Below the pieces are notes generated by a model, which saw only the letters and a list, made by a program, of their open reading frames with translations, searched no databases and was not told where the DNA came from. A program made the translations under genes and the position numbers. Below, one piece after another: positions 1 to 38,698 of a stretch of 38,698 nucleotides of DNA; positions within the stretch are counted from its first letter, which is position 1, and the number at the start of each line of letters is the position of its first letter. This DNA is from Bacillota bacterium. GTDB taxonomy: Bacteria; Bacillota; Negativicutes; Sporomusales; CTSoil-080. The DNA lies in NCBI GenBank assembly GCA_017889625.1, contig JAGGAD010000044.1, positions 1 to 38,698 on the forward strand, read 5' to 3'.

Positions 1-95
1 GCAGAATCGTAGCCCCGGTATTCCAGTTTCTTTAATCCTTCAATTAAAAACGGCGCAGCCGCTCCAGGTCCTATATATCCAACAATACCACACAT
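1..95 (-). CDS. glmS: Glucosamine-fructose-6-phosphate aminotransferase, N-terminal fragment
   Basis: Only the first 31 codons lie in the window; the gene runs off the left edge. The product would make glucosamine-6-phosphate from fructose-6-phosphate and glutamine, the first step toward UDP-GlcNAc. The visible N-terminus begins MCGIVGYIG and continues to LEYRGYDS, the hallmark of the class II glutamine amidotransferase domain with Cys2 as nucleophile. The ATG at 95 is preceded by a GGGAGG ribosome-binding site. A glmS ribozyme precedes it, and glmM (the next enzyme of the pathway) lies directly upstream on the same strand, so identity is secure although the rest of the protein cannot be assessed. 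Confidence 0.95.
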
Positions 96-134
96 TCGGT
101 ATTCCTCCCGATATTAAGTTTATCTCTCCCATTT

Positions 135-284
135 ATACTGTTACAGTCGTTTTGTCCCGCAGGTCACCCCATGGATTTGTCGACTACTAACGGCCCAGTA
201 TGACCGAGAGGTATCCGCTGACGCTTCGATAAACCTCTTCCTCGTCTGCTTACCCCAACTAATTTAGGCAAGCACCAGCGCTTA
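135..284 (-). ncRNA. glmS ribozyme (GlcN6P-activated self-cleaving riboswitch)
   Basis: The minus strand carries the conserved glmS ribozyme core. It starts with the cleavage-site segment AAGCGCTGG (cleavage expected between A282 and G281). A 7-bp P1 helix follows, GCTTGCC (273-267) with GGTAAGC (254-248). Next come the conserved blocks GACGAGG, TTTATCGAA and CAGCGGATACC, and a 3' part containing GCGGGACAAAACGACTG. It sits directly upstream of glmS, the gene it controls in Firmicutes, where GlcN6P triggers cleavage and mRNA decay. The 3' boundary is approximate. Confidence 0.93.
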
Positions 285-371
285 TATTTTCTCGCAAAAG
301 CTTCTTTTTATCCACCGTCCTCCTTCTTTCATATTTTCTAGCTTTAATCACCTCCAGAAGCACTATATTTC

Positions 372-409
372 ATATTGCAAGGGAGCACCGCAGTGCTCCC
401 TTGCAATAT
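372..409 (-). other. Perfect 17-bp hairpin between glmM and glmS, no T-tract
   Basis: Two 17-nt arms (372-388 and 393-409) are exact reverse complements around a 4-nt loop, starting 34 nt after the glmM stop. Neither side is followed by a run of T on the transcribed strand, so a classical intrinsic terminator is not shown. It may act as a partial terminator, an mRNA 3'-end stabiliser or a processing site that separates the cda-glmM message from glmS. I see no convincing promoter between it and the ribozyme. Confidence 0.6.
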
Positions 410-442
410 ACGTATCTATTCTATAATAATTACCTTGTCCGG

Positions 443-1786
443 TCAACCCGCTAGTTCTTTTCTAATGACATCCGCGACTTCATTTACCAATCGCTCAAGA
501 ACATCGTTGGACGGACCTTCAGCCATTACCCGAATCAAAGGCTCCGTACCTGACGGTCGAACAAGAACCCGGCCAGTTTCACCCAGTTCATCTTCAGCGG
601 CCTTAATAGCCGCTTTAATAGCAGCATTATCTTGCCACCCGTCCTTACTCCCAACTCGAACATTCTGCAACAGTTGGGGAAAGATTGTCATAAGCGCTGC
701 TAGCTCTGACATTTTTTTGCCTGATTTAACTAGGGCAGCGATAAGTTGAAGCGATGTAACAATTCCATCACCAGTGGTACAATATTCACTAAAGATAATA
801 TGCCCGGACTGTTCTCCACCCAAACTATACCCTTTCGCATTCATCGATTCTAATACATAGCGGTCACCGACTTGAGTTACCACCACTTTTCCCCCGAAAC
901 GTTTTACCGCCTGATGCAAACCAATATTACTCATGACGGTAGCTACTAGCGTGTTATCGTTTAGTTTGCCTTGACGCAGGAGTTCCATGGCACAAATAAC
1001 CATTATTTGATCGCCATCAACAACTTGCCCGGTTTCATCTACTGCCAGACAACGGTCCGCATCTCCATCATAGGCAATACCAAAATCAGCCTTATGACTA
1101 ACTACGGCCGTTTTTAGCCCCTCTAAATTGGTTGACCCGCATTTAAGATTAATATTAGTACCGATAGGATGATCATTAAGAACTATTACTTCAGCCCCCA
1201 AGCGCCTGAGAACTACCGGCGCCACTTCATAAGATGCGCCATTCGCACAGTCAACAACAACTTTTAGGCCTTTAAATGTCTCACTAACTGTACTAATAGC
1301 ATGTTCAATATACGACCTGCTTAAGTCATGGCGATTTTTAATTATACCAATATTTTCTCCGGAAGGCCGAGCTAATAGATCTGGTTCAGCTAACACCAGT
1401 TTTTCAAGCTCGATTTCAATAGCATCCGGCAGTTTGTTGCCATTACCAGCAAAGAATTTTATGCCATTGTCGGGATACGGATTGTGTGACGCTGATATTA
1501 CCACCCCAGCTTGAGCTCCTAACGTGCGGGCCAGATAGGCCACCGCCGGAGTAGGAATTATGCCAACAATGATAGCTTCGCCACCAGCAGAGCAGATTCC
1601 GGCAGACAGCGCTGCTTCCAGCATCTGCCCTGAAATACGGGTATCCCTCCCAACGACAAATACTGGGCGGGCGCATTTTTTCCCAAAGTGGGCCGTCGCT
1701 ACCCTTCCTAACCGAAATGCTAATTCAGGCGTTAGTTCAGTATTAGCCACACCACGTACTCCATCAGTACCAAAAAGTTTTCCCAT
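443..1786 (-). CDS. glmM: Phosphoglucosamine mutase GlmM
   Basis: This enzyme converts glucosamine-6-phosphate to glucosamine-1-phosphate for UDP-GlcNAc and peptidoglycan synthesis. The 447 residues match the family length. Visible motifs, in order, are the active-site phosphoserine loop with Ser100 in SASHNP, the Mg-binding DGDADR at 240-245, the sugar-binding GGEQSGH at 323-329 and the phosphate-binding RPSGTEP at 410-416. The ATG at 1786 follows an AGGGGAG site. It is the last gene of the cdaA-cdaR-FAD protein-glmM run. In Bacillus and Lactococcus GlmM binds and inhibits CdaA, so the shared operon fits a link between c-di-AMP and wall precursor supply. The next gene downstream is glmS. Confidence 0.97.
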   Translation of the reverse strand: MGKLFGTDGVRGVANTELTPELAFRLGRVATAHFGKKCARPVFVVGRDTRISGQMLEAALSAGICSAGGEAIIVGIIPTPAVAYLARTLGAQAGVVISASHNPYPDNGIKFFAGNGNKLPDAIEIELEKLVLAEPDLLARPSGENIGIIKNRHDLSRSYIEHAISTVSETFKGLKVVVDCANGASYEVAPVVLRRLGAEVIVLNDHPIGTNINLKCGSTNLEGLKTAVVSHKADFGIAYDGDADRCLAVDETGQVVDGDQIMVICAMELLRQGKLNDNTLVATVMSNIGLHQAVKRFGGKVVVTQVGDRYVLESMNAKGYSLGGEQSGHIIFSEYCTTGDGIVTSLQLIAALVKSGKKMSELAALMTIFPQLLQNVRVGSKDGWQDNAAIKAAIKAAEDELGETGRVLVRPSGTEPLIRVMAEGPSNDVLERLVNEVADVIRKELAG

Positions 1787-1799
1787 TTTATAGCTCCCC

Positions 1800-3398
1800 T
1801 CAACAAGGTTTGTATTTATTGATAACCGCTATTGCTGCATTCATTCCATCAAGAGCAGCACTCATAATCCCCCCGGCATACCCAGCACCCTCACCGATTG
1901 GATATAATCCGTCCATATTATCCGATACATAATTTGATCCTCTTAACAGTCTCACTGGAGCTGATGTTCTTGTTTCTACGCCAGTCATTAATGCGCCCGG
2001 ATGATCAAAACCCCGGATACTATTGCCAAAGACCGGCAACGCTCGAGCTAAGGTCGCAGTCACAAAATCTGGGAGACATTCGGTTAGCTTAACGCGTTTG
2101 GTTCCTGGACGATAGCTCGGTTTAACCAGACCGTCAGTATTCCCGGACTTTCCGGTTAGAAAGTCACCTACCGACTGTACTGGCGCATAATAGTTTGCAC
2201 CACCGCATTTGAAGGCCAAGCGTTCATAATGGCGCTGAAACTCAATACCAGCTAATACCCCACTACCAAAATCATTAGGAGTTACATTGACCACTAACGC
2301 ACTGTTAGCACTATCTGACTTACGGCCAAATAGGCTCATGCCGTTGGTAACTACACCGCCGTCTTCTGAAGCCGCAGCAACTACCTCGCCCCCAGGGCAC
2401 ATGCAAAAGGAATACGCCGTCCGGCCAACCGCTTTATCGTGAAAAACCAAAGCATAGTCTGCCGCCCCAAGTTTGTGGTATCCGGCCATTTCACCATGCT
2501 GGCTACGATTAATAAGGTCCTGTGGATGTTCAATTCTAACTCCGATAGCAAAAGGCTTTGCTTCCATTGCCACGCCCCGCTGGTTAAGCATGGAATAGGT
2601 ATCTCTAGCACTATGTCCAATGCCAAGCAGCACAACATTACACGGTATGCACTTGGTTTCGTTAACAATTACCCCCTTTATCATCCCATCACGGATATCA
2701 AAGTCAGTAACTTGAGCTTCAAATTGCACCTGTCCTCCCAAGGCGATAATTTGTTCGCGTAACCTTGGAACTATTTCCATCAACTTATCGGTACCGACAT
2801 GAGGTTTATGTAAATACTTAATTTCCGGCGGTGCCCCCGCATCAACTAGTATGTTTAGCACATCATCCATGCGGCGATCGTTAACCCTGGTGGTAAGCTT
2901 GCCATCCGAAAAAGTCCCCGCACCACCTTCCCCAAACTGTACATTAGAAGTAGGATCAAATTGACCGGTTTGCCAAAACTTTTGAACATCAATGGATCGA
3001 CGTTGAATAGACCGTCCCCGTTCCAAGACTACCGGACGATAACCCTGTTCAGCCAGCTTAAGCGCCGCAAATAGTCCGGCTGGTCCCATTCCCACCACTA
3101 CCGGCGGATACTCAATGTCTCTAGTTCCCTGCTCTATCGGCACTTCTTGCACTTTCATTTGTACAGCTACGTCTCGATCACCTCGCAGGCGAGCAAGAAC
3201 TTGTCCATCAGCCTGACCAACTTCAACGTCTAAGGTATAAACAAAACTGATATTATTTTTTCGCCGCGCATCAATAGCCCTCCGAACAATACTTACATCT
3301 TCTACCGCTTGTTGGGGCAGTTTTAGCCGTTTAGCCACCAATTTGGTTAGCGGAGTATCATCCTTTACTGCGATCCGCATATTGGTAATTCTGAGCAA
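1800..3398 (-). CDS. Uncharacterised NAD(P)/FAD-dependent dehydrogenase
   Basis: This 532-residue flavoprotein is of the family usually annotated as uncharacterised FAD-dependent dehydrogenase (COG2509-like). A small N-terminal domain (about 1-95) precedes a dinucleotide-binding fold with GMGPAG at 103-108 and the ribose-binding acidic residue Glu127 in VVLERG. A glycine-rich FGEGGAGTFSDGK segment and a C-terminal GEGAGYAGGI segment complete the FAD site. The substrate is unknown. The TTG start at 3398 has an AAGGAGA site 9 nt upstream; the in-frame ATG 18 nt later has no better site. It lies 13 nt after cdaR and 13 nt before glmM, so it is almost certainly co-transcribed with both, but nothing in the sequence says why. 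Confidence 0.85.
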   Translation of the reverse strand: MLRITNMRIAVKDDTPLTKLVAKRLKLPQQAVEDVSIVRRAIDARRKNNISFVYTLDVEVGQADGQVLARLRGDRDVAVQMKVQEVPIEQGTRDIEYPPVVVGMGPAGLFAALKLAEQGYRPVVLERGRSIQRRSIDVQKFWQTGQFDPTSNVQFGEGGAGTFSDGKLTTRVNDRRMDDVLNILVDAGAPPEIKYLHKPHVGTDKLMEIVPRLREQIIALGGQVQFEAQVTDFDIRDGMIKGVIVNETKCIPCNVVLLGIGHSARDTYSMLNQRGVAMEAKPFAIGVRIEHPQDLINRSQHGEMAGYHKLGAADYALVFHDKAVGRTAYSFCMCPGGEVVAAASEDGGVVTNGMSLFGRKSDSANSALVVNVTPNDFGSGVLAGIEFQRHYERLAFKCGGANYYAPVQSVGDFLTGKSGNTDGLVKPSYRPGTKRVKLTECLPDFVTATLARALPVFGNSIRGFDHPGALMTGVETRTSAPVRLLRGSNYVSDNMDGLYPIGEGAGYAGGIMSAALDGMNAAIAVINKYKPC

Positions 3399-3411
3399 CT
3401 ATATCTTCTCC

Positions 3412-4335
3412 TTATCGCCCGGCATTTACGTTTATTTCTACAGTTACAGTTTTTGTCAATGTTGAAACTCCCTCTTGTAGTTTCAACTTAACTTCTTTTT
3501 CCGTGTCAGCACTAAGAGCTGTAATATTAATTGGATCAGTATAGACAAAATCGATCTTGGCTAAATTCTGAAGATTTCCCACTATCTCGACCTGAGCTGG
3601 CTTGCTAGTAACATTCGCTACTTTTATCCCCGCCGCTAACTGTCCATACATTACTGGCTTTACTGTCACCATCTTTTTGCTTTGAGACTGGCTAAATGTA
3701 GCCGACAAACTAACTTTTTCCGGCACTATGGTAAGCCCCTTAATTTCCCGTCCATCTTTCCCTAAAACGAAAGGTGTAATCTCCTCGGAAAAGTTAGTAT
3801 TCTTTCCCGTGATATCAATCGGCAAAATTACTTTATCCACTGCCTCTAATACATCCCGCCGCCCTTCGAGCAAAACTTTATCCGGTTCAGCAATAAATCT
3901 ATCCACTAACAGCCCATTAGCCAATTCTCCGGTAAACTTCACCTCTACAGGAACTTTGCGGCTAATCATCGCCACCAACTTTACCTGTACCCGTTCAGGC
4001 GTTATTTCTACAAGTTCGGCACTTGCTGCCGGTATCCCGGCATGGATATTAACAACATGCTGTCCCTCGTCCAGTCCGCTCATATCAACATATGCTTTAA
4101 GATCCTTAGCCTGAATCCCGGCAATTACACTGCGAGAAGCCCTAATTTTAACCTTTACCGTTTCAGAAGTATCCACCGGTACTAATGAATCTGCTACATT
4201 TCTTACTTCTAGCGGAACTGTAAATACCGCTTCAATGGGTGGATTTTGCTCATTTGATACATATACCCAAAGAGCAAACGCAAAAACAACGGCCAGAATT
4301 CTCGCTGTAATTTGACTGGTACTACTTCGTTCCAT
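3412..4335 (-). CDS. cdaR: YbbR-domain regulator of diadenylate cyclase, CdaR
   Basis: A 307-residue protein with one N-terminal membrane helix (about residues 11-26, ILAVVFAFALWVYV) followed by an extracytoplasmic part made of repeated beta-rich YbbR modules. The family residues V.V....G.....G are visible several times. The known partner is CdaA: in Bacillus, Listeria and Staphylococcus CdaR modulates cyclase activity from the outer face of the membrane. Its ATG overlaps the cdaA stop by one base (TAATG), implying translational coupling. Assignment rests on the module repeats and the cdaA-glmM neighbourhood; the number of modules is hard to fix by eye. Confidence 0.88.
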   Translation of the reverse strand: MERSSTSQITARILAVVFAFALWVYVSNEQNPPIEAVFTVPLEVRNVADSLVPVDTSETVKVKIRASRSVIAGIQAKDLKAYVDMSGLDEGQHVVNIHAGIPAASAELVEITPERVQVKLVAMISRKVPVEVKFTGELANGLLVDRFIAEPDKVLLEGRRDVLEAVDKVILPIDITGKNTNFSEEITPFVLGKDGREIKGLTIVPEKVSLSATFSQSQSKKMVTVKPVMYGQLAAGIKVANVTSKPAQVEIVGNLQNLAKIDFVYTDPINITALSADTEKEVKLKLQEGVSTLTKTVTVEINVNAGR

Positions 4336-5150
4336 TATGACAGCCTCCGGCTAAAAAACTCACCCCAAGGAGAAGACTTTGTTATGTACAGTGGCCGTAA
4401 ATAGTCTTTTAAACCATCCGGTTCAATATAGCGCACTAAACTCCCACCTTGAGCTACTGAAATAATGCTAGTTTCTTCACTAACTACTATTACCAATGCA
4501 TCAACCTGTTCACTTAAACCCAATGCTGCCCTATGCCTTGTACCCAGTTCTTTACCAAGGGTACGCGCATCGGACAACGGCAAGATACAGCCTGCGGCCA
4601 TTATTCTATTGGCCCGGATAAGCACAGCCCCATCGTGAAGCGGTGAATTGGGTACAAATATATTGTTTAGTAACTCACTTGATACTAGCCCATCAACCCG
4701 CGTACCCGTCTCCGCATAATCACTAAGGCCCGTTTCTCGCTCAAAAACAATAATTGCCCCTGTGCTTGTTCTAGCCAACTGACTTACCGCACGAACAATT
4801 TCTTCCATTAAGGATTGAGTTTCTTCTTCATCCAAAAAGATGCGTTTACTAAATAGCTTGCCTTGTCCCAGTTGTTCAAGTCCCCGTCTAAGTTCAGGTT
4901 GAAACACGATTGGCAACGCCACTAAAACCACTGTCATGGTCTTTTGCAACAGCCAATTAATCACATTTAAACTAAGCCATTTACTGACAAGAGTCGCGAT
5001 CAACAGAACAATTAAGCCCTTAAGCAACGCTACTGCCCGGGTATCCCGTATCATAATGTATAGCTTATATAATACCACTGCTACAATTAAAATATCGATA
5101 ATATCCAACCAGCCGACAGTTGAAAGAATCCTCTGGATTTGCTGTAACAT
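4335..5150 (-). CDS. cdaA: Diadenylate cyclase CdaA (c-di-AMP synthase)
   Basis: Makes c-di-AMP from two ATP at the membrane. Counted from the ATG at 5150, the protein has 271 residues, close to the usual 273. There are three hydrophobic helices at about 17-33, 40-57 and 61-80, then the DAC domain with the catalytic DGA at 173-175 and RHR at 205-207. I chose the ATG at 5150 because GAGGAG lies 8 nt upstream. The frame stays open to a TTG at 5195, but that lies inside a hairpin and lacks a binding site. It is the first gene of the cdaA-cdaR-FAD protein-glmM run, 145 nt after ilvE with a terminator in between. Confidence 0.96.
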   Translation of the reverse strand: MLQQIQRILSTVGWLDIIDILIVAVVLYKLYIMIRDTRAVALLKGLIVLLIATLVSKWLSLNVINWLLQKTMTVVLVALPIVFQPELRRGLEQLGQGKLFSKRIFLDEEETQSLMEEIVRAVSQLARTSTGAIIVFERETGLSDYAETGTRVDGLVSSELLNNIFVPNSPLHDGAVLIRANRIMAAGCILPLSDARTLGKELGTRHRAALGLSEQVDALVIVVSEETSIISVAQGGSLVRYIEPDGLKDYLRPLYITKSSPWGEFFSRRLS

Positions 5151-5191
5151 ATAGCTAACTCCTCGATGCATAATAGCTAAAACTATTCTAC

Positions 5192-5218
5192 CCAAAAAGA
5201 GGAAAAACCTCTTTATGG
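5192..5218 (-). other. Hairpin with T-run in the cdaA leader
   Basis: On the minus strand CCA, one mismatch and AAAGAGG pair with CCTCTTT, one mismatch and TGG around a T5 loop. The descending arm contains TTTTT. It lies between the strong ilvE terminator and the cdaA start. It could be a second terminator for ilvE or an attenuator in the cdaA 5' leader. The stem is AT-rich apart from its base, so it is weak. Confidence 0.4.
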
Positions 5219-5251
5219 TTTTTCACTCTTTTTAAAAATCGCGCTAATTTT

Positions 5252-5286
5252 ATAAAAAATAAGACTTGGCCTCAGCCAAGTCTTAT
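5252..5286 (-). terminator. Rho-independent terminator of the arg-ilvE operon
   Basis: A perfect 12-bp stem (5259-5270 with 5275-5286) with a 4-nt loop is followed on the minus strand by six T. It starts 10 nt after the ilvE stop and separates the arginine operon from the cdaA operon. Confidence 0.9.
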
Positions 5287-5295
5287 AAGCTATGC

Positions 5296-6369
5296 CTACA
5301 ATTTGGCCACTGTTTCCACCCAGCCAAAGGTATCCTCTACCTTACCGTACTGTAAACCAGTGACATAATCAAATAATTTCTGAGCAAATGGACCTGTTTG
5401 ATTGTTATTAATGACAATCTTCTGACCTTTCCAGGACAGTTCACCAACCGGTGATATAACGGCAGCAGTACCTGACCCGAAGACTTCTTCCAACTGCCCC
5501 TTGGCATTAGCCTCATATACCTCATCAATACTTATTGCACGTTCGGTGGCCTTAACGCCCCAATGTCGAGCCAGTTCAAGTACTGTCCGTCTGGTAATAC
5601 CACCTAAAATGCTACCGTTCAAAGCAGGCGTAATCAGTTCGCCATTAATTTTGAAGAAGATATTCATCGTTCCTACTTCTTCGATGTATTTACGTTCAAC
5701 CGCATCCAGCCATAATACCTGGGTAAATCCTTCTTTTTGAGCTTCAACTTGAGCTTTCAAGCTAGCGGCATAATTAGCCGGTGTTTTTGCTTCACCAAGA
5801 CCACCATGAACAGCCCGGACAAATTTGTCCTCTACTTTGATGCTTACCGGATCAAAGCCCTTAGCATAATAAGCGCCCGACGGCGAAAGAATAATATACA
5901 GCTTATAGGTATCTGAAACTTTAACCCCAACATATGGATCGGTAGCAACTACAAATGGCCGGATATACAGTGATGTTCCGAAACAGTCTGGCACCCAGGC
6001 TTTGTCCATTTGGATAAGAGTTTTAAGAGCCTCATGCACCATCTTTGTATCCATCTGCGGAATACACAATATTTCAGCCGAACGATTAAATCTACTAAGG
6101 TAATCTTGCGGACGAAACAGAGTAATTTCGTTATTTTTTGTACGGAAGGCTTTCATTCCTTCGAATATTGCTTGACCGTAATGCAAAACCATTGCCGATG
6201 GGTACATACAAAATTCATCATAAGGAACAATACTGGAATTATGCCAGCCTTTTCCTTTTTCGTAATCCATAACAAACATGTGATCAGCAAAACAATGGCC
6301 AAAGCCGAGTTTAGTCGCATCCGGAAGATTTCCCGGTTTAGTAGTTCTAGTAATTGTAATTTCTGACAT
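5296..6369 (-). CDS. ilvE: Branched-chain amino acid aminotransferase
   Basis: PLP-dependent fold-type IV transaminase that interconverts leucine, isoleucine and valine with their 2-oxo acids, using glutamate/2-oxoglutarate. The 357 residues match the longer bacterial BCAT class. The PLP lysine is Lys195 in GLGEAKTPANYAAS, and the phosphate-binding GGITRRT loop follows. The ATG at 6369 follows an AGGGGGG site; an upstream in-frame extension of 21 codons lacks one. The gene lies 66 nt after argH, with no promoter that I recognise and with the operon terminator directly behind it, so it appears to be the last gene of the arginine operon. Other amino-donor uses cannot be excluded. Confidence 0.93.
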   Translation of the reverse strand: MSEITITRTTKPGNLPDATKLGFGHCFADHMFVMDYEKGKGWHNSSIVPYDEFCMYPSAMVLHYGQAIFEGMKAFRTKNNEITLFRPQDYLSRFNRSAEILCIPQMDTKMVHEALKTLIQMDKAWVPDCFGTSLYIRPFVVATDPYVGVKVSDTYKLYIILSPSGAYYAKGFDPVSIKVEDKFVRAVHGGLGEAKTPANYAASLKAQVEAQKEGFTQVLWLDAVERKYIEEVGTMNIFFKINGELITPALNGSILGGITRRTVLELARHWGVKATERAISIDEVYEANAKGQLEEVFGSGTAAVISPVGELSWKGQKIVINNNQTGPFAQKLFDYVTGLQYGKVEDTFGWVETVAKL

Positions 6370-6435
6370 CGTTAAGCCCCCCTTAATACTAAACGCCTGG
6401 CGCAAACGCGTCATTTTGGAATAGCTTAGCAAGAA

Positions 6436-7851
6436 TTATAGTATATTTTTTCGATAAGTGTCAAGTGCTGAATGTTGATTGCTCAATTCTGTTTTTCCCC
6501 GTCCAATAGCCAATTCCACTTGTTCAGATGACGTACCGCCATATGAGTTTCTTGCGGCCACACAAGTCTCGATAGTTATTGCCTCAAGAATATCATCTGA
6601 AAATAGCGGAGAAAATGTTTTAAATTCATCAATCGACATATCTGTAAGGGTCTTTCCCTGTTCGATACAGTAACGCACACTTTTCCCTACCACTTCATGG
6701 GCTTGTCTAAATGGCAAGCCTTGTTTTACCAGGTAATCCGCCATATCCGTAGCGTTAGAAAAGTCATGACGCAAAGTATTTAACATTCTAGAACTATTGA
6801 CTTTGATCCCTCTCAGCATCGCGGCATATATTGACAGACTGAATTTTACCGTATCAATAGTATCAAATAATCCTTCTTTATCTTCTTGTAAATCCTTATT
6901 ATATGCTAACGGCAACCCCTTTGCTACCGTAAGGAGCGCCATCAGGTTTCCATAAACCCTGCCAGTCTTACCTCGTACTAATTCCGATACATCAGGATTT
7001 TTCTTTTGCGGCATTATACTAGAGCCGGTGCAATGAGCGTCATCCAATTCAATAAACTGAAATTCAGCTGACGACCACAGAATAAATTCTTCGCTCAACC
7101 GACTTAGATGCATCATCAATATCGAGGCAAAGGACATAAATTCCAAAATATAATCACGGTCACTCACTGCATCAAGACTATTATCGTAGACAGCACCAAA
7201 GTTAAGTTCCTGAGCCACAAAATGTCGATCAATAGGAAATGTTGTCCCTGCCAATGCTCCAGCTCCTAAGGGCATAATGTCGGCACGTTCCCAAACACCT
7301 TTAAGCCGCCCAAAATCTCGAATCAACATAAAAAAATATGCCAACATATGATGAGCAAATAGAATGGGCTGAGCCCGCTGGAGGTGGGTATATCCAGGCA
7401 TTATTACATCTTTGTTTTTTTGGGCAGTCTCAAGAATTGCCTGTTCCAGATCAGCTAATAACTCACCGATTTTAACCAATTCTCGTTTCACATACATATG
7501 AGTATCAAGCGCTACCTGGTCGTTCCGGCTGCGAGCAGTATGAAGCTTCCCACCTACCGGACCAATGCGTTCAGTCAGACGCTTTTCAATATTCATATGA
7601 ATGTCTTCCAGTCCAATTTCAAATGTAAAATTACCAGCTTCAATGTCAGTCTGAATACCTTTCAATCCATTAATGATAAGTTCAGCTTCATCACTGGCGA
7701 TAATATCGCATTTAGCCAACATTTTAGCATGTGCAATACTCCCTGCAATATCTTCTTTATATAGACGATTATCAAAAGAAATGGAGGAGGTAAACTCCTC
7801 CACCATTATATCAGTACTTTTCGCGAATCTACCGCCCCATAACTTACTCAT
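6436..7851 (-). CDS. argH: Argininosuccinate lyase
   Basis: Cleaves argininosuccinate to arginine and fumarate, the last step of arginine synthesis. It has 471 residues, slightly longer than the usual 455-465, and belongs to the fumarase/aspartase superfamily. Visible motifs are TARSRNDQ near 105-112, [10 protein letters not shown] near 153-162 and the signature [12 protein letters not shown] at 276-287 that carries the catalytic serine. Its ATG overlaps the argG stop by one base (TAATG), so the two are probably translated together. Confidence 0.97.
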
Positions 7852-9062
7852 TACTTTTTCACCCCTTGTTGCATCAACGCCCTGATTTTCAGCGGCAAGC
7901 CGAATAAATTGATAAAGCCTTCGGCATCTTCTTGGTTATAAACTTCATCTCGGCCAAAAGTGACAAAGCCTTCGTGGTACAACGAATATGGAGATTTAGT
8001 CCCAGCACTGATGATATTCCCTTTATACAGTTTTAGACGTACTATACCGCTAACCGTTTCCTGAGTGGTATTGACAAAAGCATCCAACGCTTCTCTTAAA
8101 GGTGAAAACCACATACCGTCATATACCAGTTCAGCATAACGAACCGCAATCTGTTCTTTAAAGTGCATAGTAGCCCGATCTAAGGTCAAATATTCCAATT
8201 CGCGATGAGCAAAGTAGATAATCGCTCCGCCCGGATTTTCATACACGCCTCTGGATTTCATCCCTACAAGCCTATTTTCCACAATATCAACAATACCAAT
8301 GCCGTTGGCTGCACCAAGTTCATTGAGTTTTTCCAAAAGAGCTACAGCATTCAACTTTTTGCCATCTACAGCCACCGGAATACCTTTATCAAATTCAACT
8401 TCTACATATGTAGCTTTATCCGGCGCTTGTTCCGGAGTCTTCGTTACCATGTACACATCATCTTTAGGCGCATTCCATGGATCTTCCAGATCAGCGCCCT
8501 CATGGCTAAGATGCCAAATATTACGATCCATGCTATAAGGGCGTTTTTTGGTAACAGGCACGGGGATATTATGTTTTTCCGCATAGTCAATAGCATCTTC
8601 CCGCGATTTAATATCCCACAACCGCCATGGTGCGATTATTTTAAGATGTGGAGCCAAAGCTTTAATTGTCAGTTCAAATCTTACCTGATCATTGCCTTTA
8701 CCGGTTGCACCATGCGCAATGGCATCGGCACCTTCTTTTTCAGCAATTTCCACCAACGCTTTCGCAATAACCGGGCGGGCAAACGAAGTACCTAAAAGGT
8801 ATTTCCCTTCATAGGTAGCTCCGGCCTTGACTACTGACCATACGTATTCCTCAACAAATTCTTTTGTCAAATCTTGAATATATACTTTGCTGGCTCCAGA
8901 TTTTAGCGCTTTATCATGTACAGGCTCCAATTCTTCACCTTGACCAACATCGGCGCACATTGCAATAACTTCACAATTATAGTTTTCTTTCAACCACGGA
9001 ATGATAACAGAAGTATCTAGGCCGCCGGAATAGGCTAGCACTACTTTTTTAATATCACTCAT
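7851..9062 (-). CDS. argG: Argininosuccinate synthase
   Basis: Joins citrulline and aspartate with ATP to give argininosuccinate. It has 403 residues, the normal length. The N-terminal AYSGGLDTS (10-18) is the PP-loop nucleotide-binding motif. [13 protein letters not shown] near 118-130 and the substrate-binding segment [10 protein letters not shown] follow. The ATG at 9062 has an AGGAGG-type site. It lies 12 nt after argF and is coupled to argH by a one-base overlap. Confidence 0.97.
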
Positions 9063-9074
9063 TAAGAATTCCTC

Positions 9075-10004
9075 CTATATTCCACCCATTATTAGGGCCA
9101 TTATCGCTTTTTGGACATGAAGCCGATTTTCAGCTTCGTCAAATACCACTGACTGCGGACCTTCCAGAATTTCGTTGGTAATCTCTTCACCCCGATGCGC
9201 CGGCAAGCAGTGCATAACTATAGCATCAGGTTTCGCTAGTTTCATTATACCACTATTAACCTGAAATCCTGCAAAATCTTTCTGTCTTTTGATCTGTTCA
9301 CTTTCTTGACCCATACTAGCCCAAACATCGGTATATATAACATCGGCTTCGCTAACCGCCGTCGATACACGATTACTTAACGTGACATTACTGCCGCTGG
9401 CAGCAGCAGCAGCCAGCGATTTGCCAACAATTCCAGCATCAGGTTCATAGCCTGGTGGAGTGGCCACCGCAATGTCCATTCCAATCTTGGCACAAGCCTG
9501 AATTAGGGTATTAGCCATATTATTACCATCGCCGATATAGGCTAGTTTTCTTCCTTTTAGATCGCCTTTATACTCAAGTGTCGTAAAGAGATCCGCTAGT
9601 ACCTGACAAGGATGTAGCAAATCCGTTAAACCATTTATTATTGGAATATCTGCATATTCAGCAAGCTCTTCCACCTCAGCTTGGGAATACGTCCTAATCA
9701 TTATTGCGTCTAAATAACGCGACAAGACTCTAGCCGTGTCTTTTATTGGTTCGCCTCGACCAATCTGCATGTCACTGGCCCCTAAAAACAATCCCTGCCC
9801 ACCAAGTTGCCACATTCCTACTTCAAAGGACACCCTGGTACGAGTCGAGGCTTTCTGAAAAATCATTCCTAGCGTTTTACCGGCCAACAGATGATGTTGT
9901 TCGCCCCGTTTGGTTTTAGCCTTTAAATCTTTAGCTACGCTAAAAATCTTATATATTTCCTCCACCGAAAGCTGCTCAATGGATAATAAATCTTTTCCCT
10001 TCAC
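9075..10004 (-). CDS. argF: Ornithine carbamoyltransferase
   Basis: Forms citrulline from ornithine and carbamoyl phosphate. The family signatures are all present: the carbamoyl-phosphate site ASTRTR, the HPCQ motif, and HCLPAHRG near the C-terminus, which carries the ornithine-site cysteine. I favour the GTG at 10004 (309 residues, MKGKDLLS...) because GGGGG lies 8 nt upstream and the length fits the family. A TTG at 10019 would add five residues but has only a weak site. The gene lies in the arginine operon between argD and argG. Confidence 0.94.
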   Translation of the reverse strand: MKGKDLLSIEQLSVEEIYKIFSVAKDLKAKTKRGEQHHLLAGKTLGMIFQKASTRTRVSFEVGMWQLGGQGLFLGASDMQIGRGEPIKDTARVLSRYLDAIMIRTYSQAEVEELAEYADIPIINGLTDLLHPCQVLADLFTTLEYKGDLKGRKLAYIGDGNNMANTLIQACAKIGMDIAVATPPGYEPDAGIVGKSLAAAAASGSNVTLSNRVSTAVSEADVIYTDVWASMGQESEQIKRQKDFAGFQVNSGIMKLAKPDAIVMHCLPAHRGEEITNEILEGPQSVVFDEAENRLHVQKAIMALIMGGI

Positions 10005-10055
10005 CCATAAAACCCCCAAAAAATCTTACCTATTGGTCTTTATCTAAATAAATCT

Positions 10056-11252
10056 TTATTTATACAATTTTTTCAAAACTCCGTCAAGAACAGCTACTAC
10101 TTCGTCAACATGAGTTTTGCTAATATTAAGCGGCGGCACAAACCGCAACACATTGCCGGCGGTACAATTAATGATAACCCCCTGTTCCAAACAAGCATTT
10201 ACAATTTCCTTGCCTGGTACATTTAGTTGCATACCAATTATTAAACCTTGCCCGCGAACTACCGCGATAGTTTCAGGATACTTGACTTTTAACTCGCTTA
10301 ACATCTTCGCCATGTATTCACCAATAGTCTGAGCATTATCCATAAGATGTTCTTCAGCAATTATTTCGAGTATGGTATTAGCTGCCGCAGCAGCCAGTGC
10401 GTTACCACCAAAAGTAGTGCCATGATCACCTTGAGCAAAAGCCGCGGCAACTTTTTCGGTTGCTAAAAATGCGCCGATTGGGACTCCGCCGCCCAACGCC
10501 TTAGCCATTGTTATAATATCTGGTTTAGCCTTGGTATGTTGGAAAGCAAACATTTTACCCGTACGGGCCATGCCAGTCTGAATTTCATCAAGAATTAAGA
10601 GTGCCCCGCGCGAGTGACAAATTTGCTGGGCCTTTTCTAAATAATCAGCATCTGGGATATTAACTCCCCCTTCACCTTGAATAGGTTCCAGGAGTACGGC
10701 ACAGGTCTTGTCCGTTACCGCTTTATCTAACGCCGATAAATCGTTGTACGGAATATATTTAAAGCCTTGCGGCAAAGGTTCATAGCCATGATGATATTTA
10801 GGCTGAGCTGTGGCTGTTAAAGTAGCCAACGTTCTACCATGAAAACAATTTTCAGCAGTTATAATTTCAATTCGATCCGCACTTAATGTTTTACCGTATT
10901 TACGCGCCAGTTTAATGGCTCCTTCATTGGCCTCAGCACCGCTATTGGCCAGAAAAACCCGATCAAGGCCACTAAGATCGACCAACGATTTGACCAGCTT
11001 AGTCTGAGGAAAAGTATGATACAGGTTAGAAACATGAATGAGTTTGCCCGCCTGTTCACTTATCGCCGCCACCAATTTAGCATTAGCATGACCGACAATA
11101 TTTACCGCAATGCCTGCCAAAAAATCTAAGTATTTTTTGCCATTGGCATCATAAACATAGGGTCCCTCCCCGTGAGTCAGCACCAGGGGATAGCGAGCGA
11201 ATACCGGCATATAATGTTGTTTATCCGTGTCCATCACTTGTTTAGCATCCAT
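10056..11252 (-). CDS. argD: Acetylornithine aminotransferase
   Basis: Class III PLP aminotransferase that converts N-acetylglutamate semialdehyde to N-acetylornithine, using glutamate. 398 residues. Visible are the SGAEANE pocket near 104-110, the ILDEIQTGMARTG segment with the PLP-ring aspartate near 222, and the Schiff-base lysine Lys251 in MAKALGGG. The ATG at 11252 overlaps the argB 3' end by 11 nt and has AGGAGAG upstream. A related ornithine or succinyldiaminopimelate transaminase activity is possible, but the operon supports ArgD. Confidence 0.96.
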   Translation of the reverse strand: MDAKQVMDTDKQHYMPVFARYPLVLTHGEGPYVYDANGKKYLDFLAGIAVNIVGHANAKLVAAISEQAGKLIHVSNLYHTFPQTKLVKSLVDLSGLDRVFLANSGAEANEGAIKLARKYGKTLSADRIEIITAENCFHGRTLATLTATAQPKYHHGYEPLPQGFKYIPYNDLSALDKAVTDKTCAVLLEPIQGEGGVNIPDADYLEKAQQICHSRGALLILDEIQTGMARTGKMFAFQHTKAKPDIITMAKALGGGVPIGAFLATEKVAAAFAQGDHGTTFGGNALAAAAANTILEIIAEEHLMDNAQTIGEYMAKMLSELKVKYPETIAVVRGQGLIIGMQLNVPGKEIVNACLEQGVIINCTAGNVLRFVPPLNISKTHVDEVVAVLDGVLKKLYK

Positions 11253-12150
11253 TTTCTTTTCCTCTCTCCTTTACAACTTCAGTACCAATACCAGTATCCG
11301 TAAATATTTCCAACAATAGCGAATGCGGCTGACGACCATCCACAATATGTGTCTTCGCCGCTCCGCTGGCTAATGCCCGAATGCATGCTTCGACTTTGGG
11401 AATCATCCCCCCATCAATACTGCCTTCTTCAATCATGTTCTGCGCTTCAGCGAAAGTCAGGGTGGAAATAAAGGTACTTTTATCATTATAATCGCGATAA
11501 ATTCCCTCTACATCAGTCAACAGCACCAGTTTCTCTGCCCCAAGTGCTCCCGCCACCTCACCGGCTACATAATCAGCATTAATGTTATAGCTTTCTCCGG
11601 CTTCGCCTACTCCAATTGGAGCAATAACCGGAATATAATCGTTATTTATAAGGGTGTATAAAATGTCAGGATTAATTTTCACGACATCACCGACAAAACC
11701 AATATCAACTTCTTTAAGCTCACCATCATCGTGAACTTTAGCCAAATGTTTAGTAGCATTTAGCAAGCCGGCATCTTTGCCATGGATGCCAACTGCTGTG
11801 GCACCATACTGATTTAACAGTCCTACTATTTCAGTGTTGACTTTACCTATTAACACCATTTCAGCCACCGCTACAGTTTCAGCATCAGTAACTCGAAGAC
11901 CGCTTACAAATGTAGACTGCTTTCCCATTTTTTTTAGCATAGCGGTTATTTCCGGCCCACCGCCATGTACCACCACGGGACGAAGGCCAATATATTTCAT
12001 CAGGATAATGTCCTGAATAACACTTCGCTTTAGTTCATCATTTACCATTGCATTGCCACCATACTTGATAACTACTGTTTTTCCCACAAACTTCTGGATG
12101 TATGGCAATGCTTCAATTAGCACGGTAGCTTTTTCTACTGTCTTCAACAT
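11242..12150 (-). CDS. argB: Acetylglutamate kinase
   Basis: Phosphorylates N-acetylglutamate with ATP. 302 residues of the amino-acid kinase fold, with VIKYGGNAM near 27-35, the substrate loop VHGGGPEI near 61-68 and the DVEGIYRD nucleotide segment. The N-terminal extension of about 20 residues (TVEKATVLIEALPYIQKF) resembles the helix that mediates hexamer formation in arginine-inhibited ArgB enzymes. Feedback inhibition by arginine is therefore plausible, and this would be expected in an organism using the ArgJ cycle. Confidence 0.96.
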   Translation of the reverse strand: MLKTVEKATVLIEALPYIQKFVGKTVVIKYGGNAMVNDELKRSVIQDIILMKYIGLRPVVVHGGGPEITAMLKKMGKQSTFVSGLRVTDAETVAVAEMVLIGKVNTEIVGLLNQYGATAVGIHGKDAGLLNATKHLAKVHDDGELKEVDIGFVGDVVKINPDILYTLINNDYIPVIAPIGVGEAGESYNINADYVAGEVAGALGAEKLVLLTDVEGIYRDYNDKSTFISTLTFAEAQNMIEEGSIDGGMIPKVEACIRALASGAAKTHIVDGRQPHSLLLEIFTDTGIGTEVVKERGKENGC

Positions 12151-12175
12151 AACTTGTCTCTCCTCACAACCACAA

Positions 12176-13384
12176 TCAGGTGCTATAGTCGGCGTTGATT
12201 TTTACATATTCATAAGAAAAATCGCAAGTCCAGACGGTGGCTTCAGCCGTACCCTGACCAAGTTCAATTTCCACTTTTATCTCCCGCTCACCCATTACTT
12301 TATTAAGAGCATGAATATCGGGTTTACTGTCAACACCGCCCTTGACAATAGTAATACCGCCAAGCGCTAACGTTGTATTGGTTTGGTCAACCTTGGCTCC
12401 TGAGTAGCCGACAGCGCATAAAATTCGGCCCCAATTAGGGTCCTGACCAAAAAATGCCGTTTTAACCAACGGTGATTTAGCTACAGCCATAGCTACAACC
12501 TTGGCATCCGCAAAATCAGTCGCTCCCCTTACTGTGATTTCAAGGAATTTCGTAGCTCCTTCGCCATCTTGCACCACTTGTTTAGCCAAATGAATACATA
12601 CTTGTTTTAGCATAGCCACAAATTTTTGATAGTCAGAACTGGCTTTGGCATCAATTAGCTTGTTTCCTGCCTTCCCATTAGCCAGCACACTAATCATATC
12701 GTTAGTGCTGGTGTCACCATCAACGGTAATCATATGAAAGGACAAGTTAACTGCTTCATTAAGTGCTTCTTTCAACACTGCCGGGCTAATAGCCGCATCC
12801 GTAGTAATAAAGCAAAGCATTGTCGCCATATTAGGATGTATCATTCCAGCACCTTTGGCAATGCCGGCAATGCGTACAGCTTTTCCGTTCAATTCAAATT
12901 CATAGGCACATTCTTTTTCAAAGGTATCAGTAGTCATAATACCTTTTAAAGCTTTAGCATAACCATCTTTGGATAGTTCACCTGCCGCTTTTTTTATACC
13001 AGCTGTTACTTTATCCATCGGAAGATTTACTCCGATAATGCCAGTGGACGCCACTATGACTTCATCTTTGGCAATTCCTAATGCCGTTGCCGCAACTTCA
13101 GCCATTGTCTTGGCATCAATAAGACCTTGCTCTCCAGTAGAAGCATTCGCACAGCCTGAATTTACGGCTACAGCTTGTATCGTTCCATTCTGAACCGCTT
13201 GACGCGATACAATAACCGGTGCCGCAGCCATGGCATTAGTGGTAAACATCGCAGCCACAGCCGCAGGTACTTCGCTATAAATTATGGATACATCCTCTTT
13301 CCCACTTTTTTTAATTCCAGCTTTAACACCAGCCGCTTTAAACCCTTGTGGGGCACAAATACCACCAGTAATATTTTTACTCAT
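12176..13384 (-). CDS. argJ: Glutamate N-acetyltransferase / ornithine acetyltransferase
   Basis: Transfers the acetyl group from N-acetylornithine to glutamate; the bifunctional form also makes N-acetylglutamate from acetyl-CoA. 402 residues. The self-cleavage site is at KGAGMIHPNMATML (177-190), with the nucleophile Thr188 that becomes the N-terminus of the beta chain. The ATG at 13384 has GGAGGG upstream; the open frame extends 28 codons further into argC without a start signal. No separate argA was seen in this operon, which agrees with the cyclic acetyl pathway. Confidence 0.97.
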   Translation of the reverse strand: MSKNITGGICAPQGFKAAGVKAGIKKSGKEDVSIIYSEVPAAVAAMFTTNAMAAAPVIVSRQAVQNGTIQAVAVNSGCANASTGEQGLIDAKTMAEVAATALGIAKDEVIVASTGIIGVNLPMDKVTAGIKKAAGELSKDGYAKALKGIMTTDTFEKECAYEFELNGKAVRIAGIAKGAGMIHPNMATMLCFITTDAAISPAVLKEALNEAVNLSFHMITVDGDTSTNDMISVLANGKAGNKLIDAKASSDYQKFVAMLKQVCIHLAKQVVQDGEGATKFLEITVRGATDFADAKVVAMAVAKSPLVKTAFFGQDPNWGRILCAVGYSGAKVDQTNTTLALGGITIVKGGVDSKPDIHALNKVMGEREIKVEIELGQGTAEATVWTCDFSYEYVKINADYST

Positions 13385-13427
13385 ACTATTCCCTCCACTA
13401 AATATACTTTTCAAACTCGGTTGGGCG

Positions 13428-14462
13428 TCATGGGTAAAGAGGAACTTGACCCAATCCGGTTTTTTCATCTAATCCAAATATGATATTGAGATTTTGCACT
13501 GCCTGCCCAGCTGCGCCTTTTACTAGATTATCAATTGCGGCTACAGCCACTACCCGCCCGGTCCTACTGTCAAGGTGCCAACCCAGATCACAGAAGTTAG
13601 AACCACGAGTGTTTTTGGTAGCAGGGTAACCCCCAAGTCCTAATAGTCGAATAAAATATTCATTTCCATACATATTCTCATAAGCTTGATTAACATCAAC
13701 AGCTGTTACATCCGGTTTAAGGTTACCGTAACAAGTGCTCAGTATGCCTCGCGCCATCGGAATAAGGTGGGGGGTAAAAGTAACCACCACTTCGACTCCA
13801 GCCTGCTTAGTTAACTGTTCTTCAATCTCCGGAGTATGGCGATGTCCACCAATATTGTATGCCCGTACGTTTTCAAACGTCTCGGTAAAATGGTTAGTTA
13901 AGTTTAAGCCCCGCCCAGCACCAGATACTCCCGACTTGGCATCAATAACAATACTATTAAGATCAATAAGCTGATACTTCACTAACGGCGCCAATGCCAA
14001 AATGCTTGCAGTAGTGTAACAACCAGGGTTACCAATAATACTGGCATCTTTTATCTTACTGCGGTAAAGCTCCGGCAAACCGTAAACTGATGGCGCATCC
14101 GCATGAATATGTTGAACTTTATACCATTTTTGATATACCTCTATATCCGAGAACCGATAGTCGGCACCTAGGTCAATGACCTTAGTGCCTGCTGCTAATA
14201 GCTTTTTCCCGGCAGCCATAGCATGCCCATGAGGTAAACCTAGAAATACCACATCACTAGCTTGAGCAATCTCTTCTATTTGGCTCATACTAACTAGAGT
14301 CTTATTATGTACATGTTTAAAATGTGGATATACCTGATTTATATTTTGACCAGTTTGATTTTCCGAAGTAATATACACTATTTCTACAGCCGGATGGGCC
14401 GCTAAAATGCGAAGCAGTTCTTCTCCAGTATAGCCTGTTGCCCCAATAATACTTACCTTCAT
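13428..14462 (-). CDS. argC: N-acetyl-gamma-glutamyl-phosphate reductase
   Basis: NADPH-dependent reduction of acetylglutamyl phosphate to the semialdehyde. 344 residues. Visible are the Rossmann motif GATGYTGEEL (8-17), the catalytic Cys148 in GNPGCYTTA and the histidine in GGHRHTPEI. The ATG at 14462 is preceded by AAGGAGG. It is the first gene of the arginine operon, directly downstream of a sigma-A-type promoter overlapped by ARG-box-like sites. Confidence 0.97.
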   Translation of the reverse strand: MKVSIIGATGYTGEELLRILAAHPAVEIVYITSENQTGQNINQVYPHFKHVHNKTLVSMSQIEEIAQASDVVFLGLPHGHAMAAGKKLLAAGTKVIDLGADYRFSDIEVYQKWYKVQHIHADAPSVYGLPELYRSKIKDASIIGNPGCYTTASILALAPLVKYQLIDLNSIVIDAKSGVSGAGRGLNLTNHFTETFENVRAYNIGGHRHTPEIEEQLTKQAGVEVVVTFTPHLIPMARGILSTCYGNLKPDVTAVDVNQAYENMYGNEYFIRLLGLGGYPATKNTRGSNFCDLGWHLDSRTGRVVAVAAIDNLVKGAAGQAVQNLNIIFGLDEKTGLGQVPLYP

Positions 14463-14487
14463 TTTCCAGCCTCCTTATTTTTCTTTT

Positions 14488-14521
14488 TTTATAATTATAC
14501 ATCTTGTTGTATAAAAATTCA
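14488..14521 (-). promoter_or_regulatory. Two ARG-box-like operators (candidate ArgR/AhrC sites)
   Basis: Two 14-bp sites lie 20 bp apart (about two helical turns). Site 1, TGAATTTTTATACA, spans 14521-14508 on the minus strand. Site 2, TGTATAATTATAAA, spans 14501-14488. Against the Bacillus-type pattern TGAATWWWWATTCA, site 1 has one mismatch; site 2 has about three against TGAATAATTATTCA. Site 1 overlaps the -35 element and site 2 overlaps the -10 element, which is typical of ArgR repression. No argR gene is in the window. Confidence 0.6.
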
Positions 14522-14522
14522 A
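14494..14522 (-). promoter_or_regulatory. Promoter of the arginine operon
   Basis: On the minus strand there is a -35 TTGAAT (14522-14517), a 17-bp spacer and a consensus -10 TATAAT (14499-14494), 32 nt upstream of the argC start. The transcript would cover argC to ilvE (about 9.2 kb). Confidence 0.8.
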
Positions 14523-14626
14523 TGATAATATTGTAAGTTATTTTCTTCACAGCTTGGTTTTTGTGTCCTTATTTCCAGCTCATTCTAGTTTTTTCTTTGT
14601 TTTATTTTGCTACTCTGTGAACTTGT

Positions 14627-14658
14627 AAAAAAAAGAAGTTCGCCTAATGGCAACCTCC
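14627..14658 (-). terminator. Terminator of the cwlD-amr operon
   Basis: On the minus strand GGAGGTTGCC pairs with GGCGAACTTC around an ATTA loop, with one bulged G and two G-T pairs, and is followed by eight T (14634-14627). It begins 22 nt after the amrS stop and lies upstream of the arginine operon promoter. Confidence 0.75.
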
Positions 14659-14680
14659 ATTTTCATAGTAATTTAAATTA

Positions 14681-15691
14681 TTATTTAAATACTGGTTTTC
14701 CGGCAAGTTTAATATTTTTCCCACAGCCAGAACATTGATTTTCTTCGGTCAAATAGCTACGCAAGCATTGCCGATCAATTACTAATTTGCCACATCCAGG
14801 ACAATAAGTATTCCCATTACCTTCGACATTTCCCAAATAGACGTAGTTTAATTTCTGGCGTGCAACCCGATAAGCCGCCTCTAACGTAGTTACTGGAGTC
14901 GGCGGATTGGTCATTTTATAGTTGGGGAAGTAACGGGAAAAGTGCAGCGGTATATCCTTATTAAGTTCAGCCAACCATTTCGTCAGCGCCGCTAGTTCTT
15001 CCAGATCATCATTACCTCCAGGTACTACCAGACAGGTTACTTCAACATGAGCTAAGTTTATTGCAAGTTCAACGGTCTTTTTTACATCGCTTAACTGTCC
15101 ACCGCAAATGTTGCGGTAATAGTCATCATTAAAGGCTTTAACATCAATGTTTACAGCATCAATAAATGGCAGTAATTCTAGTAGCGGCTCTTTATTAATA
15201 AAGCCGTTGGTTATCAATACATTTTTCAGTCCTTCTGCCTTTAGAAGTTTAGCAGTAGCTAACACATATTCATACCATACACTTGGCTCAGAATAAGTAT
15301 ATGCTAAGCCAATATTACGGTTATCAATCTTAGTCGCTTTTACCGCTTTACTGGTTGCCTCGCGTGGCGACATTTCAACTGTTTCCGGTGTTTTCTGAGC
15401 TATATGCCAATTTTGGCAAAATTGACATGTAAAGTTGCATCCCCAACTACCCAACGACAAAATATAACTTCCCGGATAAAAATGATATAGTGGCTTTTTC
15501 TCTATTGGATCTAACGAACAGGCCGTACAGGAACCATAATTATTTGCATAAAGCACTCCCGCCGTATTGGAACGAACCCGACAAAACCCGTTTTTCCCTT
15601 CATTAATTATACATTCCCGGGGACAAAGTTGACAGACTACACCACACTGTTCATGTTGTCTAAAATAAGCCGCCTGCTGCAACGATGCCAC
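14681..15691 (-). CDS. amrS: Radical SAM protein of the AmmeMemoRadiSam trio (AmrS)
   Basis: 336 residues. The radical SAM cluster ligands are Cys85, Cys89 and Cys92 in GCNFTCQFCQNWH. An N-terminal cysteine group (Cys20, 23, 27, 37) resembles the PflA-like activase extension of this family, and the C-terminus carries a CPGC...CSGC zinc-ribbon-like pair. The reaction is not known to me. The GTG at 15691 overlaps the only ribosome-binding sequence (AGAGGTGG), so a TTG at 15682, 6 nt behind that sequence, may be the real start. It lies 2 nt after amrA and ends the operon. Confidence 0.88.
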   Translation of the reverse strand: MASLQQAAYFRQHEQCGVVCQLCPRECIINEGKNGFCRVRSNTAGVLYANNYGSCTACSLDPIEKKPLYHFYPGSYILSLGSWGCNFTCQFCQNWHIAQKTPETVEMSPREATSKAVKATKIDNRNIGLAYTYSEPSVWYEYVLATAKLLKAEGLKNVLITNGFINKEPLLELLPFIDAVNIDVKAFNDDYYRNICGGQLSDVKKTVELAINLAHVEVTCLVVPGGNDDLEELAALTKWLAELNKDIPLHFSRYFPNYKMTNPPTPVTTLEAAYRVARQKLNYVYLGNVEGNGNTYCPGCGKLVIDRQCLRSYLTEENQCSGCGKNIKLAGKPVFK

Positions 15692-15693
15692 CT

Positions 15694-16218
15694 CTATTTA
15701 TACCTTGTAACTATAAAACGATATAGTTCTATCTTTTCATCCTGGCCAATTCCGGCCTTTTGTCTGGCTATTGCCACTTGTTCTTCCACACTATCCACGC
15801 CTTCTAAATCCGGTAGCAACAGTCCCGAACGCCGACCACACCGCACAATTACTCCATAGTCTTTGGGGTTAAGTTCTTCAACCGAATCTATCCGTTCCGG
15901 CTGTCCTAAAATGTCCACCCAAATAGTTAACCCGTCTATCTCATCTCGCTTTACCGGACTAAATCGCGGATCGCTAGTCGCAGCGTTAACTGCATTTTGA
16001 ATAATTTCTTTCGCTGTTGTTGCCTGAGTTGGCTGGATCGTACCAATGCAGCCACGCAGACGCCCCTGTTTTTTTAAGGAAACGAACACTCCGGCTGGAG
16101 GTGTAAGTACCGCATCATCCACAGCCGCAGCTGACAAAAGTTCGCCTTTTGCCAGGTAGTATTCCAGACTTTCTCTGGCAAGTGCTACCGGTATACTTTC
16201 ATTTTGCACTGTCATCAT
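15694..16218 (-). CDS. amrA: AMMECR1-domain protein (AmrA)
   Basis: 174 residues covering a single AMMECR1 domain; the family signature GRLRGCIGTIQPT is near residue 52-64 and SDPRFSPV near 91-98. The human homologue AMMECR1 is linked to a developmental disorder, but no biochemical activity is established for the bacterial members as far as I know. Two ATGs lie at 16218 and 16215, overlapping the end of amrB by about 20 nt, which suggests coupling. Together with amrB and amrS it forms the conserved AMMECR1/MEMO/radical SAM set. Confidence 0.9.
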   Translation of the reverse strand: MMTVQNESIPVALARESLEYYLAKGELLSAAAVDDAVLTPPAGVFVSLKKQGRLRGCIGTIQPTQATTAKEIIQNAVNAATSDPRFSPVKRDEIDGLTIWVDILGQPERIDSVEELNPKDYGVIVRCGRRSGLLLPDLEGVDSVEEQVAIARQKAGIGQDEKIELYRFIVTRYK

Positions 16219-17044
16219 CCTTTTTCATTGTGCACAGTACTACCCCGTACCCAACCCCAAATGGCCCTTCATAAGAAAGCACTTTGGTATCAACCTTTAG
16301 CTCTCCCATAACGCCCATTAAAAATACGGTTGGTCTTAATCCACATTCTCCGGCTTCCGCCACTAATTTTTTATCAATATTTATGACACCTTTAGTGTCT
16401 AATGAGGCCAATTTTTCTAAAAGCAGCCGGTCAAATTCGGCTCCCCGTGGACTATAGCCTGCCGGAGCATTTGGTGCCAGCCGATGCGAAAGATCCCCGG
16501 AGGCAATCACCGCAACCTTTTTGTTAACTAACCCTATAGCTGCTTGTACAGCTTTACCAAAGGTATACATTTCTTCATACGGCAACATGCCAACAGATAT
16601 ATGAACCAGCTGTCCTCGAAAACCAGCCTGTTGTAAGTAATACAACGGTACCATTGCCCCATGATCAAGTTCAAGGGCAAAACGGTACGTTTTAGCTACT
16701 TCATCGGTTATTTCTATAACATTTACGCCTAACCGCTCAGCCTTATGTAGAATCTGTTTTAGTAACTGTCTGTCAGTTTCATAACCCAATACCACATCTG
16801 GTGCTCCAAAAGCAGCAAAGTTTCCTTTAAGCCGTGGATATACACTCAATCCTATTGCATCCTTAAATACCGGTCCATGCGGCGACATTAAAACTACAGT
16901 CTGAGCTTTTGCATCTTTCACGGCTTGTGCTACTTGCTGGGTCGCTACGATAGTCGCTTGAACTTTTTTACAATCGTTTTTTCCGACTTCAGGCACCATA
17001 ATTGGCGGATGCGGCAACAGCGCACAAGCCACCAAGTGTTTCAC
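16199..17044 (-). CDS. amrB: MEMO-family class III extradiol dioxygenase-like protein (AmrB)
   Basis: 281 residues with the fold family of class III extradiol dioxygenases. Conserved metal-site histidines are visible in LLPHPPI (His12), MSPHGPVF (His56) and ELDHGAMVPL (His128), and a further motif GDLSHRLAP has His187. Human MEMO1 shares these positions and binds metal. No substrate is known for the bacterial protein. The ATG lies 20 nt after the cwlD stop; the 3' end overlaps amrA. Family assignment is firm, function is open. Confidence 0.9.
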   Translation of the reverse strand: MKHLVACALLPHPPIMVPEVGKNDCKKVQATIVATQQVAQAVKDAKAQTVVLMSPHGPVFKDAIGLSVYPRLKGNFAAFGAPDVVLGYETDRQLLKQILHKAERLGVNVIEITDEVAKTYRFALELDHGAMVPLYYLQQAGFRGQLVHISVGMLPYEEMYTFGKAVQAAIGLVNKKVAVIASGDLSHRLAPNAPAGYSPRGAEFDRLLLEKLASLDTKGVINIDKKLVAEAGECGLRPTVFLMGVMGELKVDTKVLSYEGPFGVGYGVVLCTMKKDDDSAK

Positions 17045-17064
17045 TTAATCACTCCTCTCAGCAG

Positions 17065-17784
17065 TTATCTTGCCACACTGTGGCAAAAATGATACGCAAG
17101 TGCTTTGACAATATGTTCAGCCATTTGGGTTTGGTAGCCATCATCAGCTAATAGATTCGCTTCATGCGAATTGGTCAAAAATCCTGCCTCAACTAATACC
17201 CCCGGCAAGTTAGAGTTCTTCAACACCAGGATATTTAAATCCTTTCTAGATTGACGTTTATTACCTGGCGAAAAATTTTTTAAAGATTGTTGCATGGTTT
17301 CACCCAGTTCTTGGTTTTCAGCAAGTTTTGGGTTATAGTACACCTCGGCACCAAACCACTCTTTGCCACGAATAGCATTAGTATGTATACTGACAAAAGC
17401 CTCTGCTCCTGAATTATTAATTATCTCGACTCGTTTTAATAGATCTTTGCGCTTACCACCTTTCCCCCTCGTATAATAATCTATATCACTGTCTCTCGTA
17501 AATATAACAGTCGCGCCATTATTTTCTAGTATTTTGCCAATCTTTATTGCCAAGGCCAATGTTATGTCTTTCTCCAAAAATCCATTACCTTGTGCTCCGC
17601 TATCAATTCCGCCATGACCCGGATCAAGAACAATTATCCGGCCTGACAGTATCGACAAATCAGCAGCTTCAATATCTTTTAAATTTGGGATGTTTTGCGA
17701 CCATAACTGAGTAATGACCACTGCGATTAGACTAATAGCTACAACTATTCTTACGCTTTTCCCTCTAAGATTCTTTATCCGCAT
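17065..17784 (-). CDS. cwlD: N-acetylmuramoyl-L-alanine amidase, CwlD type
   Basis: Zinc amidase (amidase_3) that removes the peptide from muramic acid. In spore formers CwlD, together with PdaA, makes the muramic-delta-lactam of the cortex. 239 residues, the CwlD length. There is an N-terminal membrane anchor at about 11-28, then zinc ligands His57 (DPGHGG), Glu71 and His134 (SIHTNA), and catalytic Glu199 (VLVEAGF). No cell-wall-binding domain is present, which separates it from autolysins. The gene heads an apparent operon with amrB, amrA and amrS and diverges from a GT51 gene. In Bacillus, cwlD also lies downstream of rpsI. Confidence 0.87.
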   Translation of the reverse strand: MRIKNLRGKSVRIVVAISLIAVVITQLWSQNIPNLKDIEAADLSILSGRIIVLDPGHGGIDSGAQGNGFLEKDITLALAIKIGKILENNGATVIFTRDSDIDYYTRGKGGKRKDLLKRVEIINNSGAEAFVSIHTNAIRGKEWFGAEVYYNPKLAENQELGETMQQSLKNFSPGNKRQSRKDLNILVLKNSNLPGVLVEAGFLTNSHEANLLADDGYQTQMAEHIVKALAYHFCHSVAR

Positions 17785-17875
17785 TTTTATATCCCCCTAG
17801 CTGTTTTCACAACAACCATATGCCGGACATTATGCAGTTATGTCGTAAATAGTCACTACTTATCTAGTCATTTAA

Positions 17876-17902
17876 TTGACCATAGAGTAAAATAGTTATA
17901 GT
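17876..17902 (+). promoter_or_regulatory. Candidate promoter of the GT51 gene
   Basis: TTGACC (17876-17881) and TATAGT (17897-17902) each match five of six consensus bases, but the spacer is only 15 bp. The -10 ends 26 nt before the ATG. The 144-nt divergent region must also hold the cwlD promoter, for which I see no clear sigma-A pattern. Confidence 0.4.
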
Positions 17903-17928
17903 GTCCTATTATTATTCAGGAGGTTACT

Positions 17929-18681
17929 ATGCGGCTGGGCAAGATTTGGCTTGTTCTAATAATTATTTTCTTCATCGCTTTCTATTGGGCCAACGGCAAT
18001 AACGTTACGCCAGTTTCAATTACAAAACCAGCAATAAGTTTTGATAATGCAACGCTTTTCCACCGCCTGTATCGGGTCATTGCCTTAAAAGAAGAGGTAC
18101 ATAGCAAAGTAAGTAAACTTAATTACACTCAAATGAAAGACATTCCTCTTTCATTACAGCAATCGATAATTGCAGTAGAAGATAATCGGTTTTACCGCCA
18201 TTATGGGTTTGACATTGAAGGTATTATCCGAGCGACACTGGTTAATATCCAAAGCGGGGAATTACAAGAGGGTGGCAGTACAATCACACAGCAATTAGTC
18301 AAGAATCTTTTTCTTACCCATGAACGAACTTGGGTAAGAAAAATTGAGGAAGTAGTTTTGGCTATTGATATGGAGGCACGTTACTCTAAAGAGGAAATTC
18401 TTGAGCTTTACCTTAATACTATTTATTTTGGCTCAGGGGCCACCGGGATTGCTGACGCAGCCGACATTTATTTTGGCAAAACGCCGGCTCAGCTAAACCT
18501 GGCTGAAAGCTCACTTCTTGCTGGTCTCCCCAATGCCCCGTCACTGTACTCACCCTATGTTGACTACAGCGCCGCCAAGCAGCGCCAAGCGATAGTTCTA
18601 TCCGTCTTGGTTAAGTACGGTTATATCGGTCCTACAGCCGCTGAGGAAGCCAAAACAGCGCACCTCCACTTTGCCAAGTAA
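17929..18681 (+). CDS. Monofunctional peptidoglycan glycosyltransferase (GT51)
   Basis: The only clear plus-strand gene. 250 residues: a cytoplasmic start, one membrane helix (about 5-22) and a GT51 transglycosylase domain that polymerises lipid II into glycan strands. Motifs are EDNRFYRHYG with catalytic Glu84, GGSTITQQLVKN at 116-127 and RKIEEVVLAI with the second acidic pair (Glu140-Glu141), followed by YLNTIYFGSGATGI. There is no transpeptidase domain, so it is a monofunctional enzyme of the MtgA/SgtB type. AGGAGG lies 5 nt before the ATG. It is flanked by cwlD (divergent) and rpsI (convergent). Confidence 0.93.
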   Translation: MRLGKIWLVLIIIFFIAFYWANGNNVTPVSITKPAISFDNATLFHRLYRVIALKEEVHSKVSKLNYTQMKDIPLSLQQSIIAVEDNRFYRHYGFDIEGIIRATLVNIQSGELQEGGSTITQQLVKNLFLTHERTWVRKIEEVVLAIDMEARYSKEEILELYLNTIYFGSGATGIADAADIYFGKTPAQLNLAESSLLAGLPNAPSLYSPYVDYSAAKQRQAIVLSVLVKYGYIGPTAAEEAKTAHLHFAK

Positions 18682-18690
18682 CGAAATACT

Positions 18691-18730
18691 AAGAACCCGT
18701 TTAAAACAAATGTTTTAAATGGGTTCTTTT
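18691..18730 (+). terminator. Terminator of the GT51 gene
   Basis: Arms 18691-18707 and 18712-18728 form a 17-bp stem with one G-T pair that is a pair only on the plus strand, with a 4-nt loop, followed by TT. It begins 9 nt after the stop codon. Confidence 0.8.
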
Positions 18731-18732
18731 CT

Positions 18733-18772
18733 AAAAAAATACAGACATCCGGAAATAAATCCGAATGTCTGT
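18733..18772 (-). terminator. Terminator of rplM-rpsI
   Basis: Arms 18741-18752 and 18761-18772 form a 12-bp stem whose single G-T pair works only on the minus strand, with an 8-nt loop, followed on that strand by A and seven T (18739-18733). It starts 8 nt after the rpsI stop. Confidence 0.88.
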
Positions 18773-18780
18773 TGGTATTC

Positions 18781-19173
18781 CTAACGTTTTGAGAACTGCG
18801 ATGCTTTACGGGCTTTCTTGAGACCGTATTTCCGACGTTCTTTTTCGCGCGGATCACGAGTAAGAAGACCCGCTTTTTTTAGACCAGGACGGAATTCAGC
18901 GTCAACCCTTAAAAGTGCCCGAGCAATGCCATGACGAACCGCGCCTGCCTGTCCGGTAGGACCGCCGCCTTCAACTTTTGCCAAAACATCATATTTGCCA
19001 AGTGTATCGGTAACGTTGAGAGGTTGTTTTACAATAAGCTCCAACGTTTTTAAACCAAAGTACTTGTCCAGAGGGCGATCGTTGACAATGATGTTGCCCT
19101 CGCCCGGAACCAGACGAACTCTGGCAACCGAGGTCTTTCTGCGGCCTGTGCCGTAGTAGTTAACCAATGCCAT
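18781..19173 (-). CDS. rpsI: 30S ribosomal protein S9
   Basis: 130 residues, full length. The N-terminal [16 protein letters not shown] and the basic C-terminal tail ending in QFSKR, which reaches the P-site tRNA, are both present. The ATG at 19173 is 9 nt behind GGAGG; an ATG at 19179 would sit too close to that site. The ribosome-binding site lies inside the rplM reading frame because rplM lacks its usual 3' part, so the two genes overlap by 14 nt. Confidence 0.97.
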
Positions 19174-19519
19174 ATTCATGTTCCTCCTTCAACATGCCTT
19201 TAACAGCCAGTTCCAACACCCGTTCCGGTCTTTCAGCAAGCATTTTACCAGCAGTAGTAAATGTCGTACCACCCGGATATCCGGAATGACGGAAGTAAGT
19301 CTTTTGTACCAATTTTTTACCTGTCAAGTGCACTTTAGCGGCGTTAATGATAATTACATGATCGCCGGTGTCCACATGAGGAGTATAAGTAGGTTTATGT
19401 TTACCACGCAGAACTTTAGCAACTTCAGCAGCAAGTCTACCAAGAGTTTTGCCTTCTGCGTCAACGACATACCATTTACGTTCAACATTGGCAATATTAG
19501 CCATAAATGTTGTTTTCAT
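19160..19519 (-). CDS. rplM: 50S ribosomal protein L13, C-terminally truncated
   Basis: The first 110 residues are a normal L13, from [16 protein letters not shown] through [10 protein letters not shown] and YPGGTTF to [12 protein letters not shown]. After GML, homologues continue with about 33 residues (typically PK..LGR...RKL.VY.G..H.H.AQ.P). Here only KEEHEYGIG follows before the stop, giving 119 residues instead of about 142-148. Those last codons are simply the rpsI ribosome-binding region read through. The missing part is not present in another frame, so this is a deletion rather than a frameshift. The ATG at 19519 has AAGGAGGG upstream. Confidence 0.9.
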
Positions 19520-19608
19520 GCGATATCCCTCCTTGTTGCAAACGTTGATCCAGTAATATTATTTGACCTTGTATTCCGGGGCTAATGGAAAACATGGCAA
19601 ATTCTCAC
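19520..19608 (-). promoter_or_regulatory. 5' leader of rplM-rpsI
   Basis: About 89 nt lie between the predicted transcription start and the rplM ATG. L13 leaders with autoregulatory structures are described in Firmicutes. I could not confirm such a fold by eye, so this is only a candidate location. Confidence 0.25.
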
Positions 19609-19614
19609 GAAGAT

Positions 19615-19643
19615 ATTGTATAAAAAAGAGTTGTCAATGTCAA
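19615..19643 (-). promoter_or_regulatory. Strong promoter of rplM-rpsI
   Basis: On the minus strand a perfect -35 TTGACA (19643-19638), a 17-bp spacer and -10 TACAAT (19620-19615). A second TTGACA follows the first directly. A 6-bp inverted repeat (CAAGGT/ACCTTG, 19656-19641) overlaps the -35. Confidence 0.85.
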
Positions 19644-19701
19644 GGTTTTTACCTTGTCTTTCACAATTTTTTTAAGGGGAAATTAACAAAATTTTTCTAT
19701 T

Positions 19702-20439
19702 CTAATAAAAAACCTCTTTTAAATACAGTCCTTGAGGGGGGGCCGTTATTCCGGCAAGTGCCCGATTCCGTCCTGCCAAAATTTTTTCAAATTCTAAAAC
19801 AGTAATCCGTCCCCAACCTACGTTAACTAGTGTTCCCACTATATTACGAACCATATGATAGAGAAATCCTGTACCATGAATCATTACTTCAACTATTTCA
19901 TTATCTTGGAAACATGCCGCGTTTAACATTGTTCGTACCGGATTTATCGGTGCACCACCGGCTGCTCGGAAAGTTGAAAAATCATGTTCACCGATTATTA
20001 CCTGTATCGCCTGATGCATATCAAGAACATTTGGTTTTTTCCTCATATGCCACGTATAGTTTCGTTGAAATGGATTCGGCAATTCACTGACATGTAGCCG
20101 ATAAATATAGATTTTGCTTTTGGCGGAAAATCTGGCATGAAAATCACTCGCTACTTCCTCGGCCCTAGTAATGACAATATCATCAGGCAATATAGTTTTC
20201 GTGGCTTGTGGAATCTTATCCGCCGGAATTAGGCCAGTAGTGGAAAATGTAATGACTTGACCATACGCGTGAACCCCCGAATCAGTCCGAGCCGCACCGT
20301 TAATTTTTATCGAATGCCCAAAGACTTTTGGCAGACGTTTTTCTAATACTTCTTGGATTGCCAACGCATTAGATTGTCGCTGAAAGCCATGGTAGTTGGT
20401 ACCATCATAGGCCACGGTTAATTTTAGTGTGCGATCCAT
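19702..20439 (-). CDS. truA: tRNA pseudouridine(38-40) synthase TruA
   Basis: Modifies U38-U40 of the tRNA anticodon arm. 245 residues from the ATG at 20439. The catalytic aspartate is in GAARTDSGVHA, and FLYHMVRNIVG is the conserved C-terminal segment. The open frame extends 38 codons upstream inside ecfT without a start signal. The start overlaps the ecfT 3' end by 16 nt. The order ecfT-truA-rplM is the same as in Bacillus. Confidence 0.96.
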   Translation of the reverse strand: MDRTLKLTVAYDGTNYHGFQRQSNALAIQEVLEKRLPKVFGHSIKINGAARTDSGVHAYGQVITFSTTGLIPADKIPQATKTILPDDIVITRAEEVASDFHARFSAKSKIYIYRLHVSELPNPFQRNYTWHMRKKPNVLDMHQAIQVIIGEHDFSTFRAAGGAPINPVRTMLNAACFQDNEIVEVMIHGTGFLYHMVRNIVGTLVNVGWGRITVLEFEKILAGRNRALAGITAPPQGLYLKEVFY

Positions 20440-21227
20440 CTTAGCCCACCCAACAATACTAATAAAACAGTTATAGCCAGAAAAGCTATCGCATCCCGAT
20501 AAGAATACTGTAGTTCTTTCATTCGTGTACGATTTTCGCCGCCACGATAACAACGCGCTTCCATGGCCACCGCCAATTCATCGGCCCGGCGAAATGCACT
20601 GATGAATAGTGGTACCAATAACGGCACCATGTTTTTTATCCGCCGCAAGATGTTGCCATTAGCAAAATCCGCCCCCCGCGCCGTCTGGGCTTTCATTATA
20701 CGGTCTGTTTCTTCAAGTAAAGTAGGAATAAACCGCAGCGCAATTGTCATCATCATTGCCAATTCGTGGGCTGGCAGACCAATTCGTCGAAATGGACTTA
20801 ATAGATGTTCTATACCATCTGTTAAAACTATGGGTGAAGTAGTCAGCGTCAACAACGAAGCCACAAGAATTAAGAGTACTAGCCGAACGGTCATAAAACT
20901 GGCTTGCCGTATTCCCTCTATCGTTGCTACTAGCGGACCTATACTAAAGACTACTGTCCCCGGTGTTGAAAAAATGTGCACACCAACTGTTAAAATGATA
21001 AGCAACCATAAAGGTTTTAACGACCGGGCCAAAAGTTTTGCCGGTATATCAGCACTGCCAACTAAGATTACCGTAAACGCAATAAGAATAAAATATGAAG
21101 TATAACCATCCGCTAGAAATATTCCGCAAAAAAATAGCAAAGTAGCCAAAATTTTTGTACGAGGATCCAGTCGATGCAATAATGAATCACCCGGAAAATA
21201 CTGTCCAAGTGTAATATCAGTTAGCAC
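20424..21227 (-). CDS. ecfT: Energy-coupling factor transporter membrane protein EcfT
   Basis: The scaffold subunit that joins the two ATPases to substrate-binding S components in vitamin/metal uptake. 267 residues with several hydrophobic helices (about 25-60, 70-90, 105-125 and near the C-terminus) and the two cytosolic Ala-Arg signature helices, TARGADF and EARCYRGG, which dock on the ATPases. The GTG at 21227 overlaps the ecfA2 stop by one base and has GGGAGG 8 nt upstream. No S component is encoded in the window, so this is a shared (group II) module. Confidence 0.95.
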   Translation of the reverse strand: MLTDITLGQYFPGDSLLHRLDPRTKILATLLFFCGIFLADGYTSYFILIAFTVILVGSADIPAKLLARSLKPLWLLIILTVGVHIFSTPGTVVFSIGPLVATIEGIRQASFMTVRLVLLILVASLLTLTTSPIVLTDGIEHLLSPFRRIGLPAHELAMMMTIALRFIPTLLEETDRIMKAQTARGADFANGNILRRIKNMVPLLVPLFISAFRRADELAVAMEARCYRGGENRTRMKELQYSYRDAIAFLAITVLLVLLGGLRWIAH

Positions 21228-22087
21228 TAACTATGCCTCCCTTTTACCGTCCAAATAGCCTCAGCAGCTTCTTCGGGCGTCAGTGGTAAGCCATCAACAG
21301 TCAGCCCTCTTTTCGCTATTTCAGCTAAAAGAGTACATACACTTGGAACGTCAACCCCCGCGCGAGACAGTTCCTCCCGGCCATGCCGGAAAACTTCTCT
21401 TGGTGAGCCATCCAACTTGACTTGGCCATTATACATCACTACTAGACGATCAGCTAGTTTTGCTACTTCTTCCATGCTATGAGATACCATTATGACAGTA
21501 ACTCCCGTTGTTTTGTGCAATTCAGAAATCTGTTCTAGTATTTCTTCACGCCCGCGAGGATCTAGACCCGCTGACGGCTCGTCCAAAATTAGATATTTAG
21601 GTTCAAGGGCTATAACTCCAGCAATTGCCACCCGGCGCATTTGTCCACCGCTTAATTGAAACGGTGATCGCTTGCTAAATGTTTTAAAGTCTAAACCAAC
21701 GAATTCTAATGCCGTCTTTACTCTCCGCTCAATTTCTTTCTCGTCCAGTCCAAGGTTACGCGGACCAAAGGCAATGTCCTCAAAGATTGTTTCTTCAAAT
21801 AGCTGGTGCTCAGGATATTGAAAAACCATTCCTACTTTTTGTTTTGCATCACGGGCTGACATTCCCTTAGCATTAACATCTATTCCTTCAACGGTTACGG
21901 CCCCTTGAGTTGGTTTCAATATTCCATTCATATGCTGAACCAAAGTCGATTTTCCTGAACCGGTATGACCTATGATTCCCACAAATTGTCCTTGTTTAAT
22001 CTCAAGGTTTATTTTTTTAAGCGCAGTTTGTTCAAACGGTGTGCCAGGCATATATATATGACTAACGTCATTAAATGTTATGGACAT
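21227..22087 (-). CDS. ecfA2: Energy-coupling factor ATPase EcfA2
   Basis: ABC-type ATPase, 286 residues. Walker A GHTGSGKST at 40-48, Q-loop near 90, signature LSGGQ at 145-149, Walker B LILDEP near 166-171. It pairs with EcfA1 on EcfT to energise vitamin or metal uptake. The start overlaps the ecfA1 3' end by 10 nt. The A1/A2 naming follows gene order and similarity; the two paralogues are certain. Confidence 0.95.
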   Translation of the reverse strand: MSITFNDVSHIYMPGTPFEQTALKKINLEIKQGQFVGIIGHTGSGKSTLVQHMNGILKPTQGAVTVEGIDVNAKGMSARDAKQKVGMVFQYPEHQLFEETIFEDIAFGPRNLGLDEKEIERRVKTALEFVGLDFKTFSKRSPFQLSGGQMRRVAIAGVIALEPKYLILDEPSAGLDPRGREEILEQISELHKTTGVTVIMVSHSMEEVAKLADRLVVMYNGQVKLDGSPREVFRHGREELSRAGVDVPSVCTLLAEIAKRGLTVDGLPLTPEEAAEAIWTVKGRHS

Positions 22088-22908
22088 AAGGCCACCGCCA
22101 GTTCTTTATTGGTAATAATCGTCTCCGGCAAAACCAAGCCTTTTAGTTTCAGCCGCCACGCAACATCAGCTGCAGTTGGCACGTCTAAACCTATGTTTTT
22201 GAGGCGTTTTACTTGACTAAATACCTCCACTGGGGTACCTTGAAAGGCCAGTTTACCGCGGTCAACGACTACTACGCGATCAGCGTTTACTGCCTCTTCC
22301 ATCGCATGAGTAATATAGATAATAGTCATGCCTTTCTTATTTAGGCTTTTGACCGTCTCTACCACTTCATGCCTTCCTACCGGATCAAGCATTGCAGTCG
22401 GCTCGTCCAATACCAAACATTTTGGGTTCATCGCCAGCATCCCGGCTATTGCCACTCGTTGCTTTTGTCCGCCGCTTAAACGATGTGGCGAATGCAACCG
22501 ATATTCACTCATACCAACTAATTTTAAAGCTTCATCAACCCGCCTGACTATTTCACATGGCTCAATTCCTAAGTTCTCCGGACCAAAAGCAACATCCTCT
22601 TCTACTACTGCGGCGACTAGTTGATTATCCGGATTCTGAAAAACCATTCCTACCGTCTGGCGAATTGCCCACAAGTTACTAACTTCATCAGTTTGATAAC
22701 CATTAACCAAGCACTTACCACTTGTTGGCAACAATAAAGCGTTAAAGTGCTTGGCTAATGTTGATTTACCTGATCCATTAGTCCCAATAATGGCTACAAA
22801 TTCACCATTATGAATGGTAAGATTAATATTTTCAAGAGCCGTTACCATGTCACCTTCAGGGCCACGGTAGCTATGCCCCAAATTTACTGTTTTTATTAAT
22901 TCTTCCAT
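22078..22908 (-). CDS. ecfA1: Energy-coupling factor ATPase EcfA1
   Basis: ABC-type ATPase, 276 residues. Walker A GTNGSGKST at 42-50, the ECF-typical QNPDNQ Q-loop segment near 91-96, signature LSGGQ at 144-148 and Walker B CLVLDEP at 164-170. The ATG at 22908 has AAGGAG upstream. It starts the ecfA1-ecfA2-ecfT-truA run, 166 nt after rplQ, with a probable terminator and an extra hairpin in that gap. Confidence 0.95.
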   Translation of the reverse strand: MEELIKTVNLGHSYRGPEGDMVTALENINLTIHNGEFVAIIGTNGSGKSTLAKHFNALLLPTSGKCLVNGYQTDEVSNLWAIRQTVGMVFQNPDNQLVAAVVEEDVAFGPENLGIEPCEIVRRVDEALKLVGMSEYRLHSPHRLSGGQKQRVAIAGMLAMNPKCLVLDEPTAMLDPVGRHEVVETVKSLNKKGMTIIYITHAMEEAVNADRVVVVDRGKLAFQGTPVEVFSQVKRLKNIGLDVPTAADVAWRLKLKGLVLPETIITNKELAVALCP

Positions 22909-22983
22909 TTATGACTCCTTCAGCCATGACCATTTAAACAACTATTCGTTCTTTATGTGCCTTAAAAGGTCCTATAGCAGGAT

Positions 22984-23005
22984 GGGGCGACCTTTAGGCC
23001 GCCCC
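22984..23005 (-). other. GC-rich hairpin upstream of ecfA1, no T-tract
   Basis: On the minus strand GGGGCGGCC pairs with GGTCGCCCC around TAAA; the G-T pair forms only on this strand. No T-run follows. It sits between the rplQ terminator and ecfA1, and the 10-mer gatggggcga at its edge recurs in the hairpin after tuf. Confidence 0.5.
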
Positions 23006-23020
23006 TGACTGATAACAATA

Positions 23021-23067
23021 TAAATGAAAACCAGGCGACCCGCAGATATTCTGTCTTTGCCACCTGG
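23021..23067 (-). terminator. Probable terminator after rplQ
   Basis: CCAGGTGGC pairs with GTCGCCTGG on the minus strand (9 bp with two G-T pairs that work only on this strand). The loop is 19 nt with a small inner stem, followed by TTTTC. It begins 7 nt after the rplQ stop and closes the alpha operon. The T-run is short, so readthrough into ecfA1 is possible. Confidence 0.6.
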
Positions 23068-23074
23068 GTCAAAA

Positions 23075-23413
23075 CTAAACCAGCTCCAGAATTACCATTG
23101 GCGCAGCATCGCCACGTCGAGGTCCTAATTTCATTATTCTGGTATAGCCACCTTGACGGTCAGCATATTTAGCTGCTATTTGATCAAATAGCGCTGTTGT
23201 TACCTTCTCGTCCATGATATACGCAAGTACCTGCCGACGCGCATGTAAATCGCCCCGCTTGGCCAATGTAATCATTTTTGCGGCTAATTTGCTGACTTCC
23301 TTAGCCTTTGCCTCGGTTGTCTCAATACGCCCCAGTGCAAAGAAGGAGGTCAACAAACTGCGAAATAATGCCTTACGGGCACTGCTATCGCGGCCCAATT
23401 TGCGGTAAAACAT
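23075..23413 (-). CDS. rplQ: 50S ribosomal protein L17
   Basis: 112 residues, the short Firmicutes form. The N-terminal [17 protein letters not shown] and the C-terminal [15 protein letters not shown] are typical. It lies at the polypeptide exit region of the large subunit. It is the last gene of the alpha operon, 17 nt after rpoA, and is followed by a probable terminator. Confidence 0.97.
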
Positions 23414-23430
23414 CTAATTACCCTCCCCTC

Positions 23431-24390
23431 TTATTCCTCGTTTTCAGATAGTGCCAACCCAAGTTCCTCAATCTTCTTTCTGACTTCATCAAGAGATTTT
23501 CGGCCTAAGTTGCGCACCTTCATCATATCATCTTCACTTTTCTGAACTAGCTCAGCTACAGTATTAATGCCAGCTCGCTTTAAGCAGTTATATGAGCGAA
23601 CAGATAATTCCAGGTCCTCGATGGTCATTTCCATCGATTTTGCGCCTTCCTCTTCAACAACTTCAGCAAAGGTGCCATCCGTGGTTTCATCTTCAAATAC
23701 GTTTCCAGCCATGTTTTGGAACAACTTCAAATGAGCTACCAAAACACTTGCCGCTTTACTAACAGCTTCTTCTGGACGAATACTGCCGTTGGTCCACACT
23801 TCAAGTGTAAGTTTATCATAATCAGTAACATTACCGACACGGGTATCGGTTACACTATAGTTGACCCGTGAAATCGGCGAAAATATCGAGTCAATTGGAA
23901 TAATACCAATGACATGATCAGGCTTTTTGTTCTTGTCGGCAGCGACATAGCCCCGACCGCGTTCAACCATCAGTTCCATTTTTAGGGTAGTACCAGCATC
24001 CAACGTAGCAATATGCAATTCTGGATTAAGTACTTCCACATCAGGATCACTAATGATGTCGGCGGCAGTAACTTCGCCTTCGCCACTAGCTTCTATCCGC
24101 ACCATCTTAGACTCGTCACCATAGAGGTTAAGATAGAGTTCCTTTATGTTCAAAATAATATCGGTGACGTCTTCCCGAACACCGGGAATAGTAGAAAATT
24201 CATGGAGCACACCTTCAATTTTGACCGAAGTAACAGCAGCACCAGGCAGCGACGACAATAGTATGCGTCGCAAGCTGTTGCCTAGAGTAATACCATAACC
24301 CCGTTCTAAAGGCTCGCATATAAACTTGCCGTAACGGTTGTCTTCACTAATTTCCACTATTTCGATTTTCGGTTTTTCGATCTCGATCAT
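23431..24390 (-). CDS. rpoA: RNA polymerase alpha subunit
   Basis: 319 residues from the ATG at 24390, which has GGAGGG upstream; nine further in-frame codons upstream have no start signal. The N-terminal domain (about 1-230) with [17 protein letters not shown] assembles the polymerase. An acidic linker leads to the C-terminal domain (about 250-310) with [14 protein letters not shown] and [11 protein letters not shown], which binds UP elements and activators. Standard alpha-operon position between rpsD and rplQ. Confidence 0.98.
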
Positions 24391-24454
24391 CCGGAAAAAA
24401 CCCTCCTCTTTGCGCAAGCTAAAAAGTTACGCCATTTCCATTGTTGAGGGTAGA

Positions 24455-25087
24455 TTAGCGGGAGTACAATTCAACAATGAAGTGTTCTTGAATCGGAACA
24501 TCAATTTCCTCCCGGGCAGGAAACCGTACCACTTTACCATTAGCGTCCTGCGCTGACAATTCCAACCATGCTGGAACTGTTTTAGTAGCAAGGGCTTCAA
24601 TCGCCTCTTTCAAGAGCGGGGACTCTTTACTACTTTCTCTTACCTGAATTACATTTCCTGGTTTCACCTGATACGACGGAATGTCGACACGGTGACCATC
24701 AACCATAAAATGACCATGACGTACTAATTGTCTTGCTTGAGTGCGGCTTGCTGCAAATCCTAGGCGGAATACAACATTATCTAATCTTCTTTCAAGCGTT
24801 ACAAGCAAGTTTTCACCTGTGATGCCTTTTTGACGATCAGCTTTTTCAAAATACGCACTAAATTGACGTTCAAGGACGCCATAAATACGACGTGCTTTTT
24901 GTTTTTCCCGAAGCTGGATTCCGTATTCAGAAACCTTCTTACGAGCTTGTTTTTGTCCTTGTTGTCCCGGAGCGTAACTACGGCGGGAGAAGGAACACTT
25001 ATCGCTGTAACATCTATCGCCTTTGAGGTACAATTTTGCACCCTCGCGGCGACATTGTCGACAAACCGAACCTACATATCTTGCCAT
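24455..25087 (-). CDS. rpsD: 30S ribosomal protein S4, zinc-binding form
   Basis: 210 residues. Cys9, Cys12, Cys26 and Cys31 form the zinc site of the C+ type of S4. The S4 RNA-binding domain is visible as [21 protein letters not shown] in the middle. S4 starts 16S rRNA assembly and often represses the alpha operon. The gene is inside the alpha operon here (between rpsK and rpoA), unlike Bacillus subtilis, where it is elsewhere. Confidence 0.97.
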
Positions 25088-25112
25088 TCTCGTCTAACAC
25101 CTCCCGAAATCT

Positions 25113-25505
25113 TTATACTCTTCTACGTTTAGGCGGACGGCAGCCGTTGTGCGGAATAGGCGTAACGTCCTTAATAAGATTTACTTCTAATCCAGCAGCT
25201 TGCAGCGACCGAATTGCAGCTTCACGTCCTGCTCCAGGGCCTTTAACAAATACTTCGATTTGTTTCATGCCATGTTCCATTGCAGCACGAGCAGCTTGCT
25301 CAGCAGCCATCTGAGCTGCAAAAGGAGTGCTTTTACGCGATCCTTTAAAGCCCATACCGCCGGCACTAGCCCAGGAAATAGCGTTTCCTTGAGAATCCGT
25401 AATTGTAACAATTGTATTATTAAATGTTGAACGAATATGAGCTACCCCAGACTCGACATTTTTACGTTCGCGACGTTTGGGTCTAACCGCTTTCTTTGTT
25501 GCCAA
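25113..25505 (-). CDS. rpsK: 30S ribosomal protein S11
   Basis: 130 residues with [34 protein letters not shown] and the C-terminal [13 protein letters not shown], all typical. It lines the mRNA exit near the platform. The start is TTG at 25505, supported by GGGAGGG 7-8 nt upstream and by the exact family N-terminus. Confidence 0.97.
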
Positions 25506-25518
25506 GCTTTATCCCTCC

Positions 25519-25890
25519 CTACTTCTTCCGTTTCGCGCCGACCGTTTTCTTCGGTCCTTTACGAGTACGGGCATTAGTTTTAGTCTTCTGACCACGGACA
25601 GGTAACCCCATCCGGTGACGTTTTCCACGATAAGAACCAATTTCAATCAAACGTTTGATATTAAGTGATTCTTCCCGACGAAGGTCGCCTTCCACTTTGT
25701 GATTTTTATCAATGTTCTCTCTGAGTTTAGAAATTTCTTCCTCAGTAAGATCACGGACTCGCGTATCCGGATTAACGCCAGTAGCAGCCAAAATTCCTTT
25801 TGAAAGAGTCAGGCCAATACCAAATATATATGTTAATGCGATTTCAACCCGTTTATCGCGCGGCAAATCTACTCCGGCAATACGTGCCAT
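25519..25890 (-). CDS. rpsM: 30S ribosomal protein S13
   Basis: 123 residues. [20 protein letters not shown] at the N-terminus and the [19 protein letters not shown] tail that touches P-site tRNA are complete. It sits at the head of the small subunit. First large gene of the alpha operon, 14 nt after rpmJ. Confidence 0.97.
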
Positions 25891-25904
25891 TCAGCATCCA
25901 CCTC

Positions 25905-26030
<126 letters not shown>

Positions 26031-26048
26031 TTAAATCCCGCGACTCCG

Positions 26049-26267
26049 CTATTTATAACGGTAAGTAATACGACCGCGTTTCAAATCGTAAGGCGTCAGT
26101 TCGATAAGCACTTTGTCTCCAGGTAAAATCCTGATAAAATGCATCCGGATCTTACCGGAAATATGCGCCATTACAACATGCCCGTTATCTAGTTTAACTT
26201 GAAACATTGCGTTGGGCAACGCCTCAATAACGATGCCTTCTACTTCAATTACATCTTGTTTGGACAT
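26049..26267 (-). CDS. infA: Translation initiation factor IF-1
   Basis: 72 residues of the S1-like OB fold: [38 protein letters not shown] and the C-terminal [12 protein letters not shown]. It binds the 30S A site during initiation. The ATG at 26267 has GGAGGGAG upstream; the frame stays open upstream without a start signal. Confidence 0.97.
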
Positions 26268-26293
26268 GAGACTCCCTCCTCGTCCGCATCTCA

Positions 26294-26575
26294 CTACTCT
26301 CCGGTGTACACGCAAGCTTTAATACTTTGACGAATTTCCTCATCGGTTACTTGTACCTCGCTTGCAATTTTTGCTGCGACACCTTTGTCAATTAACGCCA
26401 GGACACTGATATGCCGGACATTTTTTAGTTTTGGTTTGGTTATGCTACGATTTCTTCCATTAGCTACCCAAACTCCATTAGGGACTTTAATACCCACGAC
26501 AAGATAAATACTTCCTTTATCTCGCCCGGCATTAGTACGTACCACCTGGCCTAAACTTACACCATCTACCGGCAC
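26294..26575 (-). CDS. Small KOW-domain RNA-binding protein (YbzG-like)
   Basis: 93 residues. The first half (about 7-45) carries a KOW-like motif, [21 protein letters not shown], related to the L14e/L27e type of ribosome-associated proteins; the rest is helical and charged. GTG start at 26575 behind a GGGGGCGGG stretch. It lies 12 nt after map and 26 nt before infA, the position of the Bacillus gene ybzG. The role is not established; a ribosome-linked RNA-binding function is inferred from domain and location only. Confidence 0.75.
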
Positions 26576-26587
26576 GCAACCCGCCCC

Positions 26588-27334
26588 CTATAACTTGGTT
26601 AGTATTTCCGGCCCTTCCGGAGTGATTACGATAGTATGCTCAAAGTGAGCTGACTGCTTTTTATCGGCAGTCACCACCGTCCACCCGTCATTAAGCGTTT
26701 TTACCTCATGTGTTCCCATGTTAATCATCGGTTCAATAGCAAGAGTCATACCGGATTTCAACTGTGGGCCGCGGCCGGGACTTCCATAGTTCGGTATTTG
26801 GGGATCTTCATGCATATTGCGGCCTATGCCATGGCCGACAAAATCACGAACTACACCATAGCCATATTTTTCAGCATAAGATTGAACCGCATGTGAGATG
26901 TCACTGAGCCGATTACCAACATTAGCTTGAGCGATACCTTGATACAGAGATTCCTCGGTTACGTCTAAGAGTTTTTGGACCTCGGCATCTACTTCACCAA
27001 CCGGTACTGTAATGGCAGCATCGCCGTTATATCCATTAATTACCGTTCCGATGTCAATACTTACATTATCTCCACTCTTAAGCTTTCTTAATCCCGGAAT
27101 ACCATGAACAACTTCCTCATTAATTGATGCACAAATACTGCCGGGAAATCCATGATAACCTTTAAATGCAGGAGTAGCTCCACTCCGTTTTATATATTTT
27201 TCAGCAAGTTCATCCAGGTCCTGCGTCGAAACCTCAGGTTTTACCGCTTTCTTTACTTCCGTAAGCGCTTCTGCCACAATTTTCCCGGCATCTCGCATAT
27301 ACGTAAGTTCCCGATCGGACTTGAGGATTATCAT
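26588..27334 (-). CDS. map: Methionine aminopeptidase, type I
   Basis: Removes the N-terminal methionine from new proteins. 248 residues of the pita-bread fold. His77 is the substrate-side histidine, and the five metal ligands are all present: Asp94, Asp105, His168, Glu201 and Glu232. The ATG overlaps the adk stop by four bases (ATGA), so the two are translationally coupled. Confidence 0.98.
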
Positions 27335-27984
27335 GTCCGGTTTCCTCGCAAATTGGTTACAACATCATCCAAAACCTTGTCAATAGGTTGTAGGCCGTTA
27401 ATTTCGGCGTACACACCCTTATCCCGATAATACGAGATAAGCGGCTCAGTTTGTACTTGGTACACTTCCAACCGTTTGGTAACAGTTTCTGCTTGATCGT
27501 CACCACGCTGAAATAACTCGGCTCCGCATTTATCGCATTTTCCAGCGACTAGAGGGGCATTAAGCACAACATGATAAGTTGCGCTACACCCCTTACAAAT
27601 CCGTCGACCAGTGATCCTTTTGACCAATTCGTCATCAGGAGCCGTAATGTTAACAACACGATCGAGCTTTATACCAAGTTGGTCCAATGTTACATCCAGA
27701 GCAGCTGCCTGCTCAAGCGTCCGTGGGAAGCCGTCCAAGATAAAGCCAGTTTTACAGTCAGGCTTTGCCAGCCTTTCTTTTACAATGCCAATAGTTACAC
27801 TATCAGGCACCAATTGTCCCGCATCCATAAATTCTTTCGCTTGCCGTCCAAGATGGGTTCCTTCTTTAACTGCAGCACGAAACATATCACCGGTGGAAAT
27901 ATGCGGAATACTGAATTTATCAACTAGCTTGGCCGCCTGAGTACCTTTTCCAGCCCCAGGTGGTCCCATCAACAGGATATACAT
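27331..27984 (-). CDS. adk: Adenylate kinase, zinc-LID form
   Basis: Converts AMP and ATP to two ADP. 217 residues. P-loop GPPGAGKGT at 7-15, AMP-site segment HISTGDMFR, and DGFPRT at 84-89. The LID holds four cysteines (130, 133, 150, 153), the zinc-binding type common in Gram-positive bacteria. It lies 13 nt after secY and overlaps map. Confidence 0.98.
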
Positions 27985-27997
27985 TAGTCCGCCTCCC

Positions 27998-29254
27998 CTA
28001 CTTCATAAAGCCTTGATAGTGGCGCATTAATATTAGCGACTCAATTTGTTTCATTGTATCAAGTGCTACACCTACCACTATCAAGAGTGCGGTTCCGCCG
28101 AAATAGACGCCTTGGATATTTGTCACCCATACAACTATGTTCGGCAGTATCGCAATCAAAGCCAGAAAAATTGCTCCGGCAAGCGTGATACGGGTCATAA
28201 CACGATCTAGATAATCAGCGGTAGGTTTACCTGGTCTTAGGCCCGGAATGAACCCGCCGTATTTTTTCATATTCTCTGCCATATCCGATATATTCAGAGT
28301 AACCGCAGTATAGAAGTACGTGAAAAATATAATCAGTAAAGCATACAATATTGTATTTAGCGCTGATCCCCACGCAAACCAATCTGCCACCGTTTTTACC
28401 CAGCCAACATTTATAAACTGAGCCATGGTTACAGGAAACATTAGCACGGATGACGCAAAGATTATCGGGATTACGCCAGCTTGGTTGACTTTCAGCGGAA
28501 TGTGAGTGGTATGACCACCATACATCTTACGCCCAACCACACGTTTAGCGTACTGAACTGGTATTTTTCGTTGACCTTGTTGTATTGCTATAACAAATAC
28601 AATCATCGCTACCGCAATAAGCAGGAACAAAACAATATTAAAGAAATTAATTGTACCAGCAGTTAGGTAATTGTATATTACCATTATGCCGTCCGGCAAC
28701 CGCGAAACAATGCCGGCAAAAATAATTAACGAAATTCCGTTGCCGATACCCTTGTCGGTGATCTGTTCACCTAACCACATCAAAAAGGTTGTGCCTGCTG
28801 TTAGCGTTAATGCAATCAACAGTATCGAACCAAATCCAGGGTTAATGATTGCTGATCTTAAACCAAAGGCCATGCCAATTGCTTGAATAAAGCCTAAGAG
28901 TACCGTACCATAGCGGATAATTTGAGTAATCTTCTTACGTCCCTCTTCGCCCTCTTTGGACCACTGTTCAAGCTTCGGCACAACCACTGTTAATAGTTGC
29001 ATAATAATTGAAGCATTGATATACGGGGTAATACTCATTGCAAACACTGAGAACTTGCTTAGTGCACCGCCTGAAATTAAGTCCATCAGTCCAAATAGAT
29101 TGCCTGATGTAAACAATTGTTCAATAACCGCGGTATTAACCCCAGGTACCGGAATGTGTGTGCCGGCCCTGAATACCAAAAACATAGCGAGGGTAAACAC
29201 TACTTTTTGCCTGAGCTCAGTAATTTTGAGTACGTTCGATAGGGCTGAAAGCAC
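27998..29254 (-). CDS. secY: Protein translocase subunit SecY
   Basis: Central channel of the Sec system. 418 residues with ten predicted membrane helices. Typical segments are [11 protein letters not shown] in the first loop, [15 protein letters not shown] in helix 2 and [17 protein letters not shown] before helix 9. GTG start at 29254 behind GAGGTGAT, directly adjacent to the rplO stop codon. Confidence 0.98.
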
Positions 29255-29695
29255 TTAGATCACCTCAACTTTACCGCCAGCTGCCTCTATCTTCTCTGCA
29301 GCCGACTTGCTGAACCCGTTGGCTTTAACGGTAAGAGACTTTTCAAGTTCACCGCAACCCAGAACACGAATACCATCGCGAACATTTTTGATTACGCCTG
29401 TTTCAACCAGGAGCACTGGATCAACAACTGTACCGTTGTCAAACCGATTAAGCACCTGCACATTGATTTCAGTGTATTCTTTAGCAAATTTATTGTAGAA
29501 GCCACGTTTTGGCAAACGACGATAAATCGGCATCTGACCGCCTTCAAAGCCTGGACGTACACCGCCGCCTGAACGAGCATTCTGGCCTTTATGACCTTTA
29601 CCTGCTGTTTTACCGAGGCCCGATCCAAGTCCTCTACCTACACGGGTGCTTTTTTTCTTAGATCCGGGAGCCGGAGCTAATTCATGCAATTTCAT
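29255..29695 (-). CDS. rplO: 50S ribosomal protein L15
   Basis: 146 residues. The glycine- and arginine-rich start ([19 protein letters not shown]) penetrates the 23S r[21 protein letters not shown] and the globular C-terminal half follow. It immediately precedes secY without any spacer, as in the spc operon of many bacteria. Confidence 0.98.
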
Positions 29696-29712
29696 AGTAG
29701 CACCTCCTTAAT

Positions 29713-29898
29713 CTAGTCTTGTACATCTATCACAGTGACAAGATGCTCCACCTTATGGATCATACCTCTTATCGCCGGAGTATCATCCTGAACAATCGAG
29801 CTATTAATTTTACCCAATCCCAATGCCTTAACGGTAGCACGTTGATCTTCTGGTCTGCCAATTAAGCTCCTGGTAAGAGTAATCTTTAACTTTGCCAT
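29713..29898 (-). CDS. rpmD: 50S ribosomal protein L30
   Basis: 61 residues from the ATG at 29898 ([19 protein letters not shown]...), the bacterial short form. GGAGGAG lies upstream; a longer open frame that overlaps rpsE has no start signal. Located between rpsE and rplO. Confidence 0.97.
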
Positions 29899-29911
29899 AA
29901 TTTCTCTCCTC

Positions 29912-30412
29912 CTAGCCCAATAGTTCCTGAACAGTTTTGCCGCGAAGTTCAGCCACTCTTTCCGCACGCTTCAACTGGTCAAGACCTTTTAAGGTAGCCC
30001 TTACCATGTTATTGGCGTTAGAAGAGCCCAGGGATTTGGTGAGAATATCATGGACACCAGCAAGTTCCAGCACAGAACGAACCGGACCGCCAGCAATAAC
30101 GCCAGTACCTTCCGAAGCCGGTTTCAACAATACGCGGCCGGCACCGAAAATGCCAGTAATCTGATGTGGAATTGTTGTACCAACCAGTGGAACCGTAATC
30201 AGGTTCTTCTTAGCATCTTCAACGCCTTTGCGAATAGCCTCAGGCACTTCAGAAGCTTTGCCTAATCCCATGCCGACATGACCGTTTTCATCACCGACAA
30301 CAACCAATGCGCTGAACGAGAAACGGCGACCGCCTTTTACTACTTTAGCAACCCGATTTATAAATACAACCTTTTCCTTAAGGTCAAGACTCGAATAGTC
30401 AACTCTGGCCAT
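29912..30412 (-). CDS. rpsE: 30S ribosomal protein S5
   Basis: 166 residues with the N-terminal S5 double-stranded-RNA-binding domain ([30 protein letters not shown]) and the C-terminal domain ([19 protein letters not shown]). It supports decoding accuracy at the mRNA entry site. 17 nt after rplR, 13 nt before rpmD. Confidence 0.98.
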
Positions 30413-30429
30413 TGATTTCCCTCCTTTGT

Positions 30430-30798
30430 CTAAAATTCAAGGCCCGCTTCCCGCGCTGCTTCTGCAAGCGCAGCCACTCTGCCATGATATATATAACCGC
30501 CACGATCAAAAACTACCTGTTTGATGCCCTTTTCAATCGCCTTTTTAGCAACAGCAGCGCCAACCGCTTTAGCTGCGCCGATATTGCCGCCATACTCTAC
30601 TGCTTCGCGAACATCTTTATCTAAAGTGCTAGCCGCAACAATGGTATTGCCAGTTGAATCATCAATGATTTGCGCATACATGTGAGTCAAACTGCGAAAC
30701 ACATTCAGACGCGGTCTTTGAGTTGTACCAGCAACCTTATTACGTAGCCTATAATGGCGTTTTTGTCTAGCCGCATTTTTATTTCCTTTACGCAGCAA
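30430..30798 (-). CDS. rplR: 50S ribosomal protein L18
   Basis: 5S rRNA-binding protein, 122 residues from a TTG at 30798. I chose the TTG because AAAGGAG lies 8 nt upstream, and because the N-terminus [15 protein letters not shown] then aligns without gaps to the Bacillus protein. The GTG at 30807 overlaps that ribosome-binding site. RPRLNVFRS and [12 protein letters not shown] are family segments. Confidence 0.95.
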
Positions 30799-30821
30799 GG
30801 TATTCACTCCTTTCTAGCAGT

Positions 30822-31370
30822 TTACTTCTTGCCTTTACCGCCGGCTTTACCAACTTTACGGCGAACAACTTCGCCTTCATACTTGATACCTTTGCCTTTA
30901 TACGGCTCAGGTTCACGATATGAACGAATTTTGGCAGCCAATTCACCGACAGCTTCTTTATCAATGCCCGAAACCACAATTTTGTTCGGAGCGGGAACAT
31001 CCAGTGCTAAGCCTTTTGGCGGCTCAACTTCTACCGGATGAGAAAAACCAAGTGTCAAGTTTACTTTGGTACCGGCTTTAGCAGCACGGTAGCCAACACC
31101 AGAAATTTCCAAAGTTTTGGTAAATCCTTGGGAAACACCGGTTACCATGTTAGCGATCAACGTACGAGTCAAACCGTGCATCGCTCTATGCTCTTTTTCA
31201 TCAGTAGGGCGGGTTACTACAACCTGATTATCCTCTATCTGAACAAGCATGTCTTTAGGAACGGTCCGGTTTAGTTCGCCTTTAGGACCCTTTACAGATA
31301 CCACATTGCCGTCAACATTGACAGTAACGCCAGTTGGAACAGCAATCGGCATCCTACCGATTCTCGACAT
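30822..31370 (-). CDS. rplF: 50S ribosomal protein L6
   Basis: 182 residues made of two related domains. [11 protein letters not shown] at the start and the C-terminal [25 protein letters not shown], which lies near the sarcin-ricin loop, are complete. Standard spc position between rpsH and rplR. Confidence 0.98.
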
Positions 31371-31395
31371 GTCTCTACCTCCTAGTCAAACCTTT

Positions 31396-31794
31396 TTACC
31401 AAACGTACGCGATAACTTCGCCACCAAGACCATCTCTTCGAGCCTGTTTATCACTCATAATGCCCTTAGATGTCGAAATAATTGCGATACCAAGACCACC
31501 AAGTACACGTGGCAATTGATCCTTCTTGGCATAGACCCTAAGCCCTGGCTTGGAGATTCTTTTAATACCGGTGATAACTTTCTCACGGTTAGAGCCGTAT
31601 TTCAACCCTACACGTAGTACGCCCTGCTTACCATCAGCAATCGTCTCATAGTCTTTTATAAATCCTTCAATTTTAAGGATATCAGCTATTGACTGCTTAA
31701 TCTTTGAGGCAGGAATTTCGACTTTATCGTGATAAACCGAGTTAGCGTTGCGAATACGCGTCAGCATATCGGCAATCGGATCGGTCATTACCAT
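31396..31794 (-). CDS. rpsH: 30S ribosomal protein S8
   Basis: 132 residues, with [16 protein letters not shown] and the C-terminal [25 protein letters not shown]. It binds the central domain of 16S rRNA and in E. coli also represses the spc operon. The ATG at 31794 is 9 nt behind GGGGG; a second ATG two codons later is possible. Confidence 0.98.
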
Positions 31795-31823
31795 TAGACA
31801 TAACCCCCTTTCGGTAATTCTTT

Positions 31824-32009
31824 CTACCAGCTAGCTTTAGTTACTCCAGGAATGGCACCTTGATAGCTGAGTTTTCTAAAGCATATCCGGCACATTTCAA
31901 ACTTACGCAAATAACCATGAGGACGGCCACAAATCTTGCACCGATTGTAACGGCGCACTTGGAACTTGGGCTCAGCCTTCCATTTTTCAACAAGCGCCTT
32001 CTTGGCCAC
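31824..32009 (-). CDS. rpsN: 30S ribosomal protein S14, zinc-binding type Z
   Basis: 61 residues, the short zinc form. Cys24, Cys27, Cys40 and Cys43 are the ligands (CKIC...CRIC), and the end [11 protein letters not shown] is typical. GTG start at 32009 with AAGGAGGG upstream. Located between rplE and rpsH. Confidence 0.97.
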
Positions 32010-32024
32010 AAGAGTCCCTCCTTT

Positions 32025-32522
32025 TTACGCGCTAAATGGCATACCCATTAATTTCAACATTTCCCGCGCTTCTTCATCCGATTTAGCGGTGGTAACGATG
32101 ACAATATCCATTCCGCGAATTTTATCTACCTTGTCGTATTCGATTTCAGGAAAAATAAGTTGTTCTTTTATTCCCAAAGTGTAGTTACCACGACCATCAA
32201 AAGCACGCGGACTTACACCACGGAAGTCACGAACACGTGGAAGTGATACATTGAGCAACTTATCAAGAAATTGATACATCCGTTCACCACGCAGGGTAAC
32301 CTTAGTTCCAATCGCCATGCCTTCACGAATTTTGAAAGCTGCAATTGACTTTTTGGCTTTGGTTACTACCGGACGTTGACCGGCAATCATGGTTAAATCA
32401 CTTACTCCCATATTTATGACCACTTTTTCAATCTTAGGGATTTGCATTACATTTTTGTAACCGAATTTCTCCATCATAGCTGGAGCTACTTCAGTTGAAA
32501 ATTTATCTTTCAATCTAGCCAC
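32025..32522 (-). CDS. rplE: 50S ribosomal protein L5 with internal deletion
   Basis: 5S rRNA-binding protein. The gene gives 165 residues instead of the usual 179. Alignment by eye to Bacillus and E. coli L5 shows identity up to INMGV (residue 40), then [11 protein letters not shown]. The segment of about 14 residues that usually lies between (GEAVQN.K..D.AV-like, the helix after the first strand) is missing, with the frame kept. Everything after it ([44 protein letters not shown]) is normal. GTG start at 32522 behind AAGGAGG. Confidence 0.93.
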
Positions 32523-32547
32523 AGATTGTTACCTCCTTTCTGCGTGA

Positions 32548-32886
32548 TTACTTATCCTTGTCGATTATTTCGCCGCACTGTTTGCAGGTGCGGGCAGTTT
32601 TGCCACTAGAAAGCACCGACTTTTTAATACGAGTAGGTTTATCACAAGCCGGGCATACCAACATGGCTTTCGCCGAGTTTAAAGGAGCTTCTTTCACCAA
32701 AATACCGCCTTGCGGGCTCTTTTGGGTCGGTTTAGCATGACGCTTTACTTTGTTAACTCCTTCAACAACAACTTTCCCTTTTTTAGGCAAAGCTTCTATG
32801 ATTTTACCTTTTTTACCTTTATCCTTACCGGACAATATAAGAACTGTATCGCCTTTTTTAACGTGCAGTTTATTAGTCTCGGACAT
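32548..32886 (-). CDS. rplX: 50S ribosomal protein L24 with C-terminal zinc site
   Basis: 112 residues from the ATG at 32886; a GTG at 32898 overlaps the AAAGGAG site and is unlikely. The KOW motif ([20 protein letters not shown]) is at 10-29. Cys78, Cys81, Cys101 and Cys104 form a zinc ribbon seen in many but not all bacterial L24 proteins. Assembly initiator of the large subunit. Confidence 0.96.
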
Positions 32887-32910
32887 GCTGCAGGACACCT
32901 CCTTTTACAC

Positions 32911-33279
32911 CTAGATTACTTCCGGTGCCAACGAAATGATCTTCATAAAGTCTTTTTCGCGCAGTTCTCTGGCAACTGGCCCAAAGATACGCGTGCCACG
33001 CGGGCTTTTATCTTCCTTGATGATCACCGCGGCATTTTCATCAAAACGGATGTATGAACCATCTGGACGGCGCAATCCTTTGCGCGTCCGAACAACAACC
33101 GCTTTTACCACGTCACCTTTTTTTACAACTCCACCAGGACTGGCATCTTTAACAGCTGCCACTATGATATCGCCAATATTAGCGTACCGGCGGTACGAAC
33201 CGCCAAGCACCCTGATACACAGAACCTGCTTAGCTCCAGTATTATCAGCTACATTTAGCATACTTTCTTGTTGGATCAT
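32911..33279 (-). CDS. rplN: 50S ribosomal protein L14
   Basis: 122 residues, the full standard length: [17 protein letters not shown] at the start and [19 protein letters not shown] at the end. It contacts the small subunit and is the binding site of silencing factor RsfS in other bacteria. 50 nt after rpsQ. Confidence 0.98.
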
Positions 33280-33329
33280 CGCTTATCCCTCCTTCGCATA
33301 CAAAGAATTGAAAGCCGTTCTATAACCAT

Positions 33330-33587
33330 CTATTTGGCTCTTTCTAAGACTTCCACTAACCGCCAGCGTTTGTCTTTCGACAGTGGCCGGGTTTCCATTA
33401 TTTTAACCGTATCGCCTACATGACTATCATTATTTTCATCATGGGCTTTAAACCGATCAGTCATTTTTACCGATTTTTTATAAAGCGGATGGCGCTCTAG
33501 ACGTTCTACAGCAACAACAACCGTCTTTTCCATTTTATCGCTAACAACTTTACCAATTCTGACTTTGCGCTCGTTTCTTTCAGTCAC
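33330..33587 (-). CDS. rpsQ: 30S ribosomal protein S17
   Basis: 85 residues of an OB fold, with [19 protein letters not shown] and [25 protein letters not shown] start at 33587 supported by AAGGAGGG. The 71-nt gap to rpmC is the largest inside the S10-spc part; I see no promoter or strong hairpin in it. Confidence 0.97.
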
Positions 33588-33658
33588 CTTTTACCAGCCC
33601 TCCTTCCGGCTTACGCCTTATCAAGCACATATTAACCATTGCGTCCTGTTGTTTATCA

Positions 33659-33865
33659 TTAAGCTTGTTTTGCTTGTTGCACTTCACGTTGACGCTGAAT
33701 AGTCTTTATGCGGGCGATAGATTTCTTGACTTCTTTAATCCGCATAGGATTTTCCAGTTGACCGGTGGCAAGCTGAAACCTAAGGTTAAACAACTCATCC
33801 TTCAGTCCTGAAAGTTTCTGATCAAGTTCAGTAGCGCTCATGTCGCGGATGTCATTAACCTTCAT
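33659..33865 (-). CDS. rpmC: 50S ribosomal protein L29
   Basis: 68 residues from the ATG at 33865 ([17 protein letters not shown]...), a two-helix protein near the exit tunnel and signal-recognition docking site. It overlaps the 3' end of rplP by 11 nt; a longer open frame upstream has no start signal. Confidence 0.96.
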
Positions 33866-34307
33866 CTGCTTCACCCACTTCTTCATGAACTTCTGGCAGT
33901 CCATCACGTTTAACGAACTTTGTTTTTATCGGCAATTTGTGAGCCGCTAGACGCATAGCTTCTTTAGCTATTTCTTCCGATACACCTGCCAATTCAAACA
34001 TTACCCGGCCTGGTTTTACTACTGCTACCCAGTACTCCGTCGAACCTTTACCACTACCCATACGGGTTTCGGCAGGTTTCGCTGTAATAGGTTTATCCGG
34101 GAATATTTTAATCCAAACCTGACCGCCACGTTTAATATAACGAGTCATCGCGATACGGGCAGCCTCGATTTGGCGATTAGTAATCCAAGCCGGCTCAAGA
34201 GCAGCTAAACCATATTCACCATGGCTAACAGTGGTGCCTCTTTGAGCTTTACCGGTCATACGACCGCGAAATTGCTTACGGTGTTTTACCCGTTTCGGTA
34301 TAAGCAT
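33855..34307 (-). CDS. rplP: 50S ribosomal protein L16
   Basis: 150 residues, slightly longer than the usual 144 through an acidic tail ([11 protein letters not shown]). The core [19 protein letters not shown] and [18 protein letters not shown] is typical. It lies near the A-site tRNA elbow. Its ATG overlaps the rpsC stop by one base (TAATG). Confidence 0.97.
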
Positions 34308-34993
34308 TAGTTCTCGCTCCCTTCAATGGCGACGGCAGCGTCTTTCTTTATCTCAATCTTTTTAGCTTCAGGCAAAACTTCACCTTTATAAATCCACACC
34401 TTTACCCCGATGAGGCCATAGGTGGTGTGAGCTTCTGCTGTGCCATAATCGATATCAGCACGCAAAGTATGCAGCGGAATACTACCATCACGAGTGCTTT
34501 CACTACGTGCGATTTCAGCACCGCCCAAACGTCCGCCAACCGTAATTTTAATCCCTTTAGCGCCCATACGCATGGTGCGCCCAATGGATTGTTTCATCGC
34601 CCGGCGAAAAGCAATCCGGCGTTCAAGTTGAGCCGCAACATTTTCTGCAACCAAAGTTGCATCAAGTTCAGCTTGTTTTACTTCAGCAATGCTAACGTCA
34701 ATAACTTTATCGGAAAGCTTTTTTAGATCGCCCTTTAAGCTTTCAATACCCGAACCGCCCCGTCCAATAACCATACCCGGCTTAGCAGTATGAATAGTGA
34801 CTTTTACACGATTGGCAGCACGTTCTATCTCAACTCGGGATATCCCGGCAGCAAATAATCTTGCTTTCACAAATTTACGAATTTTGATATCTTCGTGAAG
34901 GTTTTTAGCATAATCTTTATCGGCAAACCATTTTGCGTCCCAGCTTTTAATGATGCCAATCCGAAGACCATGCGGATTTACTTTTTGACCCAC
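34307..34993 (-). CDS. rpsC: 30S ribosomal protein S3
   Basis: 228 residues. The type II KH domain with VIGRGGSG at 75-82 and the C-terminal [20 protein letters not shown] are present. It lines the mRNA entry site and has helicase-related residues there. GTG start at 34993 (family N-terminus [10 protein letters not shown]) behind GGAGGG. Confidence 0.98.
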
Positions 34994-35012
34994 TTTTTTC
35001 CCTCCTTCGCCG

Positions 35013-35345
35013 TTATCTTTCTTTTACAACTAGCGTTACGTGGCTACTACGTTTCAAGATTTTAAACGCTTGCCCACGTGAGCGCGGATGAATGCGTTTA
35101 AGTGTAGGACCTTGATCGGCATATGCTGCGGCAACAAACAATTTATCTGAATCCATATCATAATTGTGCTCCGCATTTGCAACTGCTGATCTTAGCACTT
35201 TTTCCACTACTTCTGACGCAGCTTTAGGCGTATACTTTAATATTGCAAGTGCTTCGCCTATGCTTTTGCCGCGAATCAGATCAATAACAATGCGCACTTT
35301 GCGCGGCGCTATCCGCACATATCTCGCAACTGCTTTAGCTTCCAT
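35013..35345 (-). CDS. rplV: 50S ribosomal protein L22
   Basis: 110 residues, including the extended beta-hairpin region around [14 protein letters not shown] that reaches into the exit tunnel and is the site of macrolide-resistance mutations in other species. I see no unusual insertion there. Between rpsS and rpsC. Confidence 0.98.
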
Positions 35346-35366
35346 GTACGAACCTCCTCTCGGCTG

Positions 35367-35648
35367 CTATCTTAACGATGTTGACCTTTCAGTACCACCA
35401 TGACCTTTATAGGTACGGGTCGGTGCAAACTCACCTAGTTTATGTCCAACCATATCTTCAGTAATATATACAGGTACATGCTTACGACCATCATGCACAG
35501 CAATGGTATGGCCGACAAAGCCAGGGAGAATTGTTGAAGAACGTGACCAAGTTTTTACAACTTTCTTTTCATTCTTCGAGTTCATTACTTCAACTTTCTT
35601 AAGCAAGCTTTCATGAACATATGGTCCCTTTTTTATCGATCTGGACAC
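35367..35648 (-). CDS. rpsS: 30S ribosomal protein S19
   Basis: 93 residues: [38 protein letters not shown] and [12 protein letters not shown]. It forms a head complex with S13. GTG start at 35648 with GGGAGG upstream. 28 nt after rplB. Confidence 0.98.
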
Positions 35649-35676
35649 CTTATAGGCCTCCCTTCTCTATCCCTTA

Positions 35677-36504
35677 TTATTTCGTCCTACTTTTGACAAT
35701 CAATTTGTCAGAAGCTTTTTTACGACGGGTCTTAGCACCGTACGCATGTTTACCCCACTTAGTAACTGGATGTTTACGTCCAACTGGTGAACGGCCTTCA
35801 CCACCACCATGTGGATGGTCGCACGGGTTCATTGCTACACCACGGTTAGCAGGACGAATTCCCAACCAGCGTGAACGGCCAGCTTTACCAATAGTAATGT
35901 TTTCATGGTCAAGATTTCCCACTTGACCAATAGTTGCTCGGCAATTTACATGAACTTTGCGAAGTTCACCGGAAGGCAAACGTAATAGGGCATGTTCCCC
36001 TTCTTTTGCCATCAGCTGAGCTGACGCGCCGGCGCTACGAACCATCTGAGCACCTTTGCCAATTTTAAGTTCAATATTATGAATCTGAGTACCAACAGGA
36101 ATGTTGATTAGCGGTAATGCATTACCAACTTTAATGTCAGACTCCGGTCCACTTGTAACTTGATCGCCAACTTTTAGTCCATTAGGAGCCAGTATATACC
36201 GTTTCTCCCCATCGACATAGTTGAGAAGAGCAATTCTAGCGCTACGGTTAGGATCATATTCAATGCTAGCCACTTTTGCCGGAATGCCATCTTTATTACG
36301 TTTGAAATCAATAATTCTATAGAGGCGCTTGTGCCCGCCGCCCTGATGCCGAACAGTCAGCCGCCCTTGCTGGTTGCGGCCGCCATGTTTTATCAGGCTT
36401 TCGGTGAGAGAGCGTTCTGGTTTATTGGTAGTAATTTCGTCAAAACTAGCTACCGTCATAAACCGTCGGCCTGGCGCGTATGGTTTAAAGCTTTTTACTG
36501 CCAT
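35677..36504 (-). CDS. rplB: 50S ribosomal protein L2
   Basis: 275 residues, full length. It supports peptidyl-transferase function and subunit joining. The conserved tail segment is [16 protein letters not shown], with His230 and His232. The residue after MNP varies between families, and Cys229 here is within that variation as far as I can judge. GGAGG precedes the ATG at 36504. Confidence 0.98.
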
Positions 36505-36527
36505 TTATGTCCCTCCTTCAACCTGGA

Positions 36528-36815
36528 TTATAATCCTTCAAAAAACTCGATAGATTGGCCCGGTGCCACTTTGACAATAGCTTTTTTATAATCCGGACGC
36601 TTTCCCTGAGTCTTACCCATCCGTTTTGTTTTACCCATTACCCGAATGGTATTTACGACAAGAACTTTCACTTTGAAAATTTGTTCAACAGCTTGACGAA
36701 TCTCAATTTTATTGGCCTTAAGCGGTACAATAAAAGTGTATTTGTTTTCTTGCATCATATTGGTAGTTTTCTCAGTAATCAGAGGGCGAATTAGTATATC
36801 GCGTGGGTTTGACAT
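36528..36815 (-). CDS. rplW: 50S ribosomal protein L23
   Basis: 95 residues, with [13 protein letters not shown] and [12 protein letters not shown]. It lies at the tunnel exit and docks trigger factor and SRP. The ATG overlaps the rplD stop by one base (TAATG). Confidence 0.98.
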
Positions 36816-37441
36816 TACGCCAACACCTCCTCTATTTTGCTGATGGCATCTTTAGTGACAAGAACTTTGCCATGATACAAAATATCATATACATTAAGTC
36901 CCTGTGAGGTAATATTTCTAATTCCTGGTAAGTTACGTGACGACTTTTCTACATTGTCATTAACTTCGCCAGTGATAATCAACGTCTTTTCCCCCGCTAC
37001 TTTAAGGTTGTTAAGCATTGCAACAGCACTTTTAGTTTTAGGTTCACTAAAGTTGATATCCTCCATCACTAGAAGTTCACCAGCCATTACTTTCGCGGAT
37101 AAAGCTGCTTTCAACGCCAATCTGCGTGCTTTACGAGGCATTGAAAAAGCATAGCTCCTCGGATGCGGTCCGAAAACAGTACCGCCCCCCACCCATAGCG
37201 GTGAGCGAATGGTGCCAGCCCGAGCTCGGCCAGTTCCTTTCTGTTTCCAAGGCTTTCTGCCGCCGCCGCGTACCATACCTCTAGTTTTGGTCGCTGCAGT
37301 TCCAAGACGCTGACTAGCAAGTTGCATAACAACGGCCTGATGCAACAAAGCTTCGTTAACATCCACACCAAATACGCTTTCATTTAATTCTATCTCACCG
37401 GTCGTAGCGCCGGTAATATCATACACTGCTACTTTAGGCAT
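36815..37441 (-). CDS. rplD: 50S ribosomal protein L4
   Basis: 208 residues from the ATG at 37441, which is 8 nt behind GGAGG; a GTG two codons earlier is too close. The tunnel loop [17 protein letters not shown] is intact. In E. coli L4 represses the S10 operon through a leader; whether this applies here is unknown. Confidence 0.97.
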
Positions 37442-37475
37442 ATGCACATCCTCCTTTCACGATCCAAAACTTGGA

Positions 37476-38117
37476 TCATTTCATTGGTTTAACGGTATTT
37501 CTTATAATTACAAAGCCGCCTTTAGGTCCTGGAACGGCACCTTTAATTAGGATAAGGTTACGTTCAGCATCTACTTTTACTACTGTCAGACGTTGTATCG
37601 TAACTTTGTTTCCGCCCATCCGACCAGGGAGCTTTTTACCTTTAAAGACTTTACCGCCACCACCACTCATCCGTGAGCCGATAGTGCCTGGTTCACGATG
37701 GGACTTAGATCCATGGGCCATTGGTCCACGTCTAAAATGATGACGTTTAATGCCGCCAGCAAATCCCTTGCCTTTTGCGATACCAGTTATATCAACGATT
37801 TCGCCATCAGCGAATGCGTCGACCCCAATGCTGTCACCAACGTTATATTCAGGCGCATCAGCTAAGCGCAGTTCACGGATGAACCTAACAGGTTTTACGC
37901 CAGCCTTGGCAAAATGGCCTTGCATTGGCTTGGTAACATTTTTATCTTTAACAGTGCCAAAACCCAGTTGCACCGCATTATAGCCGTCGCTTTCAACTGT
38001 TTTGTTTTGAAGTACAACGCTAGAACTTGCTTCTACTACCGTGACCGGTACGACCTCACCCTGTTGGGTAAAAATCTGCGTCATACCAATTTTTTTCCCT
38101 AAAATTCCTTTAGCCAT
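37476..38117 (-). CDS. rplC: 50S ribosomal protein L3
   Basis: 213 residues from the ATG at 38117 ([15 protein letters not shown]), with AAGGAGGTGG upstream. The tip segment ([18 protein letters not shown]) near the peptidyl-transferase centre is present, followed by [14 protein letters not shown]. 15 nt after rpsJ. Confidence 0.98.
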
Positions 38118-38132
38118 TACTGCCACCTCCTT

Positions 38133-38444
38133 TTACAGCTTGATTTCAATATCCACACCAGCCGGCAAGTCAAGACGCATTAGCGCATCAACGGTTTTAG
38201 GCGTCGGCTCAATGATGTCAATAAGACGTTTATGCGTGCGCATTTCAAATTGCTCACGAGAATCCTTGTTGACATGCGGTGACCGCAGGATAGTAAAAAT
38301 ATTCTTTTCCGTAGGAAGTGGAATCGGTCCGGAAACGAACGCCCCCGTCCTTTTTGCTGTATCGACTATTTTTACTGCACTCTGATCCAGAGCTTTATGA
38401 TCGTACGCTTTTAAGCGTATTCTGATTTTTTGTTGCTTAGCCAT
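38133..38444 (-). CDS. rpsJ: 30S ribosomal protein S10
   Basis: 103 residues: [16 protein letters not shown] and [35 protein letters not shown] in the usual order. It is also the NusE partner in transcription antitermination. It opens the S10 operon, 158 nt after tuf; AAGGAGG precedes the ATG. I see no convincing sigma-A promoter in that gap. Confidence 0.98.
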
Positions 38445-38549
38445 AGTATTTCCTCCTTATCGCCCAGTTTCTTGAACTGAACATTCTCCATGGAAATTTC
38501 CCTTTGTTTCAGGCAACCTTCCATGTCATCGCATCAATTGCATTTCATT

Positions 38550-38580
38550 CGGATGGGGCGATACTAGCTCGCCCCATCCG
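38550..38580 (-). other. Strong hairpin between tuf and rpsJ, no T-tract
   Basis: A perfect 12-bp GC-rich stem (38550-38561 with 38569-38580) with a 7-nt loop begins 23 nt after the tuf stop. The minus strand continues GAATGAAATG, without a T-run. It may be a terminator of unusual type, or a processing site between the tuf and S10 messages. Confidence 0.55.
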
Positions 38581-38602
38581 GCTGAATCAATGATTTAAGC
38601 TA

Positions 38603-38698
38603 TTATTCGTTGATCGCGGTTACAACACCAGCGCCAACAGTACGGCCACCTTCGCGAATAGCGAAACGCAGACCTTCTTCAATAGCAATCGGGGTAAT
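38603..38698 (-). CDS. tuf: Elongation factor Tu, C-terminal fragment
   Basis: The last 31 codons and stop of a gene that enters from the right edge. The reading [18 protein letters not shown]... ending in [10 protein letters not shown] is the end of EF-Tu domain 3. Its place directly before rpsJ is the usual str-S10 junction. Confidence 0.95.

Follow-up and report, generated by a model that had tools for sequence, protein, structure and literature searches.

A cwlD-amrB-amrA-amrS gene cluster behind a putative sigma-E promoter, and AmrB proteins kept without AmrA and AmrS

Gene content and layout of the cwlD locus

The window, by which we mean the whole stretch of 38,698 nucleotides analyzed here, contains a compact run of four genes that is headed by the cortex amidase gene cwlD and continues with the amrB-amrA-amrS trio (Table 1). 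In the window ORFs amrB starts 20 nt after cwlD, amrB and amrA overlap by 20 nt, and amrS follows amrA after 2 nt, in agreement to the base with a preliminary description of this DNA. That description also placed a single terminator at the end of the run, and we found it behind amrS as a hairpin, whose 5' arm of 10 bases pairs with a single bulge, followed by a U run. With an energy of -14.4 kcal/mol (z -2.46), the predicted terminator looks real. A plain consensus scan returned three terminator-like sites, fewer than in shuffled sequences (mean 4.7). The scan recovered the amrS terminator solely as a 5-pair version, and its sole site within the cwlD-amrS run was a weak 5-pair hairpin (15683-15669) in the first amrS codons. 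Gene order and spacing thus support the operon-like arrangement that had been proposed for cwlD and the trio.

Table 1. Features of the cwlD-amr locus and its surroundings in the window
Feature	Position	Strand	Description and matches
mtgA-like gene	17929..18681	+	monofunctional transglycosylase, divergent neighbor; PF00912; conserved in class locus (synteny)
Putative sigma-E-type promoter of cwlD	17815..17841	-	ATA (17841-17839), 16-nt spacer, CATATGGT (17822-17815)
cwlD	17065..17784	-	N-acetylmuramoyl-L-alanine amidase (spore cortex), 239 aa; TIGR02883 best match; Amidase_3
amrB	16199..17044	-	MEMO/LigB-fold protein, 281 aa, GTG start; TIGR04336, PF02900, PF01875
amrA	15694..16218	-	AMMECR1 family, 174 aa; TIGR04335, PF01871
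amrS	14681..15691	-	radical SAM enzyme, 336 aa; TIGR04337, PF04055
Predicted intrinsic terminator behind amrS	14627..14658	-	hairpin and U run

CwlD scored 186.9 bits against TIGR02883, its best family nonetheless, where the curated cut-off is 221.55 bits; this cut-off was reached in 0 of 150 genomes of the window's class, so it may not suit the class. AmrA (TIGR04335, 134.2 bits, cut-off 99; PF01871, 154) carries the motif L-R-G-C-I-G-T at residues 54-60, which was invariant in 36 aligned class AmrAs. AmrS (TIGR04337, 304.7 bits, cut-off 220) matched PF04055 with a radical SAM CxxxCxxC motif at C85-C89-C92, and its closest solved structure by sequence was pyruvate formate-lyase activating enzyme.

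AmrB scored 41 against TIGR04336 (cut-off 26), 154.5 against LigB PF02900 and 29.4 against Memo PF01875 (cut-off 27), and its AlphaFold2 model (pLDDT 95.4) matched PDB entries of the MEMO/LigB fold. Candidate metal-site residues are H12, H56 and C234, together with E233, and H128, D184 and H187 lie nearby. Alignment of AmrBs revealed conservation of H12, H56 and C234. In contrast, Gln, Thr or Met replaced E233, the LigB-type Glu, in 13 of 152 AmrBs, and the adjoining Cys was replaced in none. We tentatively take C234, rather than E233, to be the counterpart of MEMO1 C244 through the Cys-Gly motif. Relative to a description of AmrB as a plain two-His-one-Glu protein, the conservation table shifts the weight to the neighboring Cys. 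In this protein, earlier labeled a dioxygenase-like MEMO protein, the LigB score exceeds the Memo score, but an invariant Cys stands beside the LigB-type Glu.

The cwlD promoter and the cwlD-amrB linkage

The CATA of the putative cwlD promoter starts 38 nt before the start codon, and the geometry is that given for sigma-E, ATA-N16-CATATATA, in PMC3789822. We searched cwlD upstream regions from 40 of the 51 CwlD genomes of the class. ATA-N16-CATA was found in 24 of the 40, the window included, and in 10 of 15 families; the exact motif was missing from the other 16. Shuffled controls gave a mean of 0.81 and a maximum of 4, and other spacers 1-3 of 40. Across 47 loci used for comparison with other class genes, the motif preceded amrB in 0/45 cases, argC in 3/44 and five further genes in 0-1. 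Outside the class it was found before cwlD in 11/40 compared with 2/47 and 2/65 before amrB(A), counts in which rows were not de-duplicated. As controls, spoIIIAA (sigma-E) yielded N15 in 17/30 and N16 in 11/30 of its 30 best loci, and SASP genes (sigma-G, negative control) N16 in 0/30 of theirs; spoIVA was a weak sigma-E control (N16 1/20, N15 6/20 within 180 nt). By motif, then, a conserved candidate sigma-E promoter lies near the cwlD start codon. Sigma-E control of cwlD in B. subtilis and C. difficile is described in PMC517825 and PMC3789822. The conserved motif makes transcription of the trio in the mother cell likely, which lends sequence-based support to the sporulation-time expression proposed earlier.

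AmrB was encoded directly downstream of CwlD on the same strand in 48 of the 51 CwlD-bearing class genomes, and no AmrB match was present in the remaining three. The gap, measured from leftmost start codons, had a median of 31 nt, and 42 of 44 loci had gaps of 150 nt or less. In the rest of the phylum, both genes were among the matches listed for 101 genomes; 76 of these had them within 10 kb, and in 71 of the 76 the listed cwlD lay upstream on the same strand. This profile survey covered 146 of 148 AmrB genomes, 45 of the 146 having no listed CwlD-family match. A single-sequence CwlD search was run on 51 non-class loci with 6 kb or more of upstream sequence, a set in which the closest AmrB matches are over-represented; it identified cwlD upstream in 18 of them. 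Outside the class, genes between cwlD and amrB(A) included those for cysteine desulfurase, ThiI and methylated-DNA methyltransferase, among others, and no usable theme was found among them. The neighbor survey suggested in the preliminary description revealed an old linkage that extends well beyond close relatives and is far beyond chance.

Ancestral synteny could account for this by inertia alone, with cwlD and amr sharing a transcript for no functional reason inside an old rplM-rpsI-cwlD-amr-arg block. We take this reading seriously while holding it to be somewhat improbable. It fits the finding that rplM, rpsI and arg genes flank most linked class loci whose fetched sequence extends far enough, and that arg genes follow in some other Bacillota. 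It also fits the six non-sporulating genomes in which the trio holds its position although cwlD is missing, and the 33 of 51 named non-class loci in which no cwlD was found upstream. Inertia explains less readily why class CwlD and AmrB are adjacent whenever both are present (48/48) and why their spacing is operon-like; in addition, cwlD occurred without nearby rpsI in 7 of the 51 non-class loci versus 4 with rpsI and no cwlD, a small difference.

CwlD itself is restricted to spore formers in the class, as all 51 CwlD genomes have SpoIVA or SASP and none of the 95 other genomes has CwlD. A dedicated sporulation role of the trio is not supported, because amrB-amrA-amrS is kept in place in the six cwlD-less non-sporulators and five sporulators (G001, G004, G006, G025 and G051) lack both AmrB and AMMECR1. 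The idea that the trio serves solely in sporulation or the spore envelope draws on the sigma-E-type promoter, the linkage to a cortex amidase and the larger share of sporulators with AmrS above cut-off (42/55 versus 47/95 others). Those 47 non-sporulators nevertheless carry AmrS, and AmrB-family matches also occur in Thermotoga, in Thermus and in three control genomes from archaea. This distribution largely refutes a dedicated role, which we regard as very improbable.

AmrB proteins without AmrA and AmrS

In loci that encode AmrA, H12, H56, D184, H187 and C234 were all kept in 152 of 152 full-length AmrBs (7 duplicate loci were dropped, and the partial rows L079 and L230 were removed from 154). 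The set was intact in 0 of 8 full-length cwlD-linked AmrBs without AmrA in the locus. Since the set is broken in all eight cases without AmrA and in none of the 152 with it, the AmrB active site seems tied to AmrA/AmrS. Six of the eight lone AmrBs (four Pelosinus-type, two from genus g22) kept H12, H56 and C234 and carried N or E in place of D184, a second-shell Asp; those of G018 and G017 had lost C234 and H187 as well. A tree with seven of the eight forced at least three label changes and placed the G017 protein on a very long branch. AmrB without AmrA and with an altered site was also identified in five cwlD-less non-sporulators, where almost all active-site residues were lost.

The broken residue set in every lone case seen and the long G017 branch would be expected of relics that are being lost and are carried along by cwlD. 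However, the lone reading frames are open (261-296 aa), and dN/dS between cwlD-linked lone AmrBs was 0.058-0.113 at dS up to 0.73, similar to the 0.074-0.107 of intact AmrB pairs. These values cover two groups with six of the eight proteins, G018 and G017 having no sibling for the comparison. In the two groups measured, dN/dS indicates that AmrB is under purifying selection where amrA and amrS are gone, and we consider decay quite unlikely. In the Pelosinus-type genomes the loss was clean, with the gene that stands behind amrS in intact relatives now directly behind amrB. A 169-aa gene after amrB in Pelosinus was rejected as a decayed amrA; it encodes a tRNA-editing-domain protein.

Lone AmrBs could instead still be metal enzymes, with a chemistry so altered that AmrA and AmrS are no longer required. 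Purifying selection, and the retention of H12, H56 and C234 beside the D184 change in six of eight, agree with this. Human MEMO1 D189N, the equivalent of a D184 change, still binds iron according to PMC11081632, so the six D184-changed proteins may still hold metal. The additional loss of C234 and H187 in G018 and G017, and of almost all residues in the non-sporulators, argues against altered metal chemistry, and we think it unlikely.

We favor a joint reading of one transcription unit, one radical enzyme system and a second AmrB role, with the chances for and against it evenly balanced. The four genes would be transcribed as a single unit from the sigma-E (mother-cell) promoter before cwlD. 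AmrB, with its MEMO/LigB fold and candidate His-His-Cys/Glu metal site, would act with AmrA and AmrS as one system. In it, AmrS would reduce SAM and initiate a radical step, either on a complex of AmrB with AmrA or at it, and the AmrB active site would take part in this step. This reaction would be a general anaerobic one, and spore formers would additionally express the trio in the mother cell. AmrB may also have a second job, independent of AmrA, AmrS and an unchanged active site, with which it would survive behind cwlD after loss of amrA and amrS. This job is not clearly tied to spores, because lone AmrB persists in the five cwlD-less non-sporulators. The sequences themselves show the linkage, the promoter motif, that the trio does not depend on sporulation, and that AmrB active-site residues go together with the presence of AmrA; from these we infer co-transcription, the complex, the chemistry and the second AmrB role. 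A more specific version is tentative and rather doubtful: AmrB would have two separable jobs, one catalytic solely with AmrA and AmrS and one non-catalytic (pseudoenzyme), the latter retained on its own behind cwlD, within the sigma-E mother-cell program, on three or more occasions.

Meaning and comparison with known systems

MEMO1 and AMMECR1 relatives range from archaea to humans, and we know of no solved reaction for them or for AmmeMemoRadiSam. Linkage to cwlD offers a regulated, testable bacterial setting for these proteins. The natural losses of amrA and amrS point out which AmrB residues are part of the reaction that the three proteins share, and the retention of lone AmrB suggests that the protein matters beyond it. 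If the split into two jobs were true, it might explain the conservation of human MEMO1 without a known reaction. Among the papers listed in our literature search, none was found on a cwlD-AMMECR1 linkage; a survey of MEMO-type families, reportedly that of Burroughs 2019 and cited in PMC7159879, lay outside this search.

Compared with AmmeMemoRadiSam (TIGR04335/TIGR04336/TIGR04337), all three proteins here score above the curated cut-offs and their genes are adjacent. The locus differs in that cwlD, preceded by a sigma-E-type promoter, stands at its head and in encoding AmrB and AmrA unfused, whereas they form a single fused polypeptide in most other Bacillota seen. Compared with the sigma-E regulon gene cwlD of B. 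subtilis and C. difficile, the promoter geometry matches, but in the window cwlD is succeeded within 20 nt by three more genes.

A further close counterpart is human MEMO1 with AMMECR1. AmrB has the fold of MEMO1 (3bcz, 7kq8; VIA-align Z 21.0-21.4) and shares with it two His and an invariant Cys-Gly, with a His and an Asp nearby; identity is about 16-17%, and AmrB has a Glu before the Cys. To our knowledge, humans have no radical SAM partner of the AmrS kind. The host lineage is anaerobic, so oxygen chemistry by AmrB is unlikely. Class III extradiol dioxygenases (LigB, DesB, aminophenol and homoprotocatechuate enzymes) share the fold at Z 24.9-28.7, and the PF02900 match and the Glu at the LigB ligand position also link AmrB to them; in AmrB, however, it is this Glu that is replaced in 13 of 152 proteins and the adjoining Cys that never is.

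Linkage of cwlD with the amr genes

Gene coordinates in the window matched the three spacings reported for this run in the preliminary description (20 nt between cwlD and amrB, an overlap of about 20 nt between amrB and amrA, and 2 nt before amrS), and the terminator said to end it was found 3' of amrS. A strong terminator closes rpsI upstream of cwlD, so cwlD probably lies outside the ribosomal unit. CwlD scored below the NCBI cut-off in all 150 Negativicutes genomes examined as well.

Gene run and upstream motif in the window
Feature	Position	Strand	Basis
cwlD	17065-17784	minus	best family match CwlD, 186.9 bits (NCBI cut-off 221.55)
amrB	16199-17044	minus	named by family scores
amrA	15694-16218	minus	named by family scores
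amrS	14681-15691	minus	named by family scores
ATA-N16-CATA motif of cwlD	17841-17815

The 150 class genomes were searched for AmrS, SpoIVA, AmrB, CwlD, SpoIIIAA and SASP; genomes with SpoIVA or SASP were defined as spore formers (55 of 150), and CwlD was called above 240 bits on our own profile, all other scores being 196 or less save one partial second copy at 224.5. Conservation of the cwlD-amrB adjacency, for which the preliminary description had proposed a survey, was borne out within and beyond the class. CwlD was present in 51 class genomes, every one a spore former, with AmrB directly downstream in 48 (in G095 the contig ends inside AmrB); a genome-wide search of the other three (G001, G004, G006) found no AmrB. 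The spacing was operon-like, with a gap of 150 nt or less in 42 of 44 measured loci and a median of 31 nt. Locus order in the class was rplM-rpsI, divergent mtgA, cwlD, amrB, amrA, amrS and, at variable distance, argC-argJ. AmrB and AmrA were separate in most linked loci; fused AmrB-AmrA was seen downstream of cwlD in L063 (7844-9253), L085 (5374-6747) and L101 (6961-8355).

Among the matches listed outside the class, 146 phylum genomes carried AmrB, mostly fused to AmrA, and 101 of these also had a CwlD-family match. The pair lay on one contig in 84/101 and within 10 kb in 76/101, a closeness for which we estimate a chance expectation of roughly 1% in a 2-3 Mb genome; cwlD was upstream on the same strand in 71 of these 76 listed pairs and divergent in 5. 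A second non-class sample, named loci selected as best AmrB matches, gave a lower rate (18 of 51 loci with enough sequence). In five genomes of one family (G307, G278, G160, G331, G244) cwlD and amrB are transcribed away from each other, their matches 306-389 nt apart, and the two may have a common regulatory region. The spore former G012 carries amrB-amrA-amrS (L106, 6879-9110) with no CwlD above paralog level, reflecting either gene loss or an assembly gap. In L079 (8026-8782), from the sibling draft genome G119 of the same genus, amrB occupies two frames and argC is also split, probably through assembly errors.

A sigma-E-type motif upstream of cwlD

Upstream of cwlD, 24 of the 40 class regions examined carry the motif ATA-N16-CATA, and it is represented in 10 of 15 families; the window's region is one of the 24. 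Other nearby spacers occurred in 1-3 of the 40 regions, and dinucleotide shuffles yielded a mean of 0.81 matches (maximum 4). Across all fetched loci the motif preceded cwlD in 24/47 compared with amrB 0/45, argC 3/44, rplM 1/37, mtgA 1/52, amrS 0/40, argJ 0/43 and a gene we take to be truA 0/28. As class controls, the sigma-E gene spoIIIAA gave 17 matches at N15 and 11 at N16 among its best 30 loci, and the sigma-G SASP genes gave none at N16 in their best 30; spoIVA displayed the motif poorly (N16 1/20, N15 6/20). Outside the class, in rows that include possible duplicates, it was found upstream of cwlD in 11/40 (other spacers 1-4) and upstream of amrB(A) in 2/47 and 2/65.

This geometry is that of published sigma-E promoters: according to PMC3789822 and PMC517825, one promoter mapped in C. 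difficile has the sequence ATA-N16-CATATATA, the -35 element ATA is common to sigma-E promoters, and cwlD is under sigma-E control in C. difficile and B. subtilis. Taken together, the motif counts and this geometry suggest that cwlD is read in the mother cell, very probably along with the genes following within 20 nt, in line with the expression during sporulation suggested initially. A further conserved element, TTTGGCTATACTT, perhaps the divergent mtgA promoter, was noted by eye in the mtgA-cwlD intergenic region (e.g. L093, L094, L095); many class genomes have it, at a variable distance ahead of the cwlD promoter.

AmrB outside sporulation and without AmrA

The trio is not a spore-only system, and its distribution does not support an exclusive sporulation role. 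Six genomes (G016, G022, G010, G028, G038, G046) lack SpoIVA, SASP and CwlD, with at most weak, sub-cut-off SpoIIIAA matches, yet keep amrB-amrA-amrS between mtgA and the arg genes; a search before amrB in these six found no ATA-N16-CATA. AmrS exceeded the cut-off in 47 of 95 class non-sporulators. Conversely, neither AmrB nor AMMECR1 was found in five genomes with sporulation genes (G001, G004, G006, G025, G051), some of whose assemblies are incomplete (84-97%).

Six genomes carry cwlD-amrB with no AMMECR1 match anywhere (G024, G056, G036, G066, G018, G017), and in two others (G009, G027) a lone amrB lies downstream of cwlD while a fused AmrB-AmrA with AmrS is found elsewhere. In Pelosinus-type genomes amrB is followed by the tRNA-editing-domain gene found behind amrS in intact relatives, so the loss of amrA and amrS there was clean. 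In an AmrB tree that took in seven lone AmrBs (G066 omitted), four changes are required to place them, and well-supported branches force at least three of the four.

Seven site residues were compared (H12, H56, H128, D184, H187, E233, C234). After de-duplication, 152/152 full-length AmrBs that have AmrA in their locus kept all of H12, H56, D184, H187 and C234, as did 12/12 unfused AmrBs picked outside the class, where AmrA and AmrS adjoin. The complete five were found in 0/8 full-length cwlD-linked AmrBs without AmrA in the locus: D184 was N or E in seven, G018 kept D184 and lacked H187 and C234, and G017 had lost all five. The partial AmrBs of G071 and G095 also depart from the set. Metal binding may persist in the six of eight that retain H12, H56 and C234. 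dN/dS among lone AmrBs was 0.058-0.113 in the two measurable groups. On a plain reading of these sequences, the full site would be selected only for a reaction shared with AmrA and AmrS, and AmrB also for something else.

That second role being spore-specific is argued against by five non-sporulators without AMMECR1 (G055, G144, G108, G104, G116), which also hold diverged lone AmrBs, none with an intact site and with dN/dS of 0.05-0.21 in the four computable pairs. At least in G144, the lone amrB adjoins a transglycosylase gene in divergent orientation, which matches the ancestral position. At the non-sporulator loci L275, L276, L282, L283 and L277 the lone AmrBs have diverged and lack the site residues; in L276 the gene is flanked by argG-argH on one side and a divergent transglycosylase gene on the other. 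What merits testing here is the proposed separation of AmrB's roles.

Comparison with known systems

The nearest characterised proteins to AmrS are pyruvate formate-lyase activases, and the AmrA loop LRGCIGT is invariant; AmrS would perform a radical step on an AmrB-AmrA complex. The AmrB structure model (pLDDT 95.4) most resembled TK2203 (Z 33.6), followed by aminophenol and homoprotocatechuate dioxygenases (Z about 28), DesB (26.7), LigAB (24.9) and MEMO1 (21.0-21.4). A dioxygenase reaction with oxygen is unlikely because the hosts are anaerobes. According to PMC11081632, MEMO1 binds iron through H49, H81 and C244, the LigB counterparts being H12, H61 and E242. Whereas the third ligand is Cys in MEMO1 and Glu in LigB, AmrB has the two side by side, with the Cys kept in 152/152 and the neighbouring Glu in 139/152 AmrBs with AmrA in the locus. 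The cwlD-amr linkage is real and of long standing, and a sporulation-type promoter precedes it; as a system the trio is already known, and what is new is its regulatory setting.
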